Positions 1 to 64,000 of a stretch of DNA of 64,000 bases are shown in pieces (the stretch's first letter is position 1; the number at the start of each line of letters is the position of its first letter). The notes under the pieces were generated by a model. It was given only the letters and a program-made list of their open reading frames with translations, searched no databases and had not been told where the DNA came from. This DNA comes from Pantoea sp. At-9b (lineage in GTDB: Bacteria; Pseudomonadota; Gammaproteobacteria; Enterobacterales; Enterobacteriaceae): the NCBI RefSeq assembly GCF_000175935.2, contig NC_014837.1, positions 3,224,001-3,288,000 of the forward strand, read 5' to 3'. The translations under genes and the position numbers were made by a program.

Positions 1-449
1 CCCTTGGTGATGCGATAACTCACGGCATCACCGCCAACTTCAGAAATCAGATCAATCGCGCCGTGTGCCAGCTGTTCCGGGCTGAGATCTTCAGCCGGCA
101 GGTTGATGGTGTTGCGTACCCAGTCAACGATCTTCAGCCGGCGATCAAATTCGCGCTGATCCTGTTCGCTCAGGGTCGGCCAGTCCACCTGACGCGATCC
201 TTTCGGGCCACGGTAGCCCTGCCAGAACGCCCAGCTTTTCTCCAGATCCCAGCCTTCGCCGCTTAACGCAACATGGCGAATGCCCTGACCGTCGAGTTTG
301 CGTGCGGCGCGTTGAATGCTCAGCAGCGCATCCGCACCGGTGAGATGAATCGTCATGCCACTGTCATTGCTGCTCAGCAACGCTTTTTCACCCCAGCGCG
401 CATCGGCGGCCTGGGAGCTGAGCGTAATTGTCATCGGTTGTGTTGTCAT
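1..449 (-). CDS. pepB: Peptidase B, N-terminal part (cut by window edge)
   Basis: Reading leftward from the ATG at 449, the translation starts [20 protein letters not shown] and continues for about 149 residues to the window edge. It matches the N-terminus of enterobacterial PepB, an M17 leucyl-aminopeptidase-family enzyme that trims N-terminal residues from peptides in the cytoplasm. Recognisable stretches are [16 protein letters not shown] and the region ending VSYRITKG. The metal-binding catalytic half lies outside the window, so activity cannot be judged. In E. coli pepB is the last gene of the long isc operon; here it lies only 69 bases downstream of iscS in the same direction, which shows that the middle of that operon is missing. 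Confidence 0.9.
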
Positions 450-518
450 CGCGTGGCTCCGTATGCGTGAGTTATCACCTTCCGCCAGACCAGCGGAATG
501 ATGCTGTTAAACCAGTAA

Positions 519-1691
519 TTAGCGAGAATTTGCCGCAGGCATCAGCGCCCGCAGACGGGTTACCGCTTTGTTGACCAGCTCGATGGCGTAATCAATTTCC
601 TCTGCGGTGGTAAAACGTCCGAGCGAAAAACGCAGCGAGCTGTGTGCCAGCTCCTGCTCAACGCCCATCGCGCGTAGCACGTAAGAGGGTTCGAGACTGG
701 CTGAAGTACAGGCGGAACCGGAAGAGAGCGCCAGATCTTTCAGCGCCATAATCAACGATTCACCTTCAACGTGGGCAAAACTGATATTGAGGATATTGGG
801 CGCACCCTGCTCCAGCGAACCATTCAGCGTGACATCGCTCAAGGCGCTGATGCCCTGCCACAGACGCTGGCGCAGGGCAGCGAGACGGGCAACTTCACTG
901 CTCATCTCTTCACGGGCAATGCGGTAGGCTTCGCCCATGCCGACGATCTGATGCACCGGCAAAGTGCCGGAGCGCATGCCGCGCTCATGACCGCCACCGT
1001 GCATCTGCGCATCAATCTGCAAACGCGGTTTGCATCGTACCCAGAGCGCACCAATGCCTTTCGGGCCATAAATTTTGTGTGCCGAGAACGACATCAAATC
1101 CACCGGCAGCACACTGACGTCAATCGGCAGCTTACCGACACTCTGCGTCGCATCGACATGGAACAGAATGTCACGTTCACGGCACAAGGCACCGAGTGCG
1201 GCGATATCCTGAATCACGCCCGTTTCGTTGTTGACGTGCATCTGCGAAACCAGCACCGTGTCTTCACGCACTGCCGCCGCCAACATCTCGCGGGTAACGA
1301 TACCGTCAGGACCGGGTTGCAGATAGGTGACCTCGAAGCCTTCGCGCTCCAGCTGCTGGCAGCTATCGAGCACCGCTTTGTGTTCGGTCTGGCTGGTAAT
1401 GATGTGTTTGCCGCGCGCCTGATGGCACTGCGCCGCGCCTTTGATGGCGAGGTTATCGGCCTCGGTGGCACCGGACGTAAACACGATTTCACGCGGATCG
1501 GCATTGACCAGCTCCGCAACCTGATTGCGTGCCACATCAACAGCTTCTTCAGCCTGCCAGCCAAAACGGTGAGAACGGGAAGCGGGGTTACCGAACGTGC
1601 CATCCAGGGTGAGAAACTGCATCATTCTGGTGGCAACACGCGGATCCGCAGGCGTAGTGGCTGCGTAATCCAGGTAGATCGGTAATTTCAT
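519..1691 (-). CDS. iscS: Cysteine desulfurase IscS, lacking the usual C-terminal tail
   Basis: PLP-dependent cysteine desulfurase, 390 residues. It takes sulfur from cysteine as an enzyme persulfide for Fe-S clusters, tRNA thiolation and thiamine. It aligns without gaps to remembered E. coli IscS over the first 383 residues, including the PLP lysine (about K206, in [10 protein letters not shown]) and the active-site cysteine (about C328, in [10 protein letters not shown]). The E. coli protein has 404 residues and ends in a 21-residue tail; this one ends after RLRAL with only MPAANSR. That tail contacts the scaffold IscU, and iscU is absent here. The gene follows iscR (89-base gap) and precedes pepB. 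Sulfur delivery to tRNA pathways and possibly Suf is the likely remaining role (inference). Confidence 0.97.
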
Positions 1692-1780
1692 TGCGCTAAA
1701 GCTCCGTATAAAAAATCATACGACGTTATAGCATGATTCAGCCTTCCCTGCCTTAGCAGGAAAGGCCGAAAGAGAGCGGA

Positions 1781-2278
1781 TCAGGCACGCAGGTTAACGT
1801 TGATGGTTTCCTGCACGCGGTGAGTCTGGAAGCGGCGATTGTCGATGGCATTCTGACGGTCAGCGACATCCAGAATTTCCTGATTGTTGACCAGTTCCGC
1901 CAGCGTGATGTTGTTGAGGAATTCGCTGATACGCACGCTCAGATCACGCCACAGGACGTGAGTCAGGCAACGTTCGCCGCCCTGGCAACCTTCTTTGCCC
2001 TGGCATTTGGTGGCATCAACGGATTCGTCAACGGCGGTGATCACCGCACCAACGGCAATCGCGCCAGCATCTTTACCTAACAGATAACCGCCGCCCGGAC
2101 CACGAACGCTGGCAACCAGACCGTGCTTACGCAGACGCGAGAATAACTGCTCCAGATAGGAGAGCGAAATGCCCTGACGCTCAGAAATGTCAGCCAGCGG
2201 CACCGGCCCCTCGTGCGAGTGCAGGGCAACGTCCAGCATAGCGGTAACGGCATAACGTCCTTTGGATGTCAGTCTCAT
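1781..2278 (-). CDS. iscR: Fe-S cluster-sensing transcription regulator IscR
   Basis: Rrf2-family regulator, 165 residues, that binds a [2Fe-2S] cluster and in its holo form represses its own promoter. The winged helix-turn-helix begins at [15 protein letters not shown]. The cluster ligands C92, C98, C104 and H107 are all visible (KCQGKEGC, then ERCLTH). The start is the ATG at 2278; the reading frame runs further upstream, but family members begin MRLTSKGRY. The C-terminal tail after residue 140 is longer and different from E. coli. Three IscR-like boxes lie upstream at 2345-2419. The gene heads a unit whose usual assembly genes are lost, so its remaining targets are probably iscRS and genes elsewhere such as suf (inference). 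Confidence 0.97.
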
Positions 2279-2344
2279 AGCATACAACCTCGTAAGCGTC
2301 CGTCGGTTATCGGCGGGTATCTGATGAATGGCCGCTAGTCTGAC

Positions 2345-2419
2345 ATTCCTGAGTAAATTGGTCAACTATTTAACCGAGTAATTTGCTCAACTATTTAACC
2401 AAGCGATTTACTCAACTAT
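2345..2419 (-). promoter_or_regulatory. Triple IscR-type operator/promoter of iscRS
   Basis: Three direct repeats with a 25-base period lie upstream of iscR. The shared core CAACTAT occurs at 2363-2369, 2388-2394 and 2413-2419 on the plus strand (ATAGTTG toward iscR). The copy nearest iscR contains TTGACC followed after 16-17 bases by CAGACT, a plausible -35/-10 pair as in the E. coli iscR promoter. The repeats resemble IscR type-1 sites, which bind the cluster-loaded protein. The outermost repeat overlaps the last codons of trmJ. Confidence 0.7.
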
Positions 2420-3155
2420 TACCCTCACTGCCCTTACGTTTTTCAAACGACGCCAGCATACCGCGCAGAATGTTCAGCTCATCGCGTTCCGGGCGCGCGC
2501 GGGTGTACAGACGACGCAGCTTGCTCATCACCTGGCCGGGATTGCCTTCGCGGATAAAGCCGCTGTTCAGCATCATCTGTTCCATGTGCTGATAAAAACG
2601 TTCCAGATCATCAACCAGCGGATACGGCGACTCAGCAAATTGCGGTTGTGGAGTGGCCTTTTCCTGCGCATCCAGCCAGGCCATCCGCACTTCGTAAGCA
2701 ATGATTTGTACCGCCATCGCCAGATTCAGCGAGCTGTATTCCGGGTTGGCCTGAATCGCGACATGATAATGACACTTCTGTAGCTCTTCGTTGGTCAGGC
2801 CCACACGCTCACGGCCAAACACCAGCGCAACCGGTGCCTGCTGCCCCTCTTCCACGCTTTTGATGCCGCATTCACGTGAATCCAACATCGGCCACGGCAG
2901 CGAACGTGAACGCGCACTGGTGCCGACCACCAGGCTACAGCCGGCAATCGCCTCATCGAGGGTATCGACGATCTGCGCATTGCCAATCACATCGCTGGCT
3001 CCAGCGGCAAGGGAGATCGCCTGAGAGTCGGGTTTCACCAACGGATTAACCAGATAGAGATTACTTAAACCCATGGTTTTCATGGCACGGGCGACGGAGC
3101 CCATGTTGCCGGTGTGGGAGGTTTCCACCAGTACAATTCGGATATTTTGCAGCAT
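2412..3155 (-). CDS. trmJ: tRNA Cm32/Um32 2'-O-methyltransferase TrmJ
   Basis: SPOUT-class methyltransferase, 247 residues (E. coli 246), that 2'-O-methylates C32 or U32 in the anticodon loop of certain tRNAs using S-adenosylmethionine. The trefoil-knot signatures are visible: [19 protein letters not shown] near the N-terminus, [14 protein letters not shown] around residues 110-123, and [15 protein letters not shown] around 138-152. It lies immediately upstream of iscR in the same direction, as in E. coli, and is divergent from suhB. Its 3' end overlaps the IscR-type repeats that control iscRS. Confidence 0.95.
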
Positions 3156-3274
3156 AATAGAAGCAGGTAAGAAAATGATGGCGCGATGCTAACATAAAAG
3201 CAGGACATTTACCGAATGCGCTGCTATACTCCGCGCCGTTTTCCCTGTTCTTTAACATCCAGCGAGAGATACCG

Positions 3275-4078
3275 ATGCATCCGATGCTCAACATCGCCGT
3301 GCGCGCTGCGCGCAAGGCCGGAAATTTAATTGCAAAAAATTATGAAACCCCGGACGCTGTCGAAGCCAGCCAGAAAGGCAGCAACGATTTCGTCACCAAT
3401 GTTGACCGCGACGCAGAACGTCTGATTGTCGAAGTGATTCGCAAGTCATACCCGCAACACACCATCATCACCGAAGAAAGCGGTGAACTGGCGGGCGACG
3501 ATCAGGACATTCAATGGGTAATCGATCCGCTGGATGGCACCACCAACTTTATCAAACGCCTCCCTCATTTCTCCGTTTCTATCGCTGTGCGCATTAAAGG
3601 CCGCACTGAAGTTGCGGTGGTTTACGATCCAATGCGCAATGAACTGTTCACCGCAGTACGCGGCCAGGGCGCGCAGCTGAACGGCTACCGTCTGCGTGGC
3701 AGCACCGCTCGCGATCTGGATGGCACCATTCTGGCAACTGGCTTCCCGTTCAAACTGAAGCAGCATGCTCAGACCTATATCAATGTGGTTGGCAAACTGT
3801 TTACCCAGTGCGCTGACTTCCGTCGTACCGGTTCAGCGGCGCTGGATCTGGCTTATGTGGCGGCGGGTCGTGTGGATGGCTACTTCGAAATCGGTCTGAA
3901 ACCGTGGGATTTCGCTGCCGGTGAACTGCTGGTGCGCGAAGCGGGCGGTCTGGTGACTGACTTCACCGGCGGCCATGGCTACCTGATGTCAGGTAACATC
4001 GTTGCCGGTAACCCGCGCGTTGTTAAAGCTCTGCTGTCCACCATGCGTGACGAACTGAGCGAAGCGCTGAAGCGCTAA
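3275..4078 (+). CDS. suhB: Inositol-1-monophosphatase / antitermination factor SuhB
   Basis: 267 residues, the same length as E. coli SuhB. The Mg2+ site of the inositol monophosphatase fold is intact: E67 in EESG, D84 and D87 in IDPLDGTTNF, and the later PWDFAAGELLVREAGG motif. SuhB hydrolyses inositol monophosphates in vitro, and in enterobacteria it is also a subunit of the rRNA transcription antitermination complex, which is probably its main cellular role. It is divergent from trmJ across about 120 bases. A GC-rich inverted repeat (GGCGCG...CGCGCC) follows the stop, without a clear T-run. Confidence 0.97.
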   Translation: MHPMLNIAVRAARKAGNLIAKNYETPDAVEASQKGSNDFVTNVDRDAERLIVEVIRKSYPQHTIITEESGELAGDDQDIQWVIDPLDGTTNFIKRLPHFSVSIAVRIKGRTEVAVVYDPMRNELFTAVRGQGAQLNGYRLRGSTARDLDGTILATGFPFKLKQHAQTYINVVGKLFTQCADFRRTGSAALDLAYVAAGRVDGYFEIGLKPWDFAAGELLVREAGGLVTDFTGGHGYLMSGNIVAGNPRVVKALLSTMRDELSEALKR

Positions 4079-4114
4079 TTTTTCTGTCGCGGCGCGGATT
4101 CGCGCGCCACGATG

Positions 4115-5095
4115 TTAAAATGGCCGCAGACCACTGCTCATCATGGGTTGAGCGCTTTGCCACAGCAACGCCCCCACCACCACTAACACCACGCTACCGA
4201 CGATTGCCAGCAATGGCATCAGCACTTGCGCGCCTTGCGTTGTCGGGCTGGCGCTGCCCAGTTTCTCCGCCAGTTTACGCGAACGCTGCACCAGCAACCC
4301 CATCGCTGACACGGTCACCGCCGTGCCCATCGCCATGGCAATGGCGGAGGCGACGCCCCAGACATACACATCAATCACTTTCGCAAACAGCAGCATCATA
4401 ATGGCACCCGAACAGGGACGCAGCCCCATCGAGAACACCACCAGCGCCTGAGTTTTGCCACTGACAGCCTGCTCCATCTGCGCAGCACTTGGCAAATGGG
4501 CGTGGCCGCAGCCGCAGTGCTCATCATGCTGATGGTGAGGGCGGATCGCATGGATCTGCATTTTTGCCACGGGCTTTAACGCCGCCCGCAGCGCGCGGAC
4601 TGCACGCCATCCCACCCACACCCCCAACGCCATCACCAGCAGGTAACTGCCCTTCTCCAGCCAGTAGCTGCCCAGATGCATCGTGCGTGATGAGGTTTGT
4701 AACACCACCAGCATCACCGTCACCAGGCCGATCGCCACACCCCCCTGCAACAACGCCGCCAGCAGTGTCAGCTTCATACTGGTTTTTAAACGCGCCGGAT
4801 GGGTCGCGAGGAAGGTGCTGATCACCACTTTGCCATGACCGGGGCCAAGGGCGTGCAGTACGCCGTAGGCGAGGCTGAATAGCATCAGGGTCACCCCCGC
4901 CTGTTGTGGCTGTTGCGCGACCTGCTGCAACAACTGCGTCATCTCACGATTCAACACCTTTTGCCACAACACGCTTTGTAGCAAGATTTGCGGCCAGTAT
5001 TGCCACAACATGCCCGCCGCCAGCAGCAAAATCAGCGCCAGCAACCAGAGCGGCCATAAACGGCGGGAACCGGCAGGCAGGGAGATTAATGACAT
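4115..5095 (-). CDS. Metal exporter membrane subunit of NiCoT/RcnA type (ZevB-like)
   Basis: 326-residue membrane protein of the HoxN/HupN/NixA-RcnA group of transition-metal transporters. An N-terminal membrane segment (about 14-32) is followed by the metal-site motif LHALGPGHGK near residue 80. A histidine/cysteine-rich cytoplasmic loop around residues 180-200 (HHQHDEHCGCGHAH) is typical of metal handling, and two or three more membrane segments run to the C-terminus. Its start overlaps the end of the upstream DUF1007 gene by 10 bases, indicating translational coupling. This pairing matches zevAB of Haemophilus, implicated in zinc homeostasis; nickel or cobalt remain alternative substrates. 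Confidence 0.75.
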   Translation of the reverse strand: MSLISLPAGSRRLWPLWLLALILLLAAGMLWQYWPQILLQSVLWQKVLNREMTQLLQQVAQQPQQAGVTLMLFSLAYGVLHALGPGHGKVVISTFLATHPARLKTSMKLTLLAALLQGGVAIGLVTVMLVVLQTSSRTMHLGSYWLEKGSYLLVMALGVWVGWRAVRALRAALKPVAKMQIHAIRPHHQHDEHCGCGHAHLPSAAQMEQAVSGKTQALVVFSMGLRPCSGAIMMLLFAKVIDVYVWGVASAIAMAMGTAVTVSAMGLLVQRSRKLAEKLGSASPTTQGAQVLMPLLAIVGSVVLVVVGALLWQSAQPMMSSGLRPF

Positions 5096-5712
5096 GTCAA
5101 CGTTACCGTCTGTGCGAATTGCTGCCCAAGATCCATATCTTCCGGTGGCGCATCGGCTTTATCCAGTGACAACGCGTACTGTTTTAGCGAGTCGTCCGGT
5201 TTTGGCGTGTGTAAATCGAGCTGGCAACGCGCTTTCAGCGTGTCCGGCAGGGTCAATGCCTGCGCGTTGTCGTAATACATATCGACAAAGTAGCTCGGAT
5301 CAAAGGTGAGAATGCGGTACTGCGTATGACTCAGGGATTGCGGTTCACCCAACGGCAGAATGAACTCCAGCACCGCTTTGTTGCCGTTGCGCGATAGCTG
5401 GTATTCCTTCGGCAAATTGAGGAATTTCACCCGATTTTTCCCCTGCCACACTTCGGTGAAGTAATGCTGACCCAGCACATTAGCCATCACCTGTGCGGCC
5501 AGTTTTTTCCACACCACACTCCCCGGCGCGGCTTTACCGGCATCGTACAGCAGGTCGGCGGAAGTGATTTCATCCATGGTCCACACCATTTTAAAGCCGG
5601 TGAGATGATCATTGTCGGTCAGAAGCTCAGTTCTCATATCAATAAAACTATGCGGATGTGACCAGGCCACGTGACTGACCAACAGCATCAGGGTAAAAAG
5701 CGCAATTTTCAT
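5086..5712 (-). CDS. Periplasmic DUF1007 protein (ZevA-like)
   Basis: 208 residues from the ATG at 5712; an in-frame TTG six codons upstream is less likely. The first 18 residues form a signal peptide (MKIALFTLMLLVSHVAWS) followed directly by HPHSF, the N-terminal histidine motif of DUF1007 proteins, which is left exposed after cleavage. The rest contains the family's WTMDEITSADLLYD segment near residues 45-60. DUF1007 proteins are found next to RcnA/ZevB-like transporters and are thought to hand metal to them in the periplasm. The two genes form a coupled pair facing suhB. Confidence 0.75.
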   Translation of the reverse strand: MKIALFTLMLLVSHVAWSHPHSFIDMRTELLTDNDHLTGFKMVWTMDEITSADLLYDAGKAAPGSVVWKKLAAQVMANVLGQHYFTEVWQGKNRVKFLNLPKEYQLSRNGNKAVLEFILPLGEPQSLSHTQYRILTFDPSYFVDMYYDNAQALTLPDTLKARCQLDLHTPKPDDSLKQYALSLDKADAPPEDMDLGQQFAQTVTLTCH

Positions 5713-5869
5713 AACGTTATAAAGTAACAATTAAAAGGTGCAGATTCCAGTGGTCCAGAAAAACTGTGACCCGCTTTAAAGCTCTGAATAAAAGTCACGA
5801 CAAAGTGCAGGGTTACCACACGGAGTTGGCTATTCTTAGCTCAAAAATGACCTGCTGGAATGACCATTG

Positions 5870-7138
5870 ATGAGTTCTGCAACTTCCTCTGCACCACTCT
5901 TCAGCCGTTCCCAACGTCGCTGCCATCTGCTGTTGCTGCTGTTTCTGCCCGCTCCCGCGCTGACGCTTGACAAGCTCTGCCAGTTAAATGGCGTGGACCC
6001 TGTTGTCGCCCGACAGGATATCGCGGATGTCAGTGACGAGATACAGCGTTATCATCAACTGGAACTACACCAGATGGTTGATGGCAGCTTTCGCGTACAT
6101 GGAACGGAGCTGGACAGGCGTTTATGCCTGCTCCACTGGCTGCGACGCGCTTTGCGCCTGTCGCAGGATTTCGTCTGCGAACACTTTGCCCCGGTGCTAC
6201 GCCAGCGCCTGAAAGTGTTGAAAATCGAAAAAGCGTTGTGGGATGAAACCAACTTACAGGCGCTGATTCAACATTGTAGCCTGCGCCTCAATCGGAACTT
6301 TAGCCCGCGCGATCGGCTATTTCTGCAAATCTATATGAAATATGCCCTGTGCCAACGGCAGATGGCGCTGTTCAATGATACGCAGCGTGCCTGGCTGGCA
6401 GAGAAGGCAGAGCGCGACGCCGCCGATGATGTGATTCATCACTGGCAAAAGCGTTGCCACTTGGTGCCTGATGCCAGCGAAACGGATTTCTGGACGCTGC
6501 TGTTTAGCCTGATTCATGCACCAGATGGCTCGCAATTGCAGCATCCTCAGGCGCAAGTGCTGATGCAGGCGGTGGAGGCGTTAATCATCCGCTTTGAAAA
6601 GCTGGCGCTGACCCAAATCAGTAATCAGGAAGAGTTGAAGCAGCAGCTGTTCACCCACTTGGCGCAGGCGCTGGATCGCAGTCATTTTGCCATCGGCATC
6701 GATAACAGCGTGGCGCTGGATGTGGCACGCCTCTATCCACGCCTGCTGCGCACGACCCGCGCCGCGCTCGATGACTTTGCCGTGCAATTTGCGACCCGTT
6801 TTAGTGCTGAGGAAGTGAGTCTGGTGGCGGTGCTGTTCGGTGCCTGGCTGATGCAGGAGAGTGCCTTGCAGGAAAAACAGGTGCTGCTGCTGACCGGTGA
6901 CGATGCCGGCCTTGAGCAACGGCTGGAGCAGCAGATCCGGGAACTGACGTTGCTGCCCATTAACATCACCTATCAGGATATCGTGCAATTTCGTCAGGAT
7001 GGCGCACCGCGAGATATTGCGCTGGTGATTACCCCTTATGCGACTTCGCTGCCGCTCTTCTCACCGCCGATGATTCATGCGGAGCTGCCGCTGAGCGAAC
7101 ATCAGCAGCAGCGTATCCGGCAATTGCTGGAGTCCTAA
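5870..7138 (+). CDS. csiE: Stationary-phase protein CsiE, PRD-type regulator
   Basis: 422 residues from the ATG at 5870 (a TTG lies one codon earlier). The sequence and the position between suhB and hcaT match E. coli CsiE (426 residues): conserved stretches are LCLLHWLRRALRLSQDF, KALWDETNLQALI, FAIGIDNSVALD and PYATSLPLFSPPMIHAELPLSE. The N-terminal part resembles a helix-turn-helix, and the middle contains PTS regulation domain-like repeats (about residues 150-310). E. coli csiE is carbon-starvation and sigmaS dependent; its targets are not established. The gene ends tail-to-tail with hcaT, overlapping by 4 bases. Confidence 0.85.
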   Translation: MSSATSSAPLFSRSQRRCHLLLLLFLPAPALTLDKLCQLNGVDPVVARQDIADVSDEIQRYHQLELHQMVDGSFRVHGTELDRRLCLLHWLRRALRLSQDFVCEHFAPVLRQRLKVLKIEKALWDETNLQALIQHCSLRLNRNFSPRDRLFLQIYMKYALCQRQMALFNDTQRAWLAEKAERDAADDVIHHWQKRCHLVPDASETDFWTLLFSLIHAPDGSQLQHPQAQVLMQAVEALIIRFEKLALTQISNQEELKQQLFTHLAQALDRSHFAIGIDNSVALDVARLYPRLLRTTRAALDDFAVQFATRFSAEEVSLVAVLFGAWLMQESALQEKQVLLLTGDDAGLEQRLEQQIRELTLLPINITYQDIVQFRQDGAPRDIALVITPYATSLPLFSPPMIHAELPLSEHQQQRIRQLLES

Positions 7139-8271
7139 ACCGCCCGGGGGCGCAGGAACAAGGCAGGCAGCGCCACCAGCGCCATCACCCAGAACAGATG
7201 CCCCTGCAAAGGGGTAAACAGCACGCCACAAATCATGGTCATCACCGCGATCCCGCCGCCCATCGCCAGCGCCGAATACAGCGATTGCAGACGGATCACC
7301 TCCGCGCCTTGACGGGCCGCGATAAAGCGCATCGCCGCCAGATGGCAAACGGTGAAGCTGCCGCAGTGCAGAATCTGCCCGACAATCAGCAGCGGTAATG
7401 CGGTGCTGGCTCCGAGTAGCGTCCAGCGCACCAGCGCGCACACGCAGGAAAGCAGCAACAGGTCGCGTGCCGTCCAGCGGCGGAATAGCCAGTTGCTGAG
7501 CGCGAACACGATGATTTCCGCCACCACCCCGAGCGACCAAAGATAGCCTACGGTGCGGGCTGAATAGCCGGATTCCTGCCACCAGATAGCACTGAAGCTG
7601 TAATAGGCAGCATGTGCGCCCTGCATCAGGGTCACGCACAACATAAAGCGCCAGACGGCGTTTTCGCGCAGCAGATTACGCCAGACAGACCAGCCGCCAC
7701 TCGCCCCCTGACGTGCATCGCCCTGCGGTTGCGTTTTCGGCGGCAACATCATGCCGGACAACATCGACAGCACCCCGACCGACAGCAGCACCAGAATCGC
7801 CTGCGACGAAAACTCGCTCACCAGCATCCCGGTCAGCGCCGAGCTGATCACAAACGCCAGCGATCCCCATAAGCGCACCGGACCATAGGCAAGACCGATT
7901 TGCTGCGTCCAGGTGGCCGCCAGCGCATCGCTCAGCGGCACCAGCGGCGAAAAGAACAGGTTAAAACCAATCATCACCAACAGCAGCCACAGCCACTGGC
8001 CGCCCAGCCAGAAGCCGAGCGCGAACAGACAGGTCAGCAGCGCCAACAGACGTAGTGCGCGAATCAAATGGGAGGGGGTTTTTACTTGCGAAGCAATCAA
8101 CAGGCTGCCGACAAAGCGTGCCACCATGCCGCAACCGATCATCAGACCGATTTTTTCCGCATCTAACCCCAAGCCTTTGAGCCACACACTCCAGAAGGGT
8201 AAGTAGATGCCGTAACAGAAAAAGTAGGTGAAGTAACTGAGGCCCAGCCATTTAGCCGATCCGAGGGTCAT
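7135..8271 (-). CDS. hcaT: MFS transporter, HcaT-like
   Basis: 378 residues with about 12 hydrophobic segments, of the nucleoside:H+ symporter/HcaT branch of the major facilitator superfamily. It begins MTLGSAKWLGLSYFTYFFCY, and the family's GPVRLWGSLAFV is near residue 128. E. coli HcaT (379 residues, same position beside csiE) is annotated as a 3-phenylpropionate transporter. The hca dioxygenase genes that follow hcaT in E. coli are absent here, so the substrate is uncertain. It overlaps the end of csiE by 4 bases. Confidence 0.75.
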   Translation of the reverse strand: MTLGSAKWLGLSYFTYFFCYGIYLPFWSVWLKGLGLDAEKIGLMIGCGMVARFVGSLLIASQVKTPSHLIRALRLLALLTCLFALGFWLGGQWLWLLLVMIGFNLFFSPLVPLSDALAATWTQQIGLAYGPVRLWGSLAFVISSALTGMLVSEFSSQAILVLLSVGVLSMLSGMMLPPKTQPQGDARQGASGGWSVWRNLLRENAVWRFMLCVTLMQGAHAAYYSFSAIWWQESGYSARTVGYLWSLGVVAEIIVFALSNWLFRRWTARDLLLLSCVCALVRWTLLGASTALPLLIVGQILHCGSFTVCHLAAMRFIAARQGAEVIRLQSLYSALAMGGGIAVMTMICGVLFTPLQGHLFWVMALVALPALFLRPRAV

Positions 8272-8356
8272 ACAAACTCCGCAGGGTAATTATCCATGTT
8301 ATTATTTTGCGCGGTACTTTGTCAGAGCCATGAGTAAAAGGGAATAGAAAAAAGGA

Positions 8357-9121
8357 TTATCTGCCGCCGTCAACGCTGAGGGTTTGTCCTGTCACCCAGT
8401 TCGCCCAGTCCGACGCGAAATACAGTACCGCGTGGGCAATGTCCTCGGCCACGCCAAGTCGTCGCAATGCAATATTGTCAATCAAGCGCTGCTGGCCAGC
8501 ACTGCCCATCGCCTCCCACTGTTTTTCGGTAGAGGGATTGCTGCGAATAAATCCGGGGGCCACGTTATTGACGGTGATGTTCCACGGTCCCAACTCATGG
8601 GCCAATTGACGTGTCAGGCCAATTTGTCCGGCCTTGGCACTGGCGTAAGCCTGGATACCGGTAAGACTGACATCCAGCCCGGCACGGCTGGAGATATTGA
8701 TAATGCGACCAAATTGCCGCGCTTTCATCCCGGCCACCGCCGCCTGCGACATTAAAAACACCCCGTTGAGGTTAACATCGACAATCGCCTGCCACTGCGC
8801 GAAGGTGACATCTTCCAGCGGCTGCCCCACCTGCCTGACCACGCCGCCCGCGTTGTTGACCAGCGTATCGACCTGAAGCTGACGCGACGCCAGGGTGCTA
8901 AATAAGGCATTTATCGCCTCGGGCGAACTGATGTCGACGGTAAACGCCAGTGCGCCCTCACCACATAACGCGGCTGTCTCCTCCACCTGCGTTTGCTGGA
9001 TATCACAAGCGATAACCTGCGCGCCGCGTGCGGCGAAGGCCAGACAAATCGCGCGGCCAAATCCCTGCGCGGCACCGGTCACCAACACCGTTCGTTGTGC
9101 ATAGTCAAAAGGGTTGTGCAT
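8357..9121 (-). CDS. SDR-family NAD(P)-dependent oxidoreductase
   Basis: 254-residue classical short-chain dehydrogenase/reductase. The nucleotide-binding motif TGAAQGFG (about 15-22), NNAG (89-92), the catalytic serine (S144 in INISSRAG) and the YxxxK pair (Y159, K163 in YASAKAG) are all present. The GQTLSVDGG end is typical of the 3-oxoacyl-ACP-reductase-like branch. The substrate cannot be read from sequence. Its ATG overlaps the stop of the PanE-like gene by one base, so it is the last gene of a four-gene operon with a GntR regulator, a creatininase-family hydrolase and a reductase. Oxidation or reduction of a hydroxyl/keto group in the pathway served by the neighbouring importer is the likely role. 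Confidence 0.8.
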   Translation of the reverse strand: MHNPFDYAQRTVLVTGAAQGFGRAICLAFAARGAQVIACDIQQTQVEETAALCGEGALAFTVDISSPEAINALFSTLASRQLQVDTLVNNAGGVVRQVGQPLEDVTFAQWQAIVDVNLNGVFLMSQAAVAGMKARQFGRIINISSRAGLDVSLTGIQAYASAKAGQIGLTRQLAHELGPWNITVNNVAPGFIRSNPSTEKQWEAMGSAGQQRLIDNIALRRLGVAEDIAHAVLYFASDWANWVTGQTLSVDGGR

Positions 9122-10200
9122 CAGGAGGTTCCCGTTTCGTGACCTTCGAGTAAGGCCAGGGTAGTCAGGCTTTGCGGCAGTTCGCCCTGCTCCACCTGGT
9201 GAATCAGTTGCACCAGCCGCGAGGTCAATGGCATCGCTACATTAACGCCAAGACCGATCGCGATAGCCGGGGCAATCTGCGCGTCGATCTCAGTCTGACG
9301 CTTACGCACCGCCAGATCGCGCCAGATGCCGGAGTGCGATTTCGCCGAACGGCGGTTATGCGCCACCATATCATCAAAGGATTGGCGGGTATGGTCAGGG
9401 CTGGCGTCGGGGAGAAACGCCGATGGGTCAAAACCATCAAACCCTTCCAGCACGATGTTTTGTGCCTGTGCCACGCTGCCGATTTCTCGTGCCAGTGCCG
9501 TCAGCACCGGGCGGTAACGCGGCATCGCGAGGACATCGGCAATGCTGTCGTTGGTCAATGCGGTGGCAAACAACAGCGCACCATAGATCATCTTGGCCCA
9601 CAGAAATCCCCAAATGTTGGGCGTGAGGATCGCCGCAGGATCGAAGTGCAACAGCAACTGATAAAGCGTTTCAGTGCGTGGGCGGGTGATACCGTCCAGC
9701 TCGCCAATCACGACCGCACCGCGACCACCATGGTGGATCACACCGGGTTCAAGGAAGTCTGCGCCAAAATTGAGGAAAGCGCCGACGGTACGTTCAACGC
9801 CAACGACCTCGGCGATAACCCGCTCGTTGAGGCCGTTTTGCAATGACACGACAAAGCCGGTGGCTGCGAGGTGTGGCGCAATCTGCTGGATCGCCCCCGC
9901 GGTATGGTGGGACTTCACCGCCAGCAGCACACAACGATAGTGGCCGCTAAGCTGTTCAGGTAAAAACGCCGGTGCCTGCACCACAGTTTCACCGAGGGGG
10001 CCAGTAATACGCAGCCCCTGAAGGTTAATCGCGGCAACATGTTCCGCCACGTTATCGACAAAAATGACCGGCTGACCGGCGGCGATAAATGCCGCACCGA
10101 TCGCGCCGCCAATCGCCCCTGCCCCCCAAATCACCAGGGGTTCCTGTCGAGGCAGCGCTGCGAGGGAAAGATCGGCTTCTGGCTGAGTGACAACTGACAT
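9121..10200 (-). CDS. Ketopantoate reductase (ApbA/PanE)-family oxidoreductase
   Basis: 359 residues. The Rossmann motif WGAGAIGGAIGAAF lies at about 25-38, preceded by a 20-residue extension. The family lysine appears in GFLWAKMIYGALL near residue 205, and a C-terminal helical domain follows. PanE reduces 2-dehydropantoate to pantoate with NADPH, but paralogues of this length in catabolic operons act on other 2-oxo or branched substrates; I see no reason to call this the housekeeping panE. It is 32 bases downstream of the creatininase-family gene and overlaps the SDR by one base. Confidence 0.78.
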   Translation of the reverse strand: MSVVTQPEADLSLAALPRQEPLVIWGAGAIGGAIGAAFIAAGQPVIFVDNVAEHVAAINLQGLRITGPLGETVVQAPAFLPEQLSGHYRCVLLAVKSHHTAGAIQQIAPHLAATGFVVSLQNGLNERVIAEVVGVERTVGAFLNFGADFLEPGVIHHGGRGAVVIGELDGITRPRTETLYQLLLHFDPAAILTPNIWGFLWAKMIYGALLFATALTNDSIADVLAMPRYRPVLTALAREIGSVAQAQNIVLEGFDGFDPSAFLPDASPDHTRQSFDDMVAHNRRSAKSHSGIWRDLAVRKRQTEIDAQIAPAIAIGLGVNVAMPLTSRLVQLIHQVEQGELPQSLTTLALLEGHETGTS

Positions 10201-10232
10201 CCGTACCTCCGGGCAAGTCGCGCATCACCGGG

Positions 10233-10928
10233 CTAAAGCGCGTCAATAATCTCGCGAATTTCCGCCAGCGCGGTTTGCCAGATGGCGAGCATTTCCTCAT
10301 CAGCGCGCTGATAATAGCCGCCGTAGTTACCGTCCCCGAGATACGCTTTCGCACGCGTCGGGTCCAGTTTGCGTAACGCCACCAAATCCACCAGCGGTTT
10401 TTGCTGCTCCGGTTGGGTCACGCCGGGCAAACGTGTCCACGGGAAGTTTTCCATCCACGACGCGTGTGACGCGACCGGATCGATAGACATCACTTTTTCC
10501 CAGGTCTGCGGCGCATTCCACCAGTTATGCAACTGGACCGTCAGCCCCGGATTATTCACCATCCATTCACTGATGATGTTCTGCGCCGGTGCATTACCAC
10601 CGTGGCCGTTGATAAACAAAATGCGGCGAAAACCCTGGCGTTTCAGGTTATTAAGTATGTCATTTAGCAGGCATACATAGGTGTGCATGCTCAGGCTGAT
10701 GGTGCCGGGATAGTCGCTAAACGCTGGCGTCATACCAAACGGCAGCACCGGGAAGACCGGAATGCCATAAGGCTCTGCGGCCTCAGTGGCGACTCTCTCG
10801 GCCAGAATCGAGTCCACTGACAGACTGAGCAGCGCATGCTGTTCGGTGCTGCCGAGCGGCACAATCACCCGGTCGTCGGTGGTGAGATAGTGGGCTAACT
10901 GTTGCCAGTTCATTTCACTGATTTTCAT
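10233..10928 (-). CDS. Creatininase-family amidohydrolase
   Basis: 231 residues from the ATG at 10928, which begins MKISEMNWQQLAHYL; the open frame continues upstream inside the regulator but without family similarity. Metal-ligand motifs of the creatininase fold are visible: GSTEQHALLSLSVD near residues 25-40 and the INGHGGNAPAQN motif near 115-125. The first motif has the EQH-x7-D spacing of a branch distinct from true creatininase, so hydrolysis of a cyclic amide/lactam or formamide is possible but the substrate is unknown. The start overlaps the end of the GntR-type gene by 14 bases, suggesting coupled translation. Confidence 0.78.
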   Translation of the reverse strand: MKISEMNWQQLAHYLTTDDRVIVPLGSTEQHALLSLSVDSILAERVATEAAEPYGIPVFPVLPFGMTPAFSDYPGTISLSMHTYVCLLNDILNNLKRQGFRRILFINGHGGNAPAQNIISEWMVNNPGLTVQLHNWWNAPQTWEKVMSIDPVASHASWMENFPWTRLPGVTQPEQQKPLVDLVALRKLDPTRAKAYLGDGNYGGYYQRADEEMLAIWQTALAEIREIIDAL

Positions 10929-11910
10929 TACGGTCCCCGGTGTTGGACGCGTGTAAAATATCCTGTTGCAGCAACGGCACAACCACCCGTTGAATCTCCC
11001 CTGCATCAGGAACATGGCGGTACTCAAAAGAACGCTGGTGTTCTGCCAACTGGGCGGTGAGTTCCTGAACGCCGGTGGCGTACACCAGCGCATCGGTCTC
11101 TTTTAATCGTTCACCCAGTTGCGGGTCATCACTTTGCACCACGGTGACCTGAGTGACATGGGGCGCAAAGCGCGCCACGCCAGAGGCCATCAAGGCGGTA
11201 AATTCCGGGAAAATCGACACCACCAGCGTGCGCGTCAGTGGATCGAGCGAAGCCAACGCACGGCGGGTGGCTTCAGACGGAATAAAACTGATATTCAGTA
11301 ACGGTAGCCCCGGAATCAGTTGGCTGACCTCACGCCGACGATGGGCAAAGGTCAACAACAGATCAGCGCTGGCAACTCGCTGACGGAGTAACAGGTCGTT
11401 TTTGATATCAGTGAGGGTTGTCGCCTCGACACGGGCGATGTCACCCAACGCTTCTGCGATGCAATGCGCATAATCGCGTGCCGCATCGATAAAGTTGCCA
11501 ATAAAAAACACCGTCTTCTTCTTCAACTCTCGCTGCCGCTCAGCAAAACGGCTGCTGACCAACGCACCGAGATCCGTTGCGGTTAAGCCCAGCAACATTC
11601 CGCTGTTGATAAACGCATCAAGATGTTGATGCAGCTCGTCAAGAGCCACGTCGGAAGATCCCAGCGCCAGCGCCGCATCGGCAATAAAGGTGCCTGCGCC
11701 CGGCTTGCTGTACACCAGCTCAGCCGCTTTAAGTTCGCGATACACCTGCGCGACAGTCATCGGCGCGACACCGACCTGTTCGGCCATGTCGCGCACCGAG
11801 GGTAGCTGCTCGCCGGGTTTTAACGCGCCAAAGGTGATGGCGTATTCGATAATCCCGCGCAACTGCGCTCCCAGCGGGATTGAAGAGTCACGGTCGAGGT
11901 GGAATTCCAT
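10915..11910 (-). CDS. GntR-type regulator with unusual C-terminal domain
   Basis: 331 residues from the ATG at 11910, which has a good GGCAGG ribosome site; a TTG twelve codons upstream is less likely. Residues about 8-75 are a GntR-family winged helix: IPLGAQLRGIIEYAI, PGEQLPSVRDMAEQVGVAPMTV and SKPGAGTFIA. The rest (about 90-331) is neither FadR/HutC-like nor aminotransferase-like. It has alternating beta/alpha segments such as KTVFFIGNFIDAARDY, LLLTFAHRRREV and TLVVSIFPEF, suggestive of a sugar-binding/periplasmic-protein-like sensor, but I cannot name it. It heads the operon with the hydrolase and two reductases and faces the ABC importer, which it probably controls. Confidence 0.75.
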   Translation of the reverse strand: MEFHLDRDSSIPLGAQLRGIIEYAITFGALKPGEQLPSVRDMAEQVGVAPMTVAQVYRELKAAELVYSKPGAGTFIADAALALGSSDVALDELHQHLDAFINSGMLLGLTATDLGALVSSRFAERQRELKKKTVFFIGNFIDAARDYAHCIAEALGDIARVEATTLTDIKNDLLLRQRVASADLLLTFAHRRREVSQLIPGLPLLNISFIPSEATRRALASLDPLTRTLVVSIFPEFTALMASGVARFAPHVTQVTVVQSDDPQLGERLKETDALVYATGVQELTAQLAEHQRSFEYRHVPDAGEIQRVVVPLLQQDILHASNTGDRNENQ

Positions 11911-11924
11911 AACCTGCCTGGTCA

Positions 11925-12096
11925 GTGTACTGGTCTGATAATACAATTATGCTGTTTTTTACATCAATTCAAGCCATCAGGCAAAAAAATCATGAAGAAA
12001 TAACTTACTGTTATAACCAATTCTTATTTTTTGCATTTTTTTTGCGCTGATTATTGACAGTTTGTGAGCAATACATCAATTATCGTACCAGTTAAC
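11925..12096. promoter_or_regulatory. Divergent control region, GntR operon versus ABC importer
   Basis: The roughly 300-base AT-rich gap between the regulator (leftward) and the binding-protein gene (rightward) holds a likely rightward promoter: TTGACA at 12054-12059, then 18 bases, then AATTAT at 12078-12083. Just downstream is ACCAGTTAAC (12087-12096). A near copy, ACCAGTACAC, occurs on the opposite strand at 11925-11934, just before the regulator's start. The pair is a candidate operator for the GntR-type protein. This is inference from repetition and position only. Confidence 0.4.
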
Positions 12097-12207
12097 TAGA
12101 ACACAATCATTACCGCCATTTTTGCCGGCTCCGTCCGCCCACGTTTTCGGGGGGCATAAGAGGGCCTGACAAACATTTTTCTGACTTACAAACAGAGGGG
12201 CAAGGTC

Positions 12208-13800
12208 ATGAAAGTTATGCCTAAATTAACGTTAATCGCCTTACTGGCAGCCGGTGCGCTTAACGCCCTGGCGGCTCAGGCAGCAGAGGTAGTACAGCGC
12301 GGTGGAACCCTGGTTTATGGGCGCTATGCTGACAGTAATTTCCTCGAACCTATCCTGAACGAAAGCAATAACGATATCTGGATCCTCTCTAACCTCTACG
12401 ACACCCTGCTGCTGCCGACTAACGACGGCAAAGGAATCCGACCCGGTCTGGCGACCGCCTGGAAGCTGTCAGAGGATGGGAAAAGCCTGACGCTGACTCT
12501 GCGTCCCGACACCAAATTCTCCGATGGATCACCGATCACCGCCGAAGACGTGAAATGGTCGCTGGAACGTGCCGCCAAGCCCGGCAATGGCGTGTGGCAA
12601 TTTCTGGTGAGTGCTATCGCCAATGTCACCATCAGCGATCCGCACACGGTCGTCATTCATCTGTCGCATACCGATCCCGCCATTCTCACCGCGCTGACGG
12701 TGTTCAACACCGCGATCATGCCGGAGAAACTGTTTGAAGCGGAACCCGGCGCGACCGATCACGATAAAGCCGCAGCGTTTGCCGAGCATCCGGTGGGTTC
12801 CGGTCCGTTTATCCTTAAGTCGTGGCAGCATAACGCCACCATGACGTTGGTACGCAACCCGTACTACTGGGCGAAAGGCGCAGACGGCAAAGCGCTGCCT
12901 TACCTTGACAGCATCAAATTTGAAATCATCCCCGACGATGCGACCCGTATTCTGAAACTGCAATCGGGTGAGCTGGACGGTGCTGAGTTTATCCCTTACT
13001 CACGCGTTAAAGAGTTGCAGGGCAATGCGGCGTTGAATATGGCGCTGTTCCCCTCCACCCGCGTGGAAGTCGCCAGCGTGAACGCACGCCCGGAGATCGA
13101 CGGCAAACCGAACCCACTGGCGAATCCAAAAGTGCGTGCAGCGCTCAATTACGCCACCGACAAAGAGGGTATTATTCAACTGGTGACCTTTGGACTCGGC
13201 AAGCCGATGACCTCGTTTATGTCAACCTCCACCCCGCTCAACTCCGGCACCAAGCCGTTGTGGCCGGTAGACGTTGAGAAAGCGCAGTCGCTGATGAAGG
13301 AAGCCGGTTACCCGGATGGATTTAGCACCAGCATGAATATCCTGGCAGGCAATGAAGACAGCCTGAGTATCGCCACTGGCCTGCAACAGATGTGGGCGCA
13401 GATTGGCGTCAAGCTGACCATTAACCAGATGGATAACGCCACGCTGAACGCCAACTATCGTAAGGGGAATTTCAGCACCCGCATCGGTCCGTGGACCGAT
13501 GACATCGCCGACCCGAACGAGATCACCTCCTACTACGCCTATTCGAAGAACATTCAGGCGCTGCATTCCGGCTGGAAGAGTGACGAGTTAGACACGCTGT
13601 TTGAAGCCTCGCAGCAGGAAACCAATGCCGCGAAACGTGCCGAGCAATACAAACGCATCCAGGATATTTACAACAGCACCGGCCCGACGATTCCGCTGTA
13701 TGAAAGCTCCTATCCGGTCGCGCTGAAGAAAAGTGTCGAAGGATTTGTTCAGATCCCGCTGGGGAATAACATCTTCACCGAAACCTGGCTGAAGAAGTAA
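12208..13800 (+). CDS. ABC importer substrate-binding protein, peptide/nickel family 5
   Basis: 530 residues with a clear signal peptide (MKVMPKLTLIALLAAGALNALAAQA, cut before AEV). The family 5 extracellular solute-binding fold (DppA/OppA/NikA group) is shown by GGTLVYGRYADSN, the LATAWKLSEDGKSLTLTLR stretch, FSDGSPITAEDVKWSLERA near residue 110 and the HPVGSGPFILKSW segment near 195. It would capture a di/oligopeptide or another small polar ligand in the periplasm for the permeases downstream. A strong GAGGGGCAAGG ribosome site precedes the ATG. The linked hydrolase and oxidoreductases suggest an amide-containing nutrient rather than general peptides (inference). Confidence 0.9.
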   Translation: MKVMPKLTLIALLAAGALNALAAQAAEVVQRGGTLVYGRYADSNFLEPILNESNNDIWILSNLYDTLLLPTNDGKGIRPGLATAWKLSEDGKSLTLTLRPDTKFSDGSPITAEDVKWSLERAAKPGNGVWQFLVSAIANVTISDPHTVVIHLSHTDPAILTALTVFNTAIMPEKLFEAEPGATDHDKAAAFAEHPVGSGPFILKSWQHNATMTLVRNPYYWAKGADGKALPYLDSIKFEIIPDDATRILKLQSGELDGAEFIPYSRVKELQGNAALNMALFPSTRVEVASVNARPEIDGKPNPLANPKVRAALNYATDKEGIIQLVTFGLGKPMTSFMSTSTPLNSGTKPLWPVDVEKAQSLMKEAGYPDGFSTSMNILAGNEDSLSIATGLQQMWAQIGVKLTINQMDNATLNANYRKGNFSTRIGPWTDDIADPNEITSYYAYSKNIQALHSGWKSDELDTLFEASQQETNAAKRAEQYKRIQDIYNSTGPTIPLYESSYPVALKKSVEGFVQIPLGNNIFTETWLKK

Positions 13801-13835
13801 TTCACCGTCCATAACATCGAGTGAAATCCAGGCAT

Positions 13836-13868
13836 CTGGCGCTGTACCCCTGTGGGCTACAGCGCCAG
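13836..13868 (+). other. Intercistronic hairpin after the binding-protein gene
   Basis: A perfect 11-base-pair inverted repeat (CTGGCGCTGTA at 13836-13846, TACAGCGCCAG at 13858-13868) lies in the 91-base gap between the binding protein and the first permease. There is no T-run, so it is better read as an mRNA-stabilising or attenuating hairpin that keeps the binding protein in excess over the membrane components, as in many ABC operons. Confidence 0.6.
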
Positions 13869-13891
13869 TACGCTGGATTTGGGAGCACGCG

Positions 13892-14830
13892 TTGACTGAG
13901 CTGAATTATATTTTTAAACGCATTCTGCTGATTATCCCGACGCTGCTGGTGATCCTGATAGTCACTTTTACCATCGTGCGTCTGCTGCCTGGTGATCCTG
14001 CCAGCGCAATGATTGGCGATCGCGCAACCGACGCCGACGTGACGCGCATCAATAACGAGCTGGGATTGAGCCAACCGCTGCCGGTGCAGTTTTTGTACTT
14101 TGTGCGCCAGGTGGCCAGCGGCAATCTCGGCAACTCCTATGCGATGCATGCCCCGGTCACCACGGTGATTGCCGAACGTTTACCCGTCACGTTATTGCTG
14201 ACCGGGATGGCCGCGCTGTTTTCGCTGCTGATGGCGATCCCGCTGGCCTTTATCTCGGCACTCAAACGTAATAGCACCACTGATATCACCATTCGTGGCG
14301 CATCGCAGGTCACGTTGTCGATGCCTTCGTTTTATATCGGACTGGTGTTACTGACGGTATTCGCTGCCCAGTTGCACTGGTTCCCGGTGGGAGGTTACGG
14401 CGACAGCTGGGGACAGCGTCTCTGGCATCTGTTTCTTCCGGCCATGACGCTGGCGGTGAGCATTACCTCGGTGTTGATTGGTAGCCTGCGCAACTCCATC
14501 ATCGCGGTGCTGGACGCGGAATATGTCACCTTTGCGCGTGCTAAAGGTCTGAGCCATCGCGTGGTGTTACTGCGACATGTATTACGCAATTCACTGATCC
14601 CGATGCTGAGCCTGTTTGCCCTGAATATCGGCACCACCATCGGCAGCGCCGTGATCACCGAAACCGTTTTCGCCGTGCCCGGTATTGCGCGACTGATGGT
14701 GGATAGCATTTTCAGCCGCGACTACCCGATGATTCAGGGTCTGGTCATCGTGCTATCGGTGCTGGTGTCGCTGATTTTCCTGCTCACCGATATCGTGCAG
14801 GTGATGATTGATCCGAGGAGAGCGCGATGA
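13892..14830 (+). CDS. ABC permease, DppB/OppB type
   Basis: 312 residues beginning at a TTG (TTG ACT GAG CTG) behind a GGGAGC ribosome site. There are six hydrophobic segments, the first at about 8-28. The N-terminal family motif FTIVRLLPGDPA is present, and the cytoplasmic EAA-like loop that contacts the ATPase reads DAEYVTFARAKGLSHRVVLLRHVLRN (about 208-233). It forms the translocation channel with the next gene, with which it overlaps by 4 bases. DppB, OppB, NikB and GsiC share this architecture, so the substrate cannot be decided from the permease. Confidence 0.9.
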   Translation: MTELNYIFKRILLIIPTLLVILIVTFTIVRLLPGDPASAMIGDRATDADVTRINNELGLSQPLPVQFLYFVRQVASGNLGNSYAMHAPVTTVIAERLPVTLLLTGMAALFSLLMAIPLAFISALKRNSTTDITIRGASQVTLSMPSFYIGLVLLTVFAAQLHWFPVGGYGDSWGQRLWHLFLPAMTLAVSITSVLIGSLRNSIIAVLDAEYVTFARAKGLSHRVVLLRHVLRNSLIPMLSLFALNIGTTIGSAVITETVFAVPGIARLMVDSIFSRDYPMIQGLVIVLSVLVSLIFLLTDIVQVMIDPRRAR

Positions 14831-15678
14831 GTGAATTGATTGCCCGGCGCTCCCTCACGCGCAAATGGCGCAGGCATCTGCCCTGGCCGTCGCTGCTGGG
14901 GTGCACCATCCTGATTCTCAGCCTGTTGATGGCGTTTTTCCCGCATCTGATCGCCACCGCCGATCCGCTAAAATTTGATTATCGCGCCATCCTGAAAGGG
15001 CCGAGCCTGCAACACTTTTTTGGCACCGATAACTTTGGCCGTGACATCTTTTCACGTGTGGTCTTCGCGTACCGTATCGACCTGCAAATCGCTTTCTTCA
15101 CCACGCTGTTTCCGATGGTGTTTGGCACCCTGGTCGGACTGTTGGTGGGGTATTTTGGTGGCGTTGCCGAAATGTTGTTTCAGCGCATTGTGGATGCGGT
15201 GGTCACCTTTCCGCTGCTGGTGTTGGTGATTGCCATTGTCGCGATCCTCGGCCCGGGCCTGAACAGCATGTACATCGCCGTCGGCATTATTTATTGGGTG
15301 TTCTACGCCAAGCTGATCGCCGGGGAAGTCAGTATTCAAAAGCGCCTTGAGTACGTTGCCGCAGGTAAAGTCATGGGTTACAGCACGCCAAGGATCATCT
15401 TTCGCCATGTGCTGCCGAACGTTATCACCACCACGCTGGTGTACTGGATGACAGATATGGCACTCGCCATTCTGCTCGGCTCCAGCCTCGGTTATCTCGG
15501 CCTGGGCGCGCAGCCCCCGACGGCGGAATGGGGGGTACTGATTGCCTCCGGCAAGAATTTCATGGACACCGCCTGGTGGATCACTATTTTTCCTGGCCTC
15601 GCCATCGTCCTGACCGGACTGGGATTTAGCCTGTTTGGCGATCTGCTGGCCGACTGGCTCCGCCCCGGCAGCCGTTAG
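14827..15678 (+). CDS. ABC permease, DppC/OppC type
   Basis: 283 residues. An N-terminal segment (about 22-40) is followed by the GTDNFGRDIFSRVVFAYRIDL motif diagnostic of DppC/OppC partners, five more membrane segments, and the EAA loop EYVAAGKVMGYSTPRIIFRHVLPN (about 177-200). It pairs with the preceding permease (ATGA overlap). Eighteen bases separate it from the first ATPase gene, so the five genes read as one operon. Confidence 0.9.
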   Translation: MSELIARRSLTRKWRRHLPWPSLLGCTILILSLLMAFFPHLIATADPLKFDYRAILKGPSLQHFFGTDNFGRDIFSRVVFAYRIDLQIAFFTTLFPMVFGTLVGLLVGYFGGVAEMLFQRIVDAVVTFPLLVLVIAIVAILGPGLNSMYIAVGIIYWVFYAKLIAGEVSIQKRLEYVAAGKVMGYSTPRIIFRHVLPNVITTTLVYWMTDMALAILLGSSLGYLGLGAQPPTAEWGVLIASGKNFMDTAWWITIFPGLAIVLTGLGFSLFGDLLADWLRPGSR

Positions 15679-15696
15679 CAAACATGAGAACGAATT

Positions 15697-16692
15697 ATGC
15701 CCAGTGATACATCCCCTTTGCTGGAGGTGAATCAGCTCAACACCCTGATTCATACCTCACGTGGTAGCTTGCGGGCGATCCAGGACGTCAATTTCAGCCT
15801 GAAGCCGGGCGAAATTCTCGGGTTGGTTGGCGAATCCGGTTCCGGCAAAAGTGTCACGCTGCGCTCGTTACTGCATTTGATGCCGTCGAGCGCGGAAATT
15901 TCCGGCTCGGTCAAATGGCAGGGGCGTGAGATTGCGAGCCTGCGCCCTGCTGAACTGCGCAGCATCCGTGGCGGTGAAATTGCGATGATTTTTCAGGAAC
16001 CGATGATCGCGCTGAACCCGGTATTAACTGTCTGGCGGCAAATCGAGGAAAGCCTGCGCGCGCATACCGATCTGAACCGCAAACAGTGCCGTCAGCGCGC
16101 CATTGAGCTATTAAATCAAGTCGGGATTCCGGCCCCGGAGCTGCGCCTTGACGATTATCCACATCAGTTTTCCGGCGGGATGCGTCAGCGCGTGATGATC
16201 GCCATTGCTCTGGCGGGCAATCCACGTCTGTTGCTGGCCGACGAACCCACCACCGCGCTGGATGTCACCATTCAGGAGCAGATCCTGCAACTGCTGTTCA
16301 GCCTGCGCGATCAGCTCGACATGGGGATTATCTTTGTCACCCACGATCTGGGGGTTGTCGCTCAACTCTGCGATCGCGTCGCCGTGATGTATGCGGGACG
16401 GATCGTCGAAACCGCGCCGGTGGAAGAGATCTTCAGTCAACCGCGCCACCCTTATACACAAGGGTTGATCGCTTCGGTGCCGCAGACAGGCGGCGAACGC
16501 CAGCCGCTGTTGTCAATCGAAGGGACGCCCCCTTCCCTGCTCGATCTGCCAGCAGGCTGTAGTTTCAGCCCACGCTGTCGTTATAAAACTGACGTGTGTC
16601 TCAGGCAACTGCCTGTGTCTGAGGCACTGAATCCACATCACCAGGTGGCCTGCCATCATCACGCCAACCTGACGTTGCCGGAGGGGGTTTAA
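15697..16692 (+). CDS. ABC ATPase, DppD/OppD type
   Basis: 331 residues. Walker A GESGSGKS is at about 45-52, the Q-loop is IFQEPMIALNP, the ABC signature FSGGMRQRV is near 155, Walker B is LLLADEPTTALDVT and the switch histidine lies in FVTHDLGV. The C-terminal oligopeptide-transporter domain carries the cysteine cluster CSFSPRCRYKTDVC, which in OppD/DppD proteins binds an Fe-S cluster. It supplies ATP hydrolysis together with the next gene, from which it is separated by a single base. Confidence 0.92.
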   Translation: MPSDTSPLLEVNQLNTLIHTSRGSLRAIQDVNFSLKPGEILGLVGESGSGKSVTLRSLLHLMPSSAEISGSVKWQGREIASLRPAELRSIRGGEIAMIFQEPMIALNPVLTVWRQIEESLRAHTDLNRKQCRQRAIELLNQVGIPAPELRLDDYPHQFSGGMRQRVMIAIALAGNPRLLLADEPTTALDVTIQEQILQLLFSLRDQLDMGIIFVTHDLGVVAQLCDRVAVMYAGRIVETAPVEEIFSQPRHPYTQGLIASVPQTGGERQPLLSIEGTPPSLLDLPAGCSFSPRCRYKTDVCLRQLPVSEALNPHHQVACHHHANLTLPEGV

Positions 16693-16693
16693 G

Positions 16694-17710
16694 ATGAGTG
16701 AAGTCACTCTGCAACGAGGTTTGCCGATTGTCAGCGTCGAGGAAGCCATGGTGCACTTTCCGGTGGCCCAGTCGATTTTCGATAAAATTCAGGGCAAGCC
16801 ACGCAAGGTGGTCCAGGCGCTGAACGGGGTCCGGCTGGAACTGATGCCCGGCGAGACGCTGGGCGTGGTGGGTGAATCGGGCTGCGGTAAATCGACACTG
16901 GCCCGCGCCATGGTTGGGCTGCTGCCCACCAATGAGGGAAAAATCTATTTCAATGGCAAAGACATCGCCACCCTGCATGGCAAAGCACGACGCAGTTTTA
17001 ACCGCCAGGTGCAGATGATTTTTCAGGACCCCTACAGCTCACTGAACCCACGCATGACCGTCGGGCAGGTGCTGACCGAGGCACTCTCGGTGCACAACAT
17101 GTGCCCGAAACAGGCGATTCCCGCACGCATTCGAGAACTGATGACGTTGGTACGTCTCCCGCTCGACGCTATCGATAAGTTGCCGCATGAGTTTTCTGGC
17201 GGCCAACGTCAACGTATTGGCATCAGCCGCGCCCTGGCGGTAGAGCCAACGGTGCTGATTGCCGATGAGTTGGTGTCAGCGCTGGATGTCTCGGTGCAGG
17301 CGCAGGTCGTTAACCTGCTGCTGGATTTGCAGCAGAAACTCAACCTGACCGTGCTGTTCGTCGCCCATGATCTGCGACTGGTCAGGCATATTTCGCACCG
17401 TGTGGCGGTGATGTACCTGGGTGAAGTGGTCGAAATTGCCGAGACAGAAAGGTTGTTTACTTCGCCATTGCATCCTTATACCCAGGCCCTGCTGCGCGCC
17501 GCACCAAGTATGAATCCGCGCGATCGCGGGAAAAATGTCAGCCTGACGGGGGAACTGCCCAGCCCGCTGTCTCCCCCGACGGGCTGCCGCTTTCACACCC
17601 GCTGCCCGTATGTCACCGATCGCTGCCGTGCAGAACGGCCGGTACTGGCGTTGAAAGCCGAGGGGCAACGTGTGGCCTGCCATCTGGTGCCGGTTGAATC
17701 CGGGGCATAA
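16694..17710 (+). CDS. ABC ATPase, DppF/OppF type
   Basis: 338 residues. Walker A GESGCGKS is near residue 57-64, the Q-loop is IFQDPYSSLNP, the signature FSGGQRQRI is near 160, Walker B is VLIADELVSALDVS and the switch histidine is in FVAHDL. The C-terminal cysteine motif CRFHTRCPYVTDRC is intact. Walker B reads DELVSALD rather than the commoner DEPVSALD; the catalytic glutamate is kept. It completes the importer and is followed by a terminator shared with glyA. Confidence 0.92.
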   Translation: MSEVTLQRGLPIVSVEEAMVHFPVAQSIFDKIQGKPRKVVQALNGVRLELMPGETLGVVGESGCGKSTLARAMVGLLPTNEGKIYFNGKDIATLHGKARRSFNRQVQMIFQDPYSSLNPRMTVGQVLTEALSVHNMCPKQAIPARIRELMTLVRLPLDAIDKLPHEFSGGQRQRIGISRALAVEPTVLIADELVSALDVSVQAQVVNLLLDLQQKLNLTVLFVAHDLRLVRHISHRVAVMYLGEVVEIAETERLFTSPLHPYTQALLRAAPSMNPRDRGKNVSLTGELPSPLSPPTGCRFHTRCPYVTDRCRAERPVLALKAEGQRVACHLVPVESGA

Positions 17711-17741
17711 AAAAAGGATGGCTTTACGCCATCCTTTTTTA
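17709..17741. terminator. Bidirectional intrinsic terminator, importer operon / glyA
   Basis: AAAAAAGGATGG and CCATCCTTTTTT form a perfect stem around a short loop, with T-runs on both strands, between two convergent genes. Confidence 0.9.
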
Positions 17742-17761
17742 CGCTGCGAACTCAGGCCTTA

Positions 17762-19015
17762 TCAGGCATAAACCGGCAGACGTGCACAGATATCCAACAC
17801 TTTCTGTTTGGTACGTTCGATGGTTGCTTCGTCGTTGATGTTGTCCAACACATCAGCGATCCAGCCAGCCAGTTCACGGACTTCCGCTTCTTTAAAGCCA
17901 CGACGGGTTACCGCCGGGGTACCGATGCGGATACCAGAGGTCACGAACGGGCTTTTCGGATCGTTCGGCACGCTGTTTTTGTTGACGGTGATGTTGGCAC
18001 GGCCAAGCGCGGCATCCGCTTCTTTACCGGTCAGGTTCTTGCTCACCAGGTCAATCAGGAACAGGTGGTTATAGGTGCCACCTGAAACGATGTTGTAACC
18101 GCGTTCCAGCAGCACTTCTACCATCGCTTTGGCGTTTTTAGCCACTTGTTGCTGGTAAGTTTTGAACTCAGGCTCCATCGCTTCTTTGAACGCGACCGCT
18201 TTACCGGCGATAACGTGCATCAGCGGGCCACCCTGACCACCCGGGAATACCGCGGAGTTCAGTTTTTTGTACAGCTCTTCGTCACCGTTTTTCGCCAGGA
18301 TCAGGCCGCCACGCGGACCCGCCAGGGTTTTATGGGTGGTAGAGGTCACGATGTGCGCATGCGGAACCGGGTTCGGGTAGACGTCAGCGGCGATCAGACC
18401 GGCAACGTGTGCCATGTCAACGAACAGCCAGGCGTCAACGCTGTCAGCGATTTCACGCATTTTTGCCCAGTCAACCACGCCTGAGTAGGCAGAGAAGCCA
18501 CCAACGATCATTTTCGGCTTGTGGGTTTTCGCCAGTTCAGCCAGTTCGTTGTAGTCAATTTTACCGGTTTCATCGATGCCGTATGGCACGACGTTATACA
18601 GTTTACCGGACAGGTTAACCGGTGAACCGTGAGTCAGGTGACCACCGTGCGCCAGGTTCATACCCAGAATGGTATCGCCTGGTTGCAGCAGCGCGGTGTA
18701 CACCGCAAAGTTAGCCTGAGAACCAGAGTGCGGTTGCACGTTGGCGTAATCTGCACCAAACAGCGCTTTCGCGCGGTCGATCGCCAGTTGCTCAACGATA
18801 TCAACGTATTCACATCCGCCGTAGTAGCGCTTGCCCGGATACCCTTCCGCGTATTTATTGGTGAGCTGTGAACCTTGCGCCTGCATAACGCGTGGGCTGG
18901 TGTAGTTTTCAGAAGCAATCAGTTCAATGTGCTCTTCCTGACGCACTTTCTCTTGCTCCATCGCCTGCCACAACTCGGCATCATAATCGGCAATGTTCAT
19001 ATCACGCTTTAACAT
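17762..19015 (-). CDS. glyA: Serine hydroxymethyltransferase
   Basis: 417 residues, colinear with E. coli GlyA ([20 protein letters not shown]). It interconverts serine and tetrahydrofolate with glycine and 5,10-methylene-THF, the main one-carbon source. The PLP lysine lies in [13 protein letters not shown]. There are two ATGs (19021 and 19015); the AGGAG ribosome site abuts the first and is 6 bases from the second, so 19015 is chosen, in agreement with the family. A PurR-type operator sits in the divergent region with hmp. Confidence 0.97.
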
Positions 19016-19129
19016 CCGCATCTCCTGACTCAGCTAACTTTTTAACGGCAGTTTAAGCCCCGCGAAGGGGCGAAGGCCCACAGTGTAAACCGTTTTGGCA
19101 GGTGACGGTAGCCGCAATCCTTTCTTTTT

Positions 19130-19145
19130 ACGCAAACGATTGGCA
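19130..19145 (-). promoter_or_regulatory. PurR operator of glyA
   Basis: ACGCAAACGATTGGCA matches the PurR consensus ACGCAAACGTTTTCNT closely and lies 115 bases upstream of glyA in the glyA-hmp gap. E. coli glyA carries a PurR site in the same place. The rest of this 337-base gap holds the NsrR site near hmp; I did not identify MetR sites with confidence. Confidence 0.75.
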
Positions 19146-19306
19146 CGGCGCTGGAACGGGTTTTTTACGCATTTTTGCAAGCCGGATAATCAGGATATTT
19201 CCTCAGCATGAAGCGGAAAAAATTTCAGGTTTGCGAGACAGATTCCAGTGCAGGTGAATGATCCCGCAACGATCGGGGGGATTTACAACCGCTGCGTCGC
19301 GATTAT

Positions 19307-19329
19307 AAGATGCATTTAAAATACATCTT
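19307..19329 (+). promoter_or_regulatory. NsrR operator of hmp
   Basis: An 11-1-11 inverted repeat with half sites AAGATGCATTT and AAATACATCTT (one mismatch between the arms) lies 23 bases upstream of the hmp start. This is the NsrR binding pattern; NsrR is the nitric-oxide-sensing Fe-S repressor of hmp in enterobacteria. It should release hmp when NO damages its cluster. Confidence 0.85.
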
Positions 19330-19352
19330 TTAAATCGCTATGAGGATTCACC

Positions 19353-20537
19353 ATGCTCGACGCGCAAACCATCGCCACGGTTAAATCGACCCTGCCCGCC
19401 ATCGCTCAACTTGGCCCGCAACTCACGGGGCATTTCTATCAGCGTATGCTGACGCAACACCCGGAACTCAAAGACGTGTTCAACATGAACAACCAGCGCA
19501 GCGGTAATCAGCGTGAAGCGTTGTTCAACGCGATCTGCGCTTACGGTGCCAATCTGGAGAACCTTGCTGTGCTACTGCCAGCGGTAGAAAAAATCGCCCA
19601 GAAACATGTCAGCCTGAATATTCAGCCGGAGCAGTACGCTATCGTTGGTGAAAATCTGCTGGCGACCATGCAGGCGTTGCTGGACCCGGGCGAAGAAGTA
19701 TTACAAGCCTGGGGTAAAGCCTATGGGGTGTTGGCCGAGGTGTTTATCCAGCGCGAGGAAACCCTTTATCGCGCTTCAGCGACGAAGGTTGGCGGGTGGC
19801 GCGGCGCGCGCGATTTCCGCATCCGTGCCATTCACCAGCAAAGCAGCGTGATCAAAAGTTTCGAGCTGGCCCCCGTTGATGGCGAGGCCGTGGCAGATTT
19901 CCTGCCAGGCCAGTATTTGGCGATCAGCCTGCGCCCGGACAGCGCGGGGCATCTGCAACATCGTCAATACTCGCTGACGCACCAGCCGAATGGTCAGTGC
20001 TACCGCATAGCCGTAAAACGTGAAGACCGCGGCAGCGTCTCCGGTTGGTTGCATGATCAGGCAAAAGTGGGGGATGTGGTGCAGTGCGCAGCACCGGCTG
20101 GGGACTTCTTCCTGCAAGTAACACCAACGACACCGGTTACGCTGATTTCGGCGGGGGTCGGCCAGACGCCGATGCTGGCGATGTTAGCCTCGCTGGCCGC
20201 ACAGGCCCATCCGGCGGCGGTTAACTGGCTGCATGCGGCGGAAGATGGCACACAACATGCGTTTGCTGAAGAAGTGACCGCACTGGGTCGCCGCCTGCCG
20301 AATTTCACCCGCCATGTCTGGTATCGCCAACCCACGGCCGCAGATGCAGGGCACTACGATGCGCAGGGGTTGATGGATTTAGGCAGCGCTTCCGCCGCGT
20401 TGGGCGAGGCTGAGCGTCAGTTCTGGCTGTGCGGCCCACTGGCGTTTATGCAGTTTGTCGCTCGCCAGTTGCTGGATGCTGGCATCGATGCTGACCGCAT
20501 TCATTACGAAGTATTTGGTCCGCATAAGGTGCTGTAA
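19353..20537 (+). CDS. hmp: Flavohaemoglobin, nitric oxide dioxygenase
   Basis: 394 residues (E. coli 396). The globin domain (1 to about 138) carries distal Y29 and Q53 and proximal haem ligand H85. The ferredoxin-reductase-like FAD domain follows (RQYSLT-type motif seen as [10 protein letters not shown] near 207), then the NAD(P)H domain with [15 protein letters not shown] and the terminal FGPHKVL. It converts NO and O2 to nitrate using NADPH and FAD. It is divergent from glyA, with an NsrR operator at its promoter. Confidence 0.97.
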
Positions 20538-20580
20538 ATCAGGGATTGCGCGATAAATCGCGCCGCTACGCCAGGTACAA

Positions 20581-20616
20581 TAAAAAAGCCCGCAGCGCGG
20601 AACGTTGCGGGCTTTT
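20581..20616. terminator. Bidirectional terminator between hmp and glnB
   Basis: AAAAAAGCCCGCAGCG pairs with CGTTGCGGGCTTTT around a short loop. T-runs on both strands serve two convergent genes. Confidence 0.88.
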
Positions 20617-20634
20617 CAGCCATTCAAAGGGCGA

Positions 20635-21051
<417 letters not shown>

Positions 21052-22386
21052 CTACTCTTTAAAATCGCTGGCGTCCAGTTCATGGCGCGACAGCAGCTTA
21101 TAGAATTCTGTGCGGTTGCGTCCAGCCAGACGCGCCGCATTGGTGACATTTCCTTTGGTCATTTGTAACAGCTTGCGCAGATAATTCAGCTCAAACTGGT
21201 TACGCGCTTCGACAAAGGTCGGCAGCGCCGTGTTCTCCCCCGCCAGCGCCTGCTCCACCAGCGCGTCACCAATCACCGGCGAAGTACTTAACGCCACGCA
21301 TTGCTCGATCACGTTGACCAACTGACGCACATTACCCGGCCAGCTGGCGCCCACCAACCGTTTCATGGCATCGACGGAGAAACTGCGCACAAAGGGTTTA
21401 TGCCGATCGGCCGCCTGGCGTAACAGATGATTCGCCAGCAACGGAATATCTTCCGCGCGTTCGTGCAGCGCCGGGATCTTCAGATTCACCACATTAAGGC
21501 GATAGTAGAGATCTTCACGAAAACTCTTCTTCTCCATCGCTTTAGGTAAATCACGATGGGTGGCCGAAATGATGCGCACATTGATGTTGATATCGTTGTT
21601 GCTGCCGAGCGGACGCACTTTGCGTTCCTGCAACACCCGGAGCAGTTTCACCTGCAACGCCTGCGGCATATCACCGATTTCATCAAGGAACAGCGTACCG
21701 CCTTCCGCCGCCTGAAACAGCCCTTCACGCGCACTCACCGCACCGGTAAACGCGCCTTTGGCGTGACCGAATAGCTCTGACTCCAGCAATTGTTCCGGTA
21801 GCGCACCGCAGTTAATGGCGATAAAGGGTTTGCTGGCGCGCGGGCTGGCGGCATGGATGGCTTGCGCCAATACCTCTTTACCGGTACCGCTTTGACCGTT
21901 GATCAAAATGCTGACATCCGATTGCGCCACCATATGTGCCTGTTCCAGCAGCCGCAGCATCAGTGGATTACGTGTGACGACCGCTTCACGCCAGCTGTCA
22001 TCACTGGCCGGGGCACGTTGCGCCAGTGCCTCGTCAATCGCTTTATACAGCGCATCGCGATCCACCGGCTTGGTGAGAAAGCTGAATACCCCCTGCTGGG
22101 TAGCAGAAACCGCTTCCGGGATCGATCCGTGTGCTGTCAGGATGATCACCGGCAGGCCCGTATGACGCTTCTGAATTTCGCCGAACAGCGCCAGACCATC
22201 CATCTCATCCATCCGCAGGTCGCTGATCACCAGATCGACCTTCTCTTTTTGCAGATGACGTAACGCCTCCGGGCCACTGGCCGCGGTTGCCACCTGATAG
22301 CCTTCACTGCTTAAACGCATCCCCAGCAGCTTTAGCAAGCCAGGATCATCATCCACCAGCAATAAACGTGCCGCCTGTTTCATCAT
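21052..22386 (-). CDS. glrR: Sigma54-dependent response regulator GlrR
   Basis: 444 residues. The receiver domain has phosphoacceptor D56 (ISDLRMD). The AAA+ domain has Walker A GQSGTGKE (163-171) and the sigma54-contacting GAFTGA loop (211-216), and the C-terminal Fis-type helix-turn-helix reads GNVTNAARLAGRNRTEFYKLL. GlrR activates sigma54 transcription of the small RNA gene glmY, whose promoter and GlrR boxes lie upstream of this operon at 24773-24992. It overlaps qseG by 4 bases. Confidence 0.96.
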   Translation of the reverse strand: MMKQAARLLLVDDDPGLLKLLGMRLSSEGYQVATAASGPEALRHLQKEKVDLVISDLRMDEMDGLALFGEIQKRHTGLPVIILTAHGSIPEAVSATQQGVFSFLTKPVDRDALYKAIDEALAQRAPASDDSWREAVVTRNPLMLRLLEQAHMVAQSDVSILINGQSGTGKEVLAQAIHAASPRASKPFIAINCGALPEQLLESELFGHAKGAFTGAVSAREGLFQAAEGGTLFLDEIGDMPQALQVKLLRVLQERKVRPLGSNNDININVRIISATHRDLPKAMEKKSFREDLYYRLNVVNLKIPALHERAEDIPLLANHLLRQAADRHKPFVRSFSVDAMKRLVGASWPGNVRQLVNVIEQCVALSTSPVIGDALVEQALAGENTALPTFVEARNQFELNYLRKLLQMTKGNVTNAARLAGRNRTEFYKLLSRHELDASDFKE

Positions 22387-23051
22387 GGCTGCTCCTCATT
22401 GGTACTGCTGCTGTGCGCATTGTCGCTGCTATCGGGTGCCTTACGCGAGGAGAGCTGGCGTTCAATATCGGTCAGACGCTCCAGCTTGTGCTGCGTATCA
22501 TTCAGCGAATTACGCAAAGTGCGTTGCTGCTGACGCAGGCTATCCAGTTCGGCATCACTGCTTTCTTGTAGCCGCGTATAGCGTCCGCGTGCCTCGCTCA
22601 GTTCAAGTTGAGCCGCCTGATTGCTACGCCACAGTTGAATCAGCGGACGTACCGCCGCCGGAAACGCCGTGCTGTAACTATCCAGCGCCTCGACGTAATC
22701 ACGACGCTCCTGCGGCGTGACGTTGCCGTTCGCCAGCAAGATGCCTTGTTTAAAGGCGCGTGACCAGCTTTGTACCGGCCAACGGCGCGCTTCCACTCTG
22801 GCTTCCGCCGGGGAGAGGCGTTCGGCGCAATCAATTGCACGTTGCCAGTACAGCGGGTTATTCATTGCGGCAAGATAATCGATTTGCCAGATATTGCCAC
22901 AATCGGTGGCCAGATAGTCCGGTAAGCGTACCTGTGGTTCCGGCAGCGTGCTGTCATCACGCAAGGCGCTGTCGGTGGTGGGTGCATGGCAACCCGCCAG
23001 GCCGAAGACCATCAGGCCAGCGGCAAGAAAATCTTTGAGGGATAATTTCAT
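22383..23051 (-). CDS. qseG: Outer-membrane lipoprotein QseG
   Basis: 222 residues beginning MKLSLKDFLAAGLMVFGLAGC, a lipoprotein signal with lipobox LAGC and lipidated C21. The C-terminal half is predicted coiled coil (QESSDAELDSLRQQQRTL...LERLTDIERQLSS). QseG (YfhG) interacts with the kinase GlrK/QseE in enterobacteria and tunes its activity. It lies between the kinase (3-base gap) and GlrR (4-base overlap). Confidence 0.9.
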   Translation of the reverse strand: MKLSLKDFLAAGLMVFGLAGCHAPTTDSALRDDSTLPEPQVRLPDYLATDCGNIWQIDYLAAMNNPLYWQRAIDCAERLSPAEARVEARRWPVQSWSRAFKQGILLANGNVTPQERRDYVEALDSYSTAFPAAVRPLIQLWRSNQAAQLELSEARGRYTRLQESSDAELDSLRQQQRTLRNSLNDTQHKLERLTDIERQLSSRKAPDSSDNAHSSSTNEEQP

Positions 23052-23054
23052 TGA

Positions 23055-24482
23055 TCAGGCATTCCCGGCGGTGGTAGTCAAAATAATACGAAAACAGACA
23101 TCCGCATCCTTGCGGGTCACCAATTGCAAATCACCCTGCATCCTGCGCAGGCAATCTTTAGCGATGCTTAAACCCAGCCCGCTGCCTTTAACTGGCCCTT
23201 TACGCTGCTGGCTGCCCTGATAAAAAGGCTCAAAAATCATCGCCTGCTCCTCAGCCGGAATCGGTGTGCCGGTGTTTGCCACCTCAATCCACACCTCATT
23301 GCCCTTCTGTTGGCTTTGCAGCCAGATGTTACCGGATTCGCTACCGTAGTTCACGGCGTTCGAATAAAGGTTATCGATCACCCGTTGCAACAAGGTGGCC
23401 TCCGCCAGGCAATGGTTCACCTGCAAATCAACATGGGTCTTCATGTGCCGGGCATGCGCGGGCAGCGAATGCGACTTCACCACCGTATCGACGATAGCAT
23501 CCAACGCGACGCTATCGAGCGCCATCGGGCCATCCGCCAGCTTGCGGTTGTAATCCAGCAGTTGCTCAATCAGCCGTTGCAGATGGCGGCTGCTGGTATC
23601 GAGAATCGCCACCACTTCCTGCTGCTCGCTATTGAGTGGACCTGCTACCTGATCGGCCAGCAGCTCCGTGCCCTCACGCAGGCTGGCAAGTGGCGTTTTC
23701 AACTCATGGGAAAGATGCCGTAAAAATTCATGTCGCTGGGTCTCCAGCCAGCTCAGGCGTTCACTCAGCCAGACAATGCGCTGCCCGAGGGAGCGGATTT
23801 CGCGCGGCCCACGGAAGCTGACGCTATCGCCCAGCGCTTTACCTTCGCCCAGCCGGTTAATCATGCGTTCGACACGTTTCACCGGGCCGATGATCATTCC
23901 GGTAAACAGCAATACCAATGCCAGACTGATCAGGAACAATATCAGCGCCTGCCAGCCAAAAAACTGACCGCGATCGGCAATTTCTCGCTGCAATTGAAGT
24001 CCGCGTGAAAATACCACTTCGCGCGTGGCCTGGACCATCTGGGCGTTGGTATCAGAGAACCGCTCCAGCGCCGCCGCCGCCGCGGTTGCCGGGTTTCCAT
24101 TGGAACATTGCAGCGTTTCCAGTTGCGGTAGCGTCGCGGATAAGATTTTGAACGCCGGTAACTCCGGCAGGCTGGCTGCGTGACTGCTGAGCATTTGGTC
24201 GTAGCGCACGCGTTGCGACTGATACAAATGAGCCAGCGTCTCATCCCCCAATACACAATATTGGCGATAGCTACGCTCCAGTTCGATAGCCGTCCGTGCC
24301 ATCGCTTCGCTGCGGCGCACATCCGTAAAGGTGTTGCGATTGGTATCCGCCGCCTGATTACTCAGCGCCGACAGGCTTTCCCAGGCCTGCCATGCCAGCA
24401 CCAACAAAGGCAGCAGCACCAGCAGGAACGCCATCAGCACCAGCTGACGCAACGATCGGGGAAACAGACGCCATCTCTTCAC
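23055..24482 (-). CDS. glrK: Sensor histidine kinase GlrK (QseE)
   Basis: 475 residues. Membrane segments at about 14-34 and 176-198 bracket a periplasmic helical sensor domain. A HAMP-like linker, the HisKA box with H259 (FLRHLSHELKTPLASL), the N box DNLYSNAVNYG and the G boxes GSGLGLSIAKDCLRRM follow. It phosphorylates GlrR in response to envelope-related signals. The glrK-qseG-glrR-glnB order is the enterobacterial one, with glmY directly upstream. Confidence 0.96.
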   Translation of the reverse strand: MKRWRLFPRSLRQLVLMAFLLVLLPLLVLAWQAWESLSALSNQAADTNRNTFTDVRRSEAMARTAIELERSYRQYCVLGDETLAHLYQSQRVRYDQMLSSHAASLPELPAFKILSATLPQLETLQCSNGNPATAAAAALERFSDTNAQMVQATREVVFSRGLQLQREIADRGQFFGWQALILFLISLALVLLFTGMIIGPVKRVERMINRLGEGKALGDSVSFRGPREIRSLGQRIVWLSERLSWLETQRHEFLRHLSHELKTPLASLREGTELLADQVAGPLNSEQQEVVAILDTSSRHLQRLIEQLLDYNRKLADGPMALDSVALDAIVDTVVKSHSLPAHARHMKTHVDLQVNHCLAEATLLQRVIDNLYSNAVNYGSESGNIWLQSQQKGNEVWIEVANTGTPIPAEEQAMIFEPFYQGSQQRKGPVKGSGLGLSIAKDCLRRMQGDLQLVTRKDADVCFRIILTTTAGNA

Positions 24483-24547
24483 AACAGATTTCCTTAAAAT
24501 TTGACTGAGGAATGCTAGCGGAGTCTGACAGCGGAAGAAAGTACAGA

Positions 24548-24766
24548 AAAGAAAACGGCAGGCGCGATGCCTGCCGTTATGCGCGACGCGAAATGCCTCG
24601 CGCGGGAATAAGGTGGTGCCTAACTCAACGTTACGTCCGATGCTTGATAACGTTGCAAAGCAAGCGATTATCGGTTGGGTGGACGGCAGGCACCGTTTGG
24701 TGCGTCATTCAGTTTTTATGAGCTCAACCGCAATGCGGGGCAATCATAAGCAGGAGAATGAGCAAC
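24548..24766 (-). ncRNA. glmY: Small regulatory RNA GlmY
   Basis: In E. coli glmY lies between purL and glrK, and the gap here fits. The strand carries a strong promoter (TATAAT at 24778-24773) giving a start near 24766. The RNA opens GTTGCTCATTCTCC and has a CTTATG segment, a GCCCC hairpin and GAGCTCATAAAA, similar in order to the E. coli GlmY 5' half. It ends in a terminator (ACGGCAGGC/GCCTGCCGT stem, then T-rich) at 24578-24546. Length is about 219 nt, somewhat longer than the roughly 184-nt E. coli precursor. GlmY sequesters RapZ, sparing GlmZ and raising glucosamine-6-phosphate synthase. Confidence 0.75.
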
Positions 24767-24772
24767 GTGATT

Positions 24773-24793
24773 ATTATAGCAAGTATCGTGCCA
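24773..24793 (-). promoter_or_regulatory. Overlapping sigma54 and sigma70 promoter of glmY
   Basis: On the minus strand TGGCACG-N4-TTGCT (24793-24778) is a perfect sigma54 -24/-12 element. It is fused to TATAAT (24778-24773), a perfect sigma70 -10, so both polymerases would start at about 24766-24767. The -35 region (TTTATT) is poor. The same dual arrangement is known for E. coli glmY. Confidence 0.88.
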
Positions 24794-24878
24794 AAAATAA
24801 AATAACGTTTATTATCAGAGGAATGCCCGATGAACGGCGCACTCTGCTGGACATTTTTTACCGTCCGGTCCATTAAAG

Positions 24879-24992
24879 TGTCGCTGATTAGCAACGCGTT
24901 TCAGAGGCGAAAATTACTTCATGAAATATCAACAGGTTACGTGTCACCTTTTAGCGACAATTTAACCGTAGCGGTGTCGCTGTTTTCCGACA
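24879..24992 (-). promoter_or_regulatory. GlrR activator boxes upstream of glmY
   Basis: Two exact TGTC-N10-GACA palindromes (24942-24959 and 24975-24992) and one degenerate copy with AACG as the second half (24879-24896) lie about 110-225 bases upstream of the glmY start. This matches the known GlrR site pattern and the three-site layout in E. coli. Confidence 0.85.
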
Positions 24993-24997
24993 CCCCA

Positions 24998-25027
24998 TAA
25001 AAAAGGGCGTCCTGCTGGACGCCCTTC
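24998..25027 (-). terminator. Terminator of purL
   Basis: On the minus strand AAGGGCGTCC pairs with GGACGCCCTT around CAGCA, followed by a T-run. It lies 30 bases after the purL stop. Confidence 0.9.
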
Positions 25028-25057
25028 ATGGTGCGATATCTCGCGCCGCTACAACGA

Positions 25058-28000
25058 TTAACCCAACTGCTTACGCGCGTTGCGGAAAATACGCATCCAC
25101 GGGCTGTCCTCGCCCCACTCAGCCGGGTGCCAGGAGTTGCTGACGGTACGGAAGACACGTTCCGGGTGCGGCATCATAATGGTGACGCGGCCGCTTTCGT
25201 TGGTCACGGCAGTGATACCGTTCGGCGAGCCGTTCGGGTTGGCCGGATAGGTTTCCGTCACTTTACCGAAGTTGTCGACGAAGCGCAGTGCCACCAGACC
25301 TTTGCTTTCCAGCGCGGCGAGATGTGCACCGTCACGCACTTCAACAAAACCTTCACCGTGCGACACGGCGATTGGCATCCGCGAACCGGCCATACCGTCC
25401 AGCAGCAACGACGGGCTGGCGGCCACTTCCACCAGGCTGAAACGCGCTTCAAAACGTTCTGACTGGTTGCGGACAAAGCGTGGCCACAGTTCGCTGCCCG
25501 GCACCAGCTCACGCAGGTTGGACATCATCTGGCAGCCGTTACATACGCCCAGCGCCAGTGTCTGCGGACGGTGGAAGAAGTTTTCGAACTCATCACGCAC
25601 GCGGCTGTTGAACAGAATCGATTTCGCCCAGCCTTCACCCGCGCCCAGTACGTCACCGTATGAGAAGCCGCCACAGGCGACCAGCGCGTGGAACTCTTCC
25701 AGACCGCGACGCCCCGCCAGCAGGTCGCTCATGTGTACGTCGACCGCAGTGAAACCGGCACGATGGAACGCCGCAGCCATTTCAACGTGTGAGTTAACGC
25801 CCTGCTCACGCAGCACGGCAACGCGTGGACGCGCACCTGTGGCGATCATCGGCGCGGCGACATCTTCTTCCGGTTTGAAGGTCAGATGGACATTCAGGCC
25901 CGGATCGTTGTCGTTTTTCTTCGCTTCGTGTTCCTGGTCAGCACAGGCCGGGTTATCACGCAGGCGCTGCATCTGCCAGGTGGTTTCTGCCCACCAGGTG
26001 CGCAGAGTAGTACGGCTTTCGCTGTACACCGCGTGCTCGCCAGAACGGATAACAAAACGGTCGCCCGGCAACGCCTGACCAATCACATGCACGTTGGTCG
26101 CCAGACCGTGATCGGCGAAGGTCTTCAGCACCGCATCGCGATCGGCAGCGTTGATTTGCAGCACAGCACCCAATTCTTCGGTAAACAGTGCGGCCAGCGC
26201 ATCGCTACCCAGTGCGGCGATATCCGCCTCGATACCGCAGTGGCCGGTGAACGCCATCTCAGCCAGCGTCACCAGTAAACCGCCGTCGGAACGGTCATGG
26301 TAGGCCAACAGTTTCTGCTCAGCCACCAGCGCCTGAATGGCGTTGAAGAAACCAGCCAGTTGCTGAGCATCACGCACATCGGCCGGTTTATCACCCAGTT
26401 GACGATACACCTGCGACAGCGCGGTTGCGCCGAGGGTGTTGGCACCGTTGCCCAGGTCCACCAGCAACAGCAGGTTGTCCTGGCCCGCCTGGAGCTGCGG
26501 GGTGACGGTACGGCGTACATCTTCAACACGGGCAAACGCCGTGATCACCAGCGACAGCGGAGAAGTCATCTCACGTTGCTCATTGCCCTGCTGCCAGCGG
26601 GTTTTCATCGACATGGAGTCTTTACCCACCGGGATGGTGATACCCAGCGCCGGGCAAAGTTCTTCGCCAACCGCTTTCACCGCTTCATACAAACCGGCAT
26701 CTTCACCCGGGTGACCGGCTGCTGACATCCAGTTGGCAGACAGCTTCACGCGCTTGAGCGAACCAATCGCCGTAGCCGCCAGGTTGGTCAGGGCTTCACC
26801 GACGGCCAGACGGCCTGAAGCAGCAAAGTCGAGTAACGCCACCGGTGCACGTTCGCCCATAGCGAAGGCTTCACCGTAATAGCTGTCGAGGCTGGCGGTG
26901 GTCACCGCGCAGTTGGCAACCGGGATCTGCCACGGGCCAACCATCTGGTCACGCGCCACCATACCGGTCACGGTACGGTCGCCAATGGTCACCAGGAAGG
27001 TTTTTTCTGCCACGGTCGGCAGGTGCAGCACCCGGTTTACCGCATCGGCAATGGTGATGCCGTCGCGCTGCAACGCTTCACCTTGCGCCTGTTGACGTAC
27101 CACGTCACGCGTCATCTTCGGCGTTTTGCCCAGCAGTACGTCCAGCGGCATGTCGATCGGTTTATTGTCAAAATGGCTGTCGGCAAGGCTCAGATGCTGC
27201 TCTTCTGTGGCTTCACCAATGACCGCATAAGGGGCGCGCTCGCGTTTGCACAACTCGTCAAACAGCGGCAGTTTGTCCGGCGCAACCGCCAGTACATAAC
27301 GTTCCTGCGATTCGTTACACCACACTTCCAGCGGGCTCATGCCCGGCTCGTCGCTCAGCACATCACGCAGATTGAAGCGACCACCACGGCCACCGTCGCT
27401 CACCAGTTCCGGCATGGCGTTAGACAGTCCGCCCGCACCGACGTCGTGGATAAACAGAATCGGGTTAGCTTCACCCAACTGCCAGCAACGGTCGATCACT
27501 TCCTGACAACGGCGTTCCATTTCCGGGTTATCACGCTGAACGGAAGCGAAGTCGAGGTCAGCATCAGACTGACCGGAAGCCATGGACGATGCCGCGCCAC
27601 CACCCAGACCGATATTCATCGCCGGGCCACCCAGCACGATCAGCTTGGCACCTACAACGATCTCACCTTTCTGTACGTGGTCGGCACGGATGTTACCAAT
27701 GCCGCCCGCCAGCATGATCGGCTTGTGGTAACCACGCAGCTCTTCACCGTTGTGGCTGTTAACGCGCTCTTCATAAGTACGGAAGTAGCCGTTCAGGGCC
27801 GGACGACCAAATTCGTTGTTAAAGGCTGCGCCGCCCAACGGGCCTTCGGTCATGATATCCAGCGCGGTGACGATACGATCGGGTTTACCGAAATCTTCTT
27901 CCCAGGGCTGTTCAAAGCCGGGAATACGCAGGTTGGACACCGAGAAGCCCACCAGACCCGCTTTGGGTTTAGCACCACGTCCGGTTGCCCCTTCGTCACG

Positions 28001-28948
28001 AATTTCGCCACCGGAACCGGTCGCAGCACCCGGCCACGGTGAAATCGCCGTCGGGTGGTTGTGGGTTTCCACCTTCATCAGGATATGGGCTTGTTCCTGA
28101 TGGAAGTCGTATTCGCCTTTTTCCGCATCCGCGTAGTAGCGGCCAACTTCAGACCCTTCCATCACCGCCGCGTTGTCTTTATAGGCAGACAACACGTGAT
28201 CCGGCGTTTGTTCGAAGGTGTTTTTGATCATTTTAAACAGCGATTTCGGCTGTTTTTCGCCGTCGATAATCCAGTCGGCGTTGAAAATTTTGTGACGGCA
28301 ATGCTCAGAGTTCGCCTGCGCGAACATATAGAGTTCAATGTCGTTCGGGTTGCGGCCCAGTTTGGTGAAGGCATCCAGCAGGTAGTCGATTTCGTCATCG
28401 GCCAGTGCCAGCCCCAGCGTGCGGTTGGCCTGATCCAGTGCCTGACGGCCGCCAGTGAGGACATCAACGCTTTTCAGCGGTTGCGGCTCATGATGAGCAA
28501 ACAGCTGCTGCGCGTCGTTGAGGTCGGCAAACACGGTTTCCATCATGCGGTCATGCAGCAGGCTGGCGAGGGTTTGCCACTGCGCATCGTTCAGTTCAGG
28601 TGCCTGTACATAGAACGCCATACCGCGCTCCAGACGACGTACCTGCGGCAGATCACAATTGTGGGCGATGTCGGTCGCTTTGGAAGACCAGGGAGAAATA
28701 GTGCCAGGACGCGGCGTCACCAGCAACAGACGCCCTTGTGGCGCATGCTCGGCGAGAGACGGACCGTATTTCAGCAGACGTTGCAGGCGGGCTTTTTCAT
28801 CCGCACTCAGCGGCGCGCTGACATCGGCAAAATGGACGTACTCGGCGTAAATATCACTCACCGGCAGATGAGCGTCCTGAAAGCGGGTCAGCAGTTTGTT
28901 TACACGAAATGCCGACAGGGCGGGCGAACCACGCAGAATTTCCATCAT
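25058..28948 (-). CDS. purL: Phosphoribosylformylglycinamidine synthase
   Basis: 1296 residues (E. coli 1295), beginning [20 protein letters not shown]. This is the large single-chain FGAM synthase of purine synthesis. It has an N-terminal linker, a tandem AIRS-like synthetase core ([28 protein letters not shown] region) and a C-terminal class I glutamine amidotransferase with nucleophile motif GVCNGCQ and downstream SHGEG and PHPERVF. It converts FGAR, glutamine and ATP to FGAM. A PurR operator lies upstream and an intrinsic terminator downstream. Confidence 0.98.
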
Positions 28949-29037
28949 TAAAGATCTCTCGTCTTCGAAGCGCCGGGCGACGCTTCATTGGGCGCAACAG
29001 GGAAAACGGGGCGTATTATAGAGAAACAGCACCGGTT

Positions 29038-29053
29038 ACGAAACCGTTTGCGC
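29038..29053 (-). promoter_or_regulatory. PurR operator of purL
   Basis: On the minus strand GCGCAAACGGTTTCGT matches the PurR consensus at nearly every position. It lies about 90 bases upstream of purL, in the gap shared with mltF. Purine-dependent repression of purL is expected. Confidence 0.85.
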
Positions 29054-29217
29054 AGAATTTATGAGTCTTAGTATTTGCCTGAAAATTGCGCAAATCTTGC
29101 TATATAAGTTGCTCCAGCTCGCTTTGTTGCGCAAAATGCCCTTCGCTCTGGGAGTGCCAAGAAGATCAATACTGCCTAATAAAGACAGAGGCCTGAGAGC
29201 CAGCGAGAGACAACTAT

Positions 29218-31205
<1,988 letters not shown>

Positions 31206-31224
31206 TTATAACGGAATCGAAAGG

Positions 31225-31863
31225 TTATTCCAGTTGTTGCAAATCACCGCGCGGGGTGACGCGCCAGCGATGCTGACAAAAGAACAACAGTGGGTTGTCC
31301 TGCTTGCTGTCGCTGTAGCCACTATACAGCTGCAGCGGCGTGCCAATCTTTTCCTCCAGCTGCGCCACTTTTTCATGCCCCAGGCAGCGCATCGCCAGCA
31401 CCCGTCCTCCCCGGCCCGGCTTCATCTGGCTGGCGATTAACTGCACGCGCGGCAGAAAAGAGGAGTCGAAATAGACCTGCTCCACCAGTGACTGCGGCGA
31501 ACCGGTGATTAACCAGACATCCGCATCATCGCTGCTGAGATAGTCGCTTAATCGTTGCTGAACCACAGGAAACGCAGTGACGCGTTGACGAAACCACTGG
31601 GCAAACTCCGCTTCACGCTGCAACAGGCGTTTTTCGCTGTGACCAAAGGTGATCGCCCACAGCAATAAACTCATCGGCCAGCGTGCGGCGCGACCTTTCC
31701 ACAGCAATCCCACGCCGATCACCGGCAACAATGGCAGCACCAGTAGCAGATTCAGCGGCTGATGTTTCAGCAGATAGCGCATGAACGTACCAAACATATC
31801 CTGCTGATGCAGCGTGCCGTCGAGATCAAAAAACACCACGCGTCGTTGCGTACCCTTTGTCAA
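31225..31863 (-). CDS. pgpC: Phosphatidylglycerophosphatase C
   Basis: 212 residues, HAD-family membrane phosphatase (YfhB). The HAD motif I is VVFFDLDGTLHQQDMFGTF; hydrophobic stretches lie at about 37-55 and 62-75; motif II is WLITGSPQSLVEQVYF and motif IV is YSGYSDSKQDNPLL. It dephosphorylates phosphatidylglycerol phosphate to phosphatidylglycerol. The start is a TTG, as no ATG lies nearby and the family begins just before RRVVFFDLDG. It follows tadA's start by about 50 bases, as in E. coli. Confidence 0.93.
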   Translation of the reverse strand: MTKGTQRRVVFFDLDGTLHQQDMFGTFMRYLLKHQPLNLLLVLPLLPVIGVGLLWKGRAARWPMSLLLWAITFGHSEKRLLQREAEFAQWFRQRVTAFPVVQQRLSDYLSSDDADVWLITGSPQSLVEQVYFDSSFLPRVQLIASQMKPGRGGRVLAMRCLGHEKVAQLEEKIGTPLQLYSGYSDSKQDNPLLFFCQHRWRVTPRGDLQQLE

Positions 31864-32062
31864 ACCACTCTCCTGAGATTCTGCCGTTGATGCCCTACAG
31901 TGTAGCCAGCATCCGCGATGGGGTGAAAAGTGTCATTTTTAATTCCAATGACTACAATGCCTGCTGAATAGTTTATTCTCTTGGTCGGTAGTCTGTCATG
32001 CGACATTCCCTGCCGCATACAACAGACTAAAAACGCATTACGTTCTGAATTAAGGATCGGAC

Positions 32063-32902
32063 ATGAGTTCATTGCTGCGGATTCGCCAGCTTTATCCGCG
32101 CCTGGCGCTTAACGAGCGTCGGCTGGCGGATTTTTTGTTGTCGCAGCCAGACCGGGCGCGACATCTGAGTTCGCAAAAACTGGCGGAAGAATCCGGTGTC
32201 AGCCAGTCCAGCGTGGTCAAATTTGCCCAGAAGTTGGGCTATAAAGGCTTTCCAGCATTGAAGCTGGCACTGAGCGAGTCGCTGGCCGATCGCGATGCCA
32301 TCACCGTGCACAACCATATTCTCAGCGATGATCCCCTCAAGGTGGTGGGTGAAAAACTGTTGGCCGAGAAAATATCGGCGATTCGCGCCACGCTTGATAT
32401 TAACAGCGAAGAGATGTTGTTACAGACGTTGCAGTTACTGAAAAATGCTAACCGCATTCTGCTGGTCGGCATTGGGGCATCCGGTCTGGTGGCAAAAGAT
32501 TTCTCGTGGAAACTGATGAAGATTGGCATCAACGCGGTGGCCGAGCAGGATATGCATGCGCTACTCGCCAGCGTGCAGGCAATGGCCGCGGGTGATGTAT
32601 TGCTCGCCATCTCTTATACCGGCGAACGGCGCGAAATCAATCTCGCCGCACAGGAAGCAGCCCAGACCGGTGCTGATGTGCTGGCATTTACCGGGTTCAC
32701 CCCCAATACCTTGCAGCAGTGCGCTACCCATTGCCTGTATACCGTTGCAGAGGAACAAAGTACGCGCAGTGCGGCGATTTCCTCGACCAGCGCCCAGCTG
32801 GCGTTGACCGATCTGCTGTTTATGGCACTGGTACAGAACGATCCGGAACGTGCCTCCAGCCATATTCGCCATAGCGAAGAACTGGTGAAAAAACTGGTGT
32901 AG
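32063..32902 (+). CDS. yfhH: RpiR-family transcription regulator YfhH
   Basis: 279 residues. The N-terminal RpiR helix-turn-helix domain (about 1-77) contains KLAEESGVSQSSVVKFAQKLGYKGFPALKLALSE. A SIS phosphosugar-binding domain (about 125-265) contains ILLVGIGASGLVAKDF and LLAISYTGERREINLAAQEA. It matches E. coli YfhH in sequence and position after pgpC. Members sense phosphosugars; the targets of YfhH are not established. It is divergent from pgpC. Confidence 0.88.
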   Translation: MSSLLRIRQLYPRLALNERRLADFLLSQPDRARHLSSQKLAEESGVSQSSVVKFAQKLGYKGFPALKLALSESLADRDAITVHNHILSDDPLKVVGEKLLAEKISAIRATLDINSEEMLLQTLQLLKNANRILLVGIGASGLVAKDFSWKLMKIGINAVAEQDMHALLASVQAMAAGDVLLAISYTGERREINLAAQEAAQTGADVLAFTGFTPNTLQQCATHCLYTVAEEQSTRSAAISSTSAQLALTDLLFMALVQNDPERASSHIRHSEELVKKLV

Positions 32903-32965
32903 TTCTTACCGGATATGCAGTGGCGCGATTAATCGCGTCACTGCAAGTAGGGTGTTTAATTATTC

Positions 32966-33826
32966 CTATCGTGCGGCATACGCGCATAACCAACGCCACC
33001 ACCACAAGGGACGCCAATATTTTCTTATTTTTGGTGCCGGGATTGACTGTCGGTTATGGCTTTTTACTTTAATCCAGTCAAAATTAAGAAATAGCCGACT
33101 ATGGCCAGACTCCTTACCGAAATAACTACACTCCTGTTTTTTACGCAAGTCAATGGGCGTATTCACTGATAAATCGCGTTCTAAACTGTGGTAGGTTTTA
33201 TCTCTATCCAGATCGCGTTCATAACACCAAACATTTTTTGGCATATAACGCTGCTGTGAACCCTGATATTTTTGGTATTTCACAAAACGATAATCTTCTG
33301 CGCCGTAATGACCACAATACTCTTCGTCGTAACCATAAAAACGCAGGAAACGCGCGCGACTCATAAAAAAAAGATTAGCATGGCCTTTATAGTAGCGCCC
33401 ATTGGCACGCTTGCGGTACAGCTTGTAGAAACACCGCCCGGGGCTTGCCGCGTTCGCCAGCGAGGTAAGTGTGGCAGCCGGAAATGCGTGGTCGAGATCC
33501 GACATTAAGATTTTATCAGATTTGGCATAGGTCACTCCCAGATTACGCGCCCCACCCTGATTCCATTTAATATCCGTCGTAATACGCAACCAGGTAAAAT
33601 TAATATTTAGCTCAGGAATAGCGTAAGTTATGGGCGAACCGTCATCGACAATAATAAACTCAATCCGATCTAACAACTCATCGGGATAGGTTGCATACTC
33701 TGTTAATAGCGACACAACGGAATCAATCGATTCTTGATTACAATAAAAGTGGGTAATATAACTTAAATCAATATGGGACTTATCAGCAGCATGACGCTGC
33801 CTGATTAATTCAGCCGGAACATCCAT
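32966..33826 (-). CDS. Family 2 glycosyltransferase, orphan insertion
   Basis: 286 residues from the ATG at 33826 (a TTG lies two codons upstream). The GT-A fold is indicated by EFIIVDDGSP near residue 60-68, the metal-binding DLDHAF near 110 (a DxD), and a QGGARNLGVTYAKSD motif typical of GT2 enzymes. A WCYERDLDRDKTYHSLERDLS segment lies near 205-225. There is no signal peptide or membrane anchor, but the C-terminus is basic and tryptophan-rich (RKYWRPLWWWRWL), perhaps for membrane association. The gene is visibly AT-richer than its neighbours, and E. coli has nothing here between yfhH and yfhL, so it is probably acquired. Donor and acceptor are unknown. Confidence 0.75.
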   Translation of the reverse strand: MDVPAELIRQRHAADKSHIDLSYITHFYCNQESIDSVVSLLTEYATYPDELLDRIEFIIVDDGSPITYAIPELNINFTWLRITTDIKWNQGGARNLGVTYAKSDKILMSDLDHAFPAATLTSLANAASPGRCFYKLYRKRANGRYYKGHANLFFMSRARFLRFYGYDEEYCGHYGAEDYRFVKYQKYQGSQQRYMPKNVWCYERDLDRDKTYHSLERDLSVNTPIDLRKKQECSYFGKESGHSRLFLNFDWIKVKSHNRQSIPAPKIRKYWRPLWWWRWLCAYAAR

Positions 33827-33990
33827 GTTCAATCCATCTATCTCATCCTTGATAGCGCAAATACTAACTCAACACCGTTCTGTTTCCCCGTGAGTAACGC
33901 TGAAAAAAAATTGAGATTATTAATCTGAAAGAAAAACCAAAAAACTCATGATGCCATCACGGAAATCTACTCAATCACCTCACGCCAGAG

Positions 33991-34008
33991 TCTTGCGCTA
34001 GCGCAAGA
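33991..34008. repeat. 18-base perfect palindrome upstream of yfhL
   Basis: TCTTGCGCTAGCGCAAGA is a perfect inverted repeat without a loop in the AT-rich gap between the glycosyltransferase gene and yfhL, 100 bases before the yfhL start. It could be an operator for yfhL or the glycosyltransferase. No regulator with this site is recognised. Confidence 0.7.
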
Positions 34009-34107
34009 TGGATGAAGAAAAACCGGACTTCAGATTGGGGTAGCAACTGAATTGTGGTAAGGTGCGCGCCTTATTTTAATCACCTTGCCTCAGACACCGA
34101 ACCGATC

Positions 34108-34356
34108 ATGGCTTTACTGATTACCCAGCGTTGCATCAACTGTGACATGTGCGAACCGGAGTGCCCTAATCAGGCCATCAGTCTCGGGGATGCCATCTAC
34201 CAGATTGATAGTGACCGCTGCACCGAATGTGTCGGCCATTATGATGTGCCGACGTGTCTGAGCGTGTGCCCGATCGATAACACTATCATTCCCGACCCTC
34301 AGCACCCCGAAAGCCGCGAGGCGCTGTGGGAGAAATTTGTGGTGCTACACCACTAA
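34108..34356 (+). CDS. yfhL: YfhL-type 2[4Fe-4S] ferredoxin
   Basis: 82 residues from the ATG at 34108 (family start MALLIT). The first cluster motif is [12 protein letters not shown] (CxxCxxCxxxC). The second is [18 protein letters not shown], with the eight-residue insertion between the second and third cysteines typical of Allochromatium-type low-potential ferredoxins. It is a small cytoplasmic electron carrier; its partners are not known from the sequence. It ends tail-to-tail with acpS, overlapping by 4 bases. Confidence 0.93.
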
Positions 34357-34733
34357 TTTTCGATAATCACCGTGGCACAGGCGTAATGACGTTCATCCGC
34401 CAGCGTGACATGCACATGTTGCACCCCGAGCTGGCTGGCAATATCGGCGGCATGCTGGAAGAAACGCAGCCCCGGTTTGCCCAGCGCATCGTTATAGACT
34501 TCAAACTGGTTGAACGCCAGCCCGCCACGGATGCCGGTGCCAAACGCTTTTGCCGCCGCTTCTTTCACCGCAAAGCGCTTCGCCAGAAAACGCACCGGCT
34601 GCTGGTGCGTCTGATATTGTTGCCACTCAGCTTCGCTTAACACACGGCGCGCCAGGCGATCGCCGGAACGCTCAATCACCCCGGCAATACGCTCGATCTC
34701 AACAATATCGGTGCCCAGCCCGAGAATAGCCAT
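34353..34733 (-). CDS. acpS: Holo-[acyl-carrier-protein] synthase
   Basis: 126 residues, the E. coli length. It begins [16 protein letters not shown] with the Mg2+-binding aspartate, and later [20 protein letters not shown] carries the catalytic glutamate and lysines. It transfers 4'-phosphopantetheine from CoA to acyl carrier protein. It overlaps pdxJ by one base, ending the rnc-era-recO-pdxJ-acpS series. Confidence 0.97.
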
Positions 34734-35464
34734 TAACGGCGCGCTTCCCGCAGCAGCAGCTTCATCTCTTTTACCGCTTCAGCCAGACCACTCATCACCG
34801 CACGACCAATAATCGCGTGGCCGATATTCAGCTCATGCATTTCCGGCAGCGCTGCAATCGGCAGCACGTTATGGTAGGTAAGACCGTGGCCCGCATTCAC
34901 TTTAAGGCCAAGGCTGGCCGCAAAGGTTGCCGCTTTACGAATACGCTCCAGCTCCGCATCGCGTGCCAGGCCTTCAGGCGCTTCTGCGTAGGCACCGGTG
35001 TGAATTTCAATGTAAGGTGCACCGCTCGCCACGGCCGCTTCGATCTGGCGATGATCGGCATCGATAAACAATGACACCAGAATACCCGCCTCGCTCAGCA
35101 GCTTCACCGCAGCATTGATTTTATCCTGCTGACCCGCCACATCGAGGCCGCCTTCGGTGGTCACTTCCTGGCGCTTTTCCGGCACCAGACAGCAAAAGTG
35201 CGGTTTGATGTCACAGGCAATGCCAACCATCTCATCGGTCACCGCCATTTCCAGGTTCATGCGCGTCTGGATGGTATCGCGCAGAATACGCACGTCACGA
35301 TCGGTGATATGGCGGCGGTCTTCACGCAGGTGCACGGTAATGCCATCCGCGCCAGCTTGTTCAGAAATAAATGCGGCCTGCACCGGATCGGGATAATTCG
35401 TGCCACGTGCGTTACGAACAGTGGCGATGTGGTCAATGTTGACCCCTAACAGCAACTCAGCCAT
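34733..35464 (-). CDS. pdxJ: Pyridoxine 5'-phosphate synthase
   Basis: 243 residues, the family length. It is a TIM-barrel enzyme that condenses 3-amino-2-oxopropyl phosphate with 1-deoxy-D-xylulose 5-phosphate to form PNP, the last step of de novo vitamin B6 synthesis. Visible motifs are [18 protein letters not shown] at the N-terminus, [11 protein letters not shown] near 40-50, and [11 protein letters not shown] near 193-203. It sits between recO (59-base gap) and acpS. Confidence 0.97.
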
Positions 35465-35523
35465 GACAATCCTTAACTAGGTTTAGTGTGTTTGCAGTGT
35501 ACCGCGCGGCGGCAGGACTGGCA

Positions 35524-36252
35524 TCATTCGCGCGTCGCATCCGGCTTCTTTTTCGGCACGAACTGGCGAAAGAGTTCCTGACTCTTGAGCGGTTTGCCAC
35601 CCAGATACGGCTTCAGCGCCATCCTGGTAAAGCGTTTGGCCGCACGCAGGCTATCGGCATCAGGGAAATCACGTTCCCAAAGCGCCCGCAGTTGGCGGCC
35701 GGTAAAACTCCGCTGATTCACCACCAGGCTGGCAATAAATCCTTTCTCTTCACGATAGCTGTAGGTCATACCGTCATCCACTTCTTCGCCGCTGCCTGCA
35801 CAGTGCAGGAAATCGACGCCGTATCCCAGATGGCCAAGTAACGCCAGTTCGAAACGGCGCAAGGCTGGCTCCGGTGTCCCGCTAGCAGCGGCCAGTGCCT
35901 GGATACAATTCAGGTAATCAAAGAAAAGATCAGAGAACGGAATTTCCTGCTCCAGCACCCGTGACAGCAATTCGTTCACGTACAGGCCGCAGTAGAGCGT
36001 GATACCACTCAGAGGGAGCGCCAGCGAGACCGCTTCAGCGTTGCGCAGCGTTTTGACTTCGCCACGCCCGCCCCAGCGCACCAGCAAGGGGGTGAAAGGT
36101 TGTAACGCACCTTTGAGTTGCGAACGACGCGAACGTGCACCTTTGGCAAGGACACGCACCCGCCCTTCGCTTTCGCTAAACAGATCGAGCAGCAGGCTGG
36201 TTTCGCTGTAAGGGCGACTATGCAGCACAAAGGCGCGTTGCCAGCCTTCCAT
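35524..36252 (-). CDS. recO: DNA repair protein RecO
   Basis: 242 residues, as in E. coli. It begins [27 protein letters not shown], the N-terminal OB fold, followed by the helical domain. It loads RecA onto SSB-coated gaps with RecR in the RecF pathway. Its start is only 3 bases after the era stop, consistent with the classical rnc-era-recO operon. Confidence 0.96.
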
Positions 36253-36255
36253 CGA

Positions 36256-37161
36256 TTAGAGGTCGTCTACATAACCCAAGCTGCGCAGCGCACGTTCGTC
36301 ATCCGCCCAGCCAGATTTGACCTTCACCCACAGCTCAAGGTGGACTTTGGCCTCGAACATCTCTTCCATATCTCTGCGCGCTTCGATACCGATGGTTTTG
36401 ATTTTGGCACCTTTGTTGCCAATCACCATTTTCTTCTGACCTTCACGTTCGACCAGAATCAGGCCACTGATATCATAGCCACCGCGTTCATTAGTCTCGA
36501 ACTTTTCAATCTCAACGGTGACGGAATACGGCAGTTCGGCACCGAGGAAACGCATCAGTTTTTCACGGATGATCTCGGAAGCCATAAAGCGCTGTGAACG
36601 GTCGGTGATGTACTCTTCCGGGAAGTGGTGCTCCGCTTTAGGCAGGCGCTTACGCACGATCGCGGCGATAGTATCGACGTTTTTACCCGTTTCCGCAGAG
36701 ATCGGCACGATATCCGTGAAGTTCATCTGCTGACCAAGGAACTGGAGATGCGGCAGCAGGATGCTTTTATCCTGGATGTTATCCACCTTGTTTACCGCCA
36801 GCACCACCGGCACTTTGCCGTCACGCAGCTTGTTCAGCACCATTTCGTCATCTGGCGTCCAGCGCGTGCCGTCAACCACGAAAATAACCAGTTCAACGTC
36901 ACCGATGGAACTGCTGGCAGCACGGTTCATCAGGCGGTTAATCGCCCGTTTCTCTTCCATGTGCAGTCCGGGTGTGTCCACGTAGATAGCCTGATATGGC
37001 CCTTCAGTATGGATACCCATAATGCGGTGACGCGTGGTTTGCGGCTTGCGTGAGGTGATCGACACCTTCTGCCCCAGTAACTGGTTCAGCAAGGTGGATT
37101 TGCCGACGTTCGGTCGGCCAACAATCGCGACAAAGCCGCAATAAGTTTCGTGTTCGCTCAT
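36256..37161 (-). CDS. era: Ribosome-assembly GTPase Era
   Basis: 301 residues. G1 GRPNVGKS is at 15-22, G3 is DTPGLH, G4 is NKVD, and a C-terminal KH domain contains [16 protein letters not shown] for binding the 3' end of 16S rRNA. It is an essential 30S maturation checkpoint. It lies 45 bases downstream of rnc. Confidence 0.97.
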
Positions 37162-37206
37162 TCGAGTCCTGACTTAATCAGCACCGGTCAGGGTGCTGCG
37201 ATGTGA

Positions 37207-38968
<1,762 letters not shown>

Positions 38969-38977
38969 TGAGGTTCC

Positions 38978-40777
38978 TTATTTGCTGTCTTTACCGACAT
39001 GCAGAATGGCAAGGAATGCTTCCTGCGGCAGCTCAACGTTACCGACCTGCTTCATTCGCTTCTTACCTTCCTTCTGCTTCTGCAACAGTTTTTTCTTACG
39101 GCTAACGTCACCGCCATAGCATTTCGCCAGAACGTTTTTACGCAGCTGTTTGACCGTTGAGCGAGCGATAATGTGGTTGCCAATTGCTGCCTGAATCGCG
39201 ATATCGAACTGCTGGCGGGGGATCAGATCTTTCATCTTTTCCACCAGCTCGCGGCCACGATATTGCGAGTTATCACGGTGAGTAATCAGCGCCAGCGCAT
39301 CGACACGTTCTGCGTTGATCAGCACGTCGACACGCACCATGTCAGAGGCCTGGAAACGTTTGAAGTTATAATCCAATGAAGCATAGCCACGCGACGTCGA
39401 TTTCAGACGGTCAAAGAAGTCGAGAACCACTTCCGCCATCGGAATTTCGTAAGTCAGCGCAACCTGGTTGCCGTGGTAAACCATATTTGTCTGAACACCA
39501 CGCTTCTCAATACAGAGCGTAATGACGTTGCCGAGAAACTCCTGCGGCAGCAGCATATGACACTCGGCGATCGGTTCGCGCAGTTCTTCAATATTATTCA
39601 GCGGCGGCAGCTTAGACGGGCTGTCAACGTACACTACTTCGCCATCTGTGGTTTCCACTTCATACACCACGGTCGGTGCGGTGGTGATCAGATCGAGATC
39701 GTATTCACGTTCCAGACGTTCCTGGATGATCTCCATATGCAGCAGGCCGAGGAAGCCACAGCGGAAGCCGAAGCCCAGCGCAGTGGAGCTTTCCGGCTCG
39801 TAAAACAACGATGCATCGTTCAGGCTCAGTTTGCCCAGCGCATCGCGGAAGGCTTCATAATCATCAGAGCTGACCGGGAACAGACCGGCATACACCTGCG
39901 GCTTCACTTTTTTAAAGCCTGGCAGCGCTTTATCTGCCGGGTTGCGTTGCAGCGTCAGGGTATCGCCCACGGGCGCGCCGAGAATATCTTTAATGGCGCA
40001 CACCAGCCAGCCTACCTCGCCGCATTTCAGCTCAGTACGATCAACTTGTTTAGGGGTGAAAATCCCCAGGCGATCGGCGTTGTACACCTGACCGGTGCTC
40101 ATCACTTTAACTTTATCGCCTTTGCGCAACGTACCGTTTTTAATACGGATCAGCGACACCACGCCGAGATAGTTATCAAACCACGAGTCGATGATCAGCG
40201 CCTGCAATGGCCCTTCCGGATCACCTTCCGGCGGCGGAATGTCACGCACCAGACGCTCCAGCACATCCGGGACACCGACACCGGTCTTGGCGGAGCAACG
40301 AACGGCATCGACCGCATCAATACCGACGATGTCTTCAATCTCTTCCGCGACACGTTCCGGATCAGCCGCAGGCAGGTCGATCTTGTTCAGTACCGGTACG
40401 ACTTCCAGATCCATTTCCATGGCGGTATAGCAGTTCGCCAGCGTCTGTGCTTCTACGCCCTGACCTGCATCGACCACCAGCAACGCCCCTTCACAGGCCG
40501 CCAGAGAGCGCGATACTTCATAGGAGAAGTCCACGTGTCCGGGAGTGTCGATAAAATTGAGCTGGTAAGTTTCACCGTTCAGCGCTTTGTAATCGAGCGT
40601 TACGCTCTGCGCTTTAATAGTAATGCCGCGTTCACGCTCCAGATCCATCGAATCCAGAACCTGCGCCGCCATCTCACGATCGCTCAGGCCACCACAAATT
40701 TGGATCAAACGGTCTGACAGCGTCGATTTGCCGTGGTCGATATGAGCGATGATAGAGAAATTTCGTATGTGCTTCAT
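38978..40777 (-). CDS. lepA: Translation elongation factor 4 (LepA)
   Basis: 599 residues, identical in length to E. coli LepA. Its GTPase domain begins [25 protein letters not shown], with DTPGHVDF and NKIDLP. EF-G-like domains and the LepA-specific C-terminal domain ([20 protein letters not shown]) follow. It assists ribosome initiation/assembly and back-translocation. The first gene of the lepA-lepB pair. Confidence 0.98.
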
Positions 40778-40968
40778 TTATATGAATATCTTCACTTATA
40801 ATATCAGTTGAATACTTGAGCACAGACACATTCAGGAAATGGAGTTTTACCTGGAACCCTGTCAGCCTCATTAATGACGACGCATATTACACTGTTAACG
40901 CCTTGCGTTAAAGAATGGAACTGCGGGGAATCGCAACAGATTTCAGCGGCTAAACGCCGTGATAAAGA

Positions 40969-40983
40969 CCGCGTTCGACGCGG
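40969..40983 (-). terminator. Possible terminator of the rpoE-rseABC operon
   Basis: CCGCGT and ACGCGG form a stem around CGA just after the rseC stop on the minus strand, followed by TCTTTATC. The T-run is poor, so it may be only partial. The remaining roughly 190 bases up to lepA should hold the lepA promoter, but no strong match was seen. Confidence 0.35.
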
Positions 40984-40994
40984 CCCGGCAAGAA

Positions 40995-41459
40995 TCAAAC
41001 TTCAGTTTCCACCCGCATCGCATCAGGCGGCAAAGCAACGTTGAGAATCACTGGCTGAAAAGCCTCGCGTTCACCGAACACCGCAGAAACGCCCTTCGCC
41101 ACAATGAAGCCACCCACGCCGCCCAGTAACGCACCACAGGCGGAAGCCAGATCGCTGTGGAACAGCATTTGAAACAGGCCCGCGACCAGAAACAGGCCAA
41201 ACAGTGGCGTCATATAAACCAACAACGCTGAACCCAACAAACTGCTTTCACGAATGCCCAGCTCGATACGCTGACCAGGCTGCAACGGTTCCGGGCTGGC
41301 GATTTGCATCACATGCGCATTTTTTGGCCCCAGCTTATTCAGCATATGGCTGCCGCAACCTTTACGCGCCGAGCAACTGTTACAGGAGGTTTTCGCTTCT
41401 GTATGCAGCGTCGCGATACCCTCTTTCCACGCCACCACGGTGGCCCATTCTCTCATCAT
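40995..41459 (-). CDS. rseC: SoxR-reducing system / sigmaE modulator RseC
   Basis: 154 residues (E. coli 159). The N-terminal cysteine cluster (CNSCSARKGCG, about 26-36) precedes two membrane segments (about 76-98 and 103-122). RseC takes part in reducing SoxR with the Rsx complex and has a minor positive effect on sigmaE. Its start overlaps the end of rseB by 4 bases. The first of two adjacent ATGs is chosen from alignment with MIKEWATVV. Confidence 0.93.
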   Translation of the reverse strand: MMREWATVVAWKEGIATLHTEAKTSCNSCSARKGCGSHMLNKLGPKNAHVMQIASPEPLQPGQRIELGIRESSLLGSALLVYMTPLFGLFLVAGLFQMLFHSDLASACGALLGGVGGFIVAKGVSAVFGEREAFQPVILNVALPPDAMRVETEV

Positions 41460-42412
41460 TTTGCTGATCCCGAATCAATGCTGTCCGCAATACGTTTTGC
41501 TGTGGTCGGTGGAATCTCACCCACCACGGTAATCTCGTTATTATTGCGCACTTCAGTCTGCACCGTGCGACGCCCAGTGCGCAATGTCTGCGCAACACTG
41601 CTTTTATCTGCGGGCGTTACATTTATCGCAAAACTGAACAGACCATCGCTATAGAGACGGGATTCAACGGTTTTGCTCATTGCCGGGATATCACGGCGAC
41701 TCTGCGAGATCAACGTCATCCCCGCCGGAAGCCATGTCGGCTGCCAGTTGAGCTGAACTTTATCGCCAGCCGGTAACGACAGGGTGGGTGGCAGATTGGC
41801 TTTCTCCAGCCCCTGCATCAGATTACGCACGCCTTCATCAACAGCAAAACTGATGACACGGAACTGCTCCAGCGTTTCGCCGTCGCGATCCAGCAAGTCG
41901 ATACGTAGTGGCAATTTAGTATCGACATCCAGCCACACCACATAGCTGTAACGCGAGCCGTCACGGGAGACGATACGAACCACTTCACACAGCTGATCGG
42001 CAATACGTGAACGCCCCACCGGAATGAAATCATAGGCATTGCTCAGGCGGGTGAAGTCGGCAAACATCAGCGGCGGCAACGCATCGATAATGTGGTTGCC
42101 GGGCAGCGAGAACGGATCAAGACCCGGTTCGAAGTAGCTGATATCGTTGCCACGCTGAATCACTTCACGACGCGGACCGTCCATCTGCAATAACTGAGCA
42201 AAGATACGGTTATCGATCACCGCATGACGATAACGCAAAGATTCAATGCCCAGACGTGAGACATTGATGTAAGCGAATTCGTAATTGAGGGACTGGCTTG
42301 CCTGCTCCATCTGCTGTAACAACGCCCCGGACGCAGAGGTCTGCGCCGGGGCGGTAGATGTATAAAGCAGGCTGCCTGCCAGCAGGCTAACGGCACACCA
42401 AAGCTGCTTCAT
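41456..42412 (-). CDS. rseB: Periplasmic sigmaE regulator RseB
   Basis: 318 residues (E. coli 318). The signal peptide is MKQLWCAVSLLAGSLLYTSTAPAQ. A large lipoprotein-localisation-like domain binding LPS or lipoprotein signals (FEYAYINVS-type segment seen as LNYEFAYINVSRLG) and a small C-terminal domain follow. RseB shields RseA from DegS. It overlaps rseA by one base and rseC by four. Confidence 0.96.
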   Translation of the reverse strand: MKQLWCAVSLLAGSLLYTSTAPAQTSASGALLQQMEQASQSLNYEFAYINVSRLGIESLRYRHAVIDNRIFAQLLQMDGPRREVIQRGNDISYFEPGLDPFSLPGNHIIDALPPLMFADFTRLSNAYDFIPVGRSRIADQLCEVVRIVSRDGSRYSYVVWLDVDTKLPLRIDLLDRDGETLEQFRVISFAVDEGVRNLMQGLEKANLPPTLSLPAGDKVQLNWQPTWLPAGMTLISQSRRDIPAMSKTVESRLYSDGLFSFAINVTPADKSSVAQTLRTGRRTVQTEVRNNNEITVVGEIPPTTAKRIADSIDSGSAK

Positions 42413-43068
42413 TACTGCTGCTGAATTCCTAACGACTGATTACCGGGAACATTCGCTTGCGCCTGTTGCGGATCGTTCTTCTCAAACTGAACCTGATCAG
42501 CATGCAGACGACGTTGCAGCTCATAATCTTGCAGCATCGCATTGATGCGACGACGCTGTTCCTGCACCTGCTGGTTTGAACTGTTGGTATCAAACGCATC
42601 AGACGGCACACCGAGACTTACCGGCGAAGCCTTGCCCATCATCGGCAGCGTATTGAACACGGGCGAATCGGACGCTTCTGTTGCGCTGCTACCTGCTGGC
42701 TGGTTGTAATGTTGAACACCGACAATCACCGCCAGCGAGACACAGGCCGCTACGCCAACCTGCGCCAGTTGCGCTGTCCAGGAACCGGACTTGCGCCAGA
42801 ACGGCATTTTCTTCCAGCGCACCGGTTCGGGCTGTGCTTCAGGGATCAGCGAAGTCACTTTACGTACCGGCTCATTTTCGATGGCTGCCGCCACGCGCGC
42901 GGAGATATCAAAATGCAGCACTTCACCCACATCGCCCCGCAGGGTGTCGCGGATCAGATGGTAGCTTTCCCAGCTTTTTTGCAGATTTGCATCCCTGGAT
43001 AACGACGCCAAAAGCTCGTTATCTAAAGTTTCACCATCCATTAAAGCGGAAAGTTTTTCTTTCTGCAT
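42412..43068 (-). CDS. rseA: Anti-sigmaE factor RseA
   Basis: 218 residues (E. coli 216). The N-terminal cytoplasmic sigmaE-binding domain begins MQKEKLSALMDGET; a single membrane segment lies at about 100-119 (AQLAQVGVAACVSLAVIVGV). The periplasmic part contains the DegS cleavage context SPVSLG near residue 150, then a glutamine-rich tail. It holds RpoE at the membrane until regulated proteolysis by DegS and RseP. It is 27 bases after rpoE. Confidence 0.96.
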   Translation of the reverse strand: MQKEKLSALMDGETLDNELLASLSRDANLQKSWESYHLIRDTLRGDVGEVLHFDISARVAAAIENEPVRKVTSLIPEAQPEPVRWKKMPFWRKSGSWTAQLAQVGVAACVSLAVIVGVQHYNQPAGSSATEASDSPVFNTLPMMGKASPVSLGVPSDAFDTNSSNQQVQEQRRRINAMLQDYELQRRLHADQVQFEKNDPQQAQANVPGNQSLGIQQQ

Positions 43069-43095
43069 GCTTTGGTACCCTTCCAGTAGCCGTTA

Positions 43096-43674
43096 TCACT
43101 GACGTTGGATAAGCGGTTGAACTTTATTATCAATAGCCTCTCGTGCACGGAAGATACGAGAACGTACCGTACCGACCGGGCAATCCATGATGGCGGCAAT
43201 CTCTTCGTAACTTAACCCATCAAGTTCTCTGAGGGTGATTGCCATACGAAGATCCTCAGGTAGCGCCTCAATGGTACGAAAAACAATTTGTTTCAGTTCG
43301 TCAGACAACATTAAGTTCTCAGGGTTCGAAATTTCTTTTAATGCCCCCGCACTTTCGAAGTTTTCCGCATCAATTGCGTCAACATCGCTGGTCGGCGGAC
43401 GGCGCCCCTGAGCCACCAGATAATTTTTTGCTGTATTTACCGCAATACGGTACAGCCATGTGTAAAACGCGCTGTCGCCACGGAACGATTCCAGTGCGCG
43501 ATACGCTTTGATAAAAGACTCCTGTACCACATCTGGCACATCGCCCGATGGGACATACCGTGAAACCAGGCTCGCCACTTTATGCTGGTATCGAACCACC
43601 AGTAAGTTAAATGACTTTTGATCTCCCTTCTGAACCCGTTCAACGAGAACCTGATCCGTTAACTGCTCGCTCAT
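43096..43674 (-). CDS. rpoE: Extracytoplasmic stress sigma factor sigmaE
   Basis: 192 residues from the ATG at 43674 (MSEQLTDQVLVERVQKGD); the open frame continues 18 codons upstream. The sequence is almost identical to E. coli: region 2 contains PDVVQESFIKAYRALESFRGDSAFYTWLYRI and region 4 contains LRELDGLSYEEIAAIMDCPVGTVRSR. It directs RNA polymerase to envelope-stress promoters. First gene of rpoE-rseABC; a conserved-looking leader ORF lies upstream. Confidence 0.98.
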   Translation of the reverse strand: MSEQLTDQVLVERVQKGDQKSFNLLVVRYQHKVASLVSRYVPSGDVPDVVQESFIKAYRALESFRGDSAFYTWLYRIAVNTAKNYLVAQGRRPPTSDVDAIDAENFESAGALKEISNPENLMLSDELKQIVFRTIEALPEDLRMAITLRELDGLSYEEIAAIMDCPVGTVRSRIFRAREAIDNKVQPLIQRQ

Positions 43675-43761
43675 CCGAGGTAATGTCTCCCCAAACTCTT
43701 TTTTTATGCGTAAATGAACTGCCAGCACATCTCATTGTTCTGAGCAAGCATGCGCTTAGAG

Positions 43762-43926
43762 TCATATTCTGGCATGAAGTTCACCACGACCTGAAAATTT
43801 TCCGTACCGGAACCCAGACGTTTTTGTTGTTGATTGTCTTTCAGTGTAGCGACTTGCCGCGCTGGCAGCGTCATATTCGGCACCGATAATCGCTGGCAGA
43901 GTAACCCATGACGCCATGATTTTCAT
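43762..43926 (-). CDS. rseD: Putative rpoE leader peptide (RseD-like)
   Basis: A 54-codon ORF (MKIMASWVTLPAIIGAEYDA...) sits 87 bases upstream of rpoE on the same strand. An AGGT ribosome site lies 7-8 bases before its ATG at 43926; starting at the internal ATG (43917) gives 51 codons, the reported size of E. coli RseD, a leader ORF whose translation is coupled to rpoE. I cannot confirm sequence identity from memory, so the name rests on position, strand and length. Confidence 0.45.
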   Translation of the reverse strand: MKIMASWVTLPAIIGAEYDAASAASRYTERQSTTKTSGFRYGKFSGRGELHARI

Positions 43927-44098
43927 CTTTATTACCTGAATTTTCAGTAAGTTTGGTATAAAAAACACGTAAAGGTTATTTTCAGACATAACTTACTGAA
44001 ATCGCGCTATTATCGCCGTGAATCGCTGAATTCATCGACGAAATCTGTTTAAAATACTTCACAGCTGCCGCATCCGGGCTTATGCTCGGGGGACCTTT

Positions 44099-44116
44099 TG
44101 TTTAGTAAATTAAACA
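44099..44116 (+). promoter_or_regulatory. NadR operator at nadB
   Basis: TGTTTA-GTAAAT-TAAACA is an exact match to the NadR consensus TGTTTA-N6-TAAACA. It ends 2 bases before the nadB ATG at 44119, where the ribosome site would normally be. A weaker copy (TGTTTA-N6-TTCACA) lies at 44046-44063. NadR with NAD would repress nadB here. Confidence 0.85.
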
Positions 44117-44118
44117 TT

Positions 44119-45738
44119 ATGACTTCCCTACCCGATTATCAGTGCGATGTCCTTATCGTCGGCAGCGGCGCTGCTGGCCTGTCGCTGGCGTTACGCCTGG
44201 CACCGCATTTTCAGGTTACGGTCCTGAGCAAAGCCCAGGTGAATGAAGGTTCAACGTTTTATGCCCAAGGCGGCATTGCGGCGGTGTTTGATGAAACCGA
44301 CAGCATTGAATCGCATGTGGAGGATACGCTGATTGCCGGAGCGGGGTTATGCGATCGCGACACCGTCCGTTTCATCGCCAGCAATGCGCGCGACTGCGTG
44401 CAATGGCTGATTGATAATGGCGTGGCGTTCGACAAAGAGCCGCAGGGTGATGGCGAAACCCGCTACCACCTGACACGTGAAGGCGGCCACAGCCATCGCC
44501 GTATTTTGCACAGCGCCGATGCAACCGGCCGCGCGGTGGAAACCACGCTGGTCAGCCAGGCCCTTAGCCATCCCAACATCCGCATTCTTGAGCGTACCAA
44601 CGCCGTTGATCTGATTCTATCCGATAAAATTGGCGTGCCGGGGCCACGGCGCGTGGTGGGCGCATGGATCTGGAACCGTAACCGCGAGCAGGTTGAAACC
44701 TGTCGGGCACGGGCGGTGATCCTCGCCACAGGTGGCGCGGCCAAAGTGTATCAATATACCACTAACCCGGATGTCGCGTCCGGGGACGGCATTGCCATGG
44801 CATGGCGTGCCGGTTGCCGGGTGGCGAATCTGGAGTTCAATCAATTCCACCCTACCTGCCTTTTCCATCCGCAGGCACAAAATTTCCTGCTCACCGAAGC
44901 GTTACGCGGCGAAGGCGCATGGCTGCTGCGCCCAGACGGGACGCGCTTTATGCCGGACTTTGATCCGCGCGCCGAACTGGCACCGCGCGATATCGTCGCG
45001 CGTGCCATTGACCACGAAATGAAACGTCTGGGCGTCGATTGCATGTATCTCGACATCAGCCATCAACCGGCCAGTTTCGTTCGCGCTCACTTCCCGATGA
45101 TCTATGAAAAGTTGCTGACGTTTGGCCTTGATCTGACCAAAGAGCCGATCCCGATCGTTCCGGCTGCCCACTACACCTGCGGCGGCGTGATGGTTGATCA
45201 ACAGGGGCGCACCGATGTCGATGGCCTGTATGCCATTGGTGAAGTGAGCTATACCGGCCTGCACGGCGCTAACCGTATGGCTTCGAATTCCCTGTTAGAG
45301 TGTCTGGTGTATGGCTGGTCTGCCGCCGAAGATGTGATGCGTCGTCTGCCGACGATACAACAGGTTGATCAGTTGCCGGCGTGGGATGAAAGCCGCGTTG
45401 ACGATGCCGATGAACGCGTAGTGATTCAACATAACTGGCATGAGCTGCGGCTGTTTATGTGGGATTACATGGGCATTGTGCGCACCACGAAACGGCTGGA
45501 ACGCGCGTTGCGCCGCATCAACCTGCTGCAACAGGAAATTGATGAGTACTACGCGCATTTCCGCCTGTCCAACAATCTGTTGGAACTGCGCAACCTGGTG
45601 CAGGTCGCTGAACTGATGGTGCGCTGTGCACTGGATCGCAAAGAGAGCCGCGGTTTACATTACACACCGGACTACCCGAACTTGCTGGCAGAAGCGCTAC
45701 CTACCGTTCTGGCACCGCCCCACTACATGAACAAGTAG
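44119..45738 (+). CDS. nadB: L-aspartate oxidase
   Basis: 539 residues from the ATG at 44119, which aligns with E. coli MNTLPEHSCDVLIIG. A TTG at 44098 behind GGGGGA would add seven residues and cannot be excluded, since the ATG has no visible ribosome site. FAD motif [13 protein letters not shown] is followed by [27 protein letters not shown] and [15 protein letters not shown]. It oxidises aspartate to iminoaspartate, the first step of NAD synthesis. The 3' end overlaps trmN6, which is convergent, by 16 bases. Confidence 0.96.
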
Positions 45739-46472
45739 AAATCCCGCGTCAGACTGCACCAATCCTCCGAGTATTGTGTGCTTTCATCGCGGATGGCCAA
45801 CCGCTCCATCAGTTGTTCCCCGGCCGAGGGGGAGAAGCCCAACAACACCCGATGGGGCGGTCGGTGGGCATATTCAGCAACGTCATAGCGAAAACGCAGA
45901 TGCCAGCCGTCCTGCTGTGCCTGTTCAATCATGCTTTGGCCGAGTGACTCCGGCAGCACCACGCAAAAAAAGCCTTCTTCTTCAATTAACTGCGCAGCAC
46001 AGCGCAGCAAGGTCTGATGATCGAGCGTATCCGTAGATCGCGCGGTAGCCCGTTGCGGCGTGGCGCATGCTACGCCTGGGGCAAAATAAGGGGGATTGCT
46101 GACAATCAATGAGTAACGTTGTTCGCAGGCATCCGCCCATTGGGCAATATCGGCCTGATGGAGGGTTACCCGCGCGGCCCAGGGGGAGGCCTGCACATTC
46201 TCCTGCGCCTGCTGTGCAGCGTCAGCATCCAGCTCCACCGCATCAATTTGCACCTCATCCGCGGTACGCTGGGCAATCATCAGGGCAATCAAACCGCTGC
46301 CGCTACCGATATCCAGTACGCGTCGCACCCCCGCCACCGGTGCCCACGCACCCAACAAAATACCATCGGTGCCGACTTTCATGGCACAGCGATCGTGGGC
46401 AATAAAAAATCGCTTAAAGGTAAAACCATTTTTTTGTAACTGAGGCCGCGGATGCGGCGTCGTTTCTGTCAT
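45723..46472 (-). CDS. trmN6: tRNA1(Val) A37 N6-methyltransferase
   Basis: 249 residues from the ATG at 46472 (E. coli YfiC 245). A Rossmann-type methyltransferase with the SAM motif [18 protein letters not shown] (about 57-74), the acidic loop [10 protein letters not shown] and the catalytic NPPY motif ([10 protein letters not shown]). The conserved opening [25 protein letters not shown] is family-typical. It methylates N6 of A37 in tRNA1-Val. It overlaps nadB tail-to-tail and is divergent from srmB. Confidence 0.94.
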
Positions 46473-46629
46473 TCTCTGCAACCACTCAACAAAATCTGCC
46501 CAATGGCAGAGCTTCAGTGTAACGTGACATAGCAGGGAAAACATCTCCTGGCATGGCGACATTGGCACACAAACAGATGAAGATTATGTTTGTTCTGTCT
46601 ATAATCAGCGCCCCAAACTGAGGTAGACC

Positions 46630-47958
46630 ATGACCGTAACCACATTCTCCGAACTCGAACTCGACGAAAGCCTGCTGGATGCCCTGCAGGAAAAAGGCTT
46701 CACGCGCCCGACAGCCATCCAGGCTGAGGCCATCCCTGCCGCGCTGGAGGGCCGTGACGTACTGGGTTCAGCACCGACCGGAACGGGGAAAACCGCAGCC
46801 TATCTGCTGCCGGCTATGCAGCACCTGATCGATTTTCCTCGTAAAAAATCAGGCCCGCCGCGCATTTTAATTTTAACACCCACGCGTGAACTGGCGATGC
46901 AGGTTGCCGATCATGCGCGTGAGTTAGCGAAACATACGCATCTGGATATCGCCACCATCACTGGCGGCGTTGCCTACATGAACCACGCTGAGGTATTCAG
47001 CGAAAATCAGGATATCGTGGTAGCGACCACTGGCCGCCTGCTGCAATACATCAAAGAAGAAAACTTTGATTGCCGTGCGGTTGAAACCCTGATCCTCGAT
47101 GAAGCCGACCGTATGCTCGACATGGGATTTGCCCAGGATATCGAGACCATCGCAGGCGAAACCCGCTGGCGTAAGCAGACTCTGCTGTTCTCTGCCACGC
47201 TGGAAGGCGACAACATTAAAGACTTCGCTGAGCGCCTGCTGAACGACCCGGTTGCCGTCGAAGCGGATCCCAGCCAGCGCGAGCGTAAGAAAATCCAGCA
47301 GTGGTATTACCGTGCCGACGATCTTGAGCATAAAACCAAGCTGTTGGTACATTTGCTGAAACAGCCGGAAGTCACCCGCTCGATTGTGTTTGTCCGCAAA
47401 CGTGAGCGCCTGCATGAGCTGGTCACCTGGCTGCACGAAGCCGGAATCCGTTGTAGCTATCTTGAAGGCGAAATGGTGCAGGCCAAACGTAACGAGGCTC
47501 TGAAACGCCTGAATGATGGCCGCGTTAACGTATTAGTCGCAACCGATGTTGCGGCTCGCGGCATCGATATCGAAGATGTCAGCCACGTGTTCAACTACGA
47601 CATGCCGCGTACCGCGGATATCTATCTGCACCGTATCGGACGTACCGCGCGTGCCGGACGCAAAGGCATCGCACTGTCACTGGTTGAAGCGCATGATCAT
47701 GTGCTGCTGGGCAAAATCAGCCGCTACATTAATGAGCCGTTGAAATCACGCACTATTGATGAGTTGCGCCCGGAGTCACGCGCACCCAGCGCTAAAGTGA
47801 CAGGCAAACCGTCGAAAAAGGTGCTTGCGAAGCGTAAAGAGCAGAAAGAGAAAGAAGCTGAGAAACCGCGTGTGAAGAAACGTCACCGCGATACCAAAAA
47901 CATTGGCAAACGCCGCAAAGCAAGCGGTTCCGGCACACCGGAACAGAATGCGGAATAA
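46630..47958 (+). CDS. srmB: DEAD-box RNA helicase SrmB
   Basis: 442 residues (E. coli 444). The motifs are in order: Q motif FTRPTAIQAEAIP, I APTGTGKTAAYLLP, Ia PTRELAMQ, II LDEADRMLDMGF, III SATLEG, V ATDVAARGIDIEDV and VI HRIGRTARAG. A basic C-terminal tail (KVLAKRKEQKEKEAEKPRVKKRHR) supports RNA binding. SrmB assists early 50S assembly, especially in the cold. A terminator follows. Confidence 0.97.
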   Translation: MTVTTFSELELDESLLDALQEKGFTRPTAIQAEAIPAALEGRDVLGSAPTGTGKTAAYLLPAMQHLIDFPRKKSGPPRILILTPTRELAMQVADHARELAKHTHLDIATITGGVAYMNHAEVFSENQDIVVATTGRLLQYIKEENFDCRAVETLILDEADRMLDMGFAQDIETIAGETRWRKQTLLFSATLEGDNIKDFAERLLNDPVAVEADPSQRERKKIQQWYYRADDLEHKTKLLVHLLKQPEVTRSIVFVRKRERLHELVTWLHEAGIRCSYLEGEMVQAKRNEALKRLNDGRVNVLVATDVAARGIDIEDVSHVFNYDMPRTADIYLHRIGRTARAGRKGIALSLVEAHDHVLLGKISRYINEPLKSRTIDELRPESRAPSAKVTGKPSKKVLAKRKEQKEKEAEKPRVKKRHRDTKNIGKRRKASGSGTPEQNAE

Positions 47959-47977
47959 ATCAGCGCCCTGACGATAA

Positions 47978-48006
47978 AGTCGCCTCATTTGAGGCGATTT
48001 TTTTAT
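47978..48006 (+). terminator. Terminator of srmB
   Basis: GTCGCCTCA and TGAGGCGAT pair around a short loop and are followed by seven Ts. Confidence 0.88.
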
Positions 48007-48088
48007 CCCTTACCGCCCAAAAAAGCCATTCCAGATCTTTTCTGCCGTCAGCTGAGATAAAGCCAGCCATCTTGATCATTGATGAACA

Positions 48089-48125
48089 CAAAAAGGCCGC
48101 CCCGGCATACACCGGTGCGGCCTGA
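48089..48125 (-). terminator. Terminator of grcA
   Basis: On the minus strand CAGGCCGCACCGG pairs with CCGGGGCGGCCT around TGTATG, followed by TTTTTGTG. It lies about 40 bases after the grcA stop. Confidence 0.85.
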
Positions 48126-48165
48126 ATTGCTGTGTGTCTTTTCGTCAGTAATACAAAAAGCCGAA

Positions 48166-48549
48166 TTACAGGCTTTCAGTGAAAGTACGGGTGATCACGT
48201 CACGTTGTTGTTCCGGGGTCAGTGCGTTGAAACGCACCGCATAACCGGAGACGCGAATGGTCAGCTGTGGGTAATTTTCCGGATGCTTCACGGCATCTTC
48301 CAGCGTTTCACGACGCAACACGTTAACGTTCAGATGCTGGCCGCCTTCAATACGCACCTCAGGTTTCTGCTCCAGCGGGATTTCGCGGTAAGCAATTTCG
48401 CCGAGATCGCTGATGGCAACGACCTGATCTTCAGCAAAATCACCTTTTGCACACAGACAACGTGCTTCCGATTTCTCATCGTCCAGCAGCCAGAATGAAT
48501 TCAGTAACTGCGGATTGTTGGTTTTAGTAATTTGAATACCGGTAATCAT
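48166..48549 (-). CDS. grcA: Autonomous glycyl radical cofactor GrcA
   Basis: 127 residues, as in E. coli YfiD. It resembles the C-terminal glycyl-radical domain of pyruvate formate-lyase; the radical glycine lies in [22 protein letters not shown]. It can replace an oxygen-damaged PFL C-terminus after activation by PflA. The upstream region has an FNR-type promoter, in keeping with anaerobic/microaerobic expression. Confidence 0.97.
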
Positions 48550-48616
48550 AGATGGCCTCCTGAGCCTGGCGCTGCCGCAGGCGAACAGCGTAGTTAGCGA
48601 AATTTTGTGATGCTCA

Positions 48617-48658
48617 GGTATATCACTGCAACAAACCAGCCGTTTTGACCTGCATCAA
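48617..48658 (-). promoter_or_regulatory. Class II FNR promoter of grcA
   Basis: TTGAC-CTGC-ATCAA (48645-48658) matches the FNR consensus TTGAT-N4-ATCAA at nine of ten positions. On the minus strand TATACC (48622-48617) is spaced so that the FNR site is centred at about -41.5. A weaker half-conserved site, TTGAT-TTAA-AATAA, lies at 48698-48711, recalling the two FNR sites of E. coli yfiD. The rest of the gap to ung is AT-rich. Confidence 0.7.
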
Positions 48659-48815
48659 TTTCAGCCGGGCACACTGGCGACCACCCACTCTAATAAATTG
48701 ATTTAAAATAATTTTCCCAATTAAATTTATTTTGTAAATTCTCAAATTTTTTTGACCTTCAGCTCGCCGCCAGGACGCGTTAAGCTAGGCGCAATTTTTT
48801 GGCAGGGAGTCAATG

Positions 48816-49493
48816 ATGACCGAGAAGCTGACCTGGCACGATGTGCTGGCTGAAGAGAAAGAGAAACCTTACTTTGTGGAGACGCTGAAAGCGGTCGCCA
48901 ACGAGCGCGCGGCGGGCGTCACGGTCTATCCGCCGCAAAAAGATGTCTTCAATGCCTTTCGTCTGACCGAACTGGGCGATATTAAAGTGGTGATCCTGGG
49001 TCAGGACCCTTATCACGGCCCAAACCAGGCTCATGGACTGGCTTTTTCCGTGCTGCCTGGCGTCGCTATCCCGCCCTCGCTGCTGAATATGTATAAGGAG
49101 CTGGAACAGGATATTCCCGGGTTTGTGCGGCCACAGCATGGATTTTTGGAGAGCTGGGCAAAGCAGGGGGTAATGCTGTTGAACACCGTATTAACGGTGC
49201 AGGCGGGCCAGGCCCATTCGCATGCGCGTTTTGGCTGGGAAACCTTTACCGACAACGTGATCAGTGCGATCAATCAGCATCGTGAAGGGGTGATTTTTCT
49301 GCTGTGGGGATCCCATGCGCAGAAGAAAGGCAGCATCATCGATCGCCAGCGCCATCACGTGTTGAAAGCACCACATCCTTCGCCGCTTTCCGCGCACCGC
49401 GGCTTTTTCGGTAGCAAACATTTTTCACAGGCCAACGCCTTGCTGGGCCAGGCCGGGCAAGCGCCTATCGACTGGACGCCGGTGCTACCGTGA
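48816..49493 (+). CDS. ung: Uracil-DNA glycosylase
   Basis: 225 residues from the second of two adjacent ATGs, better spaced from AGGGAG. Family 1 UDG motifs are intact: water-activating [18 protein letters not shown], uracil-binding [19 protein letters not shown], and the minor-groove loop [13 protein letters not shown]. It removes uracil from DNA for base-excision repair. Divergent from grcA; a terminator follows. Confidence 0.97.
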
Positions 49494-49496
49494 AAT

Positions 49497-49528
49497 AAAA
49501 ACGGCCGCATCAGGCGGCCGTTTTTATT
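49497..49528. terminator. Bidirectional terminator between ung and grpE
   Basis: AATAAAAACGGCCGC and GCGGCCGTTTTTATT form a perfect stem around ATCAG, with T-runs on both strands between convergent genes. Confidence 0.92.
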
Positions 49529-49538
49529 ATGCGACGAA

Positions 49539-50117
49539 TCAGCTTTTCGCTTTTGCCACAGCAACCATGGCCGGGCGCAGCAGGCGACCATTCAGCGTGT
49601 AACCACGCTGCATCACCATCATCACGTGATTCGGTGCAACGTCTTCGGACTCCATCATCGACATTGCCTGATGCACATCCGGGTTGAACGGGACATTGGT
49701 CTCGCCCACCACCTCAACACCAAACTTACGCACCGCACCCAGCAGGGATTTCAGTGTCAGTTCGATGCCTTCAATCATCGAGGCCAGCTCAGAATTCTCT
49801 TTGTCAGCCACTTCCAGCGCACGCTCCAGGCTATCAATCACCGGCAGCAGCTCGTTGGCAAATTTTTCCAGCGCAAACTTATGCGCCTTTTCCACATCCA
49901 TTTCAGTACGACGGCGGATGTTCTCAATTTCCGCCTGCGCACGCAGCTGTGCATCACGCACGCCTGACTGTGACTGGGCTAACTCAGCCTCCAGTTGCGC
50001 GATACGCTCATCACGCGGATCCACCTCAGTTGCCGTCTCTGCGTCCACGTGCTGTTGATCCTGTTGAATTTCGTCTGAGACTTGCTCGTTTGGGGTGTTC
50101 TGTTCTTTACTACTCAT
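49539..50117 (-). CDS. grpE: Nucleotide exchange factor GrpE
   Basis: 192 residues from the ATG at 50117 (E. coli 197; the acidic N-terminal region is a little shorter). A long N-terminal coiled coil (about 35-110) contains [19 protein letters not shown], and the C-terminal beta domain contains [21 protein letters not shown] and [16 protein letters not shown]. It releases ADP from DnaK. A sigma32 promoter lies 42-70 bases upstream. Confidence 0.97.
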
Positions 50118-50158
50118 GAATTTCTCCGCGTTTTGCACATTCATCTCGCTGTTCGCTT

Positions 50159-50187
50159 ATTATGGGGATCAGTTTGACGGTTTCAAG
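50159..50187 (-). promoter_or_regulatory. Sigma32 heat-shock promoter of grpE
   Basis: On the minus strand CTTGAA (50187-50182) and CCCCATAAT (50167-50159) are separated by 14 bases, a near-perfect match to the sigma32 consensus. grpE is a classical heat-shock gene. Confidence 0.88.
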
Positions 50188-50239
50188 GGAACCCTTCACA
50201 TTGCCTGGCCGTTTTGGCTTATGAGGAACACCAGCCCAA

Positions 50240-51118
50240 ATGAACAAACACTTTAACTGCATTGGAATTGTCGGCCATCCACGCCATCCAACTGCGTTAA
50301 CCACCCATGAAATGCTCTGGCGCTGGCTAACAGCAAAAGGCTATGACGTGATTGTCGAGCAGCAAATTGCGCGTGAACTTTCGCTGAAAGATGTGCAGAC
50401 CGGTTCACTGGCGGAAATTGGTCAACGCGCCGATCTGGCCGTTGTGGTGGGCGGTGATGGCAATATGCTCGGTGCCGCACGCGTGCTGGCGCGTTACGAT
50501 ATTAAAGTGATTGGCATCAACCGTGGCAATCTCGGATTTCTGACCGATCTCGACCCCGATAACGCGCAGCAACAGCTGGATGATGTCCTGCAGGGTGACT
50601 ACTTCATCGAAAGTCGTTTTTTACTGGAAGCGCAGGTATGCAAAGAAGATTGCTCCCCGCGTATTGGCAGCGCCATCAATGAAGTGGTGCTGCATCCGGG
50701 AAAAGTGGCACATATGATTGAATTTGAGGTTTATATCGATGAAGTTTTTGCCTTTTCACAGCGTTCAGATGGTTTGATCATTTCTACCCCGACGGGTTCA
50801 ACAGCCTATTCGCTCTCTGCGGGTGGCCCCATCCTTACTCCGTCACTGGAAGCCATTGTGCTGGTGCCGATGTTCCCGCATACCTTGTCGGCGCGCCCTT
50901 TGGTGATCAACAGCAGCAGTACTATTCGTCTGCGTTTCTCTTCACTACGCAGTGATTTGGAGATCAGTTGCGACAGCCAAATTGCGCTACCCATTCAGGA
51001 AGGCGAAGACGTGCTGATTCGCCGTAGCGCTAATCATCTCAATCTTATTCATCCGAAAAATTACAATTATTTTAATACGTTAAGCTCAAAACTCGGTTGG
51101 TCAAAAAAATTGTTCTGA
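50240..51118 (+). CDS. nadK: NAD kinase
   Basis: 292 residues, the E. coli length. It begins [17 protein letters not shown]. The diacylglycerol-kinase-like GGDGNML motif (about 72-78), [11 protein letters not shown] near 94 and the [22 protein letters not shown] substrate motif are intact. It phosphorylates NAD to NADP with ATP. Divergent from grpE and followed by recN, as in E. coli. Confidence 0.97.
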
Positions 51119-51137
51119 AAATCATTCATCACCACTT

Positions 51138-51197
51138 TACTGGATAAAAAACCAGTTTATACTGTATGAAAAACCATATCTGTTTTTCTATACAGGT
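51138..51197 (+). promoter_or_regulatory. Three LexA (SOS) boxes of recN
   Basis: Box 1 CTG-N10-CAG at 51140-51155, box 2 CTG-N10-CAT at 51162-51177 and box 3 CTG-N10-CAG at 51180-51195, all with AT-rich centres. The last overlaps the ribosome-binding region of recN. E. coli recN is also controlled by multiple LexA boxes. Confidence 0.88.
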
Positions 51198-51203
51198 GAA
51201 TGT

Positions 51204-52865
51204 ATGCTGGCACAACTGACCATCAGTAATTTTGCTATCGTTCGTGAACTGGAAATCGATTTTCATCGTGGTATGACGGCGATCACCGGGGAAACCGGCG
51301 CAGGAAAATCCATTGCTATTGATGCTCTGGGCCTGTGTCTGGGGGGCCGCGCGGAAGCAGATATGGTGCGCCAGGGGGCGAGTCGCGCGGATATTTGCGC
51401 GCGTTTTCAACTGAAAGCCTCCCCTTCCGCTCAGCGCTGGTTGACTGAGAACCAGCTCGACGACGGCAACGAATGTTTATTACGCCGGGTGATCAGTGCC
51501 GATGGCCGGTCACGTGGCTTTATCAATGGCACATCAGTTCCTCTTTCTCAACTGCGTGAGCTGGGTCAGCTCCTGATCCAGATTCACGGCCAGCATGCCC
51601 ATCAGTTGTTGCTCAAACCCGATCACCAAAAGCACCTGCTGGACGCTTACGCCGCACATGACGATGTCCTGGCGCAGATGCGTATCCATTATCAGCGCTG
51701 GCACCAAAGCTGTCGTGCTCTGGCGCAGCATCAGCAGTTATCGCAGGAGCGTGAAGCACGACGTGAGCTGTTGCAGTACCAGTTGAAAGAACTGAATGAG
51801 TTTGCCCCTCAACCCGGGGAGTACGAGCAGATTGATGAAGAGTACAAACGTCTGGCCAACAGTGGACAGTTACTCTCCACCAGTCAGCAGGCATTACAAA
51901 TCCTCGCCGACAGCGATGACACCAACATGCAAAGCCTGTTGTACAGCGCACGTCAGATGCTGAGTGAATTGGTCGCGCTGGATGATAAGGTCGGCGGCGT
52001 CTTTAATCTGTTGGAAGAAGCGGCGATTCAGTTAAGTGAAGCCAGTGATGAACTGCGCCACTATTGTGACCGCCTTGACCTCGATCCCAATCGCCTGCAT
52101 GAGCTGGAGCAACGCCTGTCGCGTCAGATTGCTCTGGCACGAAAGCACCACGTTACGCCTGAAACGCTGCCAGTATTGTACCAGCAACTGCTGGATGAAG
52201 CAGAGCTGCTCTCGCAGCAGGAAAGCGACCAGGAAACATTACAGGCTGCCGTCAGCGTACATCATCAGGAAGCGCTGGCGAGTGCCGAGATGCTTCATCA
52301 ACAACGTGAGCGTGCGGCCCGGGAGTTGACGCATTTAATTACCCAAAGTATGCGCACACTGGCGATGCCGCATGGTGAATTTGCCATTGTGCTGGAGTTC
52401 AACCCGGATCAACTGACTGCCGAGGGTGCCAGCCGTATTGATTTCCGCGTTACCACTAACCCCGGGCAGCCGTTGCAACCGCTGGGTAAAGTCGCCTCCG
52501 GGGGCGAATTGTCGCGTATCGCCCTGGCGATTCAGGTGATTACCGCACAGAAAATGGAAACCCCGGCGATGATTTTCGACGAAGTGGATGTCGGTATCAG
52601 CGGCCCTACCGCCGCAGTGGTCGGTCAGATGCTGCGTCAATTGGGTGAATCAACCCAGGTAATGTGTGTCACGCATCTGCCACAGGTTGCAGGTTGCGGT
52701 CATCAGCATTTCTTCGTCAGCAAAGAAACGGATGGCGCCATGACCGAAACGCATATGCAACCTCTGGATAAGCGCGCGCGTCTACAAGAACTGGCGCGTC
52801 TGCTGGGGGGGAGTGAAGTCACGCGCAATACCCTGGCGAACGCGAAAGAACTTTTAGCAGCCTGA
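51204..52865 (+). CDS. recN: DNA repair protein RecN
   Basis: 553 residues (E. coli 553). An SMC-like ATPase: Walker A GETGAGKS (about 30-37), coiled-coil arms across the middle (about 155-365), and the ABC signature/Walker B region [16 protein letters not shown] and [18 protein letters not shown]. RecN holds broken DNA ends and sister chromosomes together during double-strand-break repair. SOS-controlled through three LexA boxes. Confidence 0.97.
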
Positions 52866-53053
52866 TACCGCACTTTTTTCCGGCCCGGTGGTCATATGCT
52901 TGCTCTGTAGAGGTTTCAAATAGCGAAAAGGTTTATTATCATCGGCAACTTATGTCGCCAGAGTAATAAAGCCTGCCGCAGGCAGAGTTCAGAATTTGAT
53001 GGCAAAAAAACAGCCTGGTGAAAGGCGTTTGGCCCCAGAAAAGGAATGTATAG

Positions 53054-53401
53054 ATGCGCTGTAAAATGCTGACTGCCGCGGCAGTAGTAATGTTGATGAT
53101 GACCGCCGGATGTTCCACCCTTGAGCGCGTTGTGTACCGCCCGGATATCAATCAGGGGAATTATCTGGTCGCCAACGATGTGGCTAAAATTCATACTGGC
53201 ATGACGCAGCAGCAGGTCGCGTATACCCTCGGGACCCCGATGATGCGTGATCCCTTTGGCAGCAATGTCTGGTATTACATCTTCCGTGAAGAGCCGGGCC
53301 ATGAACGCGTGAGACAGCAAACGCTGACGCTGACATTCGACAGCAATGGCGTGCTGACCAACATTGATAATAAACCGCGTCTCACGGTCGATGAAGGCTG
53401 A
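53054..53401 (+). CDS. bamE: Outer-membrane assembly lipoprotein BamE
   Basis: 115 residues (E. coli 113). The lipoprotein signal ends LMMTAGC with lipidated C20. The mature SmpA/OmlA fold contains [31 protein letters not shown] and [12 protein letters not shown]. It stabilises the BamABCDE complex that inserts outer-membrane proteins. The 188-base gap after recN carries its promoter region but no strong promoter match was seen. A bidirectional terminator follows. Confidence 0.96.
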
Positions 53402-53410
53402 GTGAGCCGC

Positions 53411-53443
53411 AACAAAAAAGGCGCCTGAGCGCCTTTTTTGTTT
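53411..53443. terminator. Bidirectional terminator between bamE and rnfH
   Basis: AACAAAAAAGGCGC and GCGCCTTTTTTGTT form a perfect stem around CTGA, with T-runs on both strands. Confidence 0.92.
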
Positions 53444-53454
53444 CTGAGCTTCCG

Positions 53455-53745
53455 CTATTTCTTCTCAGCGGCGCGTTCCGCCCGCTGGCGTCGCATCTCT
53501 TTCGGGTCGGCAATCAACGGACGATAGATTTCTACCCGATCGCCATCCTGTAATACATCGTCCAGCTTGACCGGGCGACTGTAGACGCCGACTTTATTCG
53601 TGTTCAAATCGATATCTTTGCGCAGCGACAACAGCCCCGAGGCTTTAATCGCCTGCTCTACCGTTGCCCCTTCTTCAAGGGTCACGGTGCGCAGATACTG
53701 TTTTTCAGGTAGCGCGTACACCACCTCTACCGTCATATCAGGCAC
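53455..53745 (-). CDS. rnfH: RnfH/YfjF family ubiquitin-like-fold protein
   Basis: 96 residues from a GTG at 53745, chosen because AGAGG lies 6 bases upstream and the length equals E. coli YfjF. A beta-grasp protein with [29 protein letters not shown], then [20 protein letters not shown]. Its function is not settled. The start overlaps the end of ratA by 8 bases, so the two are translated together, as in E. coli. Confidence 0.93.
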
Positions 53746-54172
53746 GATAAACCTCTTTGGCGCGCTGGGTGAACGCCTGCACCATACTGTTGGCCAGCTC
53801 TTTAAATACGCGGCCAAACGCCATTTCTACCAGCATATTGGTAAATTCAAAATCTAAACTCAGCTCAACTTTGCAGGCATCGTCCCCCAAAGAGACAAAA
53901 CGCCAGCCACCGCTCAGCTTACGAAACGGACCATCAACCAGTTGCATATGGATGCTTTGATTGCTGGTTAAGGTGTTACGCGTGGTGAAAGTTTTACTGA
54001 TGCCCGCTTTCGAGACATCGACAGCGGCGGTCATCTGATTTCCGCTGTTATCCAGCACCCGACTGCCGGTGCAGCCCGGAAGAAATTCGGGATATGAATC
54101 CACATCATTCACGAGCTGGTACATCTGCTCAGCGCTATAGGGGACCAGCGCTGAACGACTTATCTGGGCCAT
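53738..54172 (-). CDS. ratA: START-domain protein RatA (toxin/coenzyme Q-binding family)
   Basis: 144 residues (E. coli family 145-158). A polyketide-cyclase/COQ10-like fold: [34 protein letters not shown], then [12 protein letters not shown] and [17 protein letters not shown]. coli RatA has been described as blocking 50S-30S association, while the family resembles ubiquinone-binding COQ10; which applies here is open. Paired with rnfH and divergent from smpB. Confidence 0.92.
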
Positions 54173-54331
54173 AATGGTTCCTGTTCATCACAAAACCGTT
54201 GAATAATACCATTTTCAGCCTTCAAACAAAAATTCACCGGTGTGCCAGCTGTGCTAAAATACCCTGTTTTTTACCGCCCCGCAGGACAGGGGATGCGTCC
54301 ACAGACTGAGTGATGTAGACTACGCCGCACT

Positions 54332-54814
54332 ATGACAAAGAAAAAAGCTCACAAACCCGGTTCAGCCACTGTTGCCCTCAATAAACGCGCTCGCCATGAA
54401 TACTTCATTGAAGAAGAATTTGAAGCGGGAATGTCGTTACAAGGATGGGAAGTAAAATCTCTCCGCGCTGGCAAAGCCAACATCAGCGACAGCTATATTC
54501 TGCTGCGCGATGGCGAAGCCTATTTGTTTGGCGCGACTTTTCAGCCGCTGGCGGTGGCCTCTTCGCACGTGGTGTGCGATCCTACGCGCAACCGCAAACT
54601 GCTGCTGAAGCAGCGCGAACTCGATTCACTGTATGGCCGCGTTAATCGCGAAGGTTACACCGTAGTCGCACTGTCGATTTACTGGAAAAACGCTTGGGCC
54701 AAACTGAAAATCGGTGTGGCGCGTGGTAAGAAAGAGCACGACAAGCGCGATGACATCAAAGAACGCGAATGGAAGCTCGACAAAGCGCGTATCATGAAAA
54801 ATTCCAACCGCTAA
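54332..54814 (+). CDS. smpB: SsrA-binding protein SmpB
   Basis: 160 residues, as in E. coli. RNA-binding beta-barrel segments are [29 protein letters not shown] and [21 protein letters not shown], and the C-terminal tail [15 protein letters not shown] mimics an mRNA in the decoding centre. SmpB delivers tmRNA to stalled ribosomes; ssrA follows 43 bases downstream. Confidence 0.97.
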
Positions 54815-54837
54815 GGGATGGATTAAGCAGAAATTTT

Positions 54838-54846
54838 TGCTATACT
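54838..54846 (+). promoter_or_regulatory. Extended -10 promoter of ssrA
   Basis: TGCTATACT, a TGn-extended -10 hexamer, lies 11 bases before the mature 5' end of tmRNA. It allows a short 5' leader that RNase P would remove. No good -35 is seen. Confidence 0.65.
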
Positions 54847-54857
54847 TAGAAGTTCCT

Positions 54858-55241
54858 GGGGCTGATTCTGGATTCGACGGGATTGTGAACCCTTAGGTGC
54901 ATGCCGAGGTGCGGTAGGCCTCGTAAAAAAACCGCAAAAATATAGTTGCAAACGACAACTACTACGACGCACCTGCTGCTCTCGCAGCTTAATCAGCTTA
55001 ATAAACTGAGTGCTCCCTCTCTCCCTAGCCTCCGCTCTTAGGACGGGGATCAAGAGAGGTCAAACCCAAAAGAGATCGCGTGGATGCCCTGCCTGGGGTT
55101 GAAGCGTTAAATCCAATCAGGCTAGTTTGTTAGTGGCGTGTCCATCCGCAGCTGACAGGCGAATGTAAAGATTGGACTAAGCATGTAGTGCCGACGGCGT
55201 AGTAATTTCGGACGCGGGTTCAACTCCCGCCAGCTCCACCA
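54858..55241 (+). ncRNA. ssrA: Transfer-messenger RNA
   Basis: 384 nt, from GGGGCTGATTCTGG to the terminal CCA. The 5' and 3' ends form the alanine tRNA-like domain (the T arm GGTTCAACTCCCGCC and acceptor end CAGCTCCACCA are clear), and pseudoknot regions match E. coli, for example CTCCCTAGCCTCCGCTC. The tag reading frame begins at the resume codon GCA (54948) and stops at TAA (54990-54992). It encodes ANDNYYDAPAALAA, 14 residues against 10 in E. coli (ANDENYALAA), with the conserved ALAA degradation signal. The 3' end is a common integration site; non-core genes follow. Confidence 0.97.
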
Positions 55242-55285
55242 AAATTCTCCGTCAGTGATTACCAGAGTCATCTGATGAAGTCCTG

Positions 55286-55321
55286 AAAGCCCGCAAAGCG
55301 CAAGCTCTGCGGGCTTTTTTG
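55286..55321 (+). terminator. Terminator of ssrA
   Basis: AAAGCCCGCA and TGCGGGCTTT form a stem followed by a T-run, 45 bases after the tmRNA 3' end. If DNA was integrated at the ssrA 3' end, this terminator may be part of what came in. Confidence 0.88.
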
Positions 55322-55472
55322 TGTCTGTCATTTTTCTGAATGGCGCGATGGGAAAGTGATCGACGTCCTGGTTTCTGCAAAGACAGGAAAAATAAATTGA
55401 TCATTGTTTGATCACGGCAAATAGTTAAGCCGCCGGTGCAAGACGCGCCGGAATGACATAAGGAGATATCAC

Positions 55473-55661
55473 ATGGGTTATTACCTTCTGAAGAAGAGTA
55501 CCAAAACGCTACAGGACCAAAAATATTATTTTGTCCTGAAAGCAAGCAATGGTGAGACCATTGCTACCAGCGAAATGTATTCCAGCAAACAGGCAGCCCA
55601 GACCGGGATTCGATCGGTACAACAGAATGGCAGTTCTGTTGACGTACGCGATCAGACTTAA
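55473..55661 (+). CDS. YegP-type DUF1508 small protein
   Basis: 62 residues behind an AAGGAG ribosome site. One copy of the DUF1508 repeat: YYFVLKASNGETIATSEMYSSKQAAQTGIRSVQ. E. coli YegP has two such repeats in about 110 residues; this is a one-repeat version. No signal peptide or membrane segment. Function is not established for the family. It is flanked by terminators and is expressed alone. Confidence 0.8.
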   Translation: MGYYLLKKSTKTLQDQKYYFVLKASNGETIATSEMYSSKQAAQTGIRSVQQNGSSVDVRDQT

Positions 55662-55676
55662 AAATACAAATCTTAT

Positions 55677-55701
55677 AAAGGGCTGCTATCAGCCCTTTTA
55701 T
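55677..55701 (+). terminator. Terminator after the YegP-like gene
   Basis: AAAGGGCTG and CAGCCCTTT pair around CTAT and are followed by TAT, a short but clean hairpin between the small gene and the next. Confidence 0.75.
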
Positions 55702-55749
55702 CATGGCACACTGACCTCCCAATTCCTGTGTGACACGGTGAGGCAGTAA

Positions 55750-56556
55750 GTGGATCTTCTTGAACAGGTTGACGGTAAGCTAACTATTCTCGGTATTCTG
55801 GGTGACCCCATCAGCCAGGTGAAAGCCCCCCTGATGATGAATGCGGAACTCAAACGTCTGCAGATTGCTGATACGTTAATGGTTCCTTTCCATGTCAGCA
55901 GTGAAGGTTTGAGAGGGATGGTCACTGGCCTCAAATCACTGCACAACTTTCGTGGTGCTATCGTCACCATGCCGCATAAGAAAGCGATTCTGCCCTTGCT
56001 CGACCATGTATCAGACCAGGCAAAAGCCATTGGTGCCTGTAACGTTATCAGGAGAGAAGCTGATGGCAGCCTGAGTGGCACCATGCTTGATGGCGAGGGA
56101 CTGGTGAGTAGCCTGATTGCCAGCGGATATGCGGTGCAAAATAAAAGCATCTATCTTGCCGGAGCCGGTGGTGCGGCCTGCGCAATTGCTCATGCCCTTG
56201 CAGCGCATGGTGCAACAACGATCACCCTTTACAACCGCAGCATGGACAAAGCAAAAACACTCCGCCAGGCAATACAGAATCTATATCGCGGCATCACAAT
56301 TAACCTGGGATCAAATGAACCCACTCATCACGACATTATTATTAACGCGACCTCAGTCGGTATGGGGAACGATGCAGATATGCCCTTCTCTCTTGAAAAG
56401 CTACATAACTCTGCGTTGGTCTGTGACATCATCATCTACCCGGAAAAAACTGCATTGCTTCAGGCAGCAGAATTGAAAGGCCATCCCACCCATTATGGTA
56501 GAGCAATGCTACAACATCAGATCAGCCTGATGCGGAAGTATATGTTAAATCAATAA
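55750..56556 (+). CDS. Shikimate dehydrogenase-like (AroE-family) enzyme
   Basis: 268 residues from a GTG with GAGG 6 bases upstream. The substrate domain has LGDPISQVKAPLMMNAEL (about 17-34) and the catalytic lysine in VTMPHKKAI (about 76-84), followed by IGACNVIRR. The NAD(P) domain has LAGAGGAACAIAHALAAHG (about 134-152), NATSVGM near 200 and HYGRAMLQHQ at the end. The ISQVKAP loop differs from the SxS of housekeeping AroE, pointing to a paralogous SDH-like branch acting on shikimate, quinate or a related compound. It stands alone between a terminator and an AT-rich gap; a link with the downstream operon is not shown. Confidence 0.8.
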   Translation: MDLLEQVDGKLTILGILGDPISQVKAPLMMNAELKRLQIADTLMVPFHVSSEGLRGMVTGLKSLHNFRGAIVTMPHKKAILPLLDHVSDQAKAIGACNVIRREADGSLSGTMLDGEGLVSSLIASGYAVQNKSIYLAGAGGAACAIAHALAAHGATTITLYNRSMDKAKTLRQAIQNLYRGITINLGSNEPTHHDIIINATSVGMGNDADMPFSLEKLHNSALVCDIIIYPEKTALLQAAELKGHPTHYGRAMLQHQISLMRKYMLNQ

Positions 56557-56911
56557 GTTGTCGCTTATGGTACTCATTGACATAAGTCGCGCCCCAAATA
56601 GGTATACCTATTATTGTATAATTTCAATTTGCATTAAGTAAGGATTTTATAAGGACAGATTTTACCCTCATTATTCAGGATTCAGCATCGGCAATTCAGC
56701 ATCCCATCCGCCGGCCATGTCCGGAATGCCTCTGAGTAAATTGTGATATAGCAGGGCTACAAATTATAAATAGCTAAAAAGAGAGCCAATTATTGATGTA
56801 ACCCAGCTTTAGATACATGCATAAATGATGACGCTCCCCTCCCCATTGCTTTAGAATGAAGAGTTTATAAGGCCATACGCCATCTTTAAGATATGTTCTG
56901 GGAGAGTCGTT
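56557..56911 (+). promoter_or_regulatory. AT-rich control region ahead of the glycan operon
   Basis: A 355-base gap with no convincing gene. It holds a perfect 16-base palindrome AATAGGTATACCTATT (56597-56612), immediately followed by TATAAT (56617-56622), so a protein on the palindrome would block that promoter. TTGACA (56577-56582) is too far (34 bases) to pair with it. No JUMPstart/ops element was seen. The region is strikingly AT-rich compared with the core genes, consistent with acquired DNA. Confidence 0.45.
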
Positions 56912-58345
56912 TTGAATGAGAAGCCACTTGTAGTGGATTTGGATGGTACGTTAATCCATTCAGATATGCTGCACGAATCTGCATTAAGGGTGTTTAGGGA
57001 TAGCCCGTTTGAAACGCTCCGTATTCCATTTCTTTTAAAAAAAGGCAAAGCGTGTTTAAAACAGCACCTTGCCTCACTCACAGAGTTTGATCCCAAGACA
57101 CTTCCCTATAATGAGGAATTGCTTGAATGGCTTAAACAACAACGCGCGGAAGGTCGACATCTGGTGCTGTGTACGGCATCCGATAGCTCAATTGCAAACC
57201 GCATTGCTGAACACTTGGGTATTTTCGACGACGTCATCGCCAGTGATGGTGTTGCCAATATTGAGGGGAAACACAAAGCGGCTGCTTTGGTACAGCGCTT
57301 TCAGCAGCATGGGTATGATTACGCTGGCAACTCAAATGCAGACTTAGCCGTATGGTCGCAAGCTGATAAAGCAATTGTGGTTAATGGTTCAGGCGATCTG
57401 ATTAACAAGGCGCGGGAGATTTCCACCGTTGACCGGGTATTTCCTAAACGCGAAATCGGTTTTTCTGCATGGCGTCGCGTGCTTCGCATTCACCAGTGGT
57501 TAAAAAACATTCTCCTGCTGGTTCCGCTATTTGCCGCCCATGATGTCAGTAATGGTGAAGCCTGGCTATCTCTGCTGTTGGCCTTCATGGCATTCAGCCT
57601 TTGTGCTTCATCCGTTTATATCGCCAATGATTTACTCGATCTCGACAGCGATCGCCTGCATCCGCGCAAACGAAACCGACCATTTGCCTCTGGACTGGTG
57701 CCCGCCTGGATGGGCGTTTTGCTGGCACCCCTGCTGCTGATTATCAGTTTGTCCGTGGCCGCGTTTGTCGGAAAACAGTTTTTCTCCTGGTTGGTTTTCT
57801 ATTTCGCCCTGACGTGCGCCTACTCATGGGTACTTAAACGCTTGATGTTGGTTGATTGCCTCACCCTGGCAATGCTTTATACCTTGCGCATTGTTGCCGG
57901 TGCGGCTGCTGTTGGTCACGAACTCTCCTTCTGGCTGCTGGCATTTTCAGTGTTTCTGTTTCTTTCTCTTGCGTTCGTCAAACGTTACGCGGAACTGGAA
58001 GTTCAACTACTCAGTGGAAAAGAGAAAATTCATGGACGTGGATACCACACCGCTGATGCACCGTTGATTCAGACCATGGGTATTGTGGCGGGTTACACGT
58101 CTGTTTTAGTCCTAGCACTCTATCTGAACAGTGATGCGGTACTGAAGTTATACGCCTCACCGGAACTGATTTGGGGAGCCGTCCCTGTGATGCTGTTTTG
58201 GGTAAGCTGGATGTGGATGCAAGCCCATCGGGGAAAAATGCATGATGACCCTCTGGTCTTTGCCGTCAAAGATCGTGCAAGTCTGAGCGCAGGTGTCATT
58301 TTCGCCGCCATCCTGGTCGCCGGTACTGTGGGGGTCTCATGGTAG
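56912..58345 (+). CDS. HAD phosphatase-UbiA prenyltransferase fusion (DPPR synthase-like)
   Basis: 477 residues from a TTG with GGGAG 7 bases upstream. Residues 1 to about 185 are a HAD phosphatase: motif I VVDLDGTL with D9 and D11, motif II LCTASDSS. Residues about 187-477 are a multi-membrane UbiA prenyltransferase, with the Mg/diphosphate motif NDLLDLDSD (N239, D240, D243, D247) followed by RLHPRKRNRPFASG. These residues resemble mycobacterial decaprenyl-phosphate 5-phosphoribosyltransferase, which couples PRPP to polyprenyl phosphate. The fused HAD domain would suit removal of the 5-phosphate from the product (inference). First gene of the operon; it overlaps the DprE1-like gene by 7 bases. 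Confidence 0.85.
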   Translation: MNEKPLVVDLDGTLIHSDMLHESALRVFRDSPFETLRIPFLLKKGKACLKQHLASLTEFDPKTLPYNEELLEWLKQQRAEGRHLVLCTASDSSIANRIAEHLGIFDDVIASDGVANIEGKHKAAALVQRFQQHGYDYAGNSNADLAVWSQADKAIVVNGSGDLINKAREISTVDRVFPKREIGFSAWRRVLRIHQWLKNILLLVPLFAAHDVSNGEAWLSLLLAFMAFSLCASSVYIANDLLDLDSDRLHPRKRNRPFASGLVPAWMGVLLAPLLLIISLSVAAFVGKQFFSWLVFYFALTCAYSWVLKRLMLVDCLTLAMLYTLRIVAGAAAVGHELSFWLLAFSVFLFLSLAFVKRYAELEVQLLSGKEKIHGRGYHTADAPLIQTMGIVAGYTSVLVLALYLNSDAVLKLYASPELIWGAVPVMLFWVSWMWMQAHRGKMHDDPLVFAVKDRASLSAGVIFAAILVAGTVGVSW

Positions 58346-59631
58346 CAATCACTTCATGGGGCCGTCTGTCACGTGATGAGCATAAGGTGGTCGCACTTAG
58401 CGATCGCGGCCAAATCCCGGCCAGCCTCACGGCACCCGGTCTGGCTCATGGCATGGGACGAAGCTACGGTGACGTCTGTCTGAACCCGCAGGGCGAGCTG
58501 TGGCTGACGCCCGGGCTTGACCACTTTATCTCCTTCGATGAAAGCAGTGGTCGTCTGGTCTGTGAGGCTGGGGTTCTGTTGCAGGACATCCAGAGACTGA
58601 TGATTCCACGTGGCTGGATTCTGCCCGTCACTCCGGGAACGCAGTTGGTCACCGTGGGTGGCGCCATCGCTAATGATGTGCACGGCAAGAACCACCATGT
58701 GGTGGGTTCCTTCGGCGATCACATCAAAAGTCTGACCCTGATCCGGACCGATGGTGAAATCATTCAGTGTGGCCCAGACGAACGGCCAGATTGGTTCGCC
58801 GCCACTGTCGGTGGAGTGGGTTTGACCGGTGTGATCACCACTGCCGAGATCCAGCTTCGCCCGGTTGCTGGTCCCTGGTTGGACACTGAGACCATTCCTT
58901 TCGACAACCTGGACGCGTTTTTCCAACTTGCCGATGGCTCCGAAGCGCAATGGGAGCACACGGTTTCGTGGATCGACTGCATCTCAGGAGGGGGAGGACG
59001 AGGTTTGTTTATGCGTGGTAATCCTGCTGATTTAAAAGATCGACAGGCTCCCAAGTCAGGCAAACTCACCATGCCCATCGTGCCACCGGTCTCAATGGTC
59101 AACCGACTGACACTGCGTCCCTTCAATATGACCTACTACCATCTCAAAAAGTGGCGGGCAGGAAGGGAAATCGCCCATTACGAACCCTTTTTCTATCCCC
59201 TGGACAATTTACTGCACTGGAACCGCATGTACGGTCCCAAAGGCTTTTTCCAGTATCAGAGTGTCGTGCCGCGCGAGGTTGGACAGGACGCGGTTCAGGC
59301 CATGTTGAAGGAGATCGCCCGTTCAGGTGATGGCTCTTTCCTCGCCGTGCTCAAAACTTTTGGCAACCGACAAGCCATGGGGATGCTGAGCTTCCCGCAA
59401 CCCGGGGTCACTCTGGCGCTAGACTTCCCCAATCACGGGAACCGTACACATAAACTCTTCGAACGACTGGATGCCATCGTGCGTGAAGCGAAGGGCCGTA
59501 TCTACCTGGCCAAAGATGCACGTATGCCAAAAGATCTGTTCGAGGCGGGCTATCCGCGCCTGGCCGAATTTATCCAATATCGAGACGCAGGCATCAGCTC
59601 AGGTCTCTCACGCCGCCTAATGGGAAGTTGA
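58339..59631 (+). CDS. DprE1-like FAD oxidase (decaprenylphosphoryl-ribose 2'-oxidase type)
   Basis: 430 residues. The VAO-type FAD domain shows HGMGRSYGD (37-45), TPGTQLVTVGGAIANDVHGKNHHVVGSFG (98-126) and ATVGGVGLTGVI (155-166), closely resembling the mycobacterial DprE1 motif GGAIACDIHGKNHH. FFQYQSVVP near 305 and the substrate lysine K392 (YLAKDAR) also match. The position of the DprE1 cysteine attacked by benzothiazinones (C387) is A360 here (TLALDFP). DprE1 oxidises the ribose 2'-hydroxyl of polyprenylphosphoryl-ribose to the keto intermediate. There is no signal peptide. It overlaps the upstream gene and abuts the next. Confidence 0.88.
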   Translation: MVAITSWGRLSRDEHKVVALSDRGQIPASLTAPGLAHGMGRSYGDVCLNPQGELWLTPGLDHFISFDESSGRLVCEAGVLLQDIQRLMIPRGWILPVTPGTQLVTVGGAIANDVHGKNHHVVGSFGDHIKSLTLIRTDGEIIQCGPDERPDWFAATVGGVGLTGVITTAEIQLRPVAGPWLDTETIPFDNLDAFFQLADGSEAQWEHTVSWIDCISGGGGRGLFMRGNPADLKDRQAPKSGKLTMPIVPPVSMVNRLTLRPFNMTYYHLKKWRAGREIAHYEPFFYPLDNLLHWNRMYGPKGFFQYQSVVPREVGQDAVQAMLKEIARSGDGSFLAVLKTFGNRQAMGMLSFPQPGVTLALDFPNHGNRTHKLFERLDAIVREAKGRIYLAKDARMPKDLFEAGYPRLAEFIQYRDAGISSGLSRRLMGS

Positions 59632-60384
59632 ATGAAGCTTAAGAAGAAGATCGTCATCGTTGGTGCAACCTCTGCGATTGCTGAACAGTGCGCACGGTTG
59701 TGGGCGAAAGAAAACCCGTCCGAGATCGTGCTGGTCAGTCGAAATCAGCAAAAAGCCGAGCGCGTTGCCTCAGATCTTAAAGTACGCTCCCCGGAAACGA
59801 CAATCACTAACCTTCAGGTAGATTTTCTCGACCCGCGTCAAATTCAGGATCTGGTTGATCATATCTATCAGGCAGGAAATGTTGATATTGCGCTGGTTGC
59901 GCACGGTTCTTTACCTGACCAGGAAGCGTGTCAGAATGATCTCACGCTCTGTCGTGAAGCGCTGGACGTCAATGGCTTATCACCCATGCTGTTTGCCGAA
60001 GCCTTTGCTATGCACATGCAGCAAGCGAAAAACGGAACCCTGGCTATCATTGGTTCCGTCGCGGGTGACCGGGGTAGAAAATCCAACTATGTCTATGGTG
60101 CGGCAAAGGGATTGGTAGCCAGCTATGTTCAGGGCTTACAACACCGTTTCGCCAATACAAATATTAACGTGGTTTTAATTAAGCCTGGTCCGACCGATAC
60201 GCCGATGACCGCACATCTCAAACAATCCGGTGCCAAACTCGCTGCTGTTGACCGCGTGGCCGCGGAGGTGGTGCGTGGCATTGAAAGTGGACAACGAGTT
60301 GTATACACTCCGAAAATTTGGTCGGTAATCATGATGGTTATTCGCAATCTGCCGCATTTCGTATTTAAAAGGTTGGATATTTAA
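59632..60384 (+). CDS. DprE2-like SDR reductase
   Basis: 250 residues, starting on the base after the DprE1-like stop codon. A short-chain dehydrogenase with nucleotide motif VGATSAIAEQCARLWA (about 10-25), catalytic S142 (IIGSVAGDRG) and YxxxK at Y155-K159 (YGAAKG). The C-terminal segment IWSVIMMVIRNLPHFVFKRL is amphipathic and may hold it at the membrane. Next to DprE1, the expected role is NADH-dependent reduction of the 2'-keto intermediate to polyprenylphosphoryl-D-arabinofuranose, the epimerised product. It overlaps the following gene by one base. Confidence 0.85.
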   Translation: MKLKKKIVIVGATSAIAEQCARLWAKENPSEIVLVSRNQQKAERVASDLKVRSPETTITNLQVDFLDPRQIQDLVDHIYQAGNVDIALVAHGSLPDQEACQNDLTLCREALDVNGLSPMLFAEAFAMHMQQAKNGTLAIIGSVAGDRGRKSNYVYGAAKGLVASYVQGLQHRFANTNINVVLIKPGPTDTPMTAHLKQSGAKLAAVDRVAAEVVRGIESGQRVVYTPKIWSVIMMVIRNLPHFVFKRLDI

Positions 60385-62762
60385 TGTCAGGATTGAAAGC
60401 GAATATGGCTTCAGGAAGGAGCGCTAACCTGAATAATCACCATCCCATAAAAGACGCACTCTTTTTATTGGCACTATTACTGGTGTCGATTGCTGTTTTT
60501 GTTCCCTTGTCACCCAGAATGCCGTGGGAAGGCCTCGATCCATCCTGGTCTTATGGGATGAATGAGGCGCTGGCTCACGGAATGTCTATTGGCAAAGACA
60601 TCATTTTCACCTTCGGACCCTACGCATCAATTTATACGCAAAGTTACCATCCAGCCACGGACCATTTGATGATATGGGGAGCACTTTATCTTGCCATTTC
60701 ATTCGCTATCGCTGTCTGGCTTAACTTTAGAGTCAGCGGATGGCCGTTAAAAATTGCAGTCCTGGCTGTTCTGAGTGCATTAATATATGGCCGTGATGCA
60801 CTATTTTTCTTCTATCCCATGCTGGTTGGTATCCAGGTTTATCGTTGGGCGATCGCCTTCGATACCAAACAAACGATGACACGGGGTGAATGTTCGCTTA
60901 TCGTCGCCTTATTTTCGCCGTTTGGTTTATTACCACTGATTAAAGGTTCGACACTGGTAGCATGCGTAGCAATCTCTATTTTCTCGATTGCTCTGCTGGC
61001 AAAAAGAAGGCAATGGAAACTTTCGCTCCTGATTGTTGCAACCTTTTTAGTCTCAACCGCAATTTTTTGGGTATTTTCCGGGCAGCCATTAAGTGGACTG
61101 GCTGATTATTTTATCGGCCTGACCCCCATCATTAGTGGTTACACCGAGGCCATGGCAACCAATGGCGATTTGTCTCAGTGCGTCCTTTATATCGTGGCAA
61201 CAGCAGCCATGGCCGGGTTCCTGCTGTATGGAACTCGCGGGACGTTTTACGACAAATCGGTTGTTACGCTGCTTTTTCTTTGTATTCTCTTTTTAGCTTT
61301 CAAGGCAGGTTTCGTCCGGCATGACGGCCATGCGCTCATTTGTGCCTCGATGATTCTCCTTGGGGCCTTACTGGCAGGAACACTGCTTCCCGCACGTAGC
61401 GCAGTAGCCGTTATCGTAGTCTGTTTAATTACATGGACTTACATCGATATTGCCTATATCAAGAAACCCGTTGATAGCGTTAAAAACAATTTCATAAATA
61501 CGTTCTCCAATTCATGGGATGGACTAAAACAGCGCATACTGGAACCTCAAGCGCTGGCAAAAGATTTTGAAGAACGTGTCAATCTGCTCAAAAAACGCGG
61601 AGGCATTCCAAAGCTTAACGGCACCGTTGATATATATTCATTTGATCAAGCCTATTTGCTCGCATCGGGAAATACGTGGAGTCCACGCCCCATTTTGCAA
61701 AGTTATTCGGTCTACACCCCGAAACTGGCAGAATTGAATAAGATGCACCTTCTCGCAGCGAACAGGCCAGATAATATCGTCTTCAATGTTCAGCCCATTG
61801 ATAAGAGATTGCCATCACTGGAGGATGGTGCGAGTTGGCCTGTTTTATTGTCCAATTATCAACCCACATCATTTGCGGGTGGCTACCTTTACCTTAAGCA
61901 TCGAGACACGCCAAATCCGACATCCGAACCTTCAGAAAAAATAGGCGGAGGTTTTTATTCATTTGGTGATACGGTCAGTTTGCCTGATTCCCACACGCCG
62001 ATATTTGCGAAGCTAACTATTCGCAAAAGTTTTGCTGGCTCCATCCTGAATACGTTATTCAAGCCAAGCCAGCTTCAGATGAAACTGACCATGCAAAATG
62101 GTGTTACACGCAGCTACAGAATCATCTCGGGAATGACGGAGTCGGGTTTTATTATTTCTCCCTTGATTGAAAATACTGCAGAATTTGGGCTACTTTCCGC
62201 CAGTGCAGATTACCTCAAGGATAAGAGAGTTAAATCGATTGAGATTTCCGCCACCGACCTCCCCTTCCTTTGGAAAAGGTCGTTTAACATCGAATTTTAT
62301 GCTCTCAACTACCCATCCTCACCGGATGACATTAATTTGCTGGGCTTTGCTAAACCTCAGCCAGAAACATTTAAAAATACAACATTCGTTCAGCAATGCA
62401 GTGGCAGCATTGATTCTGCGAATGGTGTTTCGCCCTCATCTGGCTTAGTTAAAACGTCAACTTTACTGAATGTTCAGGGATGGCTGGTCGCTTCCGTGAC
62501 ACCGGCTCAACTCCCGGATAACGTTTATGTGATGCTGTCTGATGCCGATGGCAAGCGTTTCTTATTTAACGCTCAGCGTAAGTCACGCCCGGACGTTGGT
62601 GCATATTTAAAGCAACCATCACTAAATTCATCCGGTTACGAACTGACAGCCGACGTGTCAAAATTAAATGGGGACTATAAGTTGGGACTTGCATACTCAA
62701 AAGACAACGAACTCTTTATATGCCCCCAATTCAAAGTTCCGGTTAAGATATCTCAGGAGTAA
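60384..62762 (+). CDS. Large polytopic membrane protein, candidate GT-C glycosyltransferase
   Basis: 792 residues; I recognise no named family. About 11-12 membrane segments occupy residues 25-365, followed by roughly 425 residues that should lie in the periplasm. The first periplasmic loop carries WEGLDPSWSYGMNEALAHG (acidic D52 and E61) and KDIIFTFGPYA, in the place where GT-C enzymes such as Emb, Aft and PMT proteins keep their catalytic aspartate. Context with DprE1/DprE2-like enzymes suggests transfer of polyprenyl-phosphate-linked arabinofuranose to a glycan or protein on the periplasmic side. This is inference: an exporter/flippase or a structural glycan protein is possible. The coding region is AT-richer than its neighbours. 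Confidence 0.6.
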   Translation: MSGLKANMASGRSANLNNHHPIKDALFLLALLLVSIAVFVPLSPRMPWEGLDPSWSYGMNEALAHGMSIGKDIIFTFGPYASIYTQSYHPATDHLMIWGALYLAISFAIAVWLNFRVSGWPLKIAVLAVLSALIYGRDALFFFYPMLVGIQVYRWAIAFDTKQTMTRGECSLIVALFSPFGLLPLIKGSTLVACVAISIFSIALLAKRRQWKLSLLIVATFLVSTAIFWVFSGQPLSGLADYFIGLTPIISGYTEAMATNGDLSQCVLYIVATAAMAGFLLYGTRGTFYDKSVVTLLFLCILFLAFKAGFVRHDGHALICASMILLGALLAGTLLPARSAVAVIVVCLITWTYIDIAYIKKPVDSVKNNFINTFSNSWDGLKQRILEPQALAKDFEERVNLLKKRGGIPKLNGTVDIYSFDQAYLLASGNTWSPRPILQSYSVYTPKLAELNKMHLLAANRPDNIVFNVQPIDKRLPSLEDGASWPVLLSNYQPTSFAGGYLYLKHRDTPNPTSEPSEKIGGGFYSFGDTVSLPDSHTPIFAKLTIRKSFAGSILNTLFKPSQLQMKLTMQNGVTRSYRIISGMTESGFIISPLIENTAEFGLLSASADYLKDKRVKSIEISATDLPFLWKRSFNIEFYALNYPSSPDDINLLGFAKPQPETFKNTTFVQQCSGSIDSANGVSPSSGLVKTSTLLNVQGWLVASVTPAQLPDNVYVMLSDADGKRFLFNAQRKSRPDVGAYLKQPSLNSSGYELTADVSKLNGDYKLGLAYSKDNELFICPQFKVPVKISQE

Positions 62763-62765
62763 ATT

Positions 62766-63704
62766 TTGCTGCAAAAAAAGATAATACTTTCTGGTGGCGC
62801 AGGCCTGGTTGGTCAAAATCTGGTGGCCCGACTGAAAGCGAAAGGCTACTCAAACATTGTTGTTCTCGATAAGCATCGCAACAATCTTGAGGTGCTCAAA
62901 CGCGTTCAGCCCGACATCACTGTCGAGTATGCCGATCTTGCCGAACCGGGTCAGTGGCAGCAACACTTCGTGGGTGCGGATGTCGTGGTGATGTTGCAGG
63001 CGCAGATCGGCGGCAACGATTACCAAGAGTTCGTGCGGAACAATATCGATTCGACCCGTCTCCAACTGGATACCATCAAAGCGAACAATGTGCCGTATAT
63101 GGTGCAGATCAGCTCCTCGGTCGTCGAATCAGTGGCGGATGATTTCTATACCAACACCAAAAAGGAACAAGAGAAAATGGTGTTGGAATGTGGTATCCCC
63201 TGCCCCATCTTGCGCCCGACGTTGATGTTTGGCTGGTTCGACCGCAAACACCTCGGCTGGTTATCACGCTTTATGAAGAAGGTACCGGTGTTCCCGATTC
63301 CGGGAGATGGCCGTTATATGCGTCAACCTCTGTACGTTGGTGATTTTGCCAATATCATCATCAGTTGTATCGAGAATGGCATCCGTGATGGCGTGTACAA
63401 CATCTCAGGTCATGAAAAAATCGACTACATCGACATGATTCGCGAGATCAAACGTGCGATTCGCGCAAAAACGCTAATTTTACGTATCCCATATTCACTT
63501 TTTTATGCCCTGTTATGGGTTTGGGGCAAGTTTGATAAAAACCCGCCCTTTACCACCCAGCAGTTGGCCGCTTTGACGGCGAAGGATGAGTTTGAGGTGA
63601 TCGATTGGCCTGGAATCTTCGGTGTTCCTTACACCCCATTCAGGGCCGCTGTGGATGAAACCTTTAATGATCCGCGCTATAGCGGCGTAGAGCTGGAGTT
63701 TTAA
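62766..63704 (+). CDS. NAD(P)-dependent sugar epimerase/reductase, extended SDR
   Basis: 312 residues from a TTG with AGGAG 6 bases upstream, only 3 bases after the previous stop. The Rossmann motif GGAGLVGQN (10-18), an active-site serine run (SSS, 116-118) and YxxxK (Y128, K132 in YTNTKKEQE) are intact. The segment RYMRQPLYVGDFANIII and a hydrophobic stretch LRIPYSLFYALLWVWG (about 239-255) suggest action on a membrane-bound (polyprenyl-linked) or nucleotide sugar. Exact substrate unknown. It may convert a precursor to a second sugar in the same glycan, together with the FAD enzyme that follows. Confidence 0.75.
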   Translation: MLQKKIILSGGAGLVGQNLVARLKAKGYSNIVVLDKHRNNLEVLKRVQPDITVEYADLAEPGQWQQHFVGADVVVMLQAQIGGNDYQEFVRNNIDSTRLQLDTIKANNVPYMVQISSSVVESVADDFYTNTKKEQEKMVLECGIPCPILRPTLMFGWFDRKHLGWLSRFMKKVPVFPIPGDGRYMRQPLYVGDFANIIISCIENGIRDGVYNISGHEKIDYIDMIREIKRAIRAKTLILRIPYSLFYALLWVWGKFDKNPPFTTQQLAALTAKDEFEVIDWPGIFGVPYTPFRAAVDETFNDPRYSGVELEF

Positions 63705-63705
63705 G

Positions 63706-64000
63706 ATGGGACAACGAATTGCAGTATTGGGCGCGGGTCCAATGGGCTTGGCCGTGGCTTACCAGTTGGCACTTGATGGGCACACGCCGGTACTTTTCGA
63801 GGCTGATGACCGTGTCGGCGGCATGACCGCGACGTTTGATTTTGGCGGCCTGGAAATCGAGCGCTACTACCACTTCCATTGCATTTCCGATCACGCGTTT
63901 CTGCAGGTACTCAATGAACTGGGCATTGCCGATCGGATGCAATGGACAGAAACCAAGATGGGCTACTGGTATCAGGGGCGTTTGCAGCCTTGGGGTAACC
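63706..64000 (+). CDS. FAD-dependent amine-oxidase-type oxidoreductase, N-terminal part
   Basis: Starts at the ATG at 63706, one base after the previous stop, and runs off the window after about 98 codons. The N-terminus has the dinucleotide motif RIAVLGAGPMGLAVAYQLA (about 4-22), the acidic end of the second strand (FEADDRVGGM) and GGLEIERYYHFHC. This pattern fits the protoporphyrinogen-oxidase/amine-oxidase or UDP-galactopyranose-mutase superfamily. A mutase-like or sugar-oxidising role would fit the operon, but the fragment is too short to decide. Confidence 0.7.
   Translation, partial: MGQRIAVLGAGPMGLAVAYQLALDGHTPVLFEADDRVGGMTATFDFGGLEIERYYHFHCISDHAFLQVLNELGIADRMQWTETKMGYWYQGRLQPWGN

Follow-up and report, generated by a model that had tools for sequence, protein, structure and literature searches.

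The window, a stretch of 64,000 nucleotides of Pantoea sp. At-9b DNA, ends within a compact operon of eight products, whose consecutive genes lie -7 to +3 nt apart. Its first gene, on the + strand like the five that follow it in the window, encodes a HAD phosphatase fused to a UbiA-type polyprenyl-phosphate phosphoribosyltransferase (PPPRS; 56912..58345, 477 aa, TTG start). A DprE1-like FAD oxidase (58339..59631, 430 aa), a DprE2-like SDR reductase (59632..60384, 250 aa), a candidate GT-C glycosyltransferase (60384..62762, 792 aa) and an extended, epimerase/dehydratase-like SDR (62766..63704, 312 aa, TTG start; Pfam Epimerase E 1.9e-18) follow, then the 5′ part of a flavoprotein gene, PRK07233 (63706..64000; 436 aa in full, with its 3′ end outside the window at L004 11017). 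Past the window end the operon continues, after the flavoprotein, with GtrA (L004 11014-11403; PF04138 E 1.3e-12) and an LPG_synthase_TM/AglD-like membrane protein (L004 11400-12383; PF03706). The initial annotation had described the first three genes as adjacent and overlapping, and the open reading frames are where it placed them.

This arrangement is not a chance one, because Pantoea sp. AS-PWVM4 and Erwinia sp. OLFS4 keep the same gene order; the first three genes had no DNA match in E. coli genomes. No pilin or O-antigen genes were evident by eye among the neighbouring open reading frames, some of which were searched against protein families. A phage origin was considered and rejected: there was one weak phage match (37% over 31% of the query), the only PHROG match among the six operon proteins scanned was a weak one to residues 3-66 of the flavoprotein, and a single-sequence query with the UbiA protein confirmed no relative in viral contigs.

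The first product matched both UbiA (E 1.9e-23) and HAD (E 8.2e-11) in Pfam and scored 689.5 bits against NF006088 (PRK08238; NCBIfam), above the cut-off of 351, in agreement with the UbiA-type transferase and fused phosphatase originally proposed. Against decaprenyl-phosphate phosphoribosyltransferase models its UbiA domain reached at best 159 bits, versus 38 for haem-o and 37 for 4-hydroxybenzoate prenyltransferase, although it fell below the cut-offs of the three equivalogs NF008976-8 (159/234, 145.6/207 and 116/474 bits). The sole relatives in a PDB sequence search were the Mycobacterium tuberculosis DPPR synthase structures 8j8j and 8j8k, with 8j8j the best. N239, D240, D243, D247, R358 and E361 were kept in all 22 relatives counted and D9/D11 in 21 of the 22, seven of 29 having been left out as short or weak (four are of UbiA size, 287-307 aa). 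The protein thus combines a HAD phosphatase with a UbiA domain bearing NDxxDxxxD and RxxE motifs, as does the biochemically tested Citrobacter ORF15, whose N247/D248/D251/D255/R366/E369 have identical spacing (PMC11127046).

By its sequence, then, the UbiA domain groups with DPPR synthase and not with the quinone or haem enzymes. Placement with the latter in a structure-based alignment was the outcome that the initial annotation had named as counting against it; profile scores and a PDB sequence search, used in place of such an alignment, led us to reject that identity. That the protein is a prenyltransferase for an aromatic or haem precursor, with unrelated oxidoreductases as neighbours, is highly improbable: the Pfam UbiA match is of a kind common to quinone and haem enzymes, but the scores, the structural relatives and the fused phosphatase contradict such a role, as does the conservation of an operon with DprE1/E2 and GT-C. 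Quinone and haem roles can moreover be filled elsewhere, since the genome has two further UbiA genes (scoring 239 and 210 bits with the UbiA model of Pfam).

The DprE1-like protein (Pfam FAD_binding_4, E 1.4e-17) carries the HGKNHH motif that had been noted for it, at residues 115-120, and matched M. smegmatis DprE1 in the PDB (4aut, E 7.8e-74). Y43, H115 and K392, which stand for the YGD motif, the HGKNH motif and the catalytic lysine in the alignment to 4aut, were present in 29 of 29 relatives counted (two of 31 left out). Position 360 is Ala in 28 of these and Ser in one, whereas M. smegmatis DprE1 has a Cys there, the benzothiazinone target. The DprE2 likeness of the third product also holds (adh_short, E 1.1e-31), with the S142, Y155, K159 triad in all 23 relatives counted (one of 24 left out). 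Profile searches, which had been suggested as a check, thus supported the likeness to DPPR synthase, DprE1 and DprE2 in all three proteins but placed none above a curated cut-off of the mycobacterial equivalogs: the DprE1-like protein scored 353 bits over residues 3-416 against NF053785 (cut-off 500), and the DprE2-like SDR scored higher against PRK07102 (258 bits) than against NF053786 (160 bits, cut-off 250), reaching the cut-off of neither.

The 792-aa protein, which the initial annotation had put forward as a candidate transferase, had no match in Pfam or NCBIfam. Its structural model supports that suggestion: AftA was the top match in VIA-align, with a modest fold match, and the rows within residues 12-513 were GT-C enzymes without exception; a beta domain forms the C-terminus (about 671-792). 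We therefore regard it as a candidate GT-C enzyme resembling AftA, as judged from the model. Searching PDB sequences with the GT-C alignment returned an amidase (E 0.01) and ND6 (E 0.2), and two Integrator chains in the VIA-align list likewise overlap the membrane region in part (rmsd 19-20).

A search for the GT-C family found 1049 relatives, and none of the 120 listed has a Pfam domain. The family tracks DprE1: of 79 loci that encode it, 34 have DprE1 close by in the stretch itself, and for 32 of the remaining 45 DprE1 turns up at another place in the genome (26 of 37, L042 being a 38th genome in that set, plus 6 of 8), against a background of 70 of 369 genomes in a class-wide sample.

We consider it quite probable that the operon functions as a self-contained cassette for extracytoplasmic glycosylation with a D-Araf-type sugar, working in six steps. 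The first three likely synthesize undP-D-arabinofuranose, as homology and conserved residues suggest: after a UbiA-domain reaction like the mycobacterial one from PRPP to polyprenylphosphoryl-phosphoribose, the fused HAD domain would remove the 5-phosphate to give undP-ribofuranose, and the DprE1-like oxidase would form the 2-keto sugar, which the DprE2-like SDR would reduce to undP-D-arabinofuranose. For the remaining steps we infer that the lipid-sugar, or its lipid, next undergoes another redox reaction catalysed by the extended SDR and the PRK07233 flavoprotein, that GtrA, perhaps with the AglD-like protein, flips the lipid-sugar, and that the GT-C enzyme, acting in the periplasm, attaches the sugar to an acceptor whose genes lie elsewhere, such as the O antigen, another polysaccharide or a protein. 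The D-Araf reading is supported because the UbiA domain groups with DPPR synthase, the key residues are kept, the GT-C model is AftA-like, its family tracks DprE1 and the core genes of Crenothrix L062 occur, in the stretch examined, without the SDR and flavoprotein. DprE1/E2 homologues are also reported in published Araf systems. The operon would place in plant-associated enterobacteria a route of the D-arabinofuranose type, which is best known for being targeted by tuberculosis drugs, and a candidate GT-C family is on offer for testing.

The mycobacterial decaprenylphosphoryl-arabinose pathway (Rv3806c, Rv3807c, DprE1/DprE2, Rv3789, AftA/Emb) has relatives of its DPPR synthase, DprE1 and DprE2 here; both have a small proposed flippase, Rv3789 being of the GtrA family, and the GT-C model is nearest to AftA. 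The Pantoea operon differs in its fused HAD phosphatase, the expected undecaprenyl carrier, scores short of the equivalog cut-offs, the extra SDR and flavoprotein, and the Ala in place of the DprE1 Cys.

Lipid-linked pentofuranose systems in Enterobacteriaceae have already been published for Citrobacter. The three-component systems of C. youngae O1 and O2 (Kelly et al. 2024, PMC11127046) both have a HAD domain fused N-terminally to the UbiA PPPRS, and share with the predicted system here a lipid-linked pentofuranose donor, a flippase and a GT-C enzyme; O2 likewise has an auxiliary SDR epimerase. Of these components, PPPRS and GtrA are present in our operon, and the GT-C enzyme is a modest fold match. 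In contrast to Citrobacter, the operon adds DprE1- and DprE2-like genes and the PRK07233 flavoprotein, and its flanks showed no O-antigen genes. The likely flippase is GtrA (plus the AglD-like protein) where Citrobacter has a MATE protein; none of the eight products had a Pfam match to the MATE family. The Pseudomonas aeruginosa group IV pilin system with TfpW (PMC11841053) likewise supplies D-Araf in a Gram-negative bacterium and uses a GT-C transferase, but no pilin gene was seen beside our operon. Beyond PMC11127046, literature searches for Pantoea/Erwinia arabinofuranose and for the locus names listed nothing relevant.

The genes for the extended SDR and the flavoprotein are conserved together and travel as a pair with the pathway in many other bacteria. 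In the SDR, Y128 and three glycines were kept in 27 of 27 relatives and K132 in 26, with one gap (four of 31 left out); the flavoprotein scored 579 bits against NF005560 (cut-off 252), and its model is nearest to plant phytoene desaturase, then protoporphyrinogen oxidase. Among the 34 GT-C loci with a local DprE1, the flavoprotein occurs in 29 (47-81% identity outside L026/L027) and the SDR in 28 (47-83%). DprE1 was found in 13 of 14 flavoprotein genomes versus 57 of 355 others in the 369-genome sample, and every one of the 34 flavoprotein-bearing loci in the set of 79 GT-C loci belongs to a genome with DprE1. The pair suggests a reaction of lipid-linked pentose metabolism of which we found no description in the literature records searched.

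This co-occurrence is consistent with a tentative alternative, in which the SDR and flavoprotein alter the DprE1/E2 product, for instance by C3 epimerization to lyxofuranose or a change at C5, and the GT-C enzyme transfers a pentofuranose other than D-arabinose. A single extended SDR indeed converts a ribose donor to xylose in Citrobacter O2, but lyxofuranose occurs in no solved carbohydrate structure according to the same paper (PMC11127046). GT-C relatives also occur without the flavoprotein in the Legionella genomes tested, L. gratiana excepted, and in Crenothrix (L062), where the examined stretch reads PPPRS-DprE1-DprE2-GT-C-GtrA without SDR or flavoprotein. A constant tie between flavoprotein and DprE1 fails for distant relatives (G203, 29% identity; G700, 33%). 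Distant flavoprotein relatives are located near GtrB-like GT2 genes, and that of G700 scores above the family cut-off in a genome without DprE1; these findings speak against pentose specificity in the wider flavoprotein family. That the pair edits the polyprenyl carrier instead of the sugar, for example by saturating or desaturating an isoprene unit to create a dedicated lipid pool, we regard as rather unlikely.

The PPPRS-DprE1-DprE2-SDR-flavoprotein-GtrA set occurs in enterobacteria, pseudomonads, burkholderias, Agrobacterium and green sulphur bacteria. It may, though this is less likely than not, be a widely distributed cassette that supplies an undescribed lipid-linked pentofuranose or a redox-edited polyprenyl carrier, with the Pfam-less GT-C family among its users; such a pentofuranose would be D-Araf changed by the SDR and flavoprotein, possibly lyxofuranose-like and absent from known glycans. 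By annotated product names, the six genes recur in this order on plasmids from Burkholderia stagnalis, Agrobacterium salinitolerans and a Rhodobacteraceae strain, which counts in favour of a pentofuranose other than D-arabinose.

The initial annotation had described a UbiA-type transferase with a fused phosphatase followed by DprE1-like and DprE2-like proteins, and profile scores, PDB matches and retained residues bear this out. The HAD–UbiA fusion scored 689.5 bits against NF006088 (cut-off 351), and the next-best models were decaprenyl-phosphate phosphoribosyltransferases at 159, 146 and 116 bits, all under their own cut-offs. Scores against haem-o synthase and 4-hydroxybenzoate octaprenyltransferase were 38 and 37 bits, and the only PDB sequence matches at E ≤ 0.001 were to M. 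tuberculosis DPPR synthase (8j8j and 8j8k), placing the UbiA domain with DPPR synthase rather than with quinone or haem prenyltransferases. N239, D240, D243, D247, R358 and E361 have exactly the spacing of N247, D248, D251, D255, R366 and E369 of Citrobacter youngae ORF15, and D9 is present for its phosphatase residue D18; Kelly et al. 2024 (PMC11127046) tested all of these ORF15 residues. Among the 22 of 29 relatives counted, the UbiA residues were identical in all and the phosphatase aspartates were present in 21, the remaining one having a gap; the other seven were short or weak, four of them at 287–307 aa and therefore probably without the phosphatase domain.

The DprE1-like protein aligned with M. 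smegmatis DprE1 (4aut) at E 7.8e-74, and its Y43, H115 and K392 were retained in 29/29 relatives counted (two of 31 left out). At the position of the mycobacterial cysteine targeted by benzothiazinones, it and 28 of those 29 relatives have alanine, and one has serine. S142, Y155 and K159 of the DprE2-like SDR were retained in all 23 relatives counted, one of 24 being left out. Profile checks thus upheld relatedness to DPPR synthase, DprE1 and DprE2, but curated equivalog cut-offs were missed; because this includes those for DprE1 and DprE2, the two proteins fall outside these equivalogs, and from sequence they are relatives that probably function like the mycobacterial enzymes. The reading as a putative D-arabinofuranose pathway is well supported by homology, with a predicted chemistry and, as putative acceptor, a polysaccharide or protein.

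The operon, whose nearest matches are in Pantoea and Erwinia, comprises eight plus-strand genes from window position 56912 (window, G000:C1:3224001-3288000 of the 6.3 Mb genome), with intergenic gaps of −7 to +3 nt: the HAD–UbiA fusion (477 aa), the DprE1-like (430 aa) and DprE2-like (250 aa) proteins, a membrane protein that is a candidate glycosyltransferase (GT-C, 792 aa), an extended SDR (312 aa), a PRK07233 flavoprotein (436 aa, mostly past the window end) and, outside the window, GtrA (129 aa) and an LPG_synthase_TM/AglD-like protein (327 aa). A terminator-like hairpin, by pattern match only, lies at 12864-12883 of L004, the stretch continuing past the window, 3′ of an additional 118-aa ORF.

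The NF006088 cut-off was passed in 2 of 198 genomes of the GTDB family sample and 4 of 60 of the genus sample, Pantoea sp. At-9b being among both. Flanking the operon are the tmRNA gene (window 54858-55241; L004 859-1242) on one side and the conserved 118-aa ORF with QueH on the other. When the surroundings of QueH were compared in nine congener stretches, the operon was present in G956 but absent from G954 and G946, where ~1.3 and ~2.3 kb separate tmRNA from the 118-aa ORF; five others have no full tmRNA gene within the stretch. In G935 this site (L154 3029-14884) is occupied by a different stretch of ~11 kb, bounded at its far side by an incomplete copy of the 3′ end of tmRNA, which suggests an integration hotspot. 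The pattern at the tmRNA site fits such a hotspot, and gain of the operon by transfer is therefore likely. The predicted tmRNA tag peptide, ANDNYYDAPAALAA, is longer than the usual enterobacterial tag. Between tmRNA and operon is a shikimate-dehydrogenase-like gene (window 55750-56556; TIGR00507 180 bits, cut-off 200). Only its final 64 codons match in Pantoea sp. AS-PWVM4 (L026) and only its final 89 in L153, so it looks decayed in both.

Searching genome contigs with a GT-C alignment gave 79 loci, 34 with a DprE1 relative in the same stretch; these 34 included the HAD–UbiA type in 31, DprE2 in 33, SDR in 28, flavoprotein in 29, GtrA in 29 and AglD-like in 11. The five lacking the flavoprotein were L042, L044, L062 (Crenothrix), L067 and L094, the stretches of L044 and L067 stopping close to GT-C. 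All 45 remaining loci were tested, and 32 (26/37 and 6/8) had DprE1 elsewhere in the genome, two of them (L047, L086) sharing a genome with another locus bearing the full module; thus 66/79 loci lie in DprE1-bearing genomes. The 37-locus set plus L042 represents 38 genomes, 27 with DprE1 and 10 with the flavoprotein; the class-wide DprE1 rate is 70/369, to which the 79 loci, drawn from several phyla with many Legionella, are neither strictly comparable nor independent of one another. GT-C relatives whose own stretch lacks DprE1 but whose genome has a DprE1 relative elsewhere include the Legionella loci L039, L041, L043, L046, L047, L049, L053, L055, L057, L060, L061 and L065; the DprE1 relatives in these genomes have 35–37% identity, L. 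gratiana having an additional one at 66%. L. gratiana is also the only one of them in which a flavoprotein was found at E ≤ 1e-60.

Kelly et al. (PMC11127046) describe pentofuranose systems of the Citrobacter kind as widespread, Araf-containing ones as having DprE1/E2 homologues and those of Xanthomonas as more elaborate, with several candidate epimerases or GT-Cs; according to PMC11841053, Pseudomonas aeruginosa TfpW attaches α-1,5-linked D-Araf to pilins. Given these precedents, the core of the operon is a further instance of a published kind of system; what goes beyond is its combination with GtrA, an unclassified GT-C family and the SDR–flavoprotein pair, of which our literature search found no description. 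The finding would matter more should this pair turn out to produce a novel sugar or to edit the lipid.

Distant PRK07233 flavoproteins lie close to GtrB-like GT2 genes at L131, L170, L171 and L172, with AglD-like proteins also at L131 and L170 (by eye) and an extended SDR at L171 and L172, which suggests that the wider family accompanies several lipid–sugar systems. The controls Haloferax volcanii and Methanosarcina acetivorans, archaea with dolichol-type carriers, have PRK07233 members above the family cut-off.
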